Below are positions 1 through 64,000 of a stretch of 64,000 nucleotides of DNA, in pieces. The notes under the pieces were generated by a model. The model saw only the letters and a program-made list of their open reading frames with translations, was not told where the DNA came from and made no database searches. The DNA is taken from assembly GCA_024743315.1 (NCBI GenBank), contig JANSWU010000002.1:310001-374000 (forward strand), written 5' to 3'. The position numbers and the translations under genes were made by a program. The stretch comes from Hyphomonadaceae bacterium. Lineage in GTDB: Bacteria > Pseudomonadota > Alphaproteobacteria > Caulobacterales > Hyphomonadaceae. Position 1 is the first letter of the stretch. Every line of letters begins with the position of its first letter.

Positions 1-1
1 C

Positions 2-376
2 TGTGTCGGCGAGAGTTTTGCTCAACGCCAGCGCGGCGAAACCAAGGACACCGTGATCCGGATCCTGCGCAAATCACTTCCAACACTGGGATCGAGTGAT
101 TCCATAGTGGTTGCTTACGAACCCCTTTGGGCAATCGGAACCGGTCTGGTGCCGAGCGATGAAGAAATCGCCGAAGTGCATCAGGTTATTCGCGACCTTT
201 TGGTTGAACTCTACCAGGATCGAGGGGCTGACCTGCGCATCCTTTATGGCGGCTCGATGAAACCGAGCAATGCTGCTGAAATTCTGGCCATTAAAAACGT
301 CAATGGCGGCTTGATTGGAGGCGCGAGCTTGAAGGCAGCCGATTTCATGGCCATTTATGCTGCAGCGGTCGCATGA
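2..376 (+). CDS. tpiA: triosephosphate isomerase, C-terminal part (5' end outside window)
   Basis: Interconverts dihydroxyacetone phosphate and glyceraldehyde 3-phosphate in glycolysis. The frame is open from base 2 and enters on CVGES, the family CxGE motif, so the gene is cut by the window edge and not broken. The signature AYEPLWAIGTG follows at about 113-145 and holds the catalytic Glu (codon at 119-121). The phosphate-binding YGGSMKPSNA and the C-terminal GGLIGGASL loop are also present. About 124 of the usual ~250 residues are visible. secG follows in the same direction, the common alphaproteobacterial tpiA-secG-pyrG order. Confidence 0.97.
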   Translation, partial: CVGESFAQRQRGETKDTVIRILRKSLPTLGSSDSIVVAYEPLWAIGTGLVPSDEEIAEVHQVIRDLLVELYQDRGADLRILYGGSMKPSNAAEILAIKNVNGGLIGGASLKAADFMAIYAAAVA

Positions 377-461
377 ACTGTGCTAAACCGACTGACGGAG
401 AGGGGTTGGCGGGCTGCAAAGAACCGCGTAAGCCCCGCGGCTTGAGATTCAGGGATCTGAC

Positions 462-914
462 ATGACCAACGTAATTCTTGTCGCACACATTCTGGTATCC
501 ATTGTCCTCGTCGTTGTGGTGCTGATGCAGCGCTCAGAAGGCGGCGCGCTCGGCATCGGTGGCGGCGGTGGTGGCGGCGGCGGTCTGATGACAGGCTCCG
601 GTGTGACTGGCGCCCTTGTGCGCACGACGATTATCTTCGGCGCGATTTTCTTCATCTCTAGTCTGACCCTGACGACGATTGCGACGCATGAGAATGCAGA
701 TGGTCGAACCGATGTGCAGCGCGAACTCGAAAACAGTGTGACCCAGCCAACCGACACGGATGAGAATGCGCTGGACAATTTCGACGACATTTTGAGCGGC
801 GAAGGCAGCTTGCTGGATGATCCTTTGGCGGTGACTCCCTCCGAGCGCTCGGACACGCCCGAGCCTGCACCGGCTGATGAAGATCCGCTCGCATCTGAAG
901 CAGACCCGCAATAA
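462..914 (+). CDS. secG: preprotein translocase subunit SecG
   Basis: Small inner-membrane subunit of the SecYEG channel. The 150-residue protein has two predicted membrane helices (about residues 4-22 and 51-74) joined by a loop with an uninterrupted run of glycines (about 33-41) ending in LMTGSG, typical of SecG. The tail after about residue 80 is acidic and rich in Pro, Ser and Asp, and is probably disordered and cytoplasmic or periplasmic. The tail is longer than in E. coli SecG (110 residues) but common in alphaproteobacteria. It lies between tpiA and pyrG. Only the N-terminal half is recognisable; the tail has no assigned function. Confidence 0.93.
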   Translation: MTNVILVAHILVSIVLVVVVLMQRSEGGALGIGGGGGGGGGLMTGSGVTGALVRTTIIFGAIFFISSLTLTTIATHENADGRTDVQRELENSVTQPTDTDENALDNFDDILSGEGSLLDDPLAVTPSERSDTPEPAPADEDPLASEADPQ

Positions 915-934
915 TTCACAAAAACCCTGACTAG

Positions 935-2611
<1,677 letters not shown>

Positions 2612-2656
2612 TCCGAGAAGGCTGTTCGAATTGAGGTATTCAGGTACAAGACGCCC

Positions 2657-3169
2657 ATGTATTTGATCTTCATGGGGGTTTCGGGGTGTGGGAAGTCGAC
2701 CTATGCGCGGCTGACCTCAGAGGCTTTTGAACTGCCATATTTCGAAGCCGACGATTATCATCCTGAAGCAAATGTTGCGAAAATGTCCGCGGGTCACGCC
2801 CTGAGCGACCAGGATCGTGTCGCGTGGCTCGAAAACTTATGTGCGGCCATCCTCGAGAGCGGGGCTGCGCGCGCCGTCGTGACCTGTTCCGCGTTGACGC
2901 CGTTTGTTCGGGCGACGCTCGACACCAATCTGCCCAAGTCCCCTGTCTATCTGCATTTGCAGGCGCCAGAACAGCTGATCCGAGGCCGCATGGAAACGCG
3001 CGAAGGGCATTTCATGCCCTCATCGCTTTTGACTTCGCAATTTGACGCGCTGACGGTGCCTGACTCTGCGATTCAGATCGCCAATGAGGGAGACATCGCG
3101 GATGTGTTCGACCGGATCCGACCTATCGTCGAGGTTTTGCTGACGCGCTCAGAAGACGAGCGACAGTAA
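2657..3169 (+). CDS. gntK: gluconokinase, GntK/AroK-like kinase
   Basis: Phosphorylates gluconate with ATP to 6-phosphogluconate for the Entner-Doudoroff or pentose phosphate routes. The 170-residue P-loop protein opens with MGVSGCGKSTYAR (Walker A). It then shows the gluconokinase segment EADDYHPEANVAKMSAGHAL and the lid motif GHFMPSSLLTSQFDAL. Length fits the family. The 3' end runs into the 3' end of the convergent gluconate permease gene (21-base overlap), a context that supports the substrate assignment. Confidence 0.93.
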   Translation: MYLIFMGVSGCGKSTYARLTSEAFELPYFEADDYHPEANVAKMSAGHALSDQDRVAWLENLCAAILESGAARAVVTCSALTPFVRATLDTNLPKSPVYLHLQAPEQLIRGRMETREGHFMPSSLLTSQFDALTVPDSAIQIANEGDIADVFDRIRPIVEVLLTRSEDERQ

Positions 3170-4486
3170 CAGCGCCACAAGGAAGCCGGTTGTTCCAACA
3201 AGGGTCGAAATCACAGTCCAGGATTTTAGCGTATCGGACACGGATAGGTTTAGATATCGGTTGACCAGCCAAAACCCTGAATCATTGACATGCGAGAGCA
3301 CGGTCGCGCCGCCTGCAATTGCAATCACAGTGAGCGCCCGGTCAAAATCGGAAATATCCGCGACTTGCAGCAGGGGCGCTGTAAATCCGGCAGCGGTGAT
3401 CATCGCGACCGTGGCCGAGCCCTGAACGACCCGCACAAGTGCGGCGATGAGGAAGGCGAAGATCAACACGGAGATATTCATCGCGGCGGCCATCTCGGCA
3501 ATCCGAGCGCCAGCCTCTGAATCGATCAGGACTTGTTTGAAGGCGCCCCCTGCACCCGTCACGAGAACAACTGCGCCGGCCGGCTCCAGAGCTTTCATCG
3601 AGGCTGTGTTCAAGTCGCTGGCGGCGAGGCCAAGCGCGCGATTGGCATAGACGTAGTAGAGCGTGAGGCTGATCAGCAGCGCCACGAAGGGATGCGAGAT
3701 GAAGCTGATGGCGCCCGGCACATGGGCCTCTCCGAGCGTGAGTTTGAGGATGGTTCCGCTGGCGACCAGGACGATTGGTAGCGCTAATGCGACGATTGCG
3801 GCAGACAGGCCGACGGATGCGGTCGTGTCCGCGGTGGGTGCATGGTCTGGCGCGTCGACTATGATCTCTTCGGCATAGCGCATCTGCGCAAAAAGCGGCC
3901 CGCCCAGGGCGACAGCAGGGATGGCGGCGATCAGGCCAGCGACGATAACGAGGCCGAGATCCGCATCAAGTAGAGCCGCCACAGCAATCGGGCCCGGGGT
4001 CGGGGGGATGAAGGCATGCGCTGCAGCTAAACCCGCGAGGAGCGGGCCGGCGACGTAGAGCGATGCGCGCCGGAGGGCTCGCGCCAAGCGCAGGACGAGC
4101 GGAATGAGGATGACCAATGCGACGTCGAAAAAGACCGGAATTGCGACCAAGGTGCCGAGGAGGCTCATCTTCCAGGGCACCGACCGCTGCGACCCAGCGG
4201 CGAGGCGGTCAGCAATACTTTGAATGCCCCCAGAGCGTTCAAGAATGGCGCCGAGAATGGCGCCAAGTCCGACCACGACTGCGATGAAACCGAGCACACC
4301 CCCCATGCCATTTTGGATCGAGGCGATGACCTCCGTGGGGGACAGGCCAAGCAACAGACCGGTCGACAGGGCCACCAGGATCAGCGCGAAGAAAGGCGGC
4401 ACCTTGGCTTTCAGGACCAGGCCCAACAAACTGCCGACGGCCAGAATCAATGTGAAGAAAATGAAAGCTGGATCTGACTGTGACAT
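3149..4486 (-). CDS. GntP-family gluconate:H+ symporter
   Basis: Inner-membrane permease of the GntP/CitMHS-like superfamily, very probably importing gluconate given the convergent gluconokinase. The 445-residue chain is almost entirely hydrophobic, with about 12-14 predicted helices. It contains family-typical stretches such as HAFIPPTPGPIAVAALL and a late QGSATVAMITAAG segment. The start at 4486 (MSQSDPAF) is chosen over the upstream ATG at 4510 because a GGGGAGGA ribosome site sits just before it. The 3' end overlaps gntK by 21 bases on the opposite strand. Substrate specificity is inferred from context. Confidence 0.9.
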   Translation of the reverse strand: MSQSDPAFIFFTLILAVGSLLGLVLKAKVPPFFALILVALSTGLLLGLSPTEVIASIQNGMGGVLGFIAVVVGLGAILGAILERSGGIQSIADRLAAGSQRSVPWKMSLLGTLVAIPVFFDVALVILIPLVLRLARALRRASLYVAGPLLAGLAAAHAFIPPTPGPIAVAALLDADLGLVIVAGLIAAIPAVALGGPLFAQMRYAEEIIVDAPDHAPTADTTASVGLSAAIVALALPIVLVASGTILKLTLGEAHVPGAISFISHPFVALLISLTLYYVYANRALGLAASDLNTASMKALEPAGAVVLVTGAGGAFKQVLIDSEAGARIAEMAAAMNISVLIFAFLIAALVRVVQGSATVAMITAAGFTAPLLQVADISDFDRALTVIAIAGGATVLSHVNDSGFWLVNRYLNLSVSDTLKSWTVISTLVGTTGFLVALLLSLVF

Positions 4487-4670
4487 GGCATCCTCCCCAG
4501 GCCCTGTCATTCTATGTGCGGTCAGTTGCGACTCTTCACGATGGAGATGACAGCAAGATGCCTTTGGCCTATCGGCTCTCGGAGAAGGCGTCCAGATGGA
4601 TTGTCAGCGGTGTCATTTATTCGGTTGAGAGGTGGTGTTCGGCAATCTGATAATCACTTCAATCCCCCCC

Positions 4671-4699
4671 TTGCACGGGCAGGGTCGGTCCTGTATACG
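4671..4699 (+). promoter_or_regulatory. candidate sigma-70-type promoter of rpmF
   Basis: TTGCAC at 4671-4676 and TATACG at 4694-4699 are separated by exactly 17 bases. They lie about 57 bases upstream of the rpmF start, in the 269-base gap between the divergent gntP-type permease and rpmF. The match is by eye to the general housekeeping consensus, and no transcript start is known. Confidence 0.45.
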
Positions 4700-4755
4700 C
4701 GCGGTTTGATTTTAACGGGGCCCCGATGGCCTCATGACCGATTTGGAACGAGACC

Positions 4756-4938
4756 ATGGCAGTCCCTAAGAGTAAAGTGACCAAGTCACGCCGAGGCATG
4801 CGGCGTTCGCATGACCGCCTGAAAGGCAACACCTACATCGAAGATCAGGAGTCCGGCGAGCTTCGTCGCCCGCACCATATCGATCTGAAAAGCGGTATGT
4901 ATCGTGGTCGCCAGATCCTCGAGCCGACCGAAGACTAA
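4756..4938 (+). CDS. rpmF: 50S ribosomal protein L32
   Basis: Component of the large ribosomal subunit. The 60-residue basic protein starts [20 protein letters not shown], the invariant L32 N-terminus. The alphaproteobacterial form lacks the zinc-binding cysteines. An intrinsic terminator follows 27 bases after the stop, so rpmF appears monocistronic here. In many alphaproteobacteria plsX and fabH follow rpmF; they do not here. Confidence 0.97.
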
Positions 4939-4965
4939 GGTTGGATTTCCGCTGGAATTGAAAAA

Positions 4966-4990
4966 CCCTCGCTGACGGCGAGGGTTTTTT
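4966..4990 (+). terminator. intrinsic terminator of rpmF
   Basis: Perfect 7-bp stem CCCTCGC (4966-4972) / GCGAGGG (4978-4984), loop TGACG, followed directly by TTTTTT (4985-4990). It sits 27 bases after the rpmF stop. A run of A before the stem also pairs with the T tract, so it may act in both directions. Confidence 0.9.
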
Positions 4991-5079
4991 CGTTCGTGGT
5001 CAAAGAAAACGCTAAAGCGAATTAACCACAGACAATCACTCGATCCGGTGTGACAGCATGCAGAAAGCAACTGAAAGAC

Positions 5080-6625
<1,546 letters not shown>

Positions 6626-6636
6626 TTGGACCCGGA

Positions 6637-6692
6637 GAATCACCCGCGGTTCGCTGGAGTCTTAATAAGCCTTTAACCACATTGAGAGAGTC
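6637..6692. other. cluster of three GANTC (CcrM-type methylation) sites before ftsB
   Basis: GAATC at 6637-6641, GAGTC at 6657-6661 and GAGTC at 6688-6692: three GANTC sites in 56 bases, against roughly one per 256 bases by chance. In Caulobacter-like bacteria CcrM methylates GANTC and GcrA reads it at cell-cycle promoters. That this applies here is inference. Confidence 0.5.
6662..6676 (+). promoter_or_regulatory. CtrA-type box (TTAA-N7-TTAA) before ftsB
   Basis: TTAA (6662-6665), a 7-base spacer, then TTAACC (6673-6678): a perfect match to the full CtrA recognition sequence known from Caulobacter. It lies 43 bases upstream of the ftsB start in the 94-base eno-ftsB gap. It was the only perfect full site found among the intergenic regions checked by eye. 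Confidence 0.55.
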
Positions 6693-6719
6693 TATCCTGA
6701 GTAGAAGGATCTCTCTTGC

Positions 6720-7028
6720 ATGACGTCTAAATGGGCTGCGGGCGCAATGTCCCTTACAGTTGCCTATTTTGCCTACCACGCCTTTGCGGGGGAGCAGGGG
6801 CTTGGCCAATGGACGGACAAGCAGACCGAACTGGCCGAGAAAAAAGCCATTCTGAAGGCGCTGGAAGCGGAAAATGTTGCACTGCAAAAAGACATAGCTC
6901 GGCTGACTCCGGGGCAAATTGACCCCGACCTTGTGGAATACCTCGCAAGACGCGATCTGGGTTTCGTATATCCCGGTGAACTCGTTCTGGTTGACCGCGC
7001 TGTCAAAGATGCAGAAATGCATAACTGA
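6720..7028 (+). CDS. ftsB: FtsB/DivIC septum formation initiator family protein
   Basis: Bitopic division protein that in other bacteria bridges FtsL and FtsQ at the septum. The 102-residue protein has one N-terminal membrane helix (about residues 5-22), a coiled-coil stretch rich in Glu, Lys and Leu (about 35-62), and the family motif DPDLVEYLARRDLGFVYPGE near the end. Position between eno and pdhA is the conserved alphaproteobacterial place for this gene. A CtrA-type box and GANTC cluster upstream suggest cell-cycle control. Confidence 0.88.
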   Translation: MTSKWAAGAMSLTVAYFAYHAFAGEQGLGQWTDKQTELAEKKAILKALEAENVALQKDIARLTPGQIDPDLVEYLARRDLGFVYPGELVLVDRAVKDAEMHN

Positions 7029-7093
7029 TAAGACTCGACCTTGCGTCAGTCATCTGCCTATTAAGTGCAAAAATACCACATTAGGGAGCCAAA

Positions 7094-8104
7094 ATGGCCA
7101 AAGCCACGACCCCCAAGCGCAAGAGCTCTCCAAAGCTCAAGAAGGATGAAGCGCTCAAATATTATCGCGATATGCTGCTCATTCGCCGGTTTGAAGAGCG
7201 CGCAGGTCAGCTTTACGGCATGGGAAAAATTGCCGGTTTCTGCCACCTCTATATTGGTCAGGAAGCCGTCGTCACCGGGATGCAGGCTTGTCTCAAAGAT
7301 GGCGATCAGGTCATCACCGGCTATCGTGATCATGGCCATATGCTCGCTTGCGACATGGACCCAAAAGGCGTGATGGCGGAACTGACTGGACGCGAAGGTG
7401 GCTATTCGCGCGGCAAGGGCGGTTCCATGCACATGTTCAGCCGCGAGAAGAACTTCTTTGGTGGTCACGGTATTGTCGGCGCGCAGGTGCCGATCGGGAC
7501 CGGGCTGGCTTTCTCCAATAAGTATCTCGGCAAGGATAATGTCTGCCTGGCTTATTTCGGCGATGGCGCGGCCAATCAGGGCCAGGTTTATGAGGCGTTT
7601 AATATGGCCTCGCTGTGGGACTTGCCGGTCGTCTATGTAATCGAAAACAATATGTATGCGATGGGCACCAGCGTGTATCGCCACGCCTCTGAAACCGAGC
7701 TGTTCAAGCGCGGCATCTCGTTCGAGATCGAAGGCGAAGAGGTCGACGGCATGGACGTCTACGCGGTCAAAAAGGCTGGCGAAAAAGCGGTCAAATATGC
7801 TCGCTCCGGCAAAGGCCCGTACATTCTCGAAATGAAGACCTATCGCTATCGCGGTCACTCCATGTCGGACCCGGCCAAATATCGAAAACGCGAAGAAGTC
7901 GATGATATTCGCAGTCACAAGGACCCGATCGATGGCTTGAAAGGCCAGATTGTCGAACAGGGCATCGCGTCTGAAGAAGATCTCAAAGCCATCGACAAGG
8001 AGATCCGCGCCATCGTTAAGGATGCGGCCGACTTCTCGCTGGAAAGCCCCGAGCCGGATCCGGCTGAACTGTGGACTGACGTGCTGCTACCGGTGGAGGC
8101 GTAA
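7094..8104 (+). CDS. pdhA: pyruvate dehydrogenase E1 component, alpha subunit
   Basis: Thiamine-diphosphate-dependent decarboxylation of pyruvate, as the alpha half of an alpha2-beta2 E1. The 336-residue protein carries the ThDP motif GDGAANQG...ENN (about residues 157-186). It also has the phosphorylation-loop-like [15 protein letters not shown] segment known from this family. An AGGGAG ribosome site precedes the ATG by 5 bases. The basic Lys-rich N-terminus (about 18 residues) is typical of proteobacterial pdhA. pdhB starts two bases after the stop, so the pair is surely co-translated. Confidence 0.97.
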
Positions 8105-8106
8105 TC

Positions 8107-9498
8107 ATGGCGGTTGATATTCTGATGCCAGCTCTGAGCCCAACCATGGAAGAGGGCACGCTCGCCAAATGGCTGAAGGGCGAGGGCGACAAGGTCGAGG
8201 CCGGCGATATTATTGCCGAAATCGAAACCGATAAAGCGACGATGGAAGTCGAAGCCGTCGATGAGGGCACGCTCGCCAAGATCCTCATCCCGGAAGGCAC
8301 CGAAGGTGTGAAAGTGAATGCCGTGATCGCGGTGCTCTCCGAAGACGGTGAAGACGCAAGTGCCGTGACGGCCTCTGCGCCAACACAGTCAGCTGAGGCT
8401 GAAGTGGAAAAGGTGACACCAGTCGCCGAACCCGAAGTCCTGGAAGCGCAAGCCGCCGCCGATGCGCCTGCCGCTACCATGCTGACCAATCCTGATATTC
8501 CGGAAGGCACGACTTACACAAAAACCGTGCTGCGCGACGCCTTGCGCGATGCCATGGCCGAGGAAATGCGCCGCGATGAGACCGTCTTTGTGATGGGCGA
8601 AGAGGTGGCTGAGTATCAAGGCGCCTATAAAGTCACCCGCGAATTGCTGCAGGAATTTGGCGCCCGCCGTGTCGTCGATACGCCAATCACAGAGCATGGG
8701 TTTGCCGGCCTCGGGGTTGGCGCGGCCTTTGGTGGACTTCGCCCCATCGTTGAATTCATGACTTTCAATTTCGCCATGCAGGCGATCGACCATATCATCA
8801 ATTCCGCGGCCAAGACGTTGTATATGTCAGGCGGCCAGATGGGGTGTCCGATCGTTTTCCGTGGACCGAATGCCGCTGCCGCTCGGGTCGGCGCCCAGCA
8901 CTCACAAGACTATGCCGCTTGGTACGGACATGTGCCGGGCTTGAAAGTCGTCGCGCCTTGGGACGCCGGCTCAGCCAAGGCCTTGCTCAAATCGGCGATC
9001 CGCGATCCCAATCCGGTCGTCTTCCTCGAGCATGAATTGCTCTACGGGCTCGAATTCGATGTCCCGGATCTTGAAGATTACACGCTGCCAATCGGGAAAG
9101 CCGCCGTCATTCGAGAAGGCACGGACGTTACGCTGGTTGGCTATTCCCGGATGGTCGGATTCTCCATGGACGCCGCTGATAAGCTCGCTGAGCAAGGCAT
9201 CTCGGCGGAGGTCATCGACCTGCGCTCGATCCGTCCACTCGACATGGACACCATCGTGGAAAGCGTCAAGAAAACCAATCGCCTGGTGACGGCTGAAGAA
9301 GGCTGGAAACATATGGGCGTTGGCGGTGAGATCGCTGCGGGTGTCACCGAGCATGCGTTTGATTATCTCGATGCGCCGCCGCTGCGCGTGACGCAGAAAG
9401 ACGTTCCACTGCCTTATGCGGGCAATCTCGAAGCGATGAGCCTGCCAAATGCGGAAGACATTGTGGCCGCGGCGAAAGCGGTCTGTGAGGGGATGTAG
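8107..9498 (+). CDS. pdhB: pyruvate dehydrogenase E1 component, beta subunit with N-terminal lipoyl domain
   Basis: Beta half of E1. The 463-residue chain has an N-terminal lipoyl domain (about residues 1-78; lipoyl-lysine in ETDKATMEV), an Ala/Glu/Pro-rich linker (about 80-130), then the transketolase-like pyrimidine-binding and C-terminal domains ([10 protein letters not shown]...[15 protein letters not shown]-like region, [14 protein letters not shown]). A lipoyl domain on E1-beta is a hallmark of alphaproteobacterial PDH. Its DNA is nearly the same as the lipoyl domain of pdhC, with a 33-base identical run at 8236-8268 and 10121-10153. Confidence 0.97.
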
Positions 9499-9508
9499 GG
9501 AGGACAGA

Positions 9509-9979
9509 ATGAAGAAAGCAATCTCTGCGCTCAGTGTCGGATTGTTAGCAGCTGCTGGCTGCGTGCATGTGAACGTCACCGAGGATGTCTACGCCGATGA
9601 GTTCGAAATCTACGATCCGGATGTTGCAGCAATCGAGGCGGTGGTCCTCGACTATTTCGACGGCCAGGGCGAAGCCAGCCTCGAACGCTTGCAGCGCGCC
9701 TTTCATCCGGATTCCTCCATGTTTGGAGTGATGACCACCGAAGACGGCGACGAATACCTTCGGGTGTGGCCGAAAATGAGCGAAGTGATCGAGAACTGGG
9801 CGGCGAATGAAAACCCACCCGGCGCTGGTCGCGATGGCCAGGTTTTGAGCATTGAAGTGGTCGATGAGCGCCTCGCTGTTGTCACCTTTCGCTATGCCGA
9901 TCGCTTCTATGACGCCTTCACCATGGTGAAGCTGGATGGCGAATGGAAAATCGCCGCCAAGACTTTTGTTCGACAGTAA
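9509..9979 (+). CDS. NTF2-like lipoprotein inside the PDH operon
   Basis: Unassigned function. The start at 9509 follows a GGGAGGA ribosome site. The 156-residue product begins with a lipoprotein signal peptide (MKKAISALSV, lipobox AAAGC at about 14-18). The mature part (VLDYFDGQGEASLERLQRAF near the start, FRYADRFYDAFTMVKLDGEW near the end) resembles the SnoaL/lumazine-binding-like NTF2 superfamily, which are small cone-shaped ligand-binding or enzymatic domains. It lies between pdhB and pdhC in the same direction with 10- and 12-base gaps, so it is very likely in the same transcript. An envelope lipoprotein there is unexpected. Family assignment is by pattern only. Confidence 0.8.
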   Translation: MKKAISALSVGLLAAAGCVHVNVTEDVYADEFEIYDPDVAAIEAVVLDYFDGQGEASLERLQRAFHPDSSMFGVMTTEDGDEYLRVWPKMSEVIENWAANENPPGAGRDGQVLSIEVVDERLAVVTFRYADRFYDAFTMVKLDGEWKIAAKTFVRQ

Positions 9980-9991
9980 GGGGCGAACGCA

Positions 9992-11332
9992 ATGTCCATT
10001 AATATTACAATGCCCGCGCTCAGCCCGACCATGGAAGAAGGCACGCTCGCCAAGTGGAATGTGAAACCGGGCGACACGGTCGAGGCCGGCGACATCATTG
10101 CCGAGATCGAAACCGACAAGGCGACGATGGAAGTCGAAGCCGTCGATGAGGGCGTTGTGGCGCAGATCCTGGTCGATGAAGGCACTGAAGGCGTCAAAGT
10201 GAATGCGATCATTGCGGTGCTGGCGGAGGAGGGAGAGGATGCTGGAAACATCTCGCTCACTCCCGCGGCGGCGGGAGCCTCGGACAGTAAAGCGCCAGAA
10301 TCTGAGGCACCAACCGAACCGGATCCCCGCCTGCGCGGGGATGAGCGAACAGACGAACCCAAACAAGTCGCCTCCACCCCCGTCACCATGCCGTCCCTCG
10401 GCGCAGGCGATGACCGGATTAAGGCGAGCCCATTGGCGCGCCGGATCGCGGCGCTGAAAGGTGTCGATCTCAACGCACTGAAGGGCAAAGGGTCAGGACC
10501 TCACGGCCGGATCGTCAAAAAGGATGTCGAGAACGCGCAGCCCGGCGCTGCGGCGGCCACACCAGCGGCGGGTGCCTCGGCGCCAACGTCTCCGGATGGT
10601 CTGATCCTGCCGCAAATCCTTGATGACCGGGTCTATGCCCCAGATAGCTACCGGCTCGAGCCGCTTGATGGCATGCGCAAGACTGTGGCACGTCGCCTGA
10701 CCCAAAGCTTCATGCAGGTGCCGCATTTCCCGCTCAACGTGGACATCAAGCTCGACAAGCTGCTGGCCGCCCGCAAAGGCATCAATGAGGCCGCACCAGA
10801 AGGCGTCAAAGTCTCGGTCAATGACATGCTGATCAAGGCCTCAGCCATGGCGCTGATGGCCGAGCCCGATTGCAATGCCAGCTTCTCGGACAAGGGCATC
10901 GCCTATCACAATGGCGCGCACATTTCGGTGGCGGTGGCGATTGATGGCGGCCTGATCACGCCGGTGATCCGCGACGCCGAGAAAAAAGGCCTGGCCGAGA
11001 TTTCGATCGAGATGAAAGATCTCGCGACCCGGGCGCGTGAGCGCAAGCTGAAACCGCAGGAATATATGGGCGGCACATTCTCGATCTCGAACCTTGGCAT
11101 GTTCGGGATCAAGTCTTTCGCCTCAATCATCAACCCGCCAGAAGGCATGATCCTGTCGGTCGGCGCCGGCGAGAAACAGCCAGTGGTGGGCGCCGATGGA
11201 CAGCTGACGACGGCAACCTTGATGGGCGTTACCCTGACCTGCGATCACCGCGTGATTGGCGGTGCCGAGGGCGCGCGCTGGTTGCAAGCGTTCAAACGCT
11301 ATGTTGAAACGCCTGAAAGCATGCTGCTTTAA
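9992..11332 (+). CDS. pdhC: dihydrolipoamide acetyltransferase (E2) of pyruvate dehydrogenase
   Basis: Transfers acetyl groups from E1 to CoA and forms the core of the complex. The 446-residue protein has one lipoyl domain (1-78; lipoyl-Lys in [10 protein letters not shown]), a linker (80-145), a peripheral subunit-binding domain ([20 protein letters not shown], about 147-180) and the catalytic acyltransferase domain (about 215-446). The active-site motif reads DHRVIGG where the family consensus is DHRxxDG: His is kept, but Asp is Gly. The linker contains a palindromic DNA repeat element (10254-10347) read in frame. GAAGG-like spacing of 12 bases separates it from the lipoprotein gene. Confidence 0.96.
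10254..10347 (+). repeat. palindromic repeat element inserted in frame in pdhC
   Basis: The right arm (10322-10347) matches exactly the 26-base right arm of the intergenic copy at 29665-29690 and contains CCCCGCCTGCGCGGGG. The left arm (10254-10279) is a degenerate inverted partner that keeps CGCTCA and the CCCGC...GCGGG core. The spacer is 42 bases. In pdhC it is read as linker residues about 88-118, including PDPRLRGDE. In the +3 frame it gives PRRREPR...RIPACAGM, a translation typical of dispersed proteobacterial palindromic repeats. Confidence 0.85.
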
Positions 11333-11344
11333 GGGCGCGCTGCG

Positions 11345-11950
11345 ATGAAGCTGGGATGGCCGAATGTGGAGATGACCACGGCGCTGAGCGCAGTTGTGGT
11401 CGGCGTGGCCGCCCTCATCGTGGCGGTCGATCAATCCAATATTGCGCGCCAGCAAGCCGACCTGATGGAGAAGACCGTCCAGGCCTCGGTCTGGCCAGTG
11501 GTGCAGTTCGACTTTGTCGCCGACCAGGATCTTTACGGGGCTGAGGCGTCCTTGTCTTTGCGCAATTCGGGCGTCGGGCCAGCGATCATCAAAGGGATTC
11601 AGGTGACCCGGGATGGCGTGCCGGTTGCACGGATCGAAGACTATCTGCTGCGCAATCTTGAGATCACGCAGGGCATGCGGTTTGAACTGGATGTCAATCG
11701 CGGCACGGGGCGGGTCTTGTCCGCCGGCGAGGTTGTGGCGGTGGGCGAGGCCAGATGGACGCTCGCCGTCGGGCAAATTCCGTCCAATATGCGGGATAAT
11801 ATCAACGCCTATTTCGCTGAGCTGAACGCGATTGAGGGCGCGATTTGTTATTGTTCGGTGCTGGATCAATGCTGGATCAACCGGACTCGTGATTATGCCA
11901 ATCCGGAGCCGGTCGATGCGTGCACGGATATGGAATTTGGTGAGTTTTAA
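11345..11950 (+). CDS. membrane-anchored protein of unknown function in the PDH operon
   Basis: No family recognised. The 201-residue protein has one N-terminal membrane helix (about residues 11-28, ALSAVVVGVAALIVAV). A short helix rich in Gln and Ala follows, then a beta-rich domain (VWPVVQFDF, LSLRNSGVGPAIIKGIQV) like that of other membrane-anchored proteins with an N-terminal helix and a beta-sandwich. The C-terminal part has four Cys (YCSVLDQC, VDACTD) that could form disulfides, which would fit a periplasmic location. It is packed between pdhC (12 bases) and lpdA (11 bases) in the same direction, hence probably co-transcribed. Confidence 0.75.
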   Translation: MKLGWPNVEMTTALSAVVVGVAALIVAVDQSNIARQQADLMEKTVQASVWPVVQFDFVADQDLYGAEASLSLRNSGVGPAIIKGIQVTRDGVPVARIEDYLLRNLEITQGMRFELDVNRGTGRVLSAGEVVAVGEARWTLAVGQIPSNMRDNINAYFAELNAIEGAICYCSVLDQCWINRTRDYANPEPVDACTDMEFGEF

Positions 11951-11961
11951 AGGGTAAGAAA

Positions 11962-13374
11962 ATGGCTGATTTTGATTTGATTGTGATTGGCTCGGGCCCG
12001 GGCGGATATGTCTCTGCCATTCGTGCCAGTCAGCTCGGCATGAAGACGGCGATTGTCGAGCGTGAAAACCTCGGGGGCATTTGCCTGAACTGGGGTTGCA
12101 TCCCGACCAAGGCGTTGTTGCGCTCAGCCGAAGTCTTGCACTTGGCAAAATCCGCCGCCGCTTATGGCTTGAAGGTCGACAAGGCGGAGTTTGATTTGGA
12201 CGGTGTCGTCAAGCGCTCGCGCGGGGTCGCGGCGCAGCTTTCAGGCGGTGTCAAACACTTGATGAAAAAGAACAAGATCACTGTGATCGAAGGCGATGCG
12301 CGGCTTGAAAAAGGCGCTGAGGCCCCGAAAGTCATCGTCAAGGACGCCAAAGGCAAGGATACCAGCTATCAGGCCAAACACGTCTTGCTGGCCACTGGGG
12401 CGCGCGCCCGGGCGATCCCGCAAGCTGGTCTCGAGCCGGACGGCAAACTAATCTGGACCTATCGCGAAGCCATGGTGCCGGACGCGCTGCCCAAGCGTTT
12501 GCTGGTTATCGGCTCGGGCGCGATCGGAATCGAATTTGCCAGCTTCTATAATGAGCTCGGCTCAGAGGTCACTGTAGTGGAAGCGGTCGATCGCATCCTG
12601 CCCGCCGAAGATGCAGAGATCTCTGCCTTCGCCCACAAATCCTTTGAAAAACAGGGGCTCAAAATCAAGACCGCCGCGCAAGTTAAGGGTCTGACCAAAG
12701 GCAAGGATACGGTCACGGCGGAAGTTTCTGTGGGTGGCAAGACGGAGAAGATGGAGGTCGACCGGGTCATCCTGGCGATTGGCATTGTGGCAAATTCAGA
12801 AGGGCTCGGCCTGGAGCAGCTCGGCGTGAAACTCGATCGCACGCATGTCGTCGTGGATGGGTTTGGCCGCACCGGGGTGAAAGGCCTGTATGCCATCGGC
12901 GACCTAACCGGCGGCCCCTGGCTCGCCCATAAAGCCAGTCATGAAGGCGTCATCTGTGTCGAGAAGATTGCTGGCGAGATTGATGATGCGCACCCGTTCG
13001 ACAATTGGAACGTGCCGGGCTGCACCTATAGCCACCCGCAAGTCGCCAGTGTCGGTCTGACCGAAGAAGAAGCGAAGAAAACCGGCAAGAAACTGAATGT
13101 CGGAAAATTCCCTTTCATTGGCAATGGCAAGGCGATCGCCCTCGGCGAGCCAGAAGGCCTGGTCAAAACGATTTTTGACGCCGAGACGGGGGAGCTTTTG
13201 GGGGCCCATATGGTCGGGGCTGAAGTAACGGAATTGATCCAGGGCTATGTCATTGCGCGCGAAGGCGAGCTGACCGAAGAAGATCTGATGCACACCATCT
13301 TCCCGCATCCGACCTTGTCAGAAATGATGCATGAAGCGGTCCTCGCCTCAGAAGGACGCGTGCTGCATATGTAG
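11962..13374 (+). CDS. lpdA: dihydrolipoyl dehydrogenase (E3)
   Basis: Flavoprotein that reoxidises dihydrolipoamide with NAD+. The 470-residue chain has the N-terminal FAD-binding GSGPGGYVSAIRASQLG, the redox-active disulfide in GGICLNWGCIPTKALL, and a central NAD-binding GSGAIGIEFASFYNELG. The second FAD contact is GLYAIGDLTGGPWLAHKA. The C-terminal His-Glu pair is in FPHPTLSEMMHEAV. This is the PDH-linked alphaproteobacterial type. It closes the pdh operon and faces the convergent hydrolase-like gene with a 6-base gap. Confidence 0.97.
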   Translation: MADFDLIVIGSGPGGYVSAIRASQLGMKTAIVERENLGGICLNWGCIPTKALLRSAEVLHLAKSAAAYGLKVDKAEFDLDGVVKRSRGVAAQLSGGVKHLMKKNKITVIEGDARLEKGAEAPKVIVKDAKGKDTSYQAKHVLLATGARARAIPQAGLEPDGKLIWTYREAMVPDALPKRLLVIGSGAIGIEFASFYNELGSEVTVVEAVDRILPAEDAEISAFAHKSFEKQGLKIKTAAQVKGLTKGKDTVTAEVSVGGKTEKMEVDRVILAIGIVANSEGLGLEQLGVKLDRTHVVVDGFGRTGVKGLYAIGDLTGGPWLAHKASHEGVICVEKIAGEIDDAHPFDNWNVPGCTYSHPQVASVGLTEEEAKKTGKKLNVGKFPFIGNGKAIALGEPEGLVKTIFDAETGELLGAHMVGAEVTELIQGYVIAREGELTEEDLMHTIFPHPTLSEMMHEAVLASEGRVLHM

Positions 13375-13380
13375 AAGCGC

Positions 13381-14361
13381 TTAGAACGCCACTGATCTGA
13401 TGCTGGCTGGCTGCGCCAATGGCAGAATGTCGAGCACGGTTTGCGGCGACGCGTAGGGTACAAACATATCTCCAGCAGGCGCATAAATGACGGGCAGGGA
13501 CAATCGCTCTGCCTCTTTGTCGAGTTGGGATTGCCAACGTTCCGTGGTTTCCTGCCCGGACAGGATGACGGCGTTGACGCCGCTGAAAAACTCATCTGTG
13601 AGCATGGGGTCTTCGACCAGTGACATCCTGATGTCGTAGAACACAGTCTGCGGTTCGACATTCTGCAGGAGACGCGCGGCGATTTTGAAATCGTCGGCAT
13701 TCTCATTCACATAGTTCACATCGCCGGGGCTTTTCTGAACGATTTGACGAAAAAACCAAAGCGGGCGGGATCTGAGGATAGCTTGCAAACCCTGAGTGGC
13801 GATTTTCAAACCGCTTTTGGAGATCAGAGTTTGTCGCAACATTGCTTGCAACCATTGCGGCCGAAAGACGTCCCATATGTCTTGATTGAAAGTGGGGTTG
13901 GCGAAAATGCAGAAATCGATCTGAGGGTGCAATCGACTCAAACGATAACAAATCGGATTGCCAGACCCGATCCCCATCAAGACCAAATTCTCGAGCTCTA
14001 ACGTGTTCAACAAAGCGCCTATAAGAGCGGCTTCGCCAACCACGGCAGCGCCATTGTGAACGCAATCATCGGATAAGAGCGCATCTGGCAGGGCGGGCGT
14101 GCTGCCAAATCCGGGGCGGCGCACGAAGACGACCTGATATCCCGCCGACCACATAAGTTCGCAAAACGATTCAGGCGGAGGCATCGGCAAGTCGAGGGAA
14201 TTGACAATCACCAAAGGCCGCAGATCGGAAAGCGCGCCACGGTATATCATTACGTTGATATCGACCGATGAACCGAGAACGCGTATTGACTGCATCGCGC
14301 GTGGATCAAGATCAGAGCGCGGGAGAGATGGCGAAATGCTTGGACGAATGGGAGGGCTCAT
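13381..14361 (-). CDS. alpha/beta-hydrolase-like protein
   Basis: Probably an alpha/beta hydrolase fold protein, 326 residues. It shows LVIVNSLDLPMPP near the oxyanion region, a strand-turn-helix VFVRRPGFGSTPALP, and a nucleophile-elbow-like LMGIGSGNPICYRLS (GxSxN in place of GxSxG). A later VNAVILSGQETTE strand and a C-terminal PAGDMFVPYASP, where the catalytic His would be expected, follow. I do not see a clear catalytic His. The start is uncertain: 14361 and 14295 both lack a good ribosome site. The substrate is unknown, and a non-catalytic family member is possible. Confidence 0.7.
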   Translation of the reverse strand: MSPPIRPSISPSLPRSDLDPRAMQSIRVLGSSVDINVMIYRGALSDLRPLVIVNSLDLPMPPPESFCELMWSAGYQVVFVRRPGFGSTPALPDALLSDDCVHNGAAVVGEAALIGALLNTLELENLVLMGIGSGNPICYRLSRLHPQIDFCIFANPTFNQDIWDVFRPQWLQAMLRQTLISKSGLKIATQGLQAILRSRPLWFFRQIVQKSPGDVNYVNENADDFKIAARLLQNVEPQTVFYDIRMSLVEDPMLTDEFFSGVNAVILSGQETTERWQSQLDKEAERLSLPVIYAPAGDMFVPYASPQTVLDILPLAQPASIRSVAF

Positions 14362-14436
14362 TTGAGGCGGTTGTGGACGCAGCCGTTCCTTTTATTTTGT
14401 CTGAATCGCTACTTAGTTCGTTTCGCTGTTTTGATC

Positions 14437-14640
14437 TTAGTTCGGACGGAAGAAGCCCAGAATGGCGTCGGACACTGTCGCTTCAACCGAGGCACGTCGT
14501 AGCGCCGCCTCGGCAAGCGCTAAAGCCTGCTGCAGCTCACTTTGAGTCTCGTTGGAAAGCGCGTCATCAGCAGTCAGATTGGCGCGGACAATCTCGAGCC
14601 AATCGGCCACACGGTCAGCCTCCTCGGCATCAAATGGCAT
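14437..14640 (-). CDS. small protein of unknown function (67 residues)
   Basis: Starts MPFDAEEADRVADWLEIVRA and continues as an acidic, Ala/Leu-rich, fully helical-looking chain ending ILGFFRPN. Amino-acid composition looks coding, while the upstream part of the same open frame (14641-14874) is Arg/Cys-rich and antisense to the XRE gene, so it is not part of it. No ribosome site is evident. It fills the otherwise empty 407-base stretch between the hydrolase-like gene and the XRE gene. Real but unrecognised, or spurious; about even odds. Confidence 0.42.
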   Translation of the reverse strand: MPFDAEEADRVADWLEIVRANLTADDALSNETQSELQQALALAEAALRRASVEATVSDAILGFFRPN

Positions 14641-14768
14641 GTGTTTTCGAGATAAGTGATTGCGTCGCACCCGGGTCACCCTCAAATTTCTTCTGCCCAA
14701 AAAGAATAGAAGATCCTGTCGCGGCTCAAATACTGAAATTTTAGTAGGTGTTTTGAGGCGGGTCTGTT

Positions 14769-15230
14769 TTAACCCGCGCGTTCGAATTGATCGGAAAACC
14801 GCGTTGCCATTTCGACGATTGCAACCGTAGCTGCATGCGACACAATCGCCATGGTCCAAGCGATGATTGGCCAAAGCATAACGAACTCGTCCCCGCCAAC
14901 ACCGATACTGATGCCGATAAAGACGACCATGCCGATAATGTATGAGGCGAAATGGATCCCAAGAGACAATCGCAACGCGGCGCGGCCCTTGGCATTCTTC
15001 TCTTGCAATAATCTTTTTGCCTCGGCCTCCTGATCGACCGACAGAGCCATGACATCGACATTATACGCCGCCGCCAGGGCCTTTAGCGACTCCGGCGACG
15101 CGGCTTCGCCATTCTCGATGCGTTGAATTGTACGTAGGCCAATCCCGGCCAGGTCGGCCAAATGCTCCTGCGACCAATGACGTTCCTCGCGCCAGCGTTT
15201 AATTTTGGCGGCATCTGCTTTGAACGACAT
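14769..15230 (-). CDS. XRE-family HTH protein with C-terminal two-helix membrane domain
   Basis: A 153-residue putative membrane-tethered regulator. The N-terminal Cro/C1-type helix-turn-helix (about 6-60) reads WSQEHLADLAGIGLRTIQRI and is followed by ENGEAASPESLKALA. A short charged linker (about 65-85) precedes two membrane helices (about 88-112 and 118-138: HFASYIIGMVVFIGISIGVG, FVMLWPIIAWTMAIVSHAA), like the 2TM domain attached to XRE regulators. The start at 15230 is backed by GGAGAGGAG just upstream, and the longer frame to 15356 is rejected. It is divergent from pdeM. The target is unknown, autoregulation being plausible. Confidence 0.85.
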   Translation of the reverse strand: MSFKADAAKIKRWREERHWSQEHLADLAGIGLRTIQRIENGEAASPESLKALAAAYNVDVMALSVDQEAEAKRLLQEKNAKGRAALRLSLGIHFASYIIGMVVFIGISIGVGGDEFVMLWPIIAWTMAIVSHAATVAIVEMATRFSDQFERAG

Positions 15231-15406
15231 GAATTTCTCCTCTCCGGAAATGATTATCAGATGACGTCCAAGAAGCGCAAATACTCCTGCCAAGCCACGC
15301 CAGCACCCCGCCATTAAGCCGCCAGTCCCCCGCCAGAGGCATGAAAACCCGGCCATAGACCAGTTCTCGAATTGACCAGTCCGGCGGCGCAGGCCAGTTA
15401 AGGCCT

Positions 15407-16165
15407 ATGAGCGCTGCCGCCACAAGACTGACAAGCGAGACCCACCTGCATGTGCGGGGGGAGTTGCTGACGCCTCTGTCCGAGGGCGCGCTCTGGTGGG
15501 ACACGCAGCGAACTTTGATCGTCTCTGATCTGCACTTGGAGAAGGGCTCAAGTTTTGCCGCGCGCGGGCAAATGCTTCCGCCTTATGATACCAGCGCCAC
15601 GCTGGCGGTCGTAGAAGCTCTAGTGCGCACGTATCAGCCTCAACGCGTCATCTCTTTGGGGGACAGTTTTCATGACCGCAAAGCTGAAACCCGAATGGAT
15701 TCAGAGGACGCAAATCGAGTCCGTGCTTTGACCGCGCAGACCGATTGGGTTTGGGTGGAAGGCAATCATGATCCCGATCCGCCTGAGCATTTGGGCGGAC
15801 GCCCATCGAAAGTGCTGCGCGTGGGGGAAATCGTTTTTCGCCATGAGCCAACTGGTGAAAGTGGTGAAATCGCCGGCCACTTGCATCCTTGCGCGAAAGT
15901 CGTCAGCCGTGTGCGCGCGCTGCGGCGACGTTGCTTCGTTACGGATGGTGAGCGGTTGATCATGCCGGCATTGGGCGCCTTTACCGGCGGCTTGAATGTG
16001 CTCGATGAGGCCTATGCGCCGTGTTTTCCTGACGGCGGCATGATGGTCTTTGCGATGGCGCGGGATGCGGTTATTCCCGTCTCTGCGAAGCGCCTGGTGC
16101 CAGATCGCCGACGACCGGATCTGGGGCAATGGCGCCTGAATACTGGGTCTGTGAACAAGGGGTAA
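15407..16165 (+). CDS. pdeM: PdeM-type metallophosphoesterase (ligase-associated DNA damage response endonuclease)
   Basis: A 252-residue calcineurin-like phosphoesterase. The metal-binding motifs appear in order: DLHLEKGSSFAARG, GDSFHD, GNHDPDPP and GHLHP. The pattern and length match PdeM proteins, which often sit beside a ligase/helicase/exonuclease set acting in DNA repair. No such partners are adjacent here, so the repair role is by family only. AAGG lies 5 bases before the ATG. The mscS-type gene begins 5 bases after the stop. Confidence 0.87.
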   Translation: MSAAATRLTSETHLHVRGELLTPLSEGALWWDTQRTLIVSDLHLEKGSSFAARGQMLPPYDTSATLAVVEALVRTYQPQRVISLGDSFHDRKAETRMDSEDANRVRALTAQTDWVWVEGNHDPDPPEHLGGRPSKVLRVGEIVFRHEPTGESGEIAGHLHPCAKVVSRVRALRRRCFVTDGERLIMPALGAFTGGLNVLDEAYAPCFPDGGMMVFAMARDAVIPVSAKRLVPDRRRPDLGQWRLNTGSVNKG

Positions 16166-16170
16166 TAGAC

Positions 16171-16998
16171 ATGAACAATATCGATCTTGCGCAACTCTGG
16201 GCCGATTACGGGGACCAGGTGCTTGGCTTCGGCGCGAAAGCGGTCGGGGCGCTTATTGTCCTGATCATTGGATTGCGTGTGGCCGGCTGGCTCGGCGGGC
16301 TGGTTCGCAAAGTCTCTCTGCGTCAGGAAAACATAGACGACACGCTCGGCAATTTCTTCGGCTCCATGGTGCGCTGGGCCGTAACGGCCGCGGTTTTTAT
16401 CGCGGTCTTGCAGGTTTTCGGCGTGCCAGCGACCAGTTTCGTCGCCATTCTTGGTGCCCTGACCCTGGCGATTGGTCTGTCCTTGCAAGGGGCGCTTGGC
16501 AATATTGCCTCTGGCGTGATGATCATGATCTTCCGGCCCTACAAGCTTGGCGATTATGTCGAAGCGGCCGGAGTGGCGGGGACGGTCAAAGACATCAATC
16601 TGTTCCAAACCGTCTTGGCGACGCCGGACAATGTCCAGATCATGGTGCCGAACAGTCAGGCCATTGATGGGGTGATCAAGAATTATAGCGGTTACGCCAC
16701 CCGCCGCGTCGATGTCACCTTTGGCATCGATTATAGCGACGATATTGATAAGGCGATTGGTATCATCAGATCCGTCGTCGACGCGGATGCCCGGATCATG
16801 CGGGACCCCGAACCGTTCGCCAAGGTGGTGAATCTGGGAGACAGTTCCGTTGATATTGCGACGCGCAACTGGGTCGCCGCGAAAGATTATTGGGATGTCA
16901 AATTCGATCTGACGAAAAAGGTCAAAGAAGCCTTCGATCAGCAAGGCATCTCGATCCCGTATCCGCACCAGGTCGAAATCGTCAAACAGGTGGCCTAA
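16171..16998 (+). CDS. small-conductance mechanosensitive channel, MscS family
   Basis: Homoheptameric inner-membrane channel that releases solutes on osmotic downshock. The 275-residue length is typical. There are three membrane helices in the first ~110 residues. The pore-lining helix and following beta domain carry TLAIGLSLQGALGNIASGVM and IFRPYKLGDYVEAAG, classical MscS signatures. VPNSQAIDGVIKNYSG and a mixed alpha/beta C-terminal domain follow. The start at 16171 (MNNIDLAQLW) follows AAGGGG, and the upstream in-frame ATG at 16129 overlaps pdeM. Confidence 0.94.
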   Translation: MNNIDLAQLWADYGDQVLGFGAKAVGALIVLIIGLRVAGWLGGLVRKVSLRQENIDDTLGNFFGSMVRWAVTAAVFIAVLQVFGVPATSFVAILGALTLAIGLSLQGALGNIASGVMIMIFRPYKLGDYVEAAGVAGTVKDINLFQTVLATPDNVQIMVPNSQAIDGVIKNYSGYATRRVDVTFGIDYSDDIDKAIGIIRSVVDADARIMRDPEPFAKVVNLGDSSVDIATRNWVAAKDYWDVKFDLTKKVKEAFDQQGISIPYPHQVEIVKQVA

Positions 16999-17001
16999 GC
17001 C

Positions 17002-17349
17002 ATGACCGATCCTGGATTGGAAACAATCGGGGAAACGGCAGCCAAGACGGGAAAGCTGCCCAAGGAAAAGCGGCATATCCTGATCCGCCTCCTCGGCATC
17101 AGTCCGTGGGGGTGGATCAAGCTTATCCTGCTGTGCATTCTGGTCGGGTTTTTGGTCATGGCGAGTGAATTCGATCCGGCCTCGCCCGATGTCGACATGA
17201 TGGGCGCGCTGCAACGCTTCCTAGCCTCTGTGGGCGGTCTGGCGAGTTGGGCGGCGCGCAATTTCTGGCAGCCAGCGCTGGCCGGCGCGACGATTGTCCT
17301 GCCGATCTGGCTGGTTTGGCGGGCCGTCTCCTTGCCGTTTCGAAAGTAA
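17002..17349 (+). CDS. small two-helix membrane protein (DUF6460-like)
   Basis: 115 residues, function unknown. The N-terminal 25 residues are charged (GKLPKEKRH). Then come a helix (about 38-55, IKLILLCILVGFLVMAS) and a second helix (about 90-108, ALAGATIVLPIWLVW). The pattern of a short loop with ISPWGWIKLILL resembles small alphaproteobacterial DUF proteins (possibly DUF6460; from memory only). It lies 3 bases after the mscS-type gene, so it is probably co-expressed and might modulate or accompany the channel. Confidence 0.72.
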   Translation: MTDPGLETIGETAAKTGKLPKEKRHILIRLLGISPWGWIKLILLCILVGFLVMASEFDPASPDVDMMGALQRFLASVGGLASWAARNFWQPALAGATIVLPIWLVWRAVSLPFRK

Positions 17350-17435
17350 GGCGAGACCTTCCCATTGGTCATGCTTCCCTGAGCGCGGTTTTGACTTAGT
17401 GTCAGGTCCAACACAACGAGACGGGAGAAGACGCT

Positions 17436-18338
17436 ATGGATACCAGCCAACTAATGTTTCGCGACGGCCTGATGGAGGGCGAACGTGTCCTGGTCACAGG
17501 CGGTGGCACGGGTCTTGGCAAAGAGATGGCCGAGGGCTTTCTCAAATTGGGCGCTGAAGTCCATATTTGTGGGCGCCGCGGCGGGGTTTGCGAAGAGACG
17601 GCTGATGAATTGATGAGTGCGCATGGCGGCAAAGTCGTGCCGCATGCCTGCGATATCCGTGTCGCCGAGGCGATCAATGACATGACTGATCAGATCTGGA
17701 CCAATCACGGGGCGCTCACCGGCCTCGTCAACAATGCCGCCGGTAACTTCATTTCCAGAACTGAAGATCTCTCCATCCGCGGCTTTGACGCGATCGCCAA
17801 TATTGTCTTCCGCGGGACGTTCTATATGACCCACAATATCGGCAAGCGCTGGATTGATGCAGGCCAATGCGGCAATGTGATTTCGATCCTGACCACATGG
17901 ATCTGGAATGGCGGGCCTTTTGTCGTGCCGTCGGCCATGTCGAAGTCCGCCGTCAATACGATGACGCAATCGCTGGCGGTGGAATGGGGGCGCTATGGCT
18001 TGCGCTTCAATGCCATCGCGCCAGGCCCGTTCCCAACCGAAGGCATGACCAAGCGGCTGGCGCCGCAAGCCGAAACCACTGAGGATATGAACCGCGATGG
18101 CAGCAATCCGATGGGGCGGATTGGCAAGATGCATGAGCTGGTCAATCTCGCGGTCTTCCTGATGGGCCCCGGCGCGGAATATGTGAATGGTCAAACGATT
18201 GCGATCGATGGTGCCATGTACAATGCGACGGGCGGTAATTTTGCCGGGCTCGCGCAATGGGGCGATGCCGAATGGCAGGCCGCGCGCCAGGCCATTGAAG
18301 CCACCAATGCCAAAGACAAAGCCAAACGCACGGTCTAG
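17436..18338 (+). CDS. SDR oxidoreductase, 2,4-dienoyl-CoA reductase-like
   Basis: A 300-residue short-chain dehydrogenase. The cofactor motif is TGGGTGLGKEMAEGF, with GRR after strand 2, which favours NADPH, and NNAAGNF follows. Where most SDRs have YxxxK, this one reads SAMSK, i.e. Ser in the Tyr place before Lys. This Ser-x3-Lys pattern is known from 2,4-dienoyl-CoA reductases, which help degrade unsaturated fatty acids. GGGAG precedes the ATG. It is followed 29 bases later by a second SDR; both may act in acyl-CoA metabolism. The specific substrate is inferred. Confidence 0.85.
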   Translation: MDTSQLMFRDGLMEGERVLVTGGGTGLGKEMAEGFLKLGAEVHICGRRGGVCEETADELMSAHGGKVVPHACDIRVAEAINDMTDQIWTNHGALTGLVNNAAGNFISRTEDLSIRGFDAIANIVFRGTFYMTHNIGKRWIDAGQCGNVISILTTWIWNGGPFVVPSAMSKSAVNTMTQSLAVEWGRYGLRFNAIAPGPFPTEGMTKRLAPQAETTEDMNRDGSNPMGRIGKMHELVNLAVFLMGPGAEYVNGQTIAIDGAMYNATGGNFAGLAQWGDAEWQAARQAIEATNAKDKAKRTV

Positions 18339-18367
18339 GGCAGACGTAATTTTGAGGGAGAAAAAGC

Positions 18368-19138
18368 ATGTCAGATCGATTTGATTTGACCGGGCGCGTG
18401 GCGCTGGTCACAGGGGCCTCGTCGGGCCTGGGTCGGCACTTTGCGAAAGTCTTGTCTGCAGCCGGGGCCAAAGTGGTCTTGGCCGCCCGCCGCGTCGATC
18501 GTCTCGAAGCACTGGCGTCAGAGATTGAGGCGGCAGGCGGCGAAGCGCTCGCGGTCGCGATGGACGTGACCAAAGCCGACGCGATCCAAGCCGGCCTGGA
18601 CGCCACCATAGAGCGGTTTGGCGGACCGGCGGACGTGATTGTCAATAATTCCGGCCTCAGCCGCGAAGACTGGTTCACCGGCATGTCCGAGGAAGACTTT
18701 GATCTGGTCATGGACACCAATACGAAAGGGGTCTGGCTGGTCGCCCGGACCTTTGCCGGCGCGCTGGTGAAAGCGGGCAAACCCGGCAGTATGATCAATA
18801 TTGCATCCGTCGCCGGCAAGCGGGTCGGCTACACGATGGCCGCCTATTGCGCCTCCAAGGCGGCCTGCGAACACATGACTCGAGCCATGGCGATTGAAAT
18901 GGCGCGCTATGGCGTGCGCGTAAACGCCATCGCGCCGGGCTATTTTGAAACTGAAATCAATGACACGTTTCTCGCCTCGGATGAGGGCCAGAAAATGCGG
19001 AAACGCATCCCGATGCGTCGGTTTGGCGAGCATGAAGAATTGTCCGGCCCGATGCTCTTACTGGCCTCAGAGGCTGGCAGCTTCATGACCGGCGCCACAA
19101 TTGTCGTTGATGGCGGACATATGTGGGGCTCGCTCTGA
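18368..19138 (+). CDS. SDR family oxidoreductase
   Basis: A 256-residue classical short-chain dehydrogenase/reductase. It has the NAD(P) motif TGASSGLGRHFAKVL, NNSGLSR, a Ser in INIASVAG, the catalytic YCASK (from YTMAAYCASK) and the late APGYFETEIN loop. AARR after strand 2 suggests NADPH. It follows the dienoyl-CoA reductase-like gene with a GGGAG site before its ATG, so the pair is probably an operon. Its substrate cannot be told from the sequence; the best guess is a 3-hydroxyacyl-type compound. Confidence 0.87.
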   Translation: MSDRFDLTGRVALVTGASSGLGRHFAKVLSAAGAKVVLAARRVDRLEALASEIEAAGGEALAVAMDVTKADAIQAGLDATIERFGGPADVIVNNSGLSREDWFTGMSEEDFDLVMDTNTKGVWLVARTFAGALVKAGKPGSMINIASVAGKRVGYTMAAYCASKAACEHMTRAMAIEMARYGVRVNAIAPGYFETEINDTFLASDEGQKMRKRIPMRRFGEHEELSGPMLLLASEAGSFMTGATIVVDGGHMWGSL

Positions 19139-19213
19139 CGCCTTACTTTTGCAGACCTATTAAGGGCCCATTAGCGCTTCCGTGTTTACCGTTTTGGTTT
19201 AGCGGAGGTGCTT

Positions 19214-19468
19214 ATGGCCGCAAAACGCAAACCAAGCTCGCACGAGACGGGCGACGCCAAGATGAAGGCCGCAGCGATCCGCTCGGTCAAGCCTGGTGAA
19301 AAACAGCCCGAGGCCGTGCCGTCGCCGGCAAAAGAACTGCAGGACCAATTGCACACGCATTATCAGCCGCTGAACAAGCGTATGGCTGTGATCCTGGTCT
19401 CTTTGCTGGTCGCCTTTGCCTTTGTCGGTGGGTGGCTTGGCGGGTCCGGCGCGATTGCATTCGCTTAA
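19214..19468 (+). CDS. small C-terminal tail-anchored-like membrane protein
   Basis: 84 residues, no family recognised. The first ~55 residues are hydrophilic and rich in Lys and Pro (KRKPSSHETGDAK, KPGEKQPEAVPSPAKEL). One membrane helix then occupies about residues 60-80 (MAVILVSLLVAFAFVGGWLG). The ATG at 19214 has AGCGGAGG six bases upstream; the in-frame GTG at 19208 lies inside that site. It stands alone between the SDR pair and galU. Confidence 0.7.
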   Translation: MAAKRKPSSHETGDAKMKAAAIRSVKPGEKQPEAVPSPAKELQDQLHTHYQPLNKRMAVILVSLLVAFAFVGGWLGGSGAIAFA

Positions 19469-19533
19469 AGCCAGGCTAGCCAGTCCGCAAAAATTTGCCT
19501 AGACGGACACGCGACCCTACCGGAGCTATTTCA

Positions 19534-20400
19534 ATGACTATCCGCAAAGCTGTTCTTCCTGTTGCCGGGTTCGGGACCCGCGTGCTGCCTGCCACCAAGG
19601 CGATCCCGAAAGAGCTTTTACCGGTCGTGGATCGGCCCGCGCTCCAATATGTCGTTGATGAAGCGATTGAGGCCGGGATTGAGCATATTGTCTTTGTTAC
19701 TGGCCGCGGGAAAAGCGCCATCGAAGACTATTTCGATCTCGCCTTCGAGCTGGAAACCAATCTGCGCGGAAAAGCCAGCAAGGCCGATATCCTCGCCGAG
19801 GTCGAGAAAACCCGGCTGCCAGCAGGCGGGGCCAGCTTCACTCGCCAGCAAGAAGCGCTCGGTCTCGGCCACGCGATCTGGTGTGCGCGGGACATTGTCG
19901 GAAACGAGCCGTTTGCGATTCTGCTTCCGGATGTGATCGTGAAGGCTGAAAAATCCTGTCTCGCGCAAATGGTCGATGCCTATAACAAGACTGGCGGCAA
20001 TATGATTGCGGTCGATCCAGTGCCGGAAGAACGCGTGTCTTCTTATGGTGTGATCGCGCCAAAAGGTGAGCGGGATGGCCGATTGATAGAGATGAGTGCC
20101 ATGGTTGAGAAACCACCGCGCGAAAAAGCGCCCTCGAATTTGGCGATCACTGGGCGCTATATCCTGCAGCCCGAGATCTTTGGTCTGCTGGCCGATCAAG
20201 GGGCCGGCGCCGGGGGTGAAATCCAGCTGACAGATGCGATGGCCCGCCTGATGGAACGGCAGCAATTCTTCGCCTACGAGTTTGAAGGCGCGCCCTATGA
20301 TTGCGGATCGAAGCTCGGCTATTTCGAGGCTGTTTTGGCGCATGCCTTGGATCATCCGGAAATCGCAGAGGGCGCCCGCGCCCTGATTGCCAAGGCCTAG
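19534..20400 (+). CDS. galU: UTP-glucose-1-phosphate uridylyltransferase
   Basis: Makes UDP-glucose for polysaccharide and envelope glycan synthesis. The 288-residue nucleotidyltransferase opens with VAGFGTRVLPATKAIPKELL, the family signature holding the nucleotide-binding loop and the catalytic Lys. It also has GKSAIEDYFD, QQEALGLGHAIWCA, LLPDVIV and a late DCGSKLGYFEAV. The start at 19534 is preferred over the in-frame ATG at 19495, which adds 13 atypical residues. CGGAG lies upstream. Confidence 0.96.
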   Translation: MTIRKAVLPVAGFGTRVLPATKAIPKELLPVVDRPALQYVVDEAIEAGIEHIVFVTGRGKSAIEDYFDLAFELETNLRGKASKADILAEVEKTRLPAGGASFTRQQEALGLGHAIWCARDIVGNEPFAILLPDVIVKAEKSCLAQMVDAYNKTGGNMIAVDPVPEERVSSYGVIAPKGERDGRLIEMSAMVEKPPREKAPSNLAITGRYILQPEIFGLLADQGAGAGGEIQLTDAMARLMERQQFFAYEFEGAPYDCGSKLGYFEAVLAHALDHPEIAEGARALIAKA

Positions 20401-20438
20401 AGATTGACCGAACAGGTTGATCGGTCTAGCGCGAGGCC

Positions 20439-21428
20439 ATGAACCTCAACCTGCCGACGTATCAAGATGTGGTCGCTGCCGAAAAGCGGATCCGGCCTTA
20501 TGTCGACCCGACTCCGGTCTTGCGGTCGGTTGTGCTCGACGAGATCGCCGGCGCGCGCATCCTGATGAAAGCCGAGTGTTTACAACAGACCGGGAGTTTC
20601 AAGCTGCGCGGGGCGACCAATCGCTTGCTTCAAATTCCTGAGGATCAGCGCGCCAATGGCGTGGTCGCCTTCTCATCGGGTAATCATGCGCAGGGCGTGG
20701 CTCGCGCGGCAAGGCGGCTCGGCATGCCGGCGTTGATCGTGATGCCGGACGATGCGCCGGATGTAAAAATTGATGGGGTGCGGGCCGATGGCGCCGAAAT
20801 CCGGCTTTATGATCGCGAAAATGAAAGCCGCGAAGATATCGCCGCGCAGATCGCCCGAGAGCGCGGCGCGATTGTGGTACCGAGCTTTGATGATCCGATG
20901 ATTATTGCCGGGCAAGGCACATGCGGTCTGGAATTCGCCGCGCAGGCCAAGGAAAGATCGGCAACGCTCGATCATTTGATCTGTTGTACAGGCGGCGGCG
21001 GTCTGATCACAGGGATCGCCACTGCATTGAGCGGGGTGAGCCCGGAAACCAAAATCTGGACCGCGGAGCCCGAAGGGCATGAGGATTGGTGCAAGTCCCT
21101 GGAGGCCGGCAAGGTTCGATCCAATCTGCCCGGCACGAGATCGATTTGCGATGCCGTCCTGACGCCGCAGCCAGGAGAACTGACCTGGGCGATCGGCTCA
21201 CAGCGCTTGTCTGGTGGTTGCGTGATGACAGATCAGCACGCTTTGGAAGCGATGCGGATCGCCTTTCGACATCTCAAATTAGTGCTCGAGCCGGGCGGGG
21301 CGCTGGCCCTCGCGGCGGCCTTGTTTCGCCTGCCGGAAGCGGCGAAAGGCAAGACGGTTGGCGTCGTCCTGACCGGCGGCAATGTTGATCCGAAATTCTT
21401 CGCCAAAGTGCTGCGGCGCGAGGTTTAG
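20439..21428 (+). CDS. PLP-dependent threonine/serine dehydratase family protein
   Basis: Fold-type II pyridoxal-phosphate enzyme of 329 residues. The Schiff-base Lys is in [13 protein letters not shown], the substrate loop is [10 protein letters not shown], and the Gly-rich phosphate cup is [10 protein letters not shown]. The length matches the short catabolic threonine dehydratase (TdcB) and serine-racemase group, and there is no C-terminal regulatory ACT-like domain as in biosynthetic IlvA. The reaction is therefore most likely threonine or serine deamination, but racemase or 3-hydroxyaspartate activity cannot be excluded. Its stop codon interlocks with that of convergent smpB over four bases (TTAG). 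Confidence 0.87.
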
Positions 21429-21904
21429 CTTTCTTTCATCAGGCGCGCTTTTTGGCGCTGCCAATCCCGCTTGGCGGAAGTTTCACGTTTATCGTGGGAT
21501 TTCTTACCCGTGGCGATCCCGATCAGGAGTTTCGCCAGTCCGCGATCATTGAAATAGAGCTTCAATGGCACAATCGTCCGTCCAGCGCGTTCGACGGCTT
21601 GCGCGAGCTTGGAGCGTTCGCGCTTTGATACCAGCAATTTTCGTTTGCGCCGCGGCGCGTGATTGAATTGGTTCGCGCCTTCATAGGTTGGAATATCGGC
21701 ATTGATCAGCCACAACTCACCTTCTTCGACAGATGCGTAGCTTTCGGCGATATTGGCTTTGCCATTGCGCAGCGATTTGACCTCGCTGCCTGTCAGCATC
21801 AGGCCCGCCTCAAGCGTATCCTCGACCGTATAGTCAAAACGGGCGCGACGATTCTCAGCGACCAGTCCGTCGGAGCGGCCTTTGGTTTGGGATGTCTTGG
21901 CCAT
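21425..21904 (-). CDS. smpB: SsrA-binding protein SmpB
   Basis: Binds tmRNA and brings it to stalled ribosomes for trans-translation. The 159-residue basic protein has the family core [51 protein letters not shown] and [20 protein letters not shown]. The Lys/Arg-rich C-terminal tail ([19 protein letters not shown]) acts as an mRNA-channel helix. It starts 4 bases after dapA ends, so the two are co-transcribed. The tmRNA gene itself is not in the window. Confidence 0.97.
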
Positions 21905-21908
21905 GGAT

Positions 21909-22784
21909 CTAGCTTCGTCCCGCTGCGACTAGGGCGCTATCAATCGCAGCGCGGGTTTCCGCATCTGGACCGACAATTGGCAGTCGCACTTCATCAGAAC
22001 ACACGCCCATTTTGTTGAGAACATATTTTGCGGGCCCCGGCGACGGCGAGAAAAACATCGCCTTATGGAGATGGATCAAACGTTGATCCAGAGCCTGCGC
22101 GGTTGCCAGATCGCCGTCATCAAAGGCTTTGTGCATTTGAGCGCAAAGGTCCGGCGCGATATTCGCGGTTACAGAAATACAGCCCGCACCGCCCATTGCG
22201 CGATGGCCCAGCGAAGAAGGGTCTTCGCCCGATAGTTGGGTAAATTGCTCCCCGTCGGTCAGAGCCGCTTGCAGGGAGACCCGCCCGAGATCATTGCTGG
22301 CATCCTTGATCCCGACAATATTTGGCAGTCTGGCCAGGGCTGCCACCGTCTCTGGCAAGAGATCGCAAGCGGTCCGCGATGGCACATTGTAAAGGATGAC
22401 GGGGATGGAAACAGCGTCATTAATGGCTCGGAAATGCGCTTCGAGCCCGGCTTGATCCGGCTTGTTGTAGTATGGGCAAATCACCAGCGCGGCATCCGCG
22501 CCGACAGTTTTGGCATGATCGACCAGCTCAATCGCCTCGCGAGTCGAGTTTGAGCCGGCGCCAGCGATGACGGGCACGCGTCCGCCCGCGATCTGAATGC
22601 ACAATTCGACCACTTCGCGATGTTCATCATGAGACAGAGTCGCGGATTCCCCGGTCGTGCCACACGGCACCAGGGCCGCAGACCCGCCTGAGATCTGACG
22701 TTCAATCAGGTCTGCAAAGGCATCGCGATCTATGGCCCCGTTCTTGAATGGGGTGATGAGCGCTGGAATGGAACCATGAAACAT
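21909..22784 (-). CDS. dapA: 4-hydroxy-tetrahydrodipicolinate synthase
   Basis: Condenses pyruvate with aspartate semialdehyde, the first step specific to lysine and diaminopimelate synthesis. The 291-residue TIM barrel has [28 protein letters not shown], the catalytic Tyr in [13 protein letters not shown] and the Schiff-base Lys in [10 protein letters not shown]. Length is standard. It precedes smpB on the minus strand. The ~120-base gap before it separates it from a divergent lytic transglycosylase, which links peptidoglycan precursor supply and turnover by position only. Confidence 0.97.
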
Positions 22785-22906
22785 CTGTCAGATATACTCT
22801 TTGGGTTGAACCTGGCCACGAAATGCCAGAGTTTGGTCATATACGGCCTATAAACCTGAATCAGAATGTATCAACGGCTAGGAATGTAAGGACACTGTCA
22901 AAGCCT

Positions 22907-24949
22907 ATGCGAACACGCCTGATCAGTCTCTCTGCCCTCGGTCTTGCAGCAAGCCTTGCTGTAAGCATGCCGAGTGCGGCCCAAATCGCAACGCCACCAA
23001 GCCTGAAGCCACAGCTGGTCGCGGCCTCTGACGTGGTCGCAACCCGTGATGCCGCCTTGCTGCGCGATGGCTTGCAAGCGGTTGACCGGAGTGACTGGTT
23101 CGAGGTCCGACAGTCCGAATCACAGATTCGCGATACCACGGCGCGCGATATTCTGACTTGGTATCGGGCGCGCCGCGATCCGAGAATGTCGTTTGACGAA
23201 ATGGACCGGGCGCTGACGCGTCTCGGCGGCTGGCCTGACATCAATACAATCCGTGTCCGCGCTGAAGAGTTCATGGATGGCTCGACCCTGGATGCCCGCG
23301 CTCGCGTCGCCTGGTTCGAAACCCATGGCGGCGCACGCAGTGGCGCCGGACACATCACTTATGCCAAAGCGCTGGAAGCTCTGGGCCGTGACGAAGAGGC
23401 TTTGCGGGAGGTTCGGGCCGCTTGGCATGGGCGCACGCTGACACGCGATGTCAGCCAGCGCACCTATTCGAAATATCGAAACCAGCTGACCCAGGCAGAT
23501 CATCGCAAACGCGCTGATTTCCTGCTCTGGACGCGCCAAACCAGTGCGGCTGCACGGATGAAGCCCCTGTTGACGCCGGATTGGAAAACGCTGGTCGACG
23601 CCCGTTCAAAACTCATCAATCGCGCCCGAGGGGTCGATGCAGCGGTCGATTCGGTCGCGCAGGATCTGCAGAATCATCCGGGTCTGTTGTTTGATCGGGC
23701 CGAATGGCGCCGCCGCGCCCGAATGACTGACCGCGTCGATGAACTGTTGCAACAGATTGATGGCGAGAGTGTCCCGGTGGCGGGGCGCAGCCGGCTTTGG
23801 GATGCCAAGCATCCACGCGTCAGGACAGCGCTGAAAGACGGTGACTGGCTTATGGCGTATGATTTGTCAGCGCCACACGGTCTTACCAAAGGACGTGATT
23901 TCGCGGAAGCGGAATGGCTGGCTGGCTGGATTGCCCTGCGCCATCTTGGTGATGCGCCGACCGCGCTTGATCATTTCGAGACGCTGAAAGCCGGTGTGTC
24001 CACCCCGATCAGCCTGTCGCGCGCCAAATACTGGATTGGCCGCGCCCATGAGGCGATGGGCGACGATGAAGCTGCGCAAGCCGCGTATAAAGAAGCCTCG
24101 CAGCATCGCTTCTCTTATTATGGCCAATTGGCGGCCGAGAAAGTGATGGATGGCACCATCTATCTCGCCTCTGATGATGCGATTACCGAAGCCGATCGCC
24201 AAAATTTCAATGATCGCGCTTTGGTCAAGGCGATGCGTCTGTTTGCCGAGAATGGCTGGGACGCGTCGTTCCGAAAATTTGCTTATCACCTCGATGATCA
24301 ACTGACCCGGTCACAGGATTTCGATCTCCTGGCCGAGCTTGGCCGCGAGTATCATTATGCCGATATCGGGGTGCGCGGTGCCAAAGCCGGCCTCGCCAAA
24401 GGCGTGGTTGCCGCCGATGCCGCCTATCCGGTGGTTGAGTATCCATTGTTGCGCGAGCCGCGCGTTGAGCGTTCTTTGATGCTGGCCCTGTCGCGTCAGG
24501 AAAGCGAAATGAACCCGGCCGCGATCAGTCACGCCAACGCGCGTGGCCTGATGCAGTTTGTTCCGCGCACAGCGCAAATGGAAGCTCGCCGCCAGGGACT
24601 GCCTTATCGCACCAGCTGGCTGACCGATGATCCGGGCTACAATATGACCCTGGGCGGCGCACACCTCGACACGCTGCTTGGCCAATTCAATGGCAGCTAT
24701 ATCATGACGGCGGCTGCCTATAATGCTGGGGCCTCGCGTCCGCAGCGCTGGATCGGCGAGTATGGTGATCCACGTGCCGGCGAGGTTGATCCGGTCGATT
24801 GGGTCGAGTTCATTCCGTTCAGCGAGACCCGTAATTATGTCCAGCGGGTACTTGAAAACACGCAGGTCTATCGTCACCGCCTGAGCGGCGAACCGGAAGA
24901 CATTCGCCTGTCAGAAGATTTGCAGCGCGGGCGCTTCGGCAACAATTAA
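22907..24949 (+). CDS. slt: soluble lytic murein transglycosylase
   Basis: Periplasmic enzyme that cleaves the glycan strands of peptidoglycan with formation of 1,6-anhydromuramic ends. The start at 22907 gives a clean signal peptide (MRTRLISLSALGLAASLAVS...SAAQ, about 29 residues); the open frame upstream to 22823 would bury it. The 680-residue chain has a long superhelical alpha domain, then the C-terminal lysozyme-like SLT domain with LSRQESEMNPAAISHANARG (catalytic Glu in RQES), LMQFVPRTAQ and AAYNAGASRPQRW. The stop interlocks with that of the convergent tlpA-like gene (TTAA, four bases). Confidence 0.95.
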   Translation: MRTRLISLSALGLAASLAVSMPSAAQIATPPSLKPQLVAASDVVATRDAALLRDGLQAVDRSDWFEVRQSESQIRDTTARDILTWYRARRDPRMSFDEMDRALTRLGGWPDINTIRVRAEEFMDGSTLDARARVAWFETHGGARSGAGHITYAKALEALGRDEEALREVRAAWHGRTLTRDVSQRTYSKYRNQLTQADHRKRADFLLWTRQTSAAARMKPLLTPDWKTLVDARSKLINRARGVDAAVDSVAQDLQNHPGLLFDRAEWRRRARMTDRVDELLQQIDGESVPVAGRSRLWDAKHPRVRTALKDGDWLMAYDLSAPHGLTKGRDFAEAEWLAGWIALRHLGDAPTALDHFETLKAGVSTPISLSRAKYWIGRAHEAMGDDEAAQAAYKEASQHRFSYYGQLAAEKVMDGTIYLASDDAITEADRQNFNDRALVKAMRLFAENGWDASFRKFAYHLDDQLTRSQDFDLLAELGREYHYADIGVRGAKAGLAKGVVAADAAYPVVEYPLLREPRVERSLMLALSRQESEMNPAAISHANARGLMQFVPRTAQMEARRQGLPYRTSWLTDDPGYNMTLGGAHLDTLLGQFNGSYIMTAAAYNAGASRPQRWIGEYGDPRAGEVDPVDWVEFIPFSETRNYVQRVLENTQVYRHRLSGEPEDIRLSEDLQRGRFGNN

Positions 24950-25761
24950 GCCGGCTCGTCTGCGAGCAACGCGGTAAAAAAGTCGATCATCTCGTCTGAA
25001 TTCCAAACCGGCGAATTGTCCAAAGGCATCGGCAAGCTTTGGAAATAGCCATACGGCACGCCGCCAGGGGCGAAAACGATATTGTGAGGGTAGCTGAACG
25101 CTCCAGGAATCTTCATGCCTCCCGCGGCCATCGCATTATGGACGTCATCATCTGTGACGGTAGCGTTGGTCAATCTGTCGATACCCTTGTCCGCCAAAAA
25201 GGCTTTGATGGAGTCTGGCGTATCTTTTCTCATCGGATCGACGTTTAGGGCAATGAGCGAGACGCCAATATCGTCGAGCGGTTCGCTCGCATTATTCATA
25301 TCGGGCAATTCGTGGATGCATGGCGCGCACCAGGTGGCCCAGAAGTTGAGGACGACCCAGCTGTCTTTGTGGGCATCCAGCGTGGCTTGGATCTCCGGAT
25401 CAGCGAGCGCCGGCCAGTGGTGATCGTTCTTTGGTTCATAGAGCGGGACGTCGAATGGGAAATCTGGAACGCCATCCGGCAAGCTGACAGGCCTGCGGTC
25501 CAACGCGTCGGCACGCATTTTGGCCAGGGCTTCAAATTTCAATTCTTCTCGCGACTTCGTCTCTTCTTGCTGCGCGAATTGCACGAGCTGCGCGACATCG
25601 GCAAAGCCTGGTTCCATCTCGTGGGAGATACTGGGATGATCACCGGGGGCGTTGAGCGCCGTCGCACCCAGCGTGCCTTTATTCGAGTCAGTCGATGAAA
25701 CGGCCCAAAAAGCGCTTGCGCCAATGATAATGCAACTTGCGGACCCGATAAGTAATTTCAT
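24946..25761 (-). CDS. TlpA/ResA-family thiol-disulfide oxidoreductase
   Basis: Exported thioredoxin-fold protein of 271 residues. An N-terminal signal or anchor segment (about 4-22, LLIGSASCIIIGASAFWAVS) is followed by a ~90-residue linker. The redox domain carries FWATWCAPCIHELPDM (CxxC) and a late cis-Pro region KIPGAFSYPHNIVF. The WCAPC motif is typical of TlpA-like reductants that serve cytochrome c maturation or other extracytoplasmic thiols. The partner is unknown. GAGAGG lies 6 bases before the ATG. Confidence 0.88.
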   Translation of the reverse strand: MKLLIGSASCIIIGASAFWAVSSTDSNKGTLGATALNAPGDHPSISHEMEPGFADVAQLVQFAQQEETKSREELKFEALAKMRADALDRRPVSLPDGVPDFPFDVPLYEPKNDHHWPALADPEIQATLDAHKDSWVVLNFWATWCAPCIHELPDMNNASEPLDDIGVSLIALNVDPMRKDTPDSIKAFLADKGIDRLTNATVTDDDVHNAMAAGGMKIPGAFSYPHNIVFAPGGVPYGYFQSLPMPLDNSPVWNSDEMIDFFTALLADEPA

Positions 25762-25834
25762 AGCAACCTCTCGCTTGGATTGGCTGCATTGTTTGTTTCA
25801 GGCAGAAAAACGCAAACAAATACTTTTTAATAGT

Positions 25835-28801
25835 CTAGGCGTCTGCTTTTTTGCGCCGAGTAGGTGACTTTTTACGCGGGTTTGCTTTTCTAGCGGGTTT
25901 CTTTTTTTCGCTTTTTTGTTTCGCGCTGGCGCGGCGTTCATCCTGGCGTTTGAACGTCTCGGCGAGGAATTTGCCGGTCCAGCTGGCTTTCACCTTGGCG
26001 ACGTCTTCCGGGGTTCCCACGGCCACGATCTGACCGCCGCCATCCCCGCCTTCTGGGCCGAGATCGATAATGTGATCAGCGGTTTTGATGACGTCGAGAT
26101 TATGCTCGATGACCAAGACCGTATTTCCGGTTTCCACCAGTTCATGCAGCACTTCGAGCAGCTTGCGGACATCCTCGAAGTGGAGCCCGGTCGTGGGTTC
26201 GTCGAGGATATAAAGCGTCTTGCCGGTGGCCCGTTTGGACAGCTCTTTGGCGAGTTTCACGCGCTGGGCTTCCCCGCCCGACAGCGTCGTCGCCTGCTGA
26301 CCGACCTTGATATAGGACAGGCCGACCCGGTTCAGAGTTTCCATCTTGGACTTGATTGCGGGCACGGCGGCAAAGAATTTCTCGGCTTCCTCCACCGTCA
26401 TATCGAGCACATCAGCGATCGACTTGCCCTTGTAGAGGACTTCCAGCGTTTCGCGATTGTAGCGTTTGCCTTTGCACGTGTCGCACGTGACATAGACGTC
26501 TGGCAGGAAGTGCATCTCGATCTTGATGACGCCGTCACCCTGACAGGCTTCGCAGCGCCCGCCTTTGACATTGAAAGAGAAGCGGCCAGGTTTGTAGCCG
26601 CGCTGCTTGGACTCGGGCAGGCCAGCGAACCAATCGCGGATCGGCCCAAACGCACCGGTATAGGTTGCCGGGTTGGACCGCGGCGTGCGACCAATCGGGC
26701 TCTGATCAATGTCGATCACCTTGTCGAGATGGTGCAGGCCTTCAATGCTTTCATAAGGGGCAGGGGCCTTGCTCGCCCCGTTTAGTTTGCGCGCCAGCGC
26801 CTTGTACAGCGTCTCGATGATGAGGGTCGACTTGCCCCCGCCCGAGACGCCTGTGATCGCTGTGAACGTGCCGAGTGGCACCGTGGCGTCGACATTTTGA
26901 AGATTGTTGCCGGTCGCGCCTTTAATGGTCAGATTGCGGTTTTTCTTCTTCAGGCGACGGCGGGCCGGGATCGCGATTTCCTCGCGCCCGGACAGATAGG
27001 CGCCCGTCAACGAGTTCTCATCCGCGATCACTTCGGCCGCAGTGCCCTGGCTGACCACCTGGCCGCCATGCACGCCAGCGCGCGGGCCCATATCGATGAC
27101 ATGATCCGCAGTCAGGATCGCATCTTCATCATGCTCGACCACGATCACTGAATTGCCGAGATCGCGCAGCCGCTTCAGTGTTTCGAGCAGGCGCTCATTG
27201 TCTCGTTGGTGCAAGCCAATGCTGGGCTCATCGAGGACATAGAGCACGCCTGTCAGGCCCGAGCCGATCTGGCTGGCGAGACGAATGCGCTGGCTCTCAC
27301 CACCGGACAGGGTTCCAGAGGAGCGCGACATGGAGAGATAGTCCAGGCCGACCGCATTCAGAAAGATCAGCCGGTCATTGATCTCTTTCAGAATTCGCCC
27401 GGCAATTTCCTGCGATTGCGGCGACAGCGTCTCATGCACACTGGCGAACCATTCGCCCGCTTCCTTGATCGAGAAACTCGCTGCGTCTGAAATGTCGAGT
27501 TCAGCAATTCGCACAGCCAGGGCTTCTGGCCGCAGGCGCTTGCCGAGGCATTTCGGACAGGCGGCGGCAGACTGAAACTTGGCGATCTCATCGCGCGCCC
27601 ATTGGCTTTCGGTTTCGCGGAACCGGCGATCGAGATTGGGAATGACGCCCTCAAACGTCTTGGTCACTTCATAGCGCCGCAACCCGTCATCATAGACGAA
27701 CTCGATTTCTTCCTCGCCGGTGCCATTGAGAATGACGTCCTGAACCTTCTCGGACAGCTTGTTCCATGGCGTCTTGAGGTCGAAGCCATAATGATCGGCG
27801 AGCGCCTGTAGGGTCTGGGTCTGGTAGGGCGAGGCCTGTTTCGCCCAGGGCGCGATGGCGCCATTCATCAGATCGAGATCCTTGTCCGGAACGATTAGAC
27901 CCGGATCGATCTTGAGCTGCTGGCCAAGCCCGTCACAAGTCGGGCAGGCGCCGAACGGATTGTTGAACGAGAATAAGCGCGGCTCAATTTCCGGAATGGT
28001 GAAGCCGGATTCCGGACAGGCGAAATTGGCACTATAGGTGATCCGTTTCGGCTTGGTCTCGCCGTCTTCGAGATCGGCATATTCAGCGATTGCAATCCCG
28101 TCAGCCAGCGGCAGAGCGGTCTCGAAGCTTTCCGCTAGGCGCTGTTCCATGCCTTCGCGCACAACGATCCGGTCAACCACCACATCGATGTCATGCTTAT
28201 ACTTCTTGTCGAGCGTCGGCGGCGTTTCGAGATCATAGAATTCGCCATCCACCTTAACGCGCTGGAAGCCGTTCTTGAGCAGCTCGGCGAATTCCCTGCG
28301 GTACTCGCCCTTGCGGCCGCGGATCATTGGCGCCAGCAGGTAGAGGCGGGTGCCTTCAGGCAGCGCCATGGTGCGGTCGACCATCTGGCTGATCGTCTGG
28401 CTTTCAATCGGTAGACCCGTGGCCGGCGAGTAGGGGATACCGACCCGCGCCCAGAGCAAGCGCATATAGTCATAGATCTCGGTGACCGTGCCGACGGTCG
28501 AACGCGGATTGCGGCTGGTTGTCTTTTGTTCGATCGAGATTGCCGGCGACAGGCCCTCAATGCTTTCGACGTCGGGCTTCTGCATCAGTTCGAGGAACTG
28601 GCGGGCATAGGCGCTCAGGCTCTCAACATAGCGGCGTTGGCCTTCCGCGTAGATCGTATCAAAAGCGAGCGACGACTTGCCGGATCCGGACAGACCCGTG
28701 ACCACGACGAGTTGATTGCGCGGGATATCGACATCGACGGCTTTGAGATTGTGCTCTTTTGCGCCGCGGACGCGAATGAAGGGGCTTTCTAGGGAGGGCA
28801 T
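25835..28801 (-). CDS. uvrA: excinuclease ABC subunit A
   Basis: Damage-recognition ATPase of nucleotide excision repair. The 988-residue protein has two ABC modules with Walker A loops [14 protein letters not shown] and [17 protein letters not shown] signatures [12 protein letters not shown] and [12 protein letters not shown], and zinc-finger cysteines ([17 protein letters not shown]...[10 protein letters not shown]). It is somewhat longer than E. coli UvrA (940) because of a Lys/Arg/Ala-rich C-terminal tail of about 40 residues ([20 protein letters not shown]). Divergent from ssb, it shares an intergenic region with two LexA-type boxes, indicating SOS control. Confidence 0.98.
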
Positions 28802-28871
28802 GCGGATAGCAACCTGATCATTTGTTTTTCTTCAAACCGTGATGTGTGTCGCGAGTCCAATTTGGCGACAA

Positions 28872-28886
28872 GAACGTATTAAGAAC
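28872..28886 (-). promoter_or_regulatory. LexA (SOS) box 1 between uvrA and ssb
   Basis: GAAC-GTATTAA-GAAC at 28872-28886, i.e. GTTC-N7-GTTC on the other strand. This is the direct-repeat LexA target established for alphaproteobacteria. It lies 70 bases upstream of the uvrA start codon. Confidence 0.72.
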
Positions 28887-28968
28887 ATTCAGTTTATGCC
28901 GTAAACCCAATCATCTCCTGACATTTTCCGCCAGGGGTTCAGGATTTGATGCTGACAAAAACCGGCAA

Positions 28969-28983
28969 GAACATTAAGTGAAC
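28969..28983 (+). promoter_or_regulatory. LexA (SOS) box 2 between uvrA and ssb
   Basis: GAAC-ATTAAGT-GAAC at 28969-28983, a second perfect GAAC-N7-GAAC in the same 293-base intergenic region and in the same orientation as box 1. It lies about 111 bases upstream of the ssb start. Confidence 0.72.
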
Positions 28984-29094
28984 AAAATATTGACGCAGCG
29001 ATCCTTTGTGGATATATGAAAACTCTGCGCGACACAGGCGATTCGAGCTTTTACGCGCAAGTTGTGTTCGGAAGCCAAGAACGGAGAACGGAAG

Positions 29095-29577
29095 ATGGCA
29101 GGATCAGTGAACAAAGTTATTCTCGTCGGCAATGTCGGCCAGGACCCAGAAGTGAGACAGTTCCAGAACGGCGGACAAGTCTGTTCCTTCTCACTTGCAA
29201 CTTCAGAGAATTGGAAAGACCGGAATACGGGCGAACGCCGCGAGAAGACTGAGTGGCATCGCATTTCCGTGTTCAGTGAAGGCCTGATCCGGGTCGTCCA
29301 GAACTATGTCAAAAAGGGCTCCAAGCTGTATATTGAAGGCCAGCTCGAGACCCGCAAGTGGCAAGACCAAAACGGCCAGGACCGCTATTCGACCGAAGTC
29401 GTGCTGCGGGGCTATAATTCCAACCTGACCATGCTCGATAGCCGCAATGGTGGTGGGGGCGGGGCCTATTCTCAAGACTCCGTGGCGTATGGAAATCAGG
29501 GCCAGGGCGGCCCGCGGCAAATGGAAGGCCCGGCCCAGGATTTCAGCCAGGACTTTGACGACGAAATCCCGTTCTAG
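29095..29577 (+). CDS. ssb: single-stranded DNA-binding protein
   Basis: Coats single-stranded DNA in replication, repair and recombination. The 160-residue protein starts [20 protein letters not shown], the standard N-terminus; the in-frame ATG at 29062 is rejected. The OB fold spans about residues 1-110 ([31 protein letters not shown]). A Gly/Gln-rich linker ends in the acidic protein-interaction tip DFDDEIPF. It is divergent from uvrA, as in E. coli, and faces SOS boxes. Confidence 0.98.
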
Positions 29578-29608
29578 GAATTGAGTTGGTCGATACTCGC
29601 ACAATTAT

Positions 29609-29690
29609 CGCTCATCCCCGCGCAGGCGGGGATCTTTCTTCACAGTATAGGATTTACTGCACGAGATCCCCGCCTGCGCGGGGATGAGCG
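29609..29690. repeat. intergenic palindromic repeat element
   Basis: Two 26-base arms, 29609-29634 and 29665-29690, are perfect inverted repeats of each other around a 30-base spacer. Each arm is itself a small hairpin (CCCCGCGCAGGCGGGG). It sits between the convergent ends of ssb and the Kelch gene. The right arm is identical to that of the copy inside pdhC (10322-10347). It could fold into a long hairpin and act as a bidirectional transcript end. Confidence 0.9.
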
Positions 29691-29702
29691 AAGGTGAGGA
29701 GC

Positions 29703-30740
29703 TCACGCACCCGGCTTGAAAATCTCAACCAGGTTCGAAGTCTGGCTTCCGCCCACCTCCAGCGCTCCGCCAATCACATAAATCTCGTCGCCGACTGCAA
29801 CCGCGCCCAACCCGTGGCGCGGATGCGGCATGTCTGGAAGGGCGGTCCAGGCATCGGACGCAGGATCATAGGCCCAGCTTTCCGGATAGACCCCGCCGCC
29901 ATTATTGAAATACTCACCGCCAAAAGCATATAGCTTGCCACCGACCGCTGCGGCCGCAAGCCCGCCTTGGCCTTGTGGCATAGGCGCAGCGCTGCGCCAG
30001 CGGTCTTCACGCGCATCATAGACTTCGTGCGCTGGCGTGTTGCCGCCGGACACGGTGCGGCCGCCAACCACATGCCAGTTGGTTCCGATGACAGCCGCCG
30101 CTGCACTATTGCGCGCGGTTGAGAGCGGGGCAGCGGTGTCCCAGGATCCTTGAAGATCAGTCAGAACGAAATGATCGCCAATATCAGTGTGATCATTCCA
30201 ACTCGCATTTCGGTCGCCGCTCGGTTTGCGTCCCGCGCAGACGTGCAGCGTATTTCCGAGAACGCCGGTGACGCTTTCGCCATTTGGTTGCGGCAGGGTC
30301 GGGCCGTTTGACCAGGTCTCGCCATCGAACGCCAAAACGCTCGACTGCATAACCCAGACCGCGTCCGCCGATTGCGCTGCGAAGCCACCGATTGCCAGGA
30401 GATGGTCCTGGAAGCTGATCAAGTTCGGATGGTGCAGAGCTGTTGGTAGCGCAGACACGTCATACCAGGCGCGCAGCTCTAAATCCAATGCGATCACCCG
30501 ATCTGTCGCGCCGGAAATCGACCCATCCTCCGCGACAAAGCCCCCAGCGAGATGAATTTGACCCTTGTGAAGCGTTGGATAGATCTCCTGAACGGCCTCT
30601 GGGAGGCTCGGTCCAGAGCGCCAGGATCCGACCGATTCTGTCGATTCTGCCTCAGCTGGCGGGCGGGCTGAACAGGCAAAACTCAAGGCCGCTGATCCGG
30701 CCATCAAGGCCCCTCTGCGAGTCATTGATTCTATTAGCAT
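29703..30740 (-). CDS. Kelch-repeat protein with Tat-like export signal
   Basis: 345 residues. The N-terminus has a twin-arginine motif (MTRRGALMAGSAALSFACSA) and a Cys that could be lipidated, indicating export to the periplasm or membrane. The rest is a beta-propeller of Kelch-type blades, seen as repeated APLSTARNSAAAAVIGTNWH, AAPMPQGQGGLAAAAVGGKL and LPDMPHPRHGLGAVAVGDEI units (typically a diglycine followed by Tyr and Trp). The start at 30740 is supported by GAGGAG upstream. No catalytic residues of galactose oxidase are evident. Function unknown, perhaps ligand binding. Confidence 0.87.
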   Translation of the reverse strand: MLIESMTRRGALMAGSAALSFACSARPPAEAESTESVGSWRSGPSLPEAVQEIYPTLHKGQIHLAGGFVAEDGSISGATDRVIALDLELRAWYDVSALPTALHHPNLISFQDHLLAIGGFAAQSADAVWVMQSSVLAFDGETWSNGPTLPQPNGESVTGVLGNTLHVCAGRKPSGDRNASWNDHTDIGDHFVLTDLQGSWDTAAPLSTARNSAAAAVIGTNWHVVGGRTVSGGNTPAHEVYDAREDRWRSAAPMPQGQGGLAAAAVGGKLYAFGGEYFNNGGGVYPESWAYDPASDAWTALPDMPHPRHGLGAVAVGDEIYVIGGALEVGGSQTSNLVEIFKPGA

Positions 30741-30879
30741 TTTTGGCGCTCCTCGACCTGTGTTCAGAGCACTCTAAAACGTCAGTTCAAAATTTGTAAG
30801 CGGGGCCTCATCCTGCTAGTCTTTCGGTCAATAAAGACGGGCGATTCGGCGCTCGTCCTGGCAGCAAGAGGCAAAGCCC

Positions 30880-33651
30880 GTGAGCGACGAAACGACACCG
30901 CCAGAAGATCCAGATATGGAGCCAATCCCGTCTGAGGATGGGATTGATCCGGTCAGCATCGAAACAGAGCTGAAACGCTCTTATCTCGACTATGCGATGA
31001 GCGTCATTGTCAGCCGCGCGCTGCCAGACGTGCGCGATGGTTTGAAGCCGGTTCACCGCCGTATCTTGTACGCCATGCAGGTCAACGGAAACACGCCTGA
31101 TAAGCCGTATAAGAAATCCGCGAATATTGTCGGGGCGGTGATGGGTAATTTCCACCCGCACGGCGACAGCGCGATTTATGACGCGCTTGTGCGGATGGCC
31201 CAGCCCTTCTCGATGAGCCTGCCTTTGGTCGATGGCCAGGGCAATTTCGGCTCGATCGATAACGATCCGCCAGCGGCCATGCGCTATACCGAATCCCGAA
31301 TGGAAAAGGCGGCGCAATACCTGCTCGCTGATATCGACAAGGACACGGTCGATTTCCAGGACAATTATGACGGCTCGCAACAAGAGCCGATGGTTCTGCC
31401 GGCGCAGTTCCCGAACCTGCTGGTCAATGGCGCAGGCGGGATCGCGGTCGGCATGGCGACCAATATTCCGCCGCACAATCTCGGCGAAGTGGTCGATGCG
31501 ACGCTCGCGATGATTGATGATCCGGCGATCGATGATGAAGAACTGCTTGAAATCATCCCAGGTCCAGATTTCCCGACAGGTGGCTTGATCCTCGGCTATA
31601 CCGGCTCTCGCAAGGCCCTGCTCGAAGGGCGCGGCTCAATCATTATGCAAGCGCGCTCCGAGATTGAGGAGATGCGCAATGGCCGCCAAGCCATCATCAT
31701 CACCGAGATTCCGTACCAAGTGAACAAGGCCTCTCTGGTCGAGAAAATTGCCGGCATGGTCCGCGACAAGCGGATCGAAGGCATTGCTGATTTGCGCGAC
31801 GAATCCGATCGTCACGGCATCCGGGTCGTGATTGAAGTCAAAAAGGATGCGAGCGCCGAAGTTGTGCTCAATCAGCTGCATCGCTATTCGCAGCTGCGCA
31901 CCAGTTTCCCTGCCAATATCCTGGCCCTGAATGGCGGGCGTCCCGAACAGCTCAATCTGCGTCAGATCCTTCAGGCCTTCATTCGCTTCCGCGAAGAGGT
32001 TGTGGCCCGCCGCACCAAGTTTGAACTCAACAAAGCGCGTGATCGCGCGCACGTCTTGGTCGGCTTGGCGCTGGCTGTGGCCAATATTGATGAGATTATC
32101 CGCATCATCCGCAACGCACCCGACCCTAGCGTCGCGCGCGAGCAATTGCTCGCCAAGGCTTGGCCGATCATGGATATGGGGCCGCTGCTGGAGCTGATCG
32201 CTGACCGCCGGACGCGCTGGGATGGTGACGATGCGATCTATCTGTCAGATGAACAGGCGCGCGCCATTCTCGATCTGCGCCTGCACCGCCTGACCGGGCT
32301 TGGCCGCGATGAAATTGGCAATGAAGCCAGGGGCCTGGCTGACAAAATTGCCGATTATCTCGACATTTTGCGCTCACGTCCGCGCGTGCTCGACATTATT
32401 CGCGGGGAGCTTAACGAGGTCAAAGACAAGTTCGCTGTACCGCGCCGGTCGGAGTTCACGTTTGGCGGCGCCGATATGGATGATGAGGATCTGATCGAGC
32501 GCGAGGACATGGTGGTGACCGTCACCCATGGCGGCTATGTCAAACGCACCCCGCTCTCGACCTATCGGACCCAGCATCGCGGCGGCAAAGGCCGGTCCGG
32601 CATTTCGATGAAGGATGAGGATTTCGTCACTCGCGTGTTCATGGCCAACACGCATACCGAGATCCTGTTCTTCAGCTCGGAAGGCATGGTCTATAAGGAA
32701 AAAGTCTGGCGCTTGCCGATTGGCGGCCCGCAATCGCGCGGCAAGGCGCTGGTCAACATCTTCCCGCTCTCCAGAGAGGAGCGCATCGAAAGTGTGATGC
32801 CGCTGCCGGATGATGAGGAAGATCGCAATCAGCTCGACGTGATGTTTGCGACCCGCTCCGGCAATGTCCGTCGCAACAAGCTATCAGACTTTGTTCGGGT
32901 CAACCGTAACGGCAAGATCGCGATGAAGCTTGACGAAGGCGACGGCATCGTTCGCGTGCGAATTTGCTCGGAAGATCAAGATGTTATGCTCACGACCGCG
33001 CTCGGCCAATGTATCCGTTTCCGGGTCACCGATGTACGTGTCTTTGCCGGTCGCAACTCAACCGGCGTGCGCGGCATTCGCCTCGCCGACGGCGACCAAG
33101 TGATCGCGATGGGCATTTTGCGTCATATCGATGTGACCAGCGCAGAATCGCGCGCCTATCTCAAGCACGCAACCGCCATGCGCCGCGCAGCAACCGGCGA
33201 AGAAGAGGATGTCGTCGACGCGATCGCCGATGATGACGGCGATGAAGGCGAAGAAGAAGCGGCGTTGTCAGCCGAACGGATCGCTGAGCTTGGCGCCGCC
33301 GAACAATTCATCCTGACCATCTCGGATGATGGTATGGGCAAACGCTCTTCGGCCTATGATTATCGGGTCACCGGGCGCGGCGGCAAAGGGCTGGTGGCGC
33401 ACAATATCTGGGGCAGCAATAAGAAGACCGGCCATATCAAGCAGATCGCTTCCTCTTTCACCATTGGTGAGGATGACGAGGTCATGTTGGTTACCGATGC
33501 CGGGCAGTTGATCCGGACGCCGGTAGACCAGATCCGGATTGCTGGACGGGCAACGTCGGGTGTCTGGGTGTTGCGCACCAAAGACGACGAACGTGTTGTT
33601 TCTGTTGCACGTCTTGCAGACAATGGCGAAGACGATACAGAAGAGTCCTAA
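30880..33651 (+). CDS. gyrA: DNA gyrase subunit A
   Basis: Type II topoisomerase subunit that cuts DNA and, with GyrB, adds negative supercoils. 923 residues. The catalytic Tyr is in [11 protein letters not shown]. The quinolone-determining region reads [14 protein letters not shown], so the Ser and Asp equivalent to E. coli 83 and 87 are present. The C-terminal beta-pinwheel contains the GyrA box TQHRGGKG. An acidic insertion ([18 protein letters not shown], about 773-790) lies within the pinwheel domain. It is followed 49 bases later by coaD. Confidence 0.98.
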
Positions 33652-33700
33652 GCACGCTCGGTAGATATTAGGCTGACCCTTCGAGCGTCCGGAGGAAATG

Positions 33701-34198
33701 ATGGAGCGCGTAGGGCTGTATCCGGGAACCTTTGACCCGGTCACGATGGGGCACATGGATATTATTGGTCGCGGGATGAAACTCGTCGACCGATTGATTA
33801 TCGGGGTGGCTGTCAGTGAGGCCAAGCGCCCGCTTTTCCTGCTCGAAGAGCGGATCAAGATGATGCAGGAAGAATGCGCCGCGCTTGAAGGGCCAGGGCT
33901 CGCCAAAATCGAGGTCAAACCCTTCGATATGCTGCTCATGCACTTTGCCGAGCAAGAAAACGTCAATGTCATTGTTCGCGGCCTGCGCGCTGTATCGGAC
34001 TTCGAGTACGAATTCCAGATGACGGCGATGAATGAACAACTGAATCGCGAGATTGAAACCGTCTTCTTAATGGCCGATGTAAAGCATCAGGCCGTGGCCT
34101 CGCGTTTGGTGAAAGAGATTGCCCGCTTTGGCGGTGATATCACCCCGTTCGTGACCCCTGGCGTGAAAGAGAAATTATTGGAGAAGTATCGACGATGA
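33701..34198 (+). CDS. coaD: phosphopantetheine adenylyltransferase
   Basis: Penultimate step of coenzyme A synthesis. The 165-residue nucleotidyltransferase has YPGTFDPVTMGHMDII with the T/HxGH motif, VRGLRAVSDFEYE, and a C-terminal ISS-like segment replaced by VKEIARFGGDIT. Two adjacent ATGs exist; the second (33701) is 5 bases from GGAGG and preferred over 33698. The end overlaps the next gene by four bases (ATGA), indicating translational coupling with the cyclophilin. Confidence 0.96.
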   Translation: MERVGLYPGTFDPVTMGHMDIIGRGMKLVDRLIIGVAVSEAKRPLFLLEERIKMMQEECAALEGPGLAKIEVKPFDMLLMHFAEQENVNVIVRGLRAVSDFEYEFQMTAMNEQLNREIETVFLMADVKHQAVASRLVKEIARFGGDITPFVTPGVKEKLLEKYRR

Positions 34199-35079
34199 CC
34201 CTGAGAACCCTGCTAACTGGTTTAGCTGTGATGGGATTTGTAGGCTGTGCGGGGGCACAAACAGACACGACGGAAACGATCACTTATTCGATGGCAGATG
34301 TCGATGCTGCCCCAGAGAACTGGCGAGCCGTTGATCTGGAAAATCTGGTGGTGATGGAAACCACAAAAGGGCAGATCGTGATCGAATTATTGCCTGCGGT
34401 CGCGCCAAACCATGTCGAGCAGTTCAAAGCTTATGTGCGCGCTGGTCTTTATAACCAGACGCCATTTCATCGAGTGATCGATGAATTCATGGCGCAGGGG
34501 GGTGATATTGAAGCCACGCACGGCGCGGATGCGCTAATGGCGCCGCTCGAGGCAGAATTCCTCATTCGTCGCAATCCCGCAGACCTGCCTATAGACACAA
34601 TTGGACCGGCTGATACCGCAGATTCCGGCTATCATCTTGGGTTTCCGATTGAGACACAGCCAGGATTTCTTGCTGAAATGTCGAAGGATGGTCTGGTTGA
34701 AAGCTGGATCTCGCATTGCCCCGGTGTGCTGTCGACGGCGCGACTGTCGGATGACCTGAATTCCGGGAATGCGCAATTCTTCCTGATTTCAGGTCAAGCC
34801 CAGCATCTGGACTACAAATATACGGCAAAGGGCCGCGCATTGTCTGGCCTGGACGTCATCCAGTCGATCAAACTCGGGCCACGCCCGGACGGGTTCCCGA
34901 TCGCCAACCCGGATTTGGTGATGTCAGCCAAGGTCGCAGCCGATCTGCCGGAAGGCGAGCGCCCGTCAGCCTATGTGATGCGCACGGATACGCCGTCTTT
35001 CCAGGAGGTGCTGGATCAAGCCGATGCTTCCCGGACGCACATTTGTGATCTTCCGCCAGTCCCCGCAGTTATCGGATAG
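34195..35079 (+). CDS. exported cyclophilin-type peptidyl-prolyl isomerase
   Basis: Accelerates proline isomerisation during folding of exported proteins. The 294-residue chain has a signal peptide (LLTGLAVMGFVGCAGAQ) that may be lipidated at FVGC or cut after AGA. The cyclophilin domain follows with VETTKGQIVIELLPAVAPNH-like and TPFHRVIDEFMAQGGDIE motifs and a late NAQFFLISGQAQHLDYKYTA segment. The domain is larger than minimal bacterial cyclophilins because of insertions (about residues 105-175). It overlaps coaD by four bases, and queA follows in the same frame. Confidence 0.9.
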   Translation: MTLRTLLTGLAVMGFVGCAGAQTDTTETITYSMADVDAAPENWRAVDLENLVVMETTKGQIVIELLPAVAPNHVEQFKAYVRAGLYNQTPFHRVIDEFMAQGGDIEATHGADALMAPLEAEFLIRRNPADLPIDTIGPADTADSGYHLGFPIETQPGFLAEMSKDGLVESWISHCPGVLSTARLSDDLNSGNAQFFLISGQAQHLDYKYTAKGRALSGLDVIQSIKLGPRPDGFPIANPDLVMSAKVAADLPEGERPSAYVMRTDTPSFQEVLDQADASRTHICDLPPVPAVIG

Positions 35080-35088
35080 AGGTACGCC

Positions 35089-36162
35089 CTGGCGGACGCA
35101 CGCAGCATAGATTTATCAGCGTTTGCGTTCGACCTGCCCGAACGCAATATCGCACTGCGTCCCGTCGAACCCCAGGACGCAGCGCGCTTGCTTGTGGTGC
35201 ATGGCGATGGCCGGCTGGAAGATGCAGGTGTCAGAGACTTACCGCACTATCTATCGGGCGGCGATGTCATGGTTTTTAACGACACCCGCGTGATCCCGGC
35301 CGCCTTGAAAGGGGTCCGACCGGCACGCAATGCCGACGGGTCGGATGTTGAGGCAGACGTAAATTTAGTCGAACGGCTGGATGATCAAGACTGGTTGGCG
35401 CTGGCCCGTCCCGGCAAACGTCTGAAGCCAGGCGACCAAATCGTCTTCTCAGAGCAGCTTTCCGCTGAAATCGTTGAGAAACGGCCCGACGGCGAGCTTG
35501 TCCTGCGCTTCTCACAAGCCGGCTCAGCGCTCGATACGGCGATTGAGAAGGTCGGGGCAATGCCCTTGCCGCCTTACATTGCCCGCCGCCGACCTGCCGA
35601 CGCATCAGATCGCGACACTTATCAAACCACTTATGCGGGCGAGGAGGCGAAATCGGTTGCCGCGCCAACTGCTGGTCTGCATTTCACCTCACGCCTGCTC
35701 AACGAGATCGACGCGGCGAATATTATCAGATCGACGGTTCGCCTGCATGTCGGTTTGGGCACGTTTGCACCCCTCAAGGACGAGCAGATCAGCGCGGGCA
35801 AGCTGCACGAAGAATGGCGGCAGGTGACACCAGATGTGGCGCGCCAACTAAATGCTGCACGAAAGGCAGGCCATCGCTGCGTGGCGGTCGGCACGACGTC
35901 GCTCAGAACGTTGGAAAGCGCCGCAACACCGGCTGGAGAGATCGAGGCGGTGACGGGGCCGACAGATATTTTCCTTCAGCCTGGATATCAGTTCCGGGCG
36001 ACGGATGCCCTGGTGACCAATTTCCACCTGCCGGAATCGAGTCTGTTTATGCTGGTGTGTGCGCTGATGGGGACCGATATCGTGCAAGCGGCATATGCGC
36101 ATGCGATCCGCGAGGATTACCGCTTCTATTCCTATGGCGATGCCTGCTTATTGCTGCCTTAG
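35089..36162 (+). CDS. queA: S-adenosylmethionine:tRNA ribosyltransferase-isomerase
   Basis: Adds the epoxycyclopentane moiety in queuosine tRNA modification. Conserved QueA sequence begins well before the first common start codon: after the upstream stop (35077-35079) the frame reads LADARSIDLSAFAFDLPERN and continues IALRPVEPQDAARLLV, matching the family N-terminus. The only sensible initiator is CTG at 35089, six bases after AGAGG; a TTG at 35188 would delete the conserved start. 357 residues, full length. Later motifs include FNDTRVIPAAL, AAPTAGLHFT, VGLGTFAPL, VGTTSLRTLE, TNFHLPESSLFMLV and FYSYGDACLLLP. The stop interlocks with phhA (TTAG). Confidence 0.93.
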   Translation: MADARSIDLSAFAFDLPERNIALRPVEPQDAARLLVVHGDGRLEDAGVRDLPHYLSGGDVMVFNDTRVIPAALKGVRPARNADGSDVEADVNLVERLDDQDWLALARPGKRLKPGDQIVFSEQLSAEIVEKRPDGELVLRFSQAGSALDTAIEKVGAMPLPPYIARRRPADASDRDTYQTTYAGEEAKSVAAPTAGLHFTSRLLNEIDAANIIRSTVRLHVGLGTFAPLKDEQISAGKLHEEWRQVTPDVARQLNAARKAGHRCVAVGTTSLRTLESAATPAGEIEAVTGPTDIFLQPGYQFRATDALVTNFHLPESSLFMLVCALMGTDIVQAAYAHAIREDYRFYSYGDACLLLP

Positions 36163-37025
36163 GCGGCGAAGCGTCCGCCGTTTTGAGCGTAGGCTTGCGT
36201 GCCAACGTTCAGGACCTCATCCTCAGGGAGGATGTCTTCAGGACGCAAATCGAACTTGCCCTGGAGTTTGGCATAAAGCGGCGCAAAATCAGTATCGACG
36301 GTCGAGCGGAACAGCTGCTCATAGCTGTCGATGACGAAATAGGTCTGCTGGAAATCGTCAATGCGATAATCGGTGCGCATCAAGCGCTCGAGATCGAAGC
36401 CGATGCGATTAGGGGAGGGATCTTCGAGGCTGAACACACTTTCGGCCGGCGATGACACAATGCCCGCCCCATAGATGCGCAGCCCTTGATCGGTGCGGAT
36501 CAGGCCAAATTCGACTGTATACCAATAAAGCGCAGCCAGGTTTTTCAGCGAGGCGTGTCGTAAGCTGCGCAAGCCGCCTTTGCCATAAGCGACCATATAA
36601 TCGGCAAAGACCGGATCGGTCAGCATTGGCACGTGGCCGAACACATCGTGGAAGACATCGGGTTCCTGGATGTAATCGAGCTGGTCTGGTTTGCGGATAA
36701 AATTGCCCGCCGGGAAGCGGCGATTGGCGAGGTGTTCAAAGAATACATCATCGGGCACCAAGCCAGGTACGGCCACAACCCGCCAGCCTGTCAGCGCCTC
36801 AAGCTCGTCCGACATGGTCTCAAAATTTGGAATGCCGCCGCGATGCAGGTCCAAGGCTTTCAACCCGTTCAGGAATTCCGGCGCAGCCCGACCCGGCAGG
36901 ACTTTCATCAGGCGCTCATAAAGCGTGTCCCAGACCTGATGCTCCTCAGCGGTGTAGCTCGACCAGCCCTGATCAATTGTCCAGTCGTCTCGGGCATGGG
37001 CGGGTTTTGCAAAATGGTTGTTCAT
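36159..37025 (-). CDS. phhA: phenylalanine 4-monooxygenase
   Basis: Pterin- and iron-dependent hydroxylation of phenylalanine to tyrosine, first step of aromatic amino-acid breakdown. 288 residues with the iron-binding FHDVFGHVPML (HxxxxH) and the Glu ligand in LYWYTVEFGLI. Also present are GLVPDDVFFEHLANRRFPA and DYIQEPD, family landmarks. The start at 37025 (MNNHFAKPAH) is preferred; the open frame to 37112 adds non-conserved residues overlapping the divergent maiA. The pairing with maiA supports a catabolic role. Confidence 0.95.
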   Translation of the reverse strand: MNNHFAKPAHARDDWTIDQGWSSYTAEEHQVWDTLYERLMKVLPGRAAPEFLNGLKALDLHRGGIPNFETMSDELEALTGWRVVAVPGLVPDDVFFEHLANRRFPAGNFIRKPDQLDYIQEPDVFHDVFGHVPMLTDPVFADYMVAYGKGGLRSLRHASLKNLAALYWYTVEFGLIRTDQGLRIYGAGIVSSPAESVFSLEDPSPNRIGFDLERLMRTDYRIDDFQQTYFVIDSYEQLFRSTVDTDFAPLYAKLQGKFDLRPEDILPEDEVLNVGTQAYAQNGGRFAA

Positions 37026-37104
37026 GCAACTAATATAGCAAGTGAGTCTCATCCTGTCTTGAGGCATATGGTAAAAATTACGTTTGGGGTGAAGGAGATA
37101 CTCA

Positions 37105-37743
37105 GTGATCAAGCTTTATGACTATTGGCGATCGTCGGCCTGTTACCGATTGCGGATTGCGTTCAACCTAAAAGGGGTGGCGTATGAGAGCGTCGAGGTC
37201 AGCCTGCATCCGGACAAGCTTGAACAATTGAGTGATGCCTATCGCGCCATCAATCCGCAGATGCGTGTTCCGTCTGTCGTCATAGACGGGCAGGTGCACA
37301 GCCAATCCATGGCCCTGATCGATTGGCTCGAAGAGACTTATCCCGAGCCAGCTTTCCTGCCAGAAGATCCGCATGCGCGCCTTCGCGCCCGGGCTTTTGC
37401 TGACACCGTCGCGTGCGACATTCACCCACTGAACAATTCCAGCATCCTGAAATATCTGCGCGAAGAATTCACCGCCACGCCCGAGGCGGTCGGGGCATGG
37501 TACACGACTTGGGTGGTTCGCGGCTTTGACGCGCTCGAGGTGCATGCCCGGGCCAGTACCAGCCGGTTTCTATTTGGCGACACTCCCGGCATTGCCGAGA
37601 TCTGTTTGATCCCGCAAATCTATAATGCTCGCCGGTTCGAGATTGATCTCAGCTCGTATCCGAAGCTTTTGGAAGTGGAGGCGCTATGTGCGCAAATCGA
37701 GGCATTCGTGGAAGCCGCGCCGGAGGCGGTCAAACCAGCCTAG
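37105..37743 (+). CDS. maiA: maleylacetoacetate isomerase, zeta-class GST
   Basis: Glutathione-dependent isomerisation of maleylacetoacetate to fumarylacetoacetate in tyrosine degradation. The 212-residue protein starts with GTG at 37105 behind GAAGGAG and opens with LYDYWRSSACYRLRIAFNLK, the zeta-class SSxxYR signature holding the glutathione-activating Ser. A thioredoxin-like N-terminal and helical C-terminal domain follow. It is divergent from phhA, consistent with one pathway; the other homogentisate-pathway genes are not in the window. Confidence 0.93.
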   Translation: MIKLYDYWRSSACYRLRIAFNLKGVAYESVEVSLHPDKLEQLSDAYRAINPQMRVPSVVIDGQVHSQSMALIDWLEETYPEPAFLPEDPHARLRARAFADTVACDIHPLNNSSILKYLREEFTATPEAVGAWYTTWVVRGFDALEVHARASTSRFLFGDTPGIAEICLIPQIYNARRFEIDLSSYPKLLEVEALCAQIEAFVEAAPEAVKPA

Positions 37744-38159
37744 TTGCGCTGACCGGATTTCAGGACGTAGCCTTGTTCGGTCAGCTCGAACATTTTCGCA
37801 ATGTCGGGATGGCTGACGCGCGAGTCATCCTCATCTGGAACCAAGTTTTGCTCAGACACATAAGCAACGTAATGCGTACGCTCATTCTCTGCGAACAAAT
37901 GGTAGTACGGTTGATCCTTGGACGGTCGAACCTCTTCCGGGATCGACTCATACCATTCATCTGTATTGGCAAAAACTGGATCAACATCGAAAACAACGCC
38001 GCGAAAATCGAATAGGCGATGCTTGAGAACCTGGCCGATCTGGTACTTGGCTTGGCGCATAGGGATTGCATTCGGTAGCGCCGGCGCCGCCGGTTTTTCA
38101 GTAACCTTCTGTGTCGTCTCGGGTTTTTTGCCCCCGAACAAGCGCATAAAGCGTTTCAT
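37740..38159 (-). CDS. hspQ: heat shock protein HspQ
   Basis: Small YccV-like heat-shock protein; in E. coli HspQ binds hemimethylated oriC and modulates Lon specificity. The 139-residue product has a basic N-terminal extension (MKRFMRLFGGKKPETTQK...), then the family domain with KYQIGQVLKHRLFDFRGVVF, the DPVFANTDEWY segment and DQPYYHLFAENERTHYVAYV. The start at 38159 is chosen over 38231, which runs into the divergent ppx region. Its stop interlocks with maiA over CTAG. Confidence 0.92.
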   Translation of the reverse strand: MKRFMRLFGGKKPETTQKVTEKPAAPALPNAIPMRQAKYQIGQVLKHRLFDFRGVVFDVDPVFANTDEWYESIPEEVRPSKDQPYYHLFAENERTHYVAYVSEQNLVPDEDDSRVSHPDIAKMFELTEQGYVLKSGQRN

Positions 38160-38231
38160 GACGTTCGGTCCATGACTCCTCAGAGCTATGTGTGCTACAG
38201 GTGTTCCCAACTTACAAGATTTGGTCAGCAC

Positions 38232-39335
38232 ATGACTTCAGAGAATGTGCGTGATGCCCGGACGAAGCGCAAAAAGTCCGGATCGCGCAAGGGTCGCAAG
38301 CCACCGCTTTACGCGGCGGTTGACCTGGGGACGAATAATTGCCGGTTATTGATCGCTGCGCGGCGCGGCGAAAGCTTTGCCGTGCTTGATTCCCACTCAC
38401 AAATTGCGCGGCTCGGCGAGGGGCTTGAGGCGACGGGACGAATGTCTGATGCTTCGATCGAACGGGCCATGGATGCGCTCAGAAAGATCTCCAAGAAGCT
38501 GAAAGCCAAGAAAGTTGGTCATGTTCGCTGCATCGCCACCGAGGCTTGCCGTAGGGCCGAAAATGGCGCTGAGTTTATCCAGCGCGTACGCGATGAGACC
38601 GGGCTGACCTTCAAGATTATCGGCCCGGAAGAAGAGGCGCGTCTGGCCCTGATCGGGTGTCACAATCTGATCGAGCCTGAAACCGATCGCGTGCTTGTCA
38701 TCGATATTGGAGGCGGGTCAACGGAACTCTCATTCGTGGACGCGAGACCGGCGCATGACGGTGGTCTCAAAGGCTTGCTGCAAAAACCGCCCATTCTCGG
38801 CTGGCGCAGCCTGCCGGTCGGCGTGGTGACCTTGACCGAAGCGTTCGCGCATCTGCCCTATGACCAAGTCTATCCGGCCATGCTGGATCACGTCATGACC
38901 CAAATCAACAAATGGAGGCGCACGCCGGAAATCCGTCAATCTTTCGAGGATGGCCGCGCGCATGTGATCGGCACTAGCGGGACGGTGACCTGCCTGACCG
39001 GCGTCACGCAGGGGCTGACGAAATATCGCCGCGACAAGGTTGATGGCGCCTGGGTAACCCGCGACGCCATGATGGACACGGTGCGTCGGATCCGGGACGC
39101 AGGCCCGGATAATATTCACAAGTTTCCGACCATCGGCACAGACCGCGCTGGCTTGATGCTGGCCGGATGTGCGATCGTTGAAGGGACCTGGTCGCTCGCC
39201 CCGAAAGGCGACATGCGCGTTGCCGATCGCGGGCTAAGGGAAGGCCTGCTGCTGTCAATGATGCATGGTCCCAAGCGTCGCAAGCGCCGCCCGCGCCGAC
39301 GATCGAAACCCAAAGCGTCTGGAGCGTCCGAATGA
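38232..39335 (+). CDS. ppx: Ppx/GppA-family exopolyphosphatase
   Basis: Hydrolyses polyphosphate or the pentaphosphate pppGpp; sequence alone does not say which. 367 residues. A basic N-terminal tail (RDARTKRKKSGSRKGRK) precedes the actin-like ATPase core with AVDLGTNNCRLLIAARR, ATEACRRAENG, VIDIGGGSTELSF and GTSGTVTCLTGV. The Arg/Lys-rich C-terminus (PKRRKRRPRRRSKPK) is unusual and could bind nucleic acid or polyphosphate. It overlaps rlmE by four bases (ATGA), the conserved ppx-rlmE pair of alphaproteobacteria. Confidence 0.92.
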   Translation: MTSENVRDARTKRKKSGSRKGRKPPLYAAVDLGTNNCRLLIAARRGESFAVLDSHSQIARLGEGLEATGRMSDASIERAMDALRKISKKLKAKKVGHVRCIATEACRRAENGAEFIQRVRDETGLTFKIIGPEEEARLALIGCHNLIEPETDRVLVIDIGGGSTELSFVDARPAHDGGLKGLLQKPPILGWRSLPVGVVTLTEAFAHLPYDQVYPAMLDHVMTQINKWRRTPEIRQSFEDGRAHVIGTSGTVTCLTGVTQGLTKYRRDKVDGAWVTRDAMMDTVRRIRDAGPDNIHKFPTIGTDRAGLMLAGCAIVEGTWSLAPKGDMRVADRGLREGLLLSMMHGPKRRKRRPRRRSKPKASGASE

Positions 39336-40054
39336 GTGATGATGGAAAACGCCGCTGGAAGGGGCCAACTGACGGCAAAAAATCGTCTGGCCGGCGCACC
39401 GGAGAACGCAAGGTGATTGCTTATCGGGCCAAGTCCGAGAGTTCGAAAAAATGGATCGAACGGCAGCTCTCTGATCCGTATGTGCAAAAAGCTCAGAGCG
39501 AAGGCTATCGCGCCCGCGCCGCCTACAAGCTGCTGGAACTGGATGAGCAGATGAAATTGTTGCGGCCAGGTATACGCGTGGTCGATCTTGGCTGTGCCCC
39601 GGGTGGCTGGTTGCAAGTCTGTGTCCGGCATAAGGTCAAAGAGGTGGTCGGCATTGACTTGCTGGAAGTCGAACCGGTGCCCGGAGCGCACATTGTGCAA
39701 GGCGACGTCAACAATCCTGATGATGTCGCGGCGATGATGACCGGGCTGACCGGGCGGCCCGACCTGGTGCTCTCGGATATGGCGGCGAACACGACGGGGC
39801 ATAAACAGACAGATAGCCTGCGCACTGCAGCGCTGGCAGATATGGCCCTGGTTTTTGCCGAGCAACATTTGGTCAAGGGTGGGGCGTTTTGTTCGAAAGT
39901 TTTTCAGGGCGGGGCGACGCCGGAAATGATGGCGCGCCTCAAGCAAGTGTTCCAAACTGTTAAACATATCAAACCGCCTGCCAGCCGGGCCGGGTCTCCG
40001 GAACTCTTCGTCGTCGCAAAAGGGTTTCGTCCCGAGGCAGCGCAGCAGGCTTGA
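39332..40054 (+). CDS. rlmE: 23S rRNA (uridine-2'-O-)-methyltransferase RlmE
   Basis: Methylates U2552 of 23S rRNA late in ribosome assembly. The 240-residue protein has a basic N-terminal extension, then SRAAYKLLE-like ARAAYKLLELDEQ, the SAM loop VVDLGCAPGGWLQV, VGIDLLEVEPVPGAH, LVLSDMAANTTGHKQTD and the catalytic Lys in FCSKVFQGG. The K-D-K-E pattern of FtsJ-type 2'-O-methyltransferases is visible. It is translationally coupled to ppx. Confidence 0.96.
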   Translation: MSDDGKRRWKGPTDGKKSSGRRTGERKVIAYRAKSESSKKWIERQLSDPYVQKAQSEGYRARAAYKLLELDEQMKLLRPGIRVVDLGCAPGGWLQVCVRHKVKEVVGIDLLEVEPVPGAHIVQGDVNNPDDVAAMMTGLTGRPDLVLSDMAANTTGHKQTDSLRTAALADMALVFAEQHLVKGGAFCSKVFQGGATPEMMARLKQVFQTVKHIKPPASRAGSPELFVVAKGFRPEAAQQA

Positions 40055-40097
40055 AAAAACTGTCACACGAATTGGTTAGGTCCCGCGCGGGTCATTC

Positions 40098-41006
40098 ATG
40101 CGTGGAGTTCGACACTTGAGACTGATTTCCCTGACCGCCTTGCTCGGTTTGGCATCTTGTGGTGCCGCGCCAACCAATGAACCAACTCCGATTTTTCCGG
40201 AGCTTGAAAAACCCGGCGTGTTTGAGCGCATGTATACGTTTACGGAAAACGCGGACGGAACTGTCCGTGTCTGGACGCAGGAGCGCGCCGATCTCACTTT
40301 GCTGTTCGAAAGTCGAAAAAGCGAAAATGGCACCTGGAGTGAGGCTATGGAAATTACGGAATTTCCAAATACCGGCATGCTCACCGAGCCATCTTTCAGT
40401 CCGTTCGATGGCTACCTCTATTATGCCTCGAACGCGACCCTGCCATCACGTGGACGTGGTAAGGACCCGAATATCTGGCGGGTGCGGGCGACCGCCATCG
40501 GGTGGGAAGCCCCGGAACCGCTCTCCGATACGATCAATACTGGCGCGTCCGAGCTTGGACCCGTCATGGATGAGAAGGGCCGGCTCTATTTCACCTCGAA
40601 CCATTCTCGCGGCGTTGGCGGGCATGACATTTATGAGGCGGAATGGGATGAGGCCACCGAAGACTGGATCGTCAAAGCGATGCCTGACGGCTTCAATACA
40701 CGCCGCGCCGACGCCCAATTGGCCGTGACCCCAGACGGAAATCGGATGTTCTTTTACACGTACCGACAGCCTAAGCTTGGATTTGTTGACATCTACACAG
40801 CCACCCGTAATGCGGCTGGCGAGTGGCAAATGCCGGTCAATCTCGGCGAGCCGGTTAATACGGTCGGTCCCGACCTTGGACCGAGTGTTAGTCTTGACGG
40901 TAAGACGTTTTACTTTTCTCGTGATGGGCAGTTGATGCAATTGCCATTGAAAACGGCCCTGCAGGGCGAGGGCTGGACCGGAGAAGATCCTGACCCAACC
41001 GGATGA
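40098..41006 (+). CDS. PD40/TolB-like beta-propeller lipoprotein
   Basis: 302 residues, unknown function. The lipoprotein signal MRGVRHLRLISLTALLGLAS ends in lipobox LASC at about residue 21. The rest contains WD40-like PD40 repeats: EPSFSPFDGYLYYASNA, LGPVMDEKGRLYFTSNHSRG, QLAVTPDGNRMFFYTY and PSVSLDGKTFYFSRDG. Such propellers are found in OmpA/TolB-associated envelope proteins. It sits just upstream (4 bases) of the prepilin peptidase gene, so it may be co-transcribed with the type II secretion locus and is a possible accessory of it. Confidence 0.83.
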   Translation: MRGVRHLRLISLTALLGLASCGAAPTNEPTPIFPELEKPGVFERMYTFTENADGTVRVWTQERADLTLLFESRKSENGTWSEAMEITEFPNTGMLTEPSFSPFDGYLYYASNATLPSRGRGKDPNIWRVRATAIGWEAPEPLSDTINTGASELGPVMDEKGRLYFTSNHSRGVGGHDIYEAEWDEATEDWIVKAMPDGFNTRRADAQLAVTPDGNRMFFYTYRQPKLGFVDIYTATRNAAGEWQMPVNLGEPVNTVGPDLGPSVSLDGKTFYFSRDGQLMQLPLKTALQGEGWTGEDPDPTG

Positions 41007-41010
41007 CCAA

Positions 41011-41580
41011 ATGATGGCGTTTGAGCGTCGACCGCTTTGGCAAACCATTTTGGGGACAGCCTGTTTAGGGCTGTCCTTTTTTTTATTGGCATGGATTTTC
41101 CGCGATGCTCCAGTTTTGAAGGCACCGTGGGTATGGTTCTCCATGACGCTGGCGATCTGGTTGTTGGCATTGGCGGCCATTGATCTCGATCGCTTCTTGC
41201 TTCCAAACTGGCTGACATATCCGCTGATCATCATTGGGCTGGTCTATTCCATCCGCTTCGGGGTTGGACCGGTTCAATCGATCCTGGGCGCCTTCATAGG
41301 GTATGGGTTCATCGCCGGTTTGGCTTGGTTTTGGGAGGCGCGATTCGGCCGTGAAGGAATTGGATTGGGCGATGCAAAACTTTTATCTGCGATTGGGGCG
41401 TGGTGTGGCATTTTTGCCTTACCGATAGCTTTGTTGGTTTCAAGTGGCGTCGCAATCGCGTTTGTCTTGATTTTCAGCGGGGTGCGAAAAATACCGCACA
41501 CTGAGCTGATTATTCCCTTCGGGCCTTTGCTTTGTTTGGGGTTTTGGGTCGCCTGGGTTGCGCTGCAAAACTCCGTGTAG
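41011..41580 (+). CDS. gspO: type II secretion prepilin peptidase, short form
   Basis: Inner-membrane aspartic protease that removes the leader of pseudopilins. 189 residues with about six membrane helices. Both catalytic Asp motifs are present: AAIDLDRFLLPNWLTYP and GREGIGLGDAKLLSAIGAW. The N-terminal methyltransferase region with its CxxC motifs, found in standard GspO/PilD, is absent, so it either leaves pseudopilins unmethylated or relies on another enzyme. Its place at the head of the T2SS region supports the assignment over type IV pilus peptidase. Confidence 0.9.
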   Translation: MMAFERRPLWQTILGTACLGLSFFLLAWIFRDAPVLKAPWVWFSMTLAIWLLALAAIDLDRFLLPNWLTYPLIIIGLVYSIRFGVGPVQSILGAFIGYGFIAGLAWFWEARFGREGIGLGDAKLLSAIGAWCGIFALPIALLVSSGVAIAFVLIFSGVRKIPHTELIIPFGPLLCLGFWVAWVALQNSV

Positions 41581-41786
41581 AGAGCAAATAAATACCGGCT
41601 TCGGATGTAATATAACCGTCGCGTTAACGTCATGAAACTGTTGTGTTTTTCGGGGCCAGGGGGCGCTGAGAAATTAGCTGATCGTCGCTTTAAAATTCTG
41701 TCACATCGACGTGCAACAGGCACGCCGGGGAGCCGTGATGGTGCCCTCGAATCCGAAGTTTCCGAAAAGCTCTAAAGGGGCATCTC

Positions 41787-44711
41787 ATGAATAAAGCAGG
41801 TAAGTTGCGCTACGCAATTTTGGCCAGTGCTGCGGTTTTGGCGTTGGTTGGTTGTTCTGATACGAATATCTCTTCGCCAGGGTCTGCGACCACGCCGGTC
41901 TCCCCGCCGCCCCCACCGCCGCCGCCGCCTCCACCGGCTGCGTCGACCATTGACCTGGTACCGACCGCTGGGTGCCCAACCGGAACAACGGCAACGACCT
42001 ATGCGGCGATTGCGGCCGATGGCTTTTCTGATGTCGATGTTTGCGCCATCGGTAGCGCCTCTGGAACGACCGAAGTGACCGCAGATATCTCTATTCCAGC
42101 CAATACAACAATCGCCATCCAGGGGCCGGTCTTTATCGGTCAGGATGGCGGCACCAGCGCAACGCTGACGGTCGCTGAAGGCGTGCGCTTCTTTGGCGCC
42201 TCTGCGGACGGCTCCGCAAATGCGACCGACGACTATCTTGTGGTGACCCGAGGATCAGCGCTTGAGGCGGTCGGAACGGCGGCGGCCCCGATCCGATTCA
42301 CATCGCGCGCAGCGATCAATGATGAAGAGGTCGGAACGTCTATCATCACTGAGACGTCTAACGCGCAATGGGGCGGTCTGGTGATCAACGGATTCGCACC
42401 CATCAATGCTTGTGATGATGGCACTGCGACCGGCGGCTCTGCTGCCTGTGAAAAGACCGGTGAAGGCGCTTCTGGCCTTTTTGGGGGTGACCAGGCAACC
42501 GATGATTCCGGTGAACTACGCTATGTCATCGTTGAGTATGCCGGTTCGCGTCTGACCAATAATGACGAATTGAATGGCATCGCTTTCCAAGGTGTCGGCA
42601 GCGGCACCGAGGTCAACTTTATTCAGGTCCATAACAATCTCGACGACGGCGTTGAATGGTTCGGTGGGACCGTGAACGCCAAATATGTTGCGATTACAGG
42701 CGCTGGCGACGACTCGCTTGACTGGACCGATGGCTGGGTCGGGAAGTTGCAATTTGCGGCGGTTCGCTCAACCATTCCGTCTTCCGGTGATCCACGCGGC
42801 ATTGAAGGCGATAGCCTGAGCTCAAATCCGAGCGCCACACCGATTTCGGCTCCGCAGATTTCGAACTTTACGCTGATCAGTGATCCAATCGCGGGCTTCA
42901 CGCAGAATACCGGCGTTCTGCTGCGCCGCGGCATGGGCGGAACGATCATTAATGGGGTCGTTTCTGGTGAATGGCCGACTGGTCTCGACGTAGACACCAC
43001 GCAAACCTTCGACAATTACACCAATGGCGATTTGGTCATCGAGTCGATTGCGATTGATGCCGACACCACATTTGCCTCAGACAGCGATGGTGTCCCGGCC
43101 TTCCCGGCCAGCGACAATGTTCGTGGCTATGGTAGCTCGCTGATCGACGCGGTATTCCCAGGCACGGCAGAGAATAATTTCCCGACATCATCTGCGCTGT
43201 CTGGCGATACGTTCTTTGACGTCGCTGATTATGTCGGGGCCTTCTCGCCAACAGAAAGCGCGGCCAGCAGCTGGGCGAACTTCACACTCGCCGGCACTTT
43301 GATCCCGCAAGCCGACGCCTCATGCCCAACCGGCACGACGGATGAAGGCACAATCACGGAAGCCGCCACCGGCACGGAAAAGCTGCTTTGCTCCATTGAT
43401 GGTTCAAGCGCGGTTACCTCGGACTTGCGTCTGACCAATGGCGCTCAGATCGTTTATGAACTGGATGGCCCGGTCTTCATCGGAACAGACCGCGGCGCTG
43501 ACCCGGCAAGCCCGAACCCGGGCTCTGTCTCCGCGACGCTAACCATCGATCCCGGCGTAACGATTGTCGCAGATGGCAATGACGACTATCTGGTGATCAC
43601 GCGTGGATCACAGATTGAATCCAACGGCACGGCCACGGCACCCGTCGTCTTTACGGCAAAAGGGGTTTTTGACGGCTCAACCGCCACCGACAACACAACT
43701 TTCACGCTCGATGCAGATACCAAGGGTGTCTGGGGCGGTATCGTCATCAACGGTCGTGCGCCAATCAATGCCTGTGATGACAACACACAAACCGGTGGAA
43801 CGCTGGGCTGTGAAAAGACCGGTGAAGGGGCGTCGGGCCTGTTTGGCGGCGCAACGTCGGATGATGACTCAGGTCAGATCTTCTTCACCCGGATCCAGTA
43901 TGCGGGCGTCCGATTGACCAATAATGACGAGCTTAACGGGCTAGCGTTGCAGGGCGTCGGATCTGGTACCGAACTGTCTCACATTCAGGTCTACAACAAT
44001 CTGGATGACGCCTTCGAATGGTTCGGTGGCACAGCTTCGGCAGAATACCTGGTCGCGCTCGGGGTTGGCGATGACAGCTTTGACTGGACCGATGGCTGGC
44101 AAGGTTCGTTACAGTACGGCATCATCTATCCCGGCCGGAACGCGGCTTCAGGCGCTGTGTCTGGCGATCCGCGTGGTGTCGAAGGTGACAATCTCAGCTC
44201 TGATAACACCGCGACGCCTGTCTCGACGCCGCGTGTGTCAAACATCACGGCGATCGCCAGCGGCGACAATCTCGTCGATACGGGCTTTGTGCTGCGACGC
44301 GGCATGCAAGGCACATTCGTCAACTCGATCGCAGTCGGTTGGCCAGATGCCGGTCTCGATGTCGATAGCACCCAAACCATTACGAATGTTGGCAATGGAA
44401 GCCTCGAGATTGAATCGCTCTTCCTCAGCGGCAATGGTGACGATCTCGAAAATGATGGCGAAGATCCGACTTTTGTCGCCGCCGACAATATCGTCACAGG
44501 ACAACCGATCACCTTGAGCGGTTTCGCGTTCCAGGATGGCCGCCAGGGCGTTGTGCCGGGCGCCAATGAGAATGCGGTTCCGGTCTTTGACGTGACTGGC
44601 ATTGGTGAGCTCGAAGCGACCACTTATGTTGGCGCCGTTGAAGATGCAAATGACACTTGGTTCCTCGGCTGGACGGTGGACCAGGACGGCGATCTGACAA
44701 CGACCAACTAA
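41787..44711 (+). CDS. large internally duplicated surface lipoprotein in the T2SS locus
   Basis: 974 residues with a lipoprotein signal peptide (lipobox VGC at about 21-23), then a Ser/Pro linker with 11 consecutive Pro. The rest is two tandem copies of a ~450-residue unit. Both copies carry CPTGTT, a VTRGSxxExxGTAxAPIxFT-type strand, WGGxVINGxAPINACDD, CEKTGEGASGLFGG, RLTNNDELNG, GVGSGTE, NNLDD-x2-EWFGGT, DDSxDWTDGW and SGDPRG. The pattern suggests a parallel beta-helix fold. Similar chains occur in many Bacteroidota and Proteobacteria beside TonB receptors. Function unknown; likely a cargo or surface partner of the adjoining secretion system. AAAGGGG lies 9-10 bases before the ATG. Confidence 0.9.
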   Translation: MNKAGKLRYAILASAAVLALVGCSDTNISSPGSATTPVSPPPPPPPPPPPAASTIDLVPTAGCPTGTTATTYAAIAADGFSDVDVCAIGSASGTTEVTADISIPANTTIAIQGPVFIGQDGGTSATLTVAEGVRFFGASADGSANATDDYLVVTRGSALEAVGTAAAPIRFTSRAAINDEEVGTSIITETSNAQWGGLVINGFAPINACDDGTATGGSAACEKTGEGASGLFGGDQATDDSGELRYVIVEYAGSRLTNNDELNGIAFQGVGSGTEVNFIQVHNNLDDGVEWFGGTVNAKYVAITGAGDDSLDWTDGWVGKLQFAAVRSTIPSSGDPRGIEGDSLSSNPSATPISAPQISNFTLISDPIAGFTQNTGVLLRRGMGGTIINGVVSGEWPTGLDVDTTQTFDNYTNGDLVIESIAIDADTTFASDSDGVPAFPASDNVRGYGSSLIDAVFPGTAENNFPTSSALSGDTFFDVADYVGAFSPTESAASSWANFTLAGTLIPQADASCPTGTTDEGTITEAATGTEKLLCSIDGSSAVTSDLRLTNGAQIVYELDGPVFIGTDRGADPASPNPGSVSATLTIDPGVTIVADGNDDYLVITRGSQIESNGTATAPVVFTAKGVFDGSTATDNTTFTLDADTKGVWGGIVINGRAPINACDDNTQTGGTLGCEKTGEGASGLFGGATSDDDSGQIFFTRIQYAGVRLTNNDELNGLALQGVGSGTELSHIQVYNNLDDAFEWFGGTASAEYLVALGVGDDSFDWTDGWQGSLQYGIIYPGRNAASGAVSGDPRGVEGDNLSSDNTATPVSTPRVSNITAIASGDNLVDTGFVLRRGMQGTFVNSIAVGWPDAGLDVDSTQTITNVGNGSLEIESLFLSGNGDDLENDGEDPTFVAADNIVTGQPITLSGFAFQDGRQGVVPGANENAVPVFDVTGIGELEATTYVGAVEDANDTWFLGWTVDQDGDLTTTN

Positions 44712-44728
44712 TCCCACTCTTTCTGGTG

Positions 44729-44757
44729 AGGCAGGGCGCAAAAGGCGTCCTGCCTTT
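44729..44757 (+). terminator. terminator-like hairpin after the duplicated lipoprotein gene
   Basis: AGGCAGGGCGC (44729-44739) pairs with GCGTCCTGCCT (44745-44755) through 11 bp with one G-T wobble and loop AAAAG. Only three T follow, so it may be a partial terminator or mRNA-stabilising hairpin that sets the lipoprotein level above that of the downstream receptor. Confidence 0.5.
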
Positions 44758-44820
44758 CCGTCATTCTAACCCAAACATCCTTCTGAGCCGAAAGCTCAGT
44801 CCATATTCAGAGGCCCGCCA

Positions 44821-47457
44821 ATGAACCGCACAAACCTATTTCACTCGGTGCTGCTTTCCGGTGCATGTCTTATGGCTCTTCAGCCCCTTCACGCTCAAGA
44901 GTCCGACCCAGTCGAAACCGCCGAAGAACCAGAAGAGGCGCGTACACTTGAAACCGTTCAGGTGCGCGGTCGGTTCATCCCCCAGGAAGTCCGAACCACA
45001 TCTGAAGTCGCCAACCTGATCGACTCTGCTGACTTCGCTTTGCAAGGCGATGGTGACGCAGCGGCCGCGCTTTCGCGCGTTGCGGGGATCGCCACCTCGC
45101 AGGATAATTTTGTCTATGTGCGCGGGCTTAATGAGCGCTATTCGACGGCTCTGCTGAACGGCTCGCCGCTGCCTTCGCCAGCGCCTTTGCGACGGGTTGC
45201 GCCGCTCGACCTGTTCCCAACTTCCGCTTTGAAATCGATCCTGGTTCAGAAGACGTATTCTCCGGACCTGCCGGCCGAATTTGGCGGCGGTTTGGTCGAT
45301 ATTCGCACCAAGTCCATTCCCGATAGCGGATTTTTTGAGGTTTCGATTGGCGGCGCCATCAATACAGCTGGTACGTTCGAGACGGGTCTGCTTTATGATG
45401 GTTCCGATACCGATATTTTCGGGTTTGACGATGGCGCGCGCGATATTCCGAGCCTGGCCAATGGGCTGAGCGCAGATTTTGGCCGCGAACTTTCAGACAA
45501 TTCGTCTCTCCTGGTGCTCCAAAGCGGCGACGTACCCGGAGATTTCAGCTTTGGTGCGACCGGCGGGAACATCTATGATCTGAATGAAAACATTGCGGTC
45601 GGTGTGATTGCCTCGGTTGGCTATAGCAATGAATGGGTGACCAAAGAGGGGCGCCGCGGCAACGCTTTCCTGGCCGGCCCTGACGAGCTTGGCGCGTTCG
45701 ATGATTTCGAACGGTTCAGTACGGAAAACAATATCGGCATTGATGCGTTCGGATCTGTTGGCTTCAATCTCTATGATGATCACGAAATCGCGTTCAATGG
45801 CCTGATTACGCGCTCGTCTGAAAAAGAAGCGCGGACCAATATCGGGGTGAACGATACGGACGAGCCGCGTCGCGTGGATGCCCTGGAATGGATCGAACGC
45901 GAGCTTTGGACCGGGCAGGTCACAGGCGAACATTTCTTCGAAAGCCTGATGGGGCTCGAGGTCAACTGGCGCGGATCCTATTCGGAAGCTTCGCGCGACG
46001 CGCCTTATCAGCTGACCACGATTTACGTCCTGGATGACGATCTCAGAAATCCACGCCTGCTGAGCACACAGGATGCGAACCAGTTTCAGTTTTCGGAAAT
46101 CGCCGACGATACAACGGATTTCGGGATTGATCTGGCGCTGCCGCTAGAAAGCGCTTCCGGCGATTGTTTCTTCTTCTGTGAAGTCGAATTGAAAGCCGGT
46201 TATTCTTATGTCGAGAATGACCGGGAAGCGACGGCGCGGACCTTCGGCCTGGTCGGAATTGCCGGGGCGCCGCAGGACGATTTGCGTCTCGATTTCCTGT
46301 ACAATTTCATCTTCAACAATACTGATGCGAACGGCAACATTCTCGGCGGTGTGCGTCAGGTGTCTGATATTGTCCAGCCGTCGAAATATATCGCAACGCT
46401 GGAAGTCGATGCCGCTTATGTTGGGATCGATGCGCAAGTCACGCCCTATATTCGCGCCGCGATCGGGGGACGGTTTGAAGACGCCATTCAGGCGATTGCG
46501 GTGGGTGGATTCAATGAAGATCTCTCTATGGGGCCCGTGGATGGCCTGATCGAAGAAGAAGACTTCTTACCCGCTGCGACCCTTACCTGGAACCCGATTG
46601 ACGACGTTCAGGTCCGGTTTGGCTATTCGCAAACGATTACGCGTCCACAGTTCCGGGAACTTGCATCAGCAATCTTCGTCAACTCAGAAACCGACGTGAC
46701 CTTCATCGGTAACCCGTTCCTGGTAAACGCGGAGATCGATAATTTCGATGCCCGGTTTGAGTATTATTATTCCGCCGATCAGTTCCTGACCTTGGGTGTC
46801 TTCTACAAGGACATGATCAATCCGATTGAGGAAGTGATTGTACCGACGGAAAACATTCAGACGACGTTCTTGAACGCTCCAGCGGCGATCCTCTACGGCG
46901 CAGAGTTTGAGTTTGAATCGCCCCTCAATTTGCAGGACTGGTTCGGCTGGGACTTCCTCGGCGACGGCGAAGTTATCGTCAAAACCAACTATACCTGGTC
47001 TGAGTCTGAGGTCGATGCCGACGGCGAAGTGGCCATCAATATCGGCACGCCCTTGGCGCCGGTGCGCGGGACCACGAATGCGGCAGGCCGGATCGAAGAT
47101 GGCCGCCGTCTGCAAGGTCAGTCTGAGCACCTGTTCAATTTACAGCTGATCTATTCAGACCTCGGAACTGGCGTAGACGCGAACGTATTGTTTAATTTTG
47201 CCAGCGAACGGATCAGAACCGCCGAGACTTTGGCGCGGAATCTGCCGGCCATTATTGAGCAACCGCCTGCCACGGTCGACTTCGTTCTGGCGAAACGGTT
47301 CGAGCTGCGCGAAGGCGAGTATGATTTCTCGTTCAAGATTCAGAATCTGTTCGGAGAAGGTTATGAGGCCTATCAAGAGCTCGGTTCAACGCGCGTTGAG
47401 GTCGATACCTATGATATTGGAACCGTCTTCTCGATCGGACTGAAGCGCTCTTTCTAA
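44821..47457 (+). CDS. TonB-dependent outer-membrane receptor of the T2SS locus
   Basis: Energised uptake receptor of 878 residues. Signal peptide (MNRTNLFHSVLLSGACLMAL...HAQ), then ETVQVRGRF as TonB-box-like region. The plug domain follows (about 45-160) with YVRGLNERYSTALLNGSPLP, PLDLFPTSALKSILVQKTYS and PAEFGGGLVDIRTKS. The C-terminal ~700 residues are a 22-strand-type barrel ending FSIGLKRSF with the terminal Phe of outer-membrane proteins. Its position between the duplicated lipoprotein and gspC suggests that it works with secreted cargo. Substrate unknown. Confidence 0.93.
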   Translation: MNRTNLFHSVLLSGACLMALQPLHAQESDPVETAEEPEEARTLETVQVRGRFIPQEVRTTSEVANLIDSADFALQGDGDAAAALSRVAGIATSQDNFVYVRGLNERYSTALLNGSPLPSPAPLRRVAPLDLFPTSALKSILVQKTYSPDLPAEFGGGLVDIRTKSIPDSGFFEVSIGGAINTAGTFETGLLYDGSDTDIFGFDDGARDIPSLANGLSADFGRELSDNSSLLVLQSGDVPGDFSFGATGGNIYDLNENIAVGVIASVGYSNEWVTKEGRRGNAFLAGPDELGAFDDFERFSTENNIGIDAFGSVGFNLYDDHEIAFNGLITRSSEKEARTNIGVNDTDEPRRVDALEWIERELWTGQVTGEHFFESLMGLEVNWRGSYSEASRDAPYQLTTIYVLDDDLRNPRLLSTQDANQFQFSEIADDTTDFGIDLALPLESASGDCFFFCEVELKAGYSYVENDREATARTFGLVGIAGAPQDDLRLDFLYNFIFNNTDANGNILGGVRQVSDIVQPSKYIATLEVDAAYVGIDAQVTPYIRAAIGGRFEDAIQAIAVGGFNEDLSMGPVDGLIEEEDFLPAATLTWNPIDDVQVRFGYSQTITRPQFRELASAIFVNSETDVTFIGNPFLVNAEIDNFDARFEYYYSADQFLTLGVFYKDMINPIEEVIVPTENIQTTFLNAPAAILYGAEFEFESPLNLQDWFGWDFLGDGEVIVKTNYTWSESEVDADGEVAINIGTPLAPVRGTTNAAGRIEDGRRLQGQSEHLFNLQLIYSDLGTGVDANVLFNFASERIRTAETLARNLPAIIEQPPATVDFVLAKRFELREGEYDFSFKIQNLFGEGYEAYQELGSTRVEVDTYDIGTVFSIGLKRSF

Positions 47458-47554
47458 TTAAAAAGTCACGTGTTTTTGTGACTTTGTGCTGTTGTATTAT
47501 TAATTTCCGGGCGGCACTGTCGTGTCGCCCGTTGACATTTAGTAGGTCCACGCG

Positions 47555-48445
47555 ATGGATTTAGGACAACAAAACCTCCTGGCCGTGTTCTCACGTTTCC
47601 ATGGCCCTGTGCGTCGAGTGCTTGAAGTGTTGCTCGTCGGCGTGGTGGCAATTCTTGCCGCGCGCCTTGCGTGGCTGCTCATCTCGCCGACGGATTCTGT
47701 GGCCAAGCAGGTTGATCGCCCATTGCCGTCTCCAATCCAATCGACAGCTAGCGGTGTTTCCGTCACGACCGATCGTTCAGTCCTGATCCAGGACAATCCG
47801 TTTCAACAAGGGGCGGTTGAGGATATCATTGAAGATGTTCCAGAAACCAATCTAAATCTTCGTCTCAACGGCCTTCGGATGTCGGGAGAGGGCGGGGCGT
47901 CTGGAAATGCCATCATTGAAACACCGGATGGCGTCGGCAAGAATTATCGCGTTGGAGACGAAATTATTCCAGGTGTCACGCTGGAACGGATTTTATCCGA
48001 TCGTGTCATCATCATTCGTGACGGGGCAACTGAGACCCTGATGCTCGGGGGGCGGGTTGCCGGCTTGTCCGTGATCAGCGATGGCTCGCAGGCGGTCGCG
48101 CCAAGTGCGAGCCCGTCAATAGAGCGTGGCAATAGTCGCACCAGTCTTCCGCCCATTTCTGGCCGCATCAGTGGTCCAGAGATCTTGTTTGCAGCGGTGA
48201 GCCCTGTTCCGGTTCAGACCTCGGGGCGTGTTGTTGGTTATCGTCTCAATCCGCGCGGCGACGTAGGTATCATGCGCGAAGCCGGACTTGAGCCCGGAGA
48301 TGTGCTAGTGCGGGTCGACGGAGCAGATGTCGGCGAGTTCGATATTGATGAGGTTTTGGACCGCCTTTCGGGCGTCGAAACGACAATTTTGCAGGTTGAG
48401 CGCAACGGAACCGCGCGAACCATTCGTTTAGAGTTTGGTGGGTAG
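47555..48445 (+). CDS. gspC: type II secretion protein GspC
   Basis: Inner-membrane protein that links the assembly platform to the secretin. 296 residues with one membrane helix (about 26-46), a periplasmic HR domain (about 85-165, NLNLRLNGLRMSGEGGASG, IIETPDGVGKNYRVGDEI, LERILSDRVIII) and a C-terminal PDZ domain (about 205-296, GYRLNPRGDVGIMREAGLEP, GDVLVRVDG). The gap before it (97 bases) holds a weak hairpin and a TATTAT element. First gene of the gspC-N run. Confidence 0.92.
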   Translation: MDLGQQNLLAVFSRFHGPVRRVLEVLLVGVVAILAARLAWLLISPTDSVAKQVDRPLPSPIQSTASGVSVTTDRSVLIQDNPFQQGAVEDIIEDVPETNLNLRLNGLRMSGEGGASGNAIIETPDGVGKNYRVGDEIIPGVTLERILSDRVIIIRDGATETLMLGGRVAGLSVISDGSQAVAPSASPSIERGNSRTSLPPISGRISGPEILFAAVSPVPVQTSGRVVGYRLNPRGDVGIMREAGLEPGDVLVRVDGADVGEFDIDEVLDRLSGVETTILQVERNGTARTIRLEFGG

Positions 48446-48455
48446 GATTAAGAGT

Positions 48456-50417
48456 ATGAAAAGACTGATTGCCGCTTCTGCATTGGCTTTGGGCATTCAT
48501 GGGGCAACGACGGCGGAGATGAATTCTCCGACGGCCGCGCGACACGTCTTGAATCTTAATGATGTCGATATCACCGCACTGATTGACGATGTCTCGTTGA
48601 TTACAGGCTATACCTTCATTCTGCATCCGGATGTTCGGCGCACCAAAGTCACCGTCATGTCGCAATCCATGATGGATACGAATGAGGTGTTCCAGGTCTT
48701 TCTTTCGACTTTGCGGGTGCACGGATTTGCGGCGGTGCCAGCCGGACAGGGCGTCTACCGAATCGTTCCTGAGCAAATGGCGATTGGCGAAGCCGATGTC
48801 CGCGGATCTGGGCCGAATGCCTTCATTACCCAAGTGTTCAAACTCGATAATTTCAGTGCCATCGAGGCAGCGCAAATGGTCAAGCCGCTTGTCGATGCGC
48901 AAGGCCAAGTGGTGGCAAATGCGCGCTCTAACACGCTTGTTCTGGTTGATTATGCTTCAAACATGCCGCGATTGCGTGAGATTGTTTCCGGACTGGATGA
49001 GAATGATCGCACCAAAGTCGAAACACTTGAGCTGACCAATGTTCCGGCGCGCGAAGTGCAGGGCATCTTGTCGGACCTGTTGTCGGATCGGGATGAGAAC
49101 CCGAACAATCGCTTCGAAGTGTCCGCCTCGACCAGTTCGAATTCGATTGTCGTCAAAGGCGATGACGCCACCGTAGCGCGGGCGATTCGGGTGGCTCGCG
49201 AACTGGATAATAGCGATCCAATCCGTGACAGCCTGCGCGTGATCGAACTCAAAAACGCCAAAGCCGAAGACATCGTTCCGATTCTGGAGCGTTTGGGGCA
49301 AACCATGGCCGAGCAAGCCGCGCCCGGCGATACGCAGCTGCCCGGCGCCACGATTGCCCACCACCAACCGACTAATTCACTGGTGATCAGTGCGTCTCCG
49401 GACACAATTCTCGCCATGGAGCGGGTAGTCGAATCGCTCGATCGCCGTCGCGCTCAGGTCTTCCTGGAAGCGATCATCGTCGAGATATCTGACTCAACCG
49501 CGCGCGATTTAGGCGTGCAATTCCTGTTATCGGGCACTGGCGACTCGTCCGTGCCCTTCTTGAGCACGAACTTCTCGAATTCGGCGCCGAGCCTGTTGCA
49601 GCTCGCGGGCGCGACGATCAATTCAGATGTGTTTGGCGGCACCAACCCGTTCACGTCGGCGGCGATCACGTCGCTCGTTGGCCAGGAAGGCATCGGCTTT
49701 GGGGGTGGTGGTCAGAGCGGGGACACCTTGTTCGGTGCGATCGTCACCGCACTTGAGCAGGATGAGCAATCTCGCGTTCTGTCCAAACCCTTTAACATGA
49801 CGCTGGACAATGGCACTTCGGAATTGCTGGTCGGTCAACAGATCCCAGTGGCGACGGGCGAAACCCTTGGCGCCGACAATAGCAATCCGTTCCGGACCGT
49901 GACGCGCCAGGATGTCGGTATCAAATTAACGGTCACGCCGCGGATTACGGCGGATGACACGATCCATCTTGATATTTTCCAGGAAGTTTCGAGCATTTCA
50001 CCGACTTTGAGCGCCGGCATTGATGACTTTGTCACCAATCTTCGTCAGATCACGACCAACGTCCTGGCCGATGATGGTGAGATCATCGTGCTCGGCGGGT
50101 TGATCGAGCAGAGTCAGGACATCACCAATCGTAAAGTTCCGATCGCGGGCGACATACCGGTCGTGGGCAATTTGTTCAAATCAGAAAACACCGATAATCT
50201 CAGAACAAATCTGATGGTGTTCATTCGACCAACCATCGTACGTGATCGCGAAGGTGCGCGAGCGGTCACGCAGCGCTCCTACCGTTATATTCGCGCCGAA
50301 GAGCTACTTTACGATGAAGACAGTGGTGAGGGCGTCTCTCAGTTAGACTCCTTCATTGAGGAAGTTCTTGGGGTCGATGTTGAAGAGGCCCCCGCCTTGC
50401 GAGGGCGCTCCGAATAA
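48456..50417 (+). CDS. gspD: type II secretion secretin GspD
   Basis: Outer-membrane secretin channel. 653 residues with a signal peptide (MKRLIAASALALGIHGATTA), N0 domain (VLNLNDVDITALIDDVSLIT), N1-N3 domains (GFAAVPAGQGVYRIVPE; repeats with VxNARSNTLVLVDYASNMPR) and the C-terminal secretin domain. The latter has QDVGIKLTVTPRITADDTIH, GLIEQSQDITNRKVPIAGDI and PVVGNLFKS. No Ser/Gly-rich pilotin-binding tail is obvious, and the C-terminus is acidic (EEVLGVDVEEAPALRGRSE). The start at 48456 gives the cleanest signal peptide. Confidence 0.96.
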   Translation: MKRLIAASALALGIHGATTAEMNSPTAARHVLNLNDVDITALIDDVSLITGYTFILHPDVRRTKVTVMSQSMMDTNEVFQVFLSTLRVHGFAAVPAGQGVYRIVPEQMAIGEADVRGSGPNAFITQVFKLDNFSAIEAAQMVKPLVDAQGQVVANARSNTLVLVDYASNMPRLREIVSGLDENDRTKVETLELTNVPAREVQGILSDLLSDRDENPNNRFEVSASTSSNSIVVKGDDATVARAIRVARELDNSDPIRDSLRVIELKNAKAEDIVPILERLGQTMAEQAAPGDTQLPGATIAHHQPTNSLVISASPDTILAMERVVESLDRRRAQVFLEAIIVEISDSTARDLGVQFLLSGTGDSSVPFLSTNFSNSAPSLLQLAGATINSDVFGGTNPFTSAAITSLVGQEGIGFGGGGQSGDTLFGAIVTALEQDEQSRVLSKPFNMTLDNGTSELLVGQQIPVATGETLGADNSNPFRTVTRQDVGIKLTVTPRITADDTIHLDIFQEVSSISPTLSAGIDDFVTNLRQITTNVLADDGEIIVLGGLIEQSQDITNRKVPIAGDIPVVGNLFKSENTDNLRTNLMVFIRPTIVRDREGARAVTQRSYRYIRAEELLYDEDSGEGVSQLDSFIEEVLGVDVEEAPALRGRSE

Positions 50418-50455
50418 GATTTCGGAGCCCGTTGCAAATGGTGTAAAAGAAGTGC

Positions 50456-51940
50456 GTGTCATTTATGAATGCTGATCTGTCATATGCATTTGCCCGCGAT
50501 AAAGGTTTGGTCGTGCTGGACGGCGCGGACGATAACGTGCGGGTTGCCGTTCGACACGGGGCTGACCCGTTCGCTCTGATTGAGGCTCGCCGCGTTCTAC
50601 GCCGACCGATGACGCTGCAAGCCATGGCGCCTCAGGAATTTGAACGTGCGCTCACCGAACATTATGCTCGCGAAGGGGTCTCAGGCGACGAGGCCGAAGC
50701 GGCATTGGACAGTCAGGGGCTCGCCAGTCTCGTAGATGGCATTCCCGAAACCGCAGACTTGCTCGATGGCGACGATGATGCGCCCGTGATCCGTCTTATC
50801 AACGGTCTCATTTATGAGGCTGTGAACCGCAAAGCCTCCGACGTCCATATCGAGCCGCACGAGGACACACTGTCAGTGCGCTATCGCATTGATGGCGTGT
50901 TGCAGGAAGTCTTAACCCCGTCCCGGCGTCTGGCTGCGCCTTTAACCAGTCGGATCAAGGTCATGGCGCGCCTCGATATTGCCGAAAAACGCGTCCCTCA
51001 AGACGGCCGCATCTCGCTCTCGATCGGCGGGCGCAGCATCGATGTCCGTGTCTCGACCTTGCCAAGTCGCTATGGCGAGCGGGTCACCATGCGTTTGCTG
51101 GATACGCGCAACGCGCTGCTCGGGCTTGATGAGCTCGGTATGGATGAGGCGACTTTGACCCGATTTCGGGAAATCCTCGCTCAGCCCAATGGCATCACTC
51201 TGGTCACCGGGCCGACCGGTTCGGGCAAAACCACCACGCTCTATTCTGCGCTGTCCGTGCTGAACAATGGCGAGCGCAATGTCATGACCCTGGAAGATCC
51301 GATCGAATACGGGCTTGAGGGGATCAGTCAGACGCAGATGCATCACAAGGTAGGCCTGACCTTTGCGGCGACCCTGCGCGCCATTCTGCGGCATGATCCG
51401 GATGTGGTCATGGTCGGTGAGATCCGGGACCTTGAGACCGCCAAAGTGGCCTTTGAGTTCGCGTCGACCGGCCGTCCAGTGCTTTCAACTGTGCACACCA
51501 ATAGTGCGGCGGGGGCGATCCAGCGCCTGCGCGATATGGGGATTGAGCCTTACGTGCTCGCCGCGACGCTGAAGGCTGTAATTGCCCAACGCCTCGTGCG
51601 GAAGCTCTGTGACCACTGCAAAAAACCGCACGCGTCGACGTCAGAAGAATTGGCCATGTTCGGTCTGAGTGCCGGGGAGGCACCCCAGATGTGGCGCCCG
51701 GTGGGCTGCATGGCGTGCGGCAATAGCGGCTATAATGGCCGGCTCGGGGTCTACGAGCTGATCACGGTGGATGGCGGGTTGCGTGACCTCATTCGTGCCG
51801 ATGGATCTGAAGATGACATTCAAGACATGGCGTTTGCCAAGTATGACACGCTGTTTCGCAATGCCGCGCGCTATGTGAAAACGGGACAGACCAGCGTCGA
51901 GGAGGTGCTGCGAGTCTGTCGCCGGGAAGAGGAGCGCTAG
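50456..51940 (+). CDS. gspE: type II secretion ATPase GspE
   Basis: Cytoplasmic hexameric ATPase that powers pseudopilus assembly. About 494 residues; the initiator is GTG at 50456 or ATG at 50465. Motifs: Walker A GPTGSGKTTTLYSAL, Asp box and Walker B region RHDPDVVMVGEIRDLETA, His box STVHTNSAAGAI, and the zinc-binding four-Cys element CDHC...CMAC, all typical of GspE and absent from many PilT-type ATPases. The N-terminal ~100 residues form the GspL-binding domain. It lies 38 bases after gspD. Confidence 0.96.
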   Translation: MSFMNADLSYAFARDKGLVVLDGADDNVRVAVRHGADPFALIEARRVLRRPMTLQAMAPQEFERALTEHYAREGVSGDEAEAALDSQGLASLVDGIPETADLLDGDDDAPVIRLINGLIYEAVNRKASDVHIEPHEDTLSVRYRIDGVLQEVLTPSRRLAAPLTSRIKVMARLDIAEKRVPQDGRISLSIGGRSIDVRVSTLPSRYGERVTMRLLDTRNALLGLDELGMDEATLTRFREILAQPNGITLVTGPTGSGKTTTLYSALSVLNNGERNVMTLEDPIEYGLEGISQTQMHHKVGLTFAATLRAILRHDPDVVMVGEIRDLETAKVAFEFASTGRPVLSTVHTNSAAGAIQRLRDMGIEPYVLAATLKAVIAQRLVRKLCDHCKKPHASTSEELAMFGLSAGEAPQMWRPVGCMACGNSGYNGRLGVYELITVDGGLRDLIRADGSEDDIQDMAFAKYDTLFRNAARYVKTGQTSVEEVLRVCRREEER

Positions 51941-51943
51941 GCA

Positions 51944-53155
51944 ATGGCGGTCTTCGACTATGTTGCGATTGGAGCCGACGGGAAGCGCGCGACCGGCGTG
52001 ATCACTGCAGACTCGGCCCGATCGGCTCGAAAAGAACTTCGCCTCAAACAGCTCTCACCGCTGGAAGTCAAAGAGGCGCGGCAGAAATCATCTGGCGTGG
52101 CACGGCGCGGGGGATCGCTTTCGGGCAAGGACCTGGTGCTTGTCACACGCCAGCTCGCCATGTTGCTGAAATCAGGAGCGACCGTGGAAGAGGCAGTCGG
52201 TGCAATTGCTGCAGAGGCGGAGAATCCGCGCGCTCGTCGGACCTTGATGAATGTCCGCGGCAGCGTTCAGGAAGGTTTCTCGTTTTCGGAATCCTTGGCC
52301 AAATCCTCGAAAGCTTTTCCGCCTTATTACCGTGCCGTGGTTGGGGCCGGGCAGGCGTCAGGGCGGCTTGGCGATGTCATGGACCGGCTGGCCACACATT
52401 TGGAAAAATCGCGCAAGCTGCGCAGCAAACTGCTTTCTGCCCTGATTTACCCCGCTGTGCTGGCGGTCGTCGCTATGGTCGTGGTGGTTCTGCTGCTGAT
52501 TTTCGTTGTGCCCGCTGTGGTCGAACAATTCGAGACCGTCGGCCAGGATCTGCCACCATTGACCAATGCGGTGATTGGGGTTTCCGAGTTTATGCGCGGT
52601 TGGGGCCTGGTGCTGGTACCAGTGCTGGCTGGCGCCGCCTGGCTTTTGCGCGGCGTGTTTCAGACCCCCGCCGTCAAAATGGCGTGGGACAAATTCGTGC
52701 TCCGACTGCCCATGCTCGGAAAAGTCATCAAGAACGCCAATGCGGCGCAATTCGCCCGCACATTCGCAACGCTGTCTGGCAGCGGGGCTACGGTCCCGGA
52801 TGCCTTGGTGGCTGCGCGTGGATCCGTGGGCAATGAAGTTTTTCGCCAGGCCGCTAGTAGAGTCCGACGTCAGGTCGAAGAAGGCCAACCGCTGAATCGC
52901 GCCATGCGTGCCACCGAAGTGTTCCCGCCAATGCTGGTCCACATGGTGGCGAGCGGCGAACGCGGCGGCGACTTACCGGACATGATGGGGCGTGCGGCAG
53001 ACTATATGGAAGACGAGCTCGACAGCAGCGCAACCGTGGCGCTGGGGCTTTTGGAGCCGCTTTTGATCGTGCTCTTGGCGGGTGTGGTGGCCCTGATCGT
53101 CCTAGCGATCATGCTGCCGATCCTACAGCTCAACACAATGGCCATTGGGGCCTAA
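51944..53155 (+). CDS. gspF: type II secretion inner-membrane platform protein GspF
   Basis: Polytopic platform protein, 403 residues. Two T2SSF cytoplasmic domains (about 70-190 and 270-390), each with the family pattern LARQLAxLLxSG-like VTRQLAMLLKSGATVEEAV and FARTFATLSGSGATVPDAL, and three membrane helices (about 170-192, 220-240, 370-395). The ATG is 3 bases after the gspE stop. Domain order and length are standard. Confidence 0.96.
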   Translation: MAVFDYVAIGADGKRATGVITADSARSARKELRLKQLSPLEVKEARQKSSGVARRGGSLSGKDLVLVTRQLAMLLKSGATVEEAVGAIAAEAENPRARRTLMNVRGSVQEGFSFSESLAKSSKAFPPYYRAVVGAGQASGRLGDVMDRLATHLEKSRKLRSKLLSALIYPAVLAVVAMVVVVLLLIFVVPAVVEQFETVGQDLPPLTNAVIGVSEFMRGWGLVLVPVLAGAAWLLRGVFQTPAVKMAWDKFVLRLPMLGKVIKNANAAQFARTFATLSGSGATVPDALVAARGSVGNEVFRQAASRVRRQVEEGQPLNRAMRATEVFPPMLVHMVASGERGGDLPDMMGRAADYMEDELDSSATVALGLLEPLLIVLLAGVVALIVLAIMLPILQLNTMAIGA

Positions 53156-53165
53156 GGAGATGCAA

Positions 53166-53621
53166 ATGACTGAGAAGCAAAAACAGCGACTCAAGCGCCA
53201 GCGCGGCTTTACGCTGACGGAGATTATGGTCGTCGTCTTCATTATCGGCCTGCTTTCGAGCGTGGTCTTGTTCAACGTGCTCGGCGCACGCAGTGACGCT
53301 CAGGTCAAAACGGCTCAGGTAAACATTACAGCCCTCTCACAGGCGCTCGAGCAATATGCGCTTGATGCTTATGATTATCCGACCGAGCAGCAGGGCCTTG
53401 AAGCCTTGGTTGAGCGTCCGGACAATCTGCCTGACGGCGCGAGTTATCGGACCGGCGGCTATCTTCAAAAAGGCTCTGTCCCACTCGATCCTTGGGGGCG
53501 GCCCTATGTCTATGAACGCCCGGGCGACAAGTCAGGTCGGCCCTATGATCTCTATTCTCTTGGCGCAGACGGCCAGGAAGGTGGGGAAGAGCTCGACGCA
53601 GATATCGGCAACTGGGATTAA
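53166..53621 (+). CDS. gspG: major pseudopilin GspG
   Basis: Main subunit of the T2SS pseudopilus. 151 residues with a basic leader and prepilin cleavage site RQRG/FTLTEIMVVVFIIGL (cut after Gly, Phe methyl-acceptor, Glu at +5). The calcium-binding C-terminal domain has QQGLEALVERPDNLP, DPWGRPYVYERPGDKSGRPY and SLGADGQEGGEELDADIGNW. The start at 53166 has AAGGAG six bases upstream, and the ATG at 53160 lies too close. Confidence 0.96.
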   Translation: MTEKQKQRLKRQRGFTLTEIMVVVFIIGLLSSVVLFNVLGARSDAQVKTAQVNITALSQALEQYALDAYDYPTEQQGLEALVERPDNLPDGASYRTGGYLQKGSVPLDPWGRPYVYERPGDKSGRPYDLYSLGADGQEGGEELDADIGNWD

Positions 53622-53635
53622 GTCGAGGTCCATGC

Positions 53636-54109
53636 GTGACGCATTCAAGTCGATCTGATCGCGATAGCGAACGTGGTATGACCATTGTCGAAGTGTTGAT
53701 GGTGGTGTTCATCATCGGCTTGACCGCAGGGATTGTGACGCTGACCATTCCACAGCGTCCAACGGCTGAGCAGGCGAGTGCGCAAGCTTTTGCGACCATA
53801 CTTCGTACAGCACAAGATCAGGCTATTCTGTCTGGACAGCCAGTTGGCTTGCGGTTGACCGAGACCGGTTACGATTTGGTGCAGTGGCGGCGTGATCGGT
53901 GGGTGCCTCATGGACGCCCAGAAGTCTTGCCACGGCGGCTCGACATCACGCCTATTTTCGAAGCTTCCGATCGACCGGAAGGCTGGCCCGACCTGGTGTT
54001 TGATCCGACCGGCATCGTACCAAGTGCCGAATTTCAATTGCGCGGGCGGGGCGTGCGCATTGACATCGCGCTTCAAGAAAACGGCGAGGTCGCCCTTGTC
54101 GAACGCTAA
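53636..54109 (+). CDS. gspH: minor pseudopilin GspH
   Basis: 157 residues, GTG start with GAGG upstream. Prepilin site SERG/MTIVEVLMVVFIIGLTAG with Glu at +5 (Met, not Phe, at +1). The remainder fits the GspH beta-rich globular domain (SGQPVGLRLTETGYDLVQW, FDPTGIVPSAEFQLRGRGVR). It lies 14 bases after gspG; its last 14 bases overlap the start of gspI. Confidence 0.9.
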   Translation: MTHSSRSDRDSERGMTIVEVLMVVFIIGLTAGIVTLTIPQRPTAEQASAQAFATILRTAQDQAILSGQPVGLRLTETGYDLVQWRRDRWVPHGRPEVLPRRLDITPIFEASDRPEGWPDLVFDPTGIVPSAEFQLRGRGVRIDIALQENGEVALVER

Positions 54110-54542
54110 GCGCAATTCCGAAACAGGGTTCAGCCTAGTCGAAACGGTCGCGGCCATGGGTATTCTCGCCTTGGCGGCCATTCCGCTTCTGCAGATATCC
54201 TCTGATGCGATCCGCAATTCGGCGGGTCTCGAAACGCGCGTCCTGGCGCGAACCGTGGCTGAAAACACGATGGCCTATGCCATGGCTGACCCGCGCCCGA
54301 TTGATGCAGGGGTTGAGGTCGGACAAGAAAGCCAAATGGGCAGAACCTTTGTCTGGACGCGAACCAGCGGTCCGGCCGGGCAGGGTGAGTTGCAAAATCT
54401 CGAGGTTCAGGTGCGCCGAGAAGGTGAAGAGCAAGTCCTGGCTCGCTTGGTGGCCTTGAAATACATTCCGGCCGTTCTGCCAAGTGTCGCGACACCGGAG
54501 GCTACGCCTGATGGTCCTGGCGAAGAAGGGGACGAGACATGA
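54096..54542 (+). CDS. gspI: minor pseudopilin GspI (TTG start)
   Basis: 148 residues. The prepilin leader is read only if translation begins at TTG 54096, giving MSNAKRNSETG/FSLVETVAAMGIL with cleavage after Gly and Glu at +5. GAGG at 54086-54089 is six bases upstream. The start lies inside gspH, and longer in-frame ATGs would give an implausibly long leader. The C-terminal domain continues as GspI (RTFVWTRTSGPAGQGELQNL). It forms the pseudopilus tip with GspJ and GspK. Confidence 0.88.
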   Translation: MSNAKRNSETGFSLVETVAAMGILALAAIPLLQISSDAIRNSAGLETRVLARTVAENTMAYAMADPRPIDAGVEVGQESQMGRTFVWTRTSGPAGQGELQNLEVQVRREGEEQVLARLVALKYIPAVLPSVATPEATPDGPGEEGDET

Positions 54543-55162
54543 TGCGCCCGTCATCTGCTCAAGCCGGCTTTTCCCTCGCAGAGACTCTGGTCGCGCTGTT
54601 TATCCTGGCGCTTGTATCATCGGCGGGGGCGACACTTCTGATTGGTGCCACCGGCGCTGGCAAACAAGTTCGTGACCGTGAAGCAGAAGCGCGCGAGATC
54701 GATATTGCGCAGCGTTTGATCCGTCAGGATATCGCTGCCATGAGCATTCGCGCCGTCGATCCTGCAGATGGCTTCTCACCGCCTGGAAGTCTTTTCGGGG
54801 AGCGCCCACGTAGCGATGCGCCCTTTTTGCGCTTCGTCCGCGGAGGGTGGATAAACCCTGCTCAAATCGAACCGCGCAGTTCGCTTCAGGCAGTTGCCTA
54901 CGCCTTGCGCGACGGCAAATTGGTACGGGAAGTCACCTTGCGCCCGGACGCGACCAACGCAACGCCTAGGGTGTCCCGCGTTTTGCTTGATAATGTTCGC
55001 TCGATCGAGGTCGGCTTCATTCGCGGCGGTGACCGATCTGAGTTTTGGCAGGGTGACGCGATCCAGGCGCGGGAAATCCTGCCAGACTTGATCGAAATCG
55101 CTGTGACGTTTGAGAACGAAACGACCCTGAAGCTGGCAGCACTGACCGGAGGTCGATCATGA
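54539..55162 (+). CDS. gspJ: minor pseudopilin GspJ
   Basis: 207 residues. Prepilin site SSAQAG/FSLAETLVALFILALVSS with Glu at +5. The larger globular domain has IAQRLIRQDIAAMSIRAVD, FLRFVRGGW and a long beta-rich tail, as expected of tip pseudopilin J. The start overlaps the gspI stop by four bases (ATGA), the end overlaps gspK by four. Confidence 0.91.
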   Translation: MMRPSSAQAGFSLAETLVALFILALVSSAGATLLIGATGAGKQVRDREAEAREIDIAQRLIRQDIAAMSIRAVDPADGFSPPGSLFGERPRSDAPFLRFVRGGWINPAQIEPRSSLQAVAYALRDGKLVREVTLRPDATNATPRVSRVLLDNVRSIEVGFIRGGDRSEFWQGDAIQAREILPDLIEIAVTFENETTLKLAALTGGRS

Positions 55163-56160
55163 TGGCGCCTCGGGACCGGTCACAGCGCGGGGCAGCCTTG
55201 CTGACCGTGCTGATGATCATCGCCGCCATGTCGGTTGCGGCCCTGGCGGTTGCGCAGGCCGTAACAATGGCGACCCAGCGCGCCCGCGCGTTGGATGCGC
55301 AAGCGCAACTCGCTTTATACGCGGTTTCCGCCGAGGAGGTCGCGAAGGCCCGGTTGATGTCTATTCTGGAGCCGTTGCAAAGTCGTCTCAATGCAGATTT
55401 GCCGGGCTTTGGAGAGCCGCAAACCATCCCCGTTGATGGCGGTATTTTTACCGTCACGGTCCGTGACGCGACAAACTGTTTCGACGTCAATCAACTGGCC
55501 AAAGGCGGACAGGGCAGCGCGGTTCAAGCCGACCCCACCGCCCAAGCCGATTATCTGATGCTGCTCGAGTCGGTGTTAGAGAGCGGCTTCAGCGCCGACA
55601 TTGTTTCGCTCGTGTCTTCCTTGACCGACTGGATGGACGACAATTCAGTTCCCGGAAATGGTGGTGCTGAGGATGCTTATTATCTCAGCGAAACGCCCTC
55701 TTATCGAACATCGGCGCAGAAACTCGCCACGCTCGATGAATTACGCGCCATTCGAGGATATACGCCGAGCGTTATTGCTGCGATCCGCCCGCTTTTATGT
55801 GCCTTGCCGAGCCAGGCGCAGCGTGGCACCCCCGCGTTGAATATCAACACTTTGGAAGAGGTGCATGCGCCCTTGCTTCAGCTGGCTTTTGAGGGAGCAA
55901 TCGAATTGAATGAAGCGAGAGAGTTGATCCTGTCGCGTCCGCAAGGGGGGTGGGGGTCTGCTCAAGATCTAATCGAAGACCCAATCGTGACGCGCATTGA
56001 CCCGCAAAAAATCAAAATTGAGCGCCTTGGTCTTGTCACAAGCCTGGTGGAAGTTTCAGCCAATGTATCTTATCGCGGACACGACATGACCATGAGATAT
56101 TTGTTCAAGGCTGAACCGGGTCTCCCCATCTCGACATTGCGGCGGGAGCGGATCGGCTAA
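55159..56160 (+). CDS. gspK: tip pseudopilin GspK
   Basis: 333 residues. N-terminal helix RGAALLTVLMIIAAMSVAAL after a basic Arg-Gly leader, lacking the usual Glu at +5, as is characteristic of GspK. The large alpha domain contains NCFDVNQLAKGG, LVSSLTDWMDDNSVPGNGGA, EDAYYLSETPSY and ALNINTLEEVHAPLLQLAF, including a helix-hairpin-helix-like unit before the C-terminus. It overlaps gspL by one base. Confidence 0.93.
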   Translation: MMAPRDRSQRGAALLTVLMIIAAMSVAALAVAQAVTMATQRARALDAQAQLALYAVSAEEVAKARLMSILEPLQSRLNADLPGFGEPQTIPVDGGIFTVTVRDATNCFDVNQLAKGGQGSAVQADPTAQADYLMLLESVLESGFSADIVSLVSSLTDWMDDNSVPGNGGAEDAYYLSETPSYRTSAQKLATLDELRAIRGYTPSVIAAIRPLLCALPSQAQRGTPALNINTLEEVHAPLLQLAFEGAIELNEARELILSRPQGGWGSAQDLIEDPIVTRIDPQKIKIERLGLVTSLVEVSANVSYRGHDMTMRYLFKAEPGLPISTLRRERIG

Positions 56161-57329
56161 TGGCTAGGCTTTACGCGCTCCTCCAGCCTGATGGGTCGCT
56201 GCTGACAGCACGTCAAAAAGGTGGTGACTGGGTGATTGCGTCCGGCATGCCGGGCAAGGACTCGAATGGCCGGAACGTCACCATATTCCTAAATGGCCTG
56301 GACGTGCTGGGCCTGAGTGCGATCATTCCGGCGCGCAATGAAAACCAGGCCCGTCGGGCAGCGCCATTTGCAGTCGAGGACGAACTTGCAGAGTCGGTCG
56401 AAAACAGTCACGTCGCCTTGTCCGTTGTCGACAAAGCGAACTTAAGCGCAGCACGGCAGATCAATGTGGCGTCAGAAGACGCCATGGCCGAAATTGTTGA
56501 GCACTTGAATGGGTTAGGACTAAGCGAAGCTGCAATTGTCGCGGCGCATAGCGTGCTTCCGATGCGCGATTTTCTGTTCGAAGGGCCCGGCCTTCTGCTC
56601 GGTAGATTGGGTGATCGGAGCTTCTCCGTCGACGCCTCCATCGGTCGCGATGTGATCATCAGCCTTCTCGAAAAGTATCCAGAAGCGGAGGTCCAAGGCA
56701 ACTTGGTCGCGCAAGCTGTCGGACGATCTTCCTGTGCCGAGGGCGCAGCAACGCTGGAGGCCTTCTTGCTGGCCCTGGTGCACTGGGCGGAAGCCGGCAA
56801 TAGCGGTATCAACTTGCGCCAAGGCAAGTTCGCGCCGCGTCGGTCTTTGGAGCTTGGCGGGTTCGACCAATGGCGACTCGCCGGTGCGTTGGCTGCCGCT
56901 GCGGGCATTGGTTGGTTTGCGTCCGTGATGCTCGAAACCAATGCGATGAATACGCGCGCGGCTAATCTGCAGGCCTTGTCTTCAGAGTTCGCGCGTGTCG
57001 GCTGGCCGGAAGCCAATGGAGATGTCCAGCAGGTTCTGGCGATTAGCGCCAATAATCGCGCCAATAGCGCTCAGGCCTTTCCCTCGATCTTGGATGCCAG
57101 CGCGATCCTTTATGACGCGCTTTCGCAAGTTGAAGGCTCGGAGTTGCGCACGATCCGGTATGATCGTTTGCGCGGGCAAATGACTGCGACGGTGGCATTT
57201 GACAGCTTTGCAGATGTTGATCGTTTGACGGCAATCGTCGGCACGAGCGGCTTACAGGCGCGTTCTGGCGATTCCCGACAAAGTGGATCGAAAGTCATTG
57301 GTGATCTGACTTTGGAGAGCCGGTCATGA
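56160..57329 (+). CDS. gspL: type II secretion protein GspL
   Basis: Bitopic platform protein that recruits GspE. 389 residues: a cytoplasmic actin-like domain (about 1-235) with ARNENQARRAAPFAVEDELA, a membrane helix (about 242-260, LAGALAAAAGIGWFASVML) and a short periplasmic ferredoxin-like domain (about 300-389). The ATG overlaps the gspK stop (TAATG), and the stop overlaps gspM by four bases. Confidence 0.91.
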   Translation: MARLYALLQPDGSLLTARQKGGDWVIASGMPGKDSNGRNVTIFLNGLDVLGLSAIIPARNENQARRAAPFAVEDELAESVENSHVALSVVDKANLSAARQINVASEDAMAEIVEHLNGLGLSEAAIVAAHSVLPMRDFLFEGPGLLLGRLGDRSFSVDASIGRDVIISLLEKYPEAEVQGNLVAQAVGRSSCAEGAATLEAFLLALVHWAEAGNSGINLRQGKFAPRRSLELGGFDQWRLAGALAAAAGIGWFASVMLETNAMNTRAANLQALSSEFARVGWPEANGDVQQVLAISANNRANSAQAFPSILDASAILYDALSQVEGSELRTIRYDRLRGQMTATVAFDSFADVDRLTAIVGTSGLQARSGDSRQSGSKVIGDLTLESRS

Positions 57330-57814
57330 GCGCTTGGTGGTCGGGTCTCGAAACACGCGAACGTTTGCTGATCGCGATTGCCGCGACGCTCACACTCCTG
57401 GTCGTGATCTGGCAATTTGTGCTCGTGCCGAGCGTCAATGCGCGCGCCGAAGCTCGCGCGAATCTGGAAGAGGCTGATCGCGATCTGTCGCGGATCCAGG
57501 AAAGCTATATGTTGAAGCGCGCCATTGGTGCTGCGTCACCCACGAATGCCCGCCCGACTTCGGCCAGCATTGAGGACTTCAAGGCCGCGGTTACCGGTTC
57601 GGCAAGCGATATAGGTTTGTCGATTTCAAGGTTGCAAGGCGACGATTCAGCTTCGGTGAGGTTGGTATTTGAAAATGCCGACCCAAGACTGGTTTTCCTT
57701 TGGCTCGAGGACATCCAGGCCAAGCATGGTGGTCAAGTCTCGCGCTTCAATATGGAGCAGGCCGGGGGCGGTATGGTTCGCGTAAATGTCGACTTGGTGG
57801 CGGGAGGTCTTTGA
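57326..57814 (+). CDS. gspM: type II secretion protein GspM
   Basis: Small bitopic partner of GspL, 162 residues. Short cytoplasmic N-terminus (WWSGLETRERLLIA), one membrane helix (about 14-34), a coiled-coil-like stretch (about 35-65), and a periplasmic ferredoxin-like domain. The WW...L..RER pattern at the N-terminus is typical of GspM. Confidence 0.87.
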   Translation: MSAWWSGLETRERLLIAIAATLTLLVVIWQFVLVPSVNARAEARANLEEADRDLSRIQESYMLKRAIGAASPTNARPTSASIEDFKAAVTGSASDIGLSISRLQGDDSASVRLVFENADPRLVFLWLEDIQAKHGGQVSRFNMEQAGGGMVRVNVDLVAGGL

Positions 57815-58563
57815 TGCGAAAGCTATTGCTGCTTTTGGTATTTGTCTTGTTCCTGGGGGGCAGCCTATTCGCGTTCACACCGCTTGGCTTTGTGCTCAGC
57901 CAATCGGGAATTGGTGGCGCTGGCGTCGGTTGGGCCAAAGCCGATGGCACATTGCTGAAAGGCCGGATTAGCGGGCTCTATGTTGGCAGCCAACCCTTAG
58001 GCGATGTTAGCCTGTCATTGCGCCCTGCCTCTCTGCTAAGCCTGCGCCCGGCCTATGATGTTCAATGGGGCGGGGCAGGTGGACGCGGCACTGGCGTGAT
58101 CACGCTTTCCCGGTCAGCCTTGACTGGAAGTGATATCCGCATGCAGCAAGAAATTGGTGCACTTGAGGGCCTCGCGCCGCCTGTGCGCGCGATGGGCGGT
58201 AGTCTACGATTGAATGATGGTGCATTCCGATTGACTCAAACCGGGTGCGAAAGCGCCAGTGGTAGATTATCGACAAACACGTTGACCACTCTAGCGGCGC
58301 AATATGGCAGGCAATTTGGCGAAGTCGCCGGCCCGATCAGCTGCGATGCCGGCGCTTTTATTGTTGAGATGTCTGGACAATCCGACGTTGGAGATCGGGT
58401 TGAGATCGACGCGCGTGCGGCAATGGCAGGGCAGAGCGACTTTTCCGTCGAAGCCGAGACCCAAGATACTCAGATCATCATTGCCCTTCAGCAAGTAGGA
58501 TTTACCAGAGAGAATGGGCGGTTCGTTTATCGCCAATCTCGGACCGCAGGATTGCAGAGATGA
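57814..58563 (+). CDS. gspN: type II secretion protein GspN
   Basis: 249-residue bitopic protein with an N-terminal helix (about 4-22, LLLLLVFVLFLGGSLFAFTP) and a periplasmic, beta-rich domain (ADGTLLKGRISGLYVGSQPL, GGSLRLNDGAFRLTQTG). GspN is an optional T2SS subunit, and its presence after gspM matches the Xanthomonas Xcs and Caulobacter-like gene order. The start at 57814 overlaps the gspM stop by one base. Confidence 0.83.
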   Translation: MRKLLLLLVFVLFLGGSLFAFTPLGFVLSQSGIGGAGVGWAKADGTLLKGRISGLYVGSQPLGDVSLSLRPASLLSLRPAYDVQWGGAGGRGTGVITLSRSALTGSDIRMQQEIGALEGLAPPVRAMGGSLRLNDGAFRLTQTGCESASGRLSTNTLTTLAAQYGRQFGEVAGPISCDAGAFIVEMSGQSDVGDRVEIDARAAMAGQSDFSVEAETQDTQIIIALQQVGFTRENGRFVYRQSRTAGLQR

Positions 58564-59054
58564 AACAGGCCACACTTTTTCTTGGCGCGGCGCTACTGCT
58601 CATGAGTGGTTGCGCTTCAACCCCAGAGCTCACGCCAGAGCAAGAGCGCGCTTTGTTGTTGGCGCAACGACCGGCGATCGATAGTGTGCCGTCTTCGGGG
58701 CTCGGGCCGCAAGATCTTCCCGCTGGCGAGTGCGGTTTGTTTCTTTGGAGCAAGACCGACCTAAGCAAGCTGATCTTCTTTTCAAAAGCCTTGTCTGGAC
58801 AAGCGGTGTTTGCACAAGGCGAGGATCCGATCACATTGACCCAAACTGGTGCCGGCGGAGATATTTTCGGTCAGTTCAACACGCGCATGTCATATCTCTC
58901 AGGAGACGGACGAGAGATCCGATTAGACCTTGTTCCCGGTGACATGATGAATGGCGGCCAGCGTTTGCAAAGCAGTCTGGTCAATCTGGTGGACGCTGAA
59001 GGATGGCAAACAGTATTGCCAGTCCTTGGCGTGCGTGCGTGCCAGCCTGAATGA
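58560..59054 (+). CDS. small lipoprotein coupled to gspN (unknown role)
   Basis: 164 residues. Lipoprotein signal MKQATLFLGAALLLMSGCAS (lipobox MSGC at about 15-18). The mature domain has no family I recognise; it has two Cys (GECGLF near 58, VRACQPE at the end) and beta-like strands. It overlaps both gspN and the RNase-like gene by four bases, so it is translated with them. It could be a pilotin-type chaperone for the secretin, but it does not look like GspS; alternatively it is simply an outer-membrane-anchored protein of its own. Confidence 0.78.
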   Translation: MKQATLFLGAALLLMSGCASTPELTPEQERALLLAQRPAIDSVPSSGLGPQDLPAGECGLFLWSKTDLSKLIFFSKALSGQAVFAQGEDPITLTQTGAGGDIFGQFNTRMSYLSGDGREIRLDLVPGDMMNGGQRLQSSLVNLVDAEGWQTVLPVLGVRACQPE

Positions 59055-60088
59055 TTGCCGGAGCCTTCAATAAGCTGCTGACCCAAGATGCGCCGGGCGA
59101 GTTTCGCGCGGCGCTCTGTGATGCCGCGGACCGACCGGTCGCGTTATTTGCGCAACGATGGGCCGGACAGGGCGATCGGGTTCGCTATGGCGATGTCTTA
59201 CCTGCACGCCTGAGATTATTTGCCGATGATTCCGCTGGCGCTTTTGTTGAATTTGCCTCTGGCGAAGAAGCGTACTTGCGCCTGAAAGCGCGCACCGGGC
59301 TCACCGAAGGCGCGATCCTCAACGTGGAAGTGCGCAGCGAAGCCCGCCACGGCAAGTTGGCGCGCGTGTCCCTGACCGAGCAGGTCGCCAAAAATGGGTC
59401 GGTGTTTGAGCATTGGCAGACAGCCTTTCCCGGCGCGAAGCTGCTCACGCCCGAGGAAGACGCGAACTCTGTTGAGGCGGCATTCACGGATACCGGTTTC
59501 AAGTCCGTCGTGCTCCCAGGTGGTGGCCAATTGCACATTGATCGAACTCGTGCGCTCACCGTTTTCGACATCGATACGTCCGGTCGCATCATGTCTGGCA
59601 GTGCCGGCGCTCGGGCCCTCAAACTAAATCGGGAAGCCGCTTTGGAAATGGTTCGTCAGGTCAGCTTGCGCGGGCTCGGCGGATTGTTGGTGCTGGACTG
59701 CCTTGATCCACTTAACAATGCGTCTCGGGAGCATATTCGGGATGCGACGCGCGAGGCTTTTTCAGGCTGTGGTCTGGCCGGCGCGAGAGTGCTGAAACCC
59801 TCGCCCCTTAATCTCCTTGAAGTCGCTATCCCTTGGCGGTTCATGCCGATCGAAGATGTCTTGAGTGCGGATCCGGGCGAAACTGCGCTGTTGAAATTAT
59901 TGCGCGACTTACAGCGCGACGCGAAAGCCAATCCGAGCCGATTGTACACTTTGTCGCTTGGCGGCTCTGCTTGGCAGGCCTATCAGGCGCGCAAGGTTGA
60001 AGCAGCGCAAGCGATTGAGCAACATTTTGGATCTCGCGTCACCGTTGTAAGAAACCCGAATAATGTCAGTGAGTTTGTGAGACGATGA
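59051..60088 (+). CDS. short RNase E/G-family ribonuclease
   Basis: 345 residues, against 489 in RNase G. An S1-like region (about 35-110) is followed by the RNase H-like and catalytic parts. The metal-binding acidic residues appear to be kept in RALTVFDIDTSGR and LGGLLVLDCLDPLNN. The zinc-link Cys pair and the C-terminal small domain of RNase E/G are missing; the protein ends soon after VRNPNNVSEFV. This compact form lies beside yacG in many alphaproteobacteria. It is coupled by four-base overlaps to the lipoprotein and to yacG. Confidence 0.85.
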   Translation: MIAGAFNKLLTQDAPGEFRAALCDAADRPVALFAQRWAGQGDRVRYGDVLPARLRLFADDSAGAFVEFASGEEAYLRLKARTGLTEGAILNVEVRSEARHGKLARVSLTEQVAKNGSVFEHWQTAFPGAKLLTPEEDANSVEAAFTDTGFKSVVLPGGGQLHIDRTRALTVFDIDTSGRIMSGSAGARALKLNREAALEMVRQVSLRGLGGLLVLDCLDPLNNASREHIRDATREAFSGCGLAGARVLKPSPLNLLEVAIPWRFMPIEDVLSADPGETALLKLLRDLQRDAKANPSRLYTLSLGGSAWQAYQARKVEAAQAIEQHFGSRVTVVRNPNNVSEFVRR

Positions 60089-60270
60089 GCCAAAAGAAAT
60101 GCCCAGTGTGTGAGACACGAATGGTGTCAGCGGAATTCAAGCCGTTCTGTTCCAAACGCTGCGCCGATGTTGATCTGTCGCGCTGGCTGAAAGGCGGTTA
60201 TGCCATTCCGGGCCGGCCGGCTGATCAGGCTGATGAAGTGCCAGGACAACCGGATCCGTCTGACGCTTGA
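60085..60270 (+). CDS. yacG: YacG, zinc-binding DNA gyrase inhibitor
   Basis: 61-residue zinc-finger protein; YacG binds GyrB and inhibits gyrase in E. coli. Motif CPVCETRM...FCSKRCADVDLSRWL gives the four Cys of the treble-clef zinc site. The C-terminus is Pro/Asp-rich. It overlaps the RNase-like gene by four bases and ends the long T2SS-RNase-yacG transcript. Confidence 0.95.
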   Translation: MSQKKCPVCETRMVSAEFKPFCSKRCADVDLSRWLKGGYAIPGRPADQADEVPGQPDPSDA

Positions 60271-60337
60271 GGCCGCGAGCCGGTTTCGACAAACCGTCAC
60301 ATATTCAGGGCTTGCCCTTCCTCAGTGACTCAATTAG

Positions 60338-62424
<2,087 letters not shown>

Positions 62425-62564
62425 AAGGTTCTTGTGCGGGGCAGACCCCCGTCTGACAAGGCCAAACCCTTGATCCTTATAGGTCGCTGCAAAAAATTCA
62501 GCCATGCCGTCAAAGAAGGTTGCCAGCGCAACCGCTCATAGCTATATCGGCCCCTCAACCGCGC

Positions 62565-62639
62565 GCTCCCTTCGTCTATCGGTTAGGACGCCAGGTTTTC
62601 AACCTGGAAAGAGGGGTTCGATTCCCCTAGGGAGTGCCA
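62565..62639 (+). tRNA. tRNA-Glu (anticodon TTC)
   Basis: Cloverleaf: acceptor GCTCCCT (62565-62571) / AGGGAGT (62629-62635), anticodon stem CCAGG / CCTGG around loop TTTTCAA with anticodon TTC (62598-62600), T arm GGGGTTCGATTCCCC, discriminator G and encoded CCA (62637-62639). The first acceptor pair is G-T (G1-U72), a wobble instead of Watson-Crick. It lies between the GNAT gene and the cold-shock gene. Confidence 0.95.
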
Positions 62640-62672
62640 CTTTTACAACGGGTTCTGGAAGTTAAGAACGTC

Positions 62673-62711
62673 GACTGATGAATTCGGCGTGACAGAACTT
62701 ATTCGTCAGTC
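62673..62711 (+). promoter_or_regulatory. leader hairpin before the cold-shock gene
   Basis: GACTGATGAAT (62673-62683) pairs with ATTCGTCAGTC (62701-62711): 11 bp with one G-T wobble around a 17-base loop. It ends 30 bases before the ATG. No T run follows, so it is not an intrinsic terminator. It may be a thermosensing or stabilising leader element or protect a processed tRNA-Glu transcript. Confidence 0.4.
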
Positions 62712-62741
62712 TAACAAAATGGTTAATTCCGGGGTGGGGCC

Positions 62742-63257
62742 ATGAGTAACGCGGCTGAACAGGTATCCAAATTGAGTGCAGAGTCCGGGGTCCGTCTGCT
62801 TGGACGCGTCAAATGGTTTGATGCGGTCAAAGGCTACGGATTTGTTGTGCCGGAATCTGTCGAGGGCGTGATCCTGCATCAAGATGTGATGATGCACGTT
62901 TCCTGCTTGCGCGCCTATGGCGAAAGCGCTGCTGATGAAGGCGCCCGCATTGTCTGCGATATTGTCGAACGCGAACGCGGTTGGCAGGTCCTTAACATCA
63001 TCGAAATGGACCGCCCGAAAACATCAATCATGCGGGATCGCGGAGAAGCGGTCGTCTATGAACGCGTGATCGTCAAATGGTTCAACGCCGCGCAGGGCTT
63101 TGGCTTCGTAAATCGCCCAAATGATGGCGCCGATATCTTCATCCACATTTCGGTGATGCGCAAAGCCGGGATTGATACGCTCGAAACCGGAATGGAGATC
63201 GATGTCGTCACCGGCCGCGGTCAAAAGGGCGAGAACGTCATCGTCGTCAAAAAATAG
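62742..63257 (+). CDS. double cold-shock-domain protein
   Basis: 171 residues with two cold-shock (OB-fold) domains. The first, about 18-85, has GRVKWFDAVKGYGFVVPE; its second RNA-binding motif is diverged (ILHQDVMMHVS instead of DVFVHxS). The second, about 105-170, has VIVKWFNAAQGFGFVN and GADIFIHISVMR. This two-domain form is the usual alphaproteobacterial CspD-like protein that binds single-stranded RNA or DNA. GGGGTGGGG lies just before the ATG. It is followed by a DUF192 gene. Confidence 0.93.
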   Translation: MSNAAEQVSKLSAESGVRLLGRVKWFDAVKGYGFVVPESVEGVILHQDVMMHVSCLRAYGESAADEGARIVCDIVERERGWQVLNIIEMDRPKTSIMRDRGEAVVYERVIVKWFNAAQGFGFVNRPNDGADIFIHISVMRKAGIDTLETGMEIDVVTGRGQKGENVIVVKK

Positions 63258-63313
63258 GCGCTCAGTGTCTCCTCGTCTTGCGGCGGCAAATCGCTGAGGC
63301 TAGACCTGCGAAT

Positions 63314-63787
63314 ATGAAACGCCTCACTTTTTCTGCTCTCGCTCTGATTGCCGCTGCAGCCTTGCCGGCTGCTGCCGACCCCATGGAAGTCACGCCGTTG
63401 ACGATTATCAGCGGTGAGACGTCCCACGCCTTCACGGTCGAAGTTGCCAATGATCGCGAAGAAATCAGCTTTGGCCTGATGGAGCGTGAGTCCCTGGATG
63501 CCGATAAGGGCATGCTGTTCGACTTCGACCCGCCGCGCGAGCCAGCCATGTTCATGAAGAATACGCTGATCCCGCTCGACATGTTGTTCATCTCAGAGGA
63601 TGGCTTTGTCGAAATGATTGCGCGAAATACCGTGCCGGGCTCGCTGCGCACGATCTCGCCGGGCGTGCCGGTTCGGGCAGTTCTGGAAATCAATGGCGGA
63701 CAGGCCGCAGAGCTCGGGATCCAGCCCGGTGATACGGTTGAGCATCCGCTGTTTGGCAATGTCGAAGTCGACGCGCCGTCTGAATAA
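63314..63787 (+). CDS. exported DUF192 protein
   Basis: 157 residues. Signal peptide (MKRLTFSALALIAAAALPAA) starting at 63314; the frame open from 63278 is rejected. The mature part is a DUF192 domain with FTVEVANDREEISFGLMERE, GMLFDF, PAMFMKNTLIPLDMLFI and a late GDTVEHPLF. DUF192 proteins are widespread, function unsettled. It sits directly after the double cold-shock gene and 6 bases before a thioesterase gene. Confidence 0.92.
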   Translation: MKRLTFSALALIAAAALPAAADPMEVTPLTIISGETSHAFTVEVANDREEISFGLMERESLDADKGMLFDFDPPREPAMFMKNTLIPLDMLFISEDGFVEMIARNTVPGSLRTISPGVPVRAVLEINGGQAAELGIQPGDTVEHPLFGNVEVDAPSE

Positions 63788-63793
63788 GACAGA

Positions 63794-64000
63794 ATGCGAG
63801 AAGAAGACCTTCCCACGCATCTGATCGTGCCGGAGGGGTTTGCCTTGTCGCGCTCACGCGGGCGCTTCAGCAACCATAATGGACCGGTTTATGAGGCCAG
63901 CGCGGACGGCGATGTCCGATCCGGCTTGTTTGTCCTCGATCGCCACTGCAACAGTATGGGATTCCTGCATGGCGGCATGGCCAGCGCCTTTGCGGACCGG
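63794..64000 (+). CDS. PaaI-type thioesterase, N-terminal part (cut by window end)
   Basis: The first 69 codons are visible, starting MREEDLPTHLIVPEG. The hotdog-fold signature HCNSMGFLHGGMASAFAD holds the PaaI-family HGG motif and active-site Asp that hydrolyse acyl-CoA thioesters. The reading frame runs open to the last base. The full-length product should be about 140-160 residues. Confidence 0.88.
   Translation, partial: MREEDLPTHLIVPEGFALSRSRGRFSNHNGPVYEASADGDVRSGLFVLDRHCNSMGFLHGGMASAFADR

Follow-up and report, generated by a model that had tools for sequence, protein, structure and literature searches.

Palindromic elements located inside genes, and translated in frame in otherwise normal genes, are said to have been described in Rickettsia by Ogata et al. 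in 2000 and 2002. The size of these Rickettsia palindromic elements (RPE) is given as about 150 bp in a passage of PMC10969869. REPs read in frame inside genes have also been published already, and the main text of PMC3733652 describes the CGTC-1 type as having an 8-bp stem that starts from AT, a 4-nt loop, a tag of CGTC, TGTC or CCTC next to the stem and an unpaired tail that is mostly CCA; the copies form HH dimers, occur mostly in alphaproteobacteria and can be intragenic, and CGTC REPs are listed without a dedicated transposase. According to the same text, intragenic REPs may be neutral in flexible linkers or loops, a view doubted in one passage for genes of replication and repair, and recB of Xanthomonas campestris and of X. 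oryzae carries different REPs at about the same site (PMC3733652). The words pyruvate, dehydrogenase, lipoyl and uracil are absent from that main text, and among the listings and abstracts searched we found no paper on REPs in the linkers of pyruvate dehydrogenase (PDH) or of uracil-DNA glycosylase (UDG).

Here we analyze a repeat of this kind in a member of the Hyphomonadaceae. The window, that is, the whole stretch of 64,000 nucleotides under study, contains the following features:

8107..9498, + strand: pdhB, E1 beta with its own lipoyl domain (Pfam)
9992..11332, + strand: pdhC, E2 of pyruvate dehydrogenase, 446 aa, frame intact (list of open reading frames; Pfam lipoyl, E3_binding and 2-oxoacid_dh)
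10223..10417, + strand: pdhC linker, from the lipoyl domain (residues 4-77) to the E3-binding domain (143-180), Pfam boundaries
10254..10280, + strand: putative degenerate left REP arm, 7-bp stem and 4-nt loop, residues 88-97 (18/25, 20/27 and pairing with the right arm)
10321..10347, + strand: right REP arm, 27 nt, residues 111-119 (DPRLRGDER), perfect 8-bp stem and 4-nt loop
29609..29690, + strand: intergenic full REP dimer of the same family as the pdhC right arm, downstream of an ssb-like gene, predicted fold of -70.9 kcal/mol

The 94-base block formed by the two arms and the bases between them is read as residues 88-119 of E2 and is free of stops in the frame of the gene. It lies in the linker because Pfam sets the end of the lipoyl domain at residue 77 and the start of the E3-binding domain at 143 (the catalytic domain spans residues 220-446). 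A sequence-only reading had placed a palindromic repeat, translated in frame, between the lipoyl and subunit-binding domains, in the linker of E2; it named the kind of element correctly, and the Pfam boundaries and the lack of a stop agree with the position. No REP is apparent in the pdhB linker of the same genome. The pdh gene cluster also contains two small genes, one before pdhC (9512-9979) and one after it (11345-11950).

In the host genome (G000; 3,312,933 bases in 8 contigs), the repeat occupies 17 loci, 13 of them dimers of about 82 bp with the tags outward (HH) and four of them single arms, the pdhC copy being one of the four. The pattern ATCCCCGC-N4-GCGGGGAT, an 8-bp stem starting with AT around a 4-nt loop, occurs at 22 places in G000 and nowhere in the control; a search for the stem pattern at 3 mismatches yields 331 places against 233 in the control, and in that form it cannot be used to count decayed copies. 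In the left arms of the dimers, the four bases beside the stem are GCTC in 11 of 13 cases and GTTC in the other two, the tails of the host copies vary and are often CT plus one base, and GTAG beside the stem is absent from the copies read. A Y1 transposase (PF01797, RAYT-type), found in 5 of 14 control genomes, gave no match in G000, and the search for RNA families in the window returned a tRNA alone at gathering scores. Judged from these sequence features, the element is a REP of a CGTC-1-like type; we name it CGTC-1-like, and not CGTC-1, because the tag adjacent to the stem is GCTC or GTTC rather than CGTC, TGTC or CCTC. Two of the 17 loci fall within genes supported by homology, pdhC and a Pfam UDG gene, and none of six other tested frames that run over host copies had a Pfam match.

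The claim that the right arm is identical over 26 bases to the repeat at 29609-29690 is upheld: positions 10322-10347 agree at 26 of 26 bases with the intergenic dimer's right arm (29665-29690), and the pdhC arm matches the other copies in the host genome at 88-100%. Chance is excluded for this arm because CCCCGC-N4-GCGGGG is found at 25 places in G000 and at none with the reversed-pattern control. Folded alone, it reaches a predicted -16.8 kcal/mol (z -2.44; 2 of 200 shuffles are equally good).

The left arm is, with moderate confidence, a real but old and decayed REP arm. Its match over 25 bases (10255-10279) is 18/25, the best in the 64 kb window on both strands after the three exact arms, the next-best places reaching 17/25. 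On a 27-base scale it scores 20/27, the second highest among 87 family linkers in the forward sense, exceeded only by the REP-bearing linker of L132 (23/27). It retains the outer CGCTCA and a 7-bp stem of its own, and the two arms of pdhC are predicted to fold together at -54.0 kcal/mol (z -4.28; none of 200 shuffles as good); for the intergenic dimer, z is -11.87. Moreover, hairpins of the form CTCCGGC...GCCGGAG occupy the place of the left arm in three relatives, with a 4-nt loop in L101 and with 6-nt loops, against the 4 nt of the repeat, in L093 and L111. A test for stems at the homologous position, chosen after the hairpins had been seen and therefore not blind, gave p 0.002 over 10 relatives and p 0.015 without L098 and L101; the signal is carried by L093, L111, L101 and L098, and the other six relatives are at chance. 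Thus, the degenerate inverted left arm proposed from the sequence is probably real, given its 20/27 score, its pairing with the right arm and the hairpins at the same place in three relatives, with the six relatives at chance weighing on the other side. Pure chance as the origin of the left arm is disfavoured.

The eight closest pdhC relatives (G001, G005, G007, G010, G014, G015, G024 and G028; genomes 87-100% complete) encode proteins 82-89% identical to that of the host. In the alignment, the right arm, about 27 nt (10321-10347), faces a gap in all eight, none of which has a counterpart of DPRLRGDER. The left arm has no 27-nt gap opposite to it, with about 9 nt missing there in two of the eight (L092 and L096). 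The absence from relatives of residues about 88-118, which the sequence-only reading had put forward as a check, therefore holds for the right arm (residues 111-119) and does not extend to the left. Perfect copies of the repeat number 22 in G000 and none in the eight genomes, one of which (G015) has a single weak match to the REP peptide. The reading survives this comparison: the closest relatives have neither the residues nor a perfect repeat, and the host has its 17 loci. Any perfect copy at all was found in 10 of 29 genomes of the genus, G000 included. Perfect copies number 11 in the congener G003 and 12 in G016, yet neither has a REP in the pdhC linker, nor was one found in pdhC of any of the five further congeners read, these two among them; because of such repeat-rich congeners, our confidence in the full explanation is slightly lowered. 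The search turned up no strain in which conserved flanks enclose an empty site, the nearest pdhC being 89% identical in protein, and the linker is too divergent for the borders of an insert or a target duplication to be placed.

The linkers of the family were compared with those of the rest of the class. The family set comprises 110 loci (30 + 80), reduced to 87 distinct pdhC linkers, whose members are not independent since two Maricaulaceae rows (L165 and L167) and closely related rows are included. Outside the family, 155 genomes had a pdhC match; the class set stems from 88 of these, taken by E-value, and after the loss of seven loci that failed to parse it holds 81 linkers. A perfect hairpin was defined as a stem of 7 or more with a loop of 4, and the expectation was obtained by codon shuffling; the definition was chosen after hairpins had been seen, so that the p values are not blind, and the class set serves as the independent control. 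At least one perfect hairpin is present in 12 of the 87 family linkers (2.4 expected), the other 75 having none, and at least two are present in eight (0.025 expected; the maximum in 200 shuffles was 1). Outside the family, six of 81 linkers have one (4.0 expected) and none has two (0.13 expected). With loops of 4-6 nt, the family counts are 17 of 87 with at least one hairpin (5.9 expected) and eight with at least two (0.28 expected), and linkers from elsewhere in the class stay at the chance level (10 of 81 against 9.1, and 1 against 0.83). The pdhC linker is repeatedly occupied by hairpin pairs in the family, and it is this recurrence that is new here.

The eight bearers of hairpin pairs (L025, L034, L036, L112, L123, L132, L157 and L158) are scattered on the pdhC tree: L025 stands beside the hairpin-free L092, L123 beside L127, and the sisters L034 and L036 (as L098 and L101) differ in hairpin type. 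The types are CCCCGC in L132 and L157, CCTCCCCCG in L034 and L123, both with intact 9-bp stems, and CCCGGC/CTCCGGC in L036; the distance of the pair along the linker varies from 67/130 to 136/187. For the genomes of the bearers, a single hairpin pattern covering all types jointly, without telling them apart, gave the following numbers of places (control in brackets): 26 (1) in the host genome G000, 13 (0) in that of L036, 15 (1) in L034, 50 (1) in L132, 34 (2) in L123, 88 (2) in L157, 12 (7) in L158 and 0 (0) in L112; the hosts of L144 and L145 gave 6 (4) and 4 (0). Matched strings were listed for the G000, the L036 and the L034 genomes, and in part for that of L132; with the pdhC copies counted, the own type makes up 6 of 13 (TCCCGGC) in the L036 genome and 11 of 15 (TCCCCCG) in the L034 genome. 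Going by these patterns, six of the eight hairpin-pair linkers look like REPs, of about three types; L112 and L158 are not counted because of their 0 places and their 12 against a control of 7. Degraded right arms are seen in the L132 clade, in L144 and L145 (22/27 each) and, by eye, in L148. The linker thus seems to take up repeats again and again. As a side observation, L144, L147 and L150, titled Acidobacteria or Sulfopaludibacter, have a Hyphomonas-like pdhC that falls inside Hyphomonas on the tree, and are probably mislabelled or contaminated.

A search for the REP peptide in 105 family genomes, not blind in that the query was partly built from the inserts of the L132 pdhC and the host UDG, gave a match in 29. 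The matches were in pdhC in G000, G330, G331 and G344, of which only G331 (L298) is new, G330 and G344 being the L132 and L144 linkers already counted, in UDG in G000, and in one protein of three related genomes (G351, G352 and G356). That protein (L305, L307, L323 and L324) has one or two in-frame REP dimers, read as LIPAQAG...DSRLRGNER, and the one copy tested has no Pfam match. Matches in long frames of G002, G013, G016 and G008 (L320-L322 and L325) look antisense or spurious. Among the pdhB linkers of the family, one of 52 distinct ones has two hairpins (L132; 0.005 expected) and L036 has one, 45 loci yielding no linker; in the class none of 58 has two, with 30 loci yielding no linker. The L132 organism, Hyphomonas sp. 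S2_81, carries a REP pair in its pdhB linker, at positions 373-450 of L132, in addition to the one in pdhC.

The UDG gene shows a pattern similar to that of pdhC. In the host genome (L172; G000:C4:77843-78691), this gene of the uracil-DNA glycosylase superfamily encloses a complete REP dimer, whose in-frame reading is LIPAQAGTSGRSRDHSAPDPRRRGDER. Of 30 UDG loci, 29 were read: the arms of L172 score 26/27 and 25/27, those of L177, at nearly the same positions, 22/27 and 20/27 (a decayed host type), and the remaining 27 loci score 13-17 for either arm. At the same site, two hairpins of another type, their loops 5 nt long, are present in L175 (G010), and one hairpin is present in L183 (G012). The sequence TCCCGGATCAAGTCCGGGA, which the right arm of L175 fits, occurs with at most two mismatches, both strands summed, 25 times in G010, 42 in G012, 12 in G000 and 0 in G022, all four with controls of 0. 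The 12 matches in G000 include C7:60709-60727 and C4:637969-637987, and for some of them a copy of the first repeat is no more than a few hundred bases away. Hairpins without likeness to REPs are found in L173, L181, L193 and L195. The stem test at the homologous site, likewise picked after the hairpins had been seen and hence not blind, gave an overall p of 0.009 over 12 relatives, carried by L175 and weakly by L183, the rest resembling the null. The host gene is 849 nt long and the nearest nine without a dimer 834-846 nt; a plain 82-nt insertion is therefore unlikely in UDG, whose dimer-free matches are about equally long.

Length is informative in pdhC as well. At 234 nt, the G000 linker exceeds those of the eight closest relatives (201-222 nt) by 12-33 nt (4-11 residues), a surplus that fits the 27-nt right arm and not the entire 94-base block. 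Across the family, the median is 240 nt for the eight linkers with hairpin pairs and 237 nt for the other 79 (Mann-Whitney p = 0.69, at low power), and some REP-free relatives have equally long linkers, so that a plain insertion of 82-94 nt is not what these lengths predict. The proposed lengthening of the swinging arm through the repeat, by about 31 residues, does not stand against an excess of 4-11 residues and hairpin-pair linkers that are no longer than the others. Either older REPs were replaced in place, or compensating deletions were favoured, or the REP-free linkers are themselves decayed REPs. We also considered the entire 94-base block as one recent insertion and rejected it: without these 94 nt, the linker would be shorter than those of the aligned relatives. 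One such event is unlikely, too, because the linkers of several relatives hold hairpin pairs, some of them of other REP types.

The block is probably an in-frame REP dimer in the PDH E2 linker, composed of a right arm close to the consensus of the host REP and an older, decayed left arm, and we infer that the repeat arrived in the linker by mobile insertion. A REP from the genome's own pool would enter the flexible linker, or overwrite or convert an older REP there, by transposition or by recombination through some enzyme; only those reading frames of the repeat that are free of stops would survive. Its hydrophilic peptide, containing Pro and Ala, would be tolerated by the flexible linker, allowing the REP to persist, and, with the net length near the family norm, the effect on the enzyme would probably be close to neutral. 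The closest competitor, which we hold to be less probable though far from negligible, is an ancestral REP dimer that has decayed in most lineages and has been refreshed in a few by conversion, at constant length. It would account for the equal lengths of linkers with and without hairpin pairs, for the UDG arms of different types at the same site (L172 host, L177 decayed host, L175 other) and for the degraded arms of the L132 clade (L144 and L145, with L148 by eye), but in most hairpin-free relatives the homologous site shows no remnant of a stem beyond the chance level, and the hairpin pairs lie at differing distances along the linker. In its strict form, a single ancestral dimer decaying in all lineages, this idea was set aside, since the stem tests (p 0.009 for UDG and 0.002 for pdhC) draw their signal from a few members; it is kept as a rival.

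It seems to us unlikely that only the right arm is a REP, inserted recently as 27 nt into an ordinary linker rich in Ala and Pro, and that the left arm arose by coincidence from GCG-rich alanine codons. The linker excess of 12-33 nt over the eight closest relatives is near 27, three other single arms exist in G000, and runs of GCG and GGA codons ease the formation of such hairpins; against this, the left arm is the top-ranking non-exact match in 64 kb, has retained the outer CGCTCA and is predicted to fold with the right arm, and hairpins stand at its place in L093, L111 and L101. We regard as improbable that selection maintains the hairpin for a role at the RNA or DNA level, such as pausing ribosomes between the domains or stabilising the pdh mRNA, with the peptide as a by-product: the strong predicted fold and the intact 9-bp stems of other types in L034 and L123 would suit such a role, but 75 of the 87 family linkers do without a perfect hairpin of that size, and a recent copy looks intact without selection. 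Returning to the in-frame dimer, a wider proposition is possible, if rather doubtful at present: the flexible linkers of the lipoyl-bearing PDH subunits (E2 and sometimes E1 beta) and of UDG in the Hyphomonadaceae may be standing REP sites, in which an old dimer is overwritten time after time, in frame and without change of length, by the REP family that abounds in the genome concerned.

If so, parts of the swinging arm of a core enzyme would be built from, and refreshed by, selfish DNA. In-frame REPs are known from many unrelated genes; here one core enzyme is affected recurrently, by several types, with a negative control outside the family. The natural series of fresh, half-decayed and other-type copies offers material on the evolution of linkers from selfish DNA, and bears on the question of conversion at REPs already in place as a route of spread for REPs that lack a transposase. 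There is a warning for annotation, too: where a protein contains a peptide like LIPAQAG or DPRLRGDER, that peptide may be a translated repeat.

Compared with the systems described so far, the host case is an in-frame intragenic REP: a copy of a genome-wide repeat lies in a conserved gene with the frame kept, and the gene of relatives is without it. It differs from GTAG REPs with a RAYT transposase, as there is neither a GTAG tag nor a PF01797 match in G000. With the RPE it shares a palindromic repeat translated in frame inside a normal gene, but the RPE, in the passage cited, measure about 150 bp, and the host arms about 27 nt and the dimer about 82. CGTC-1 REPs, as the main text of PMC3733652 presents them, are closer, with the 8-bp stem starting with AT, the 4-nt loop, the HH dimers and the lack of a Y1 match in common, although the host tag is GCTC (CGCTC) and the tail is not CCA. 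The REPs of recB, in the account of the same text, resemble our case in that different REPs sit at about one site of one gene across species; there, however, one species pair is concerned, whereas here several members of a family carry them in pdhC, together with cases in UDG and in the pdhB linker.
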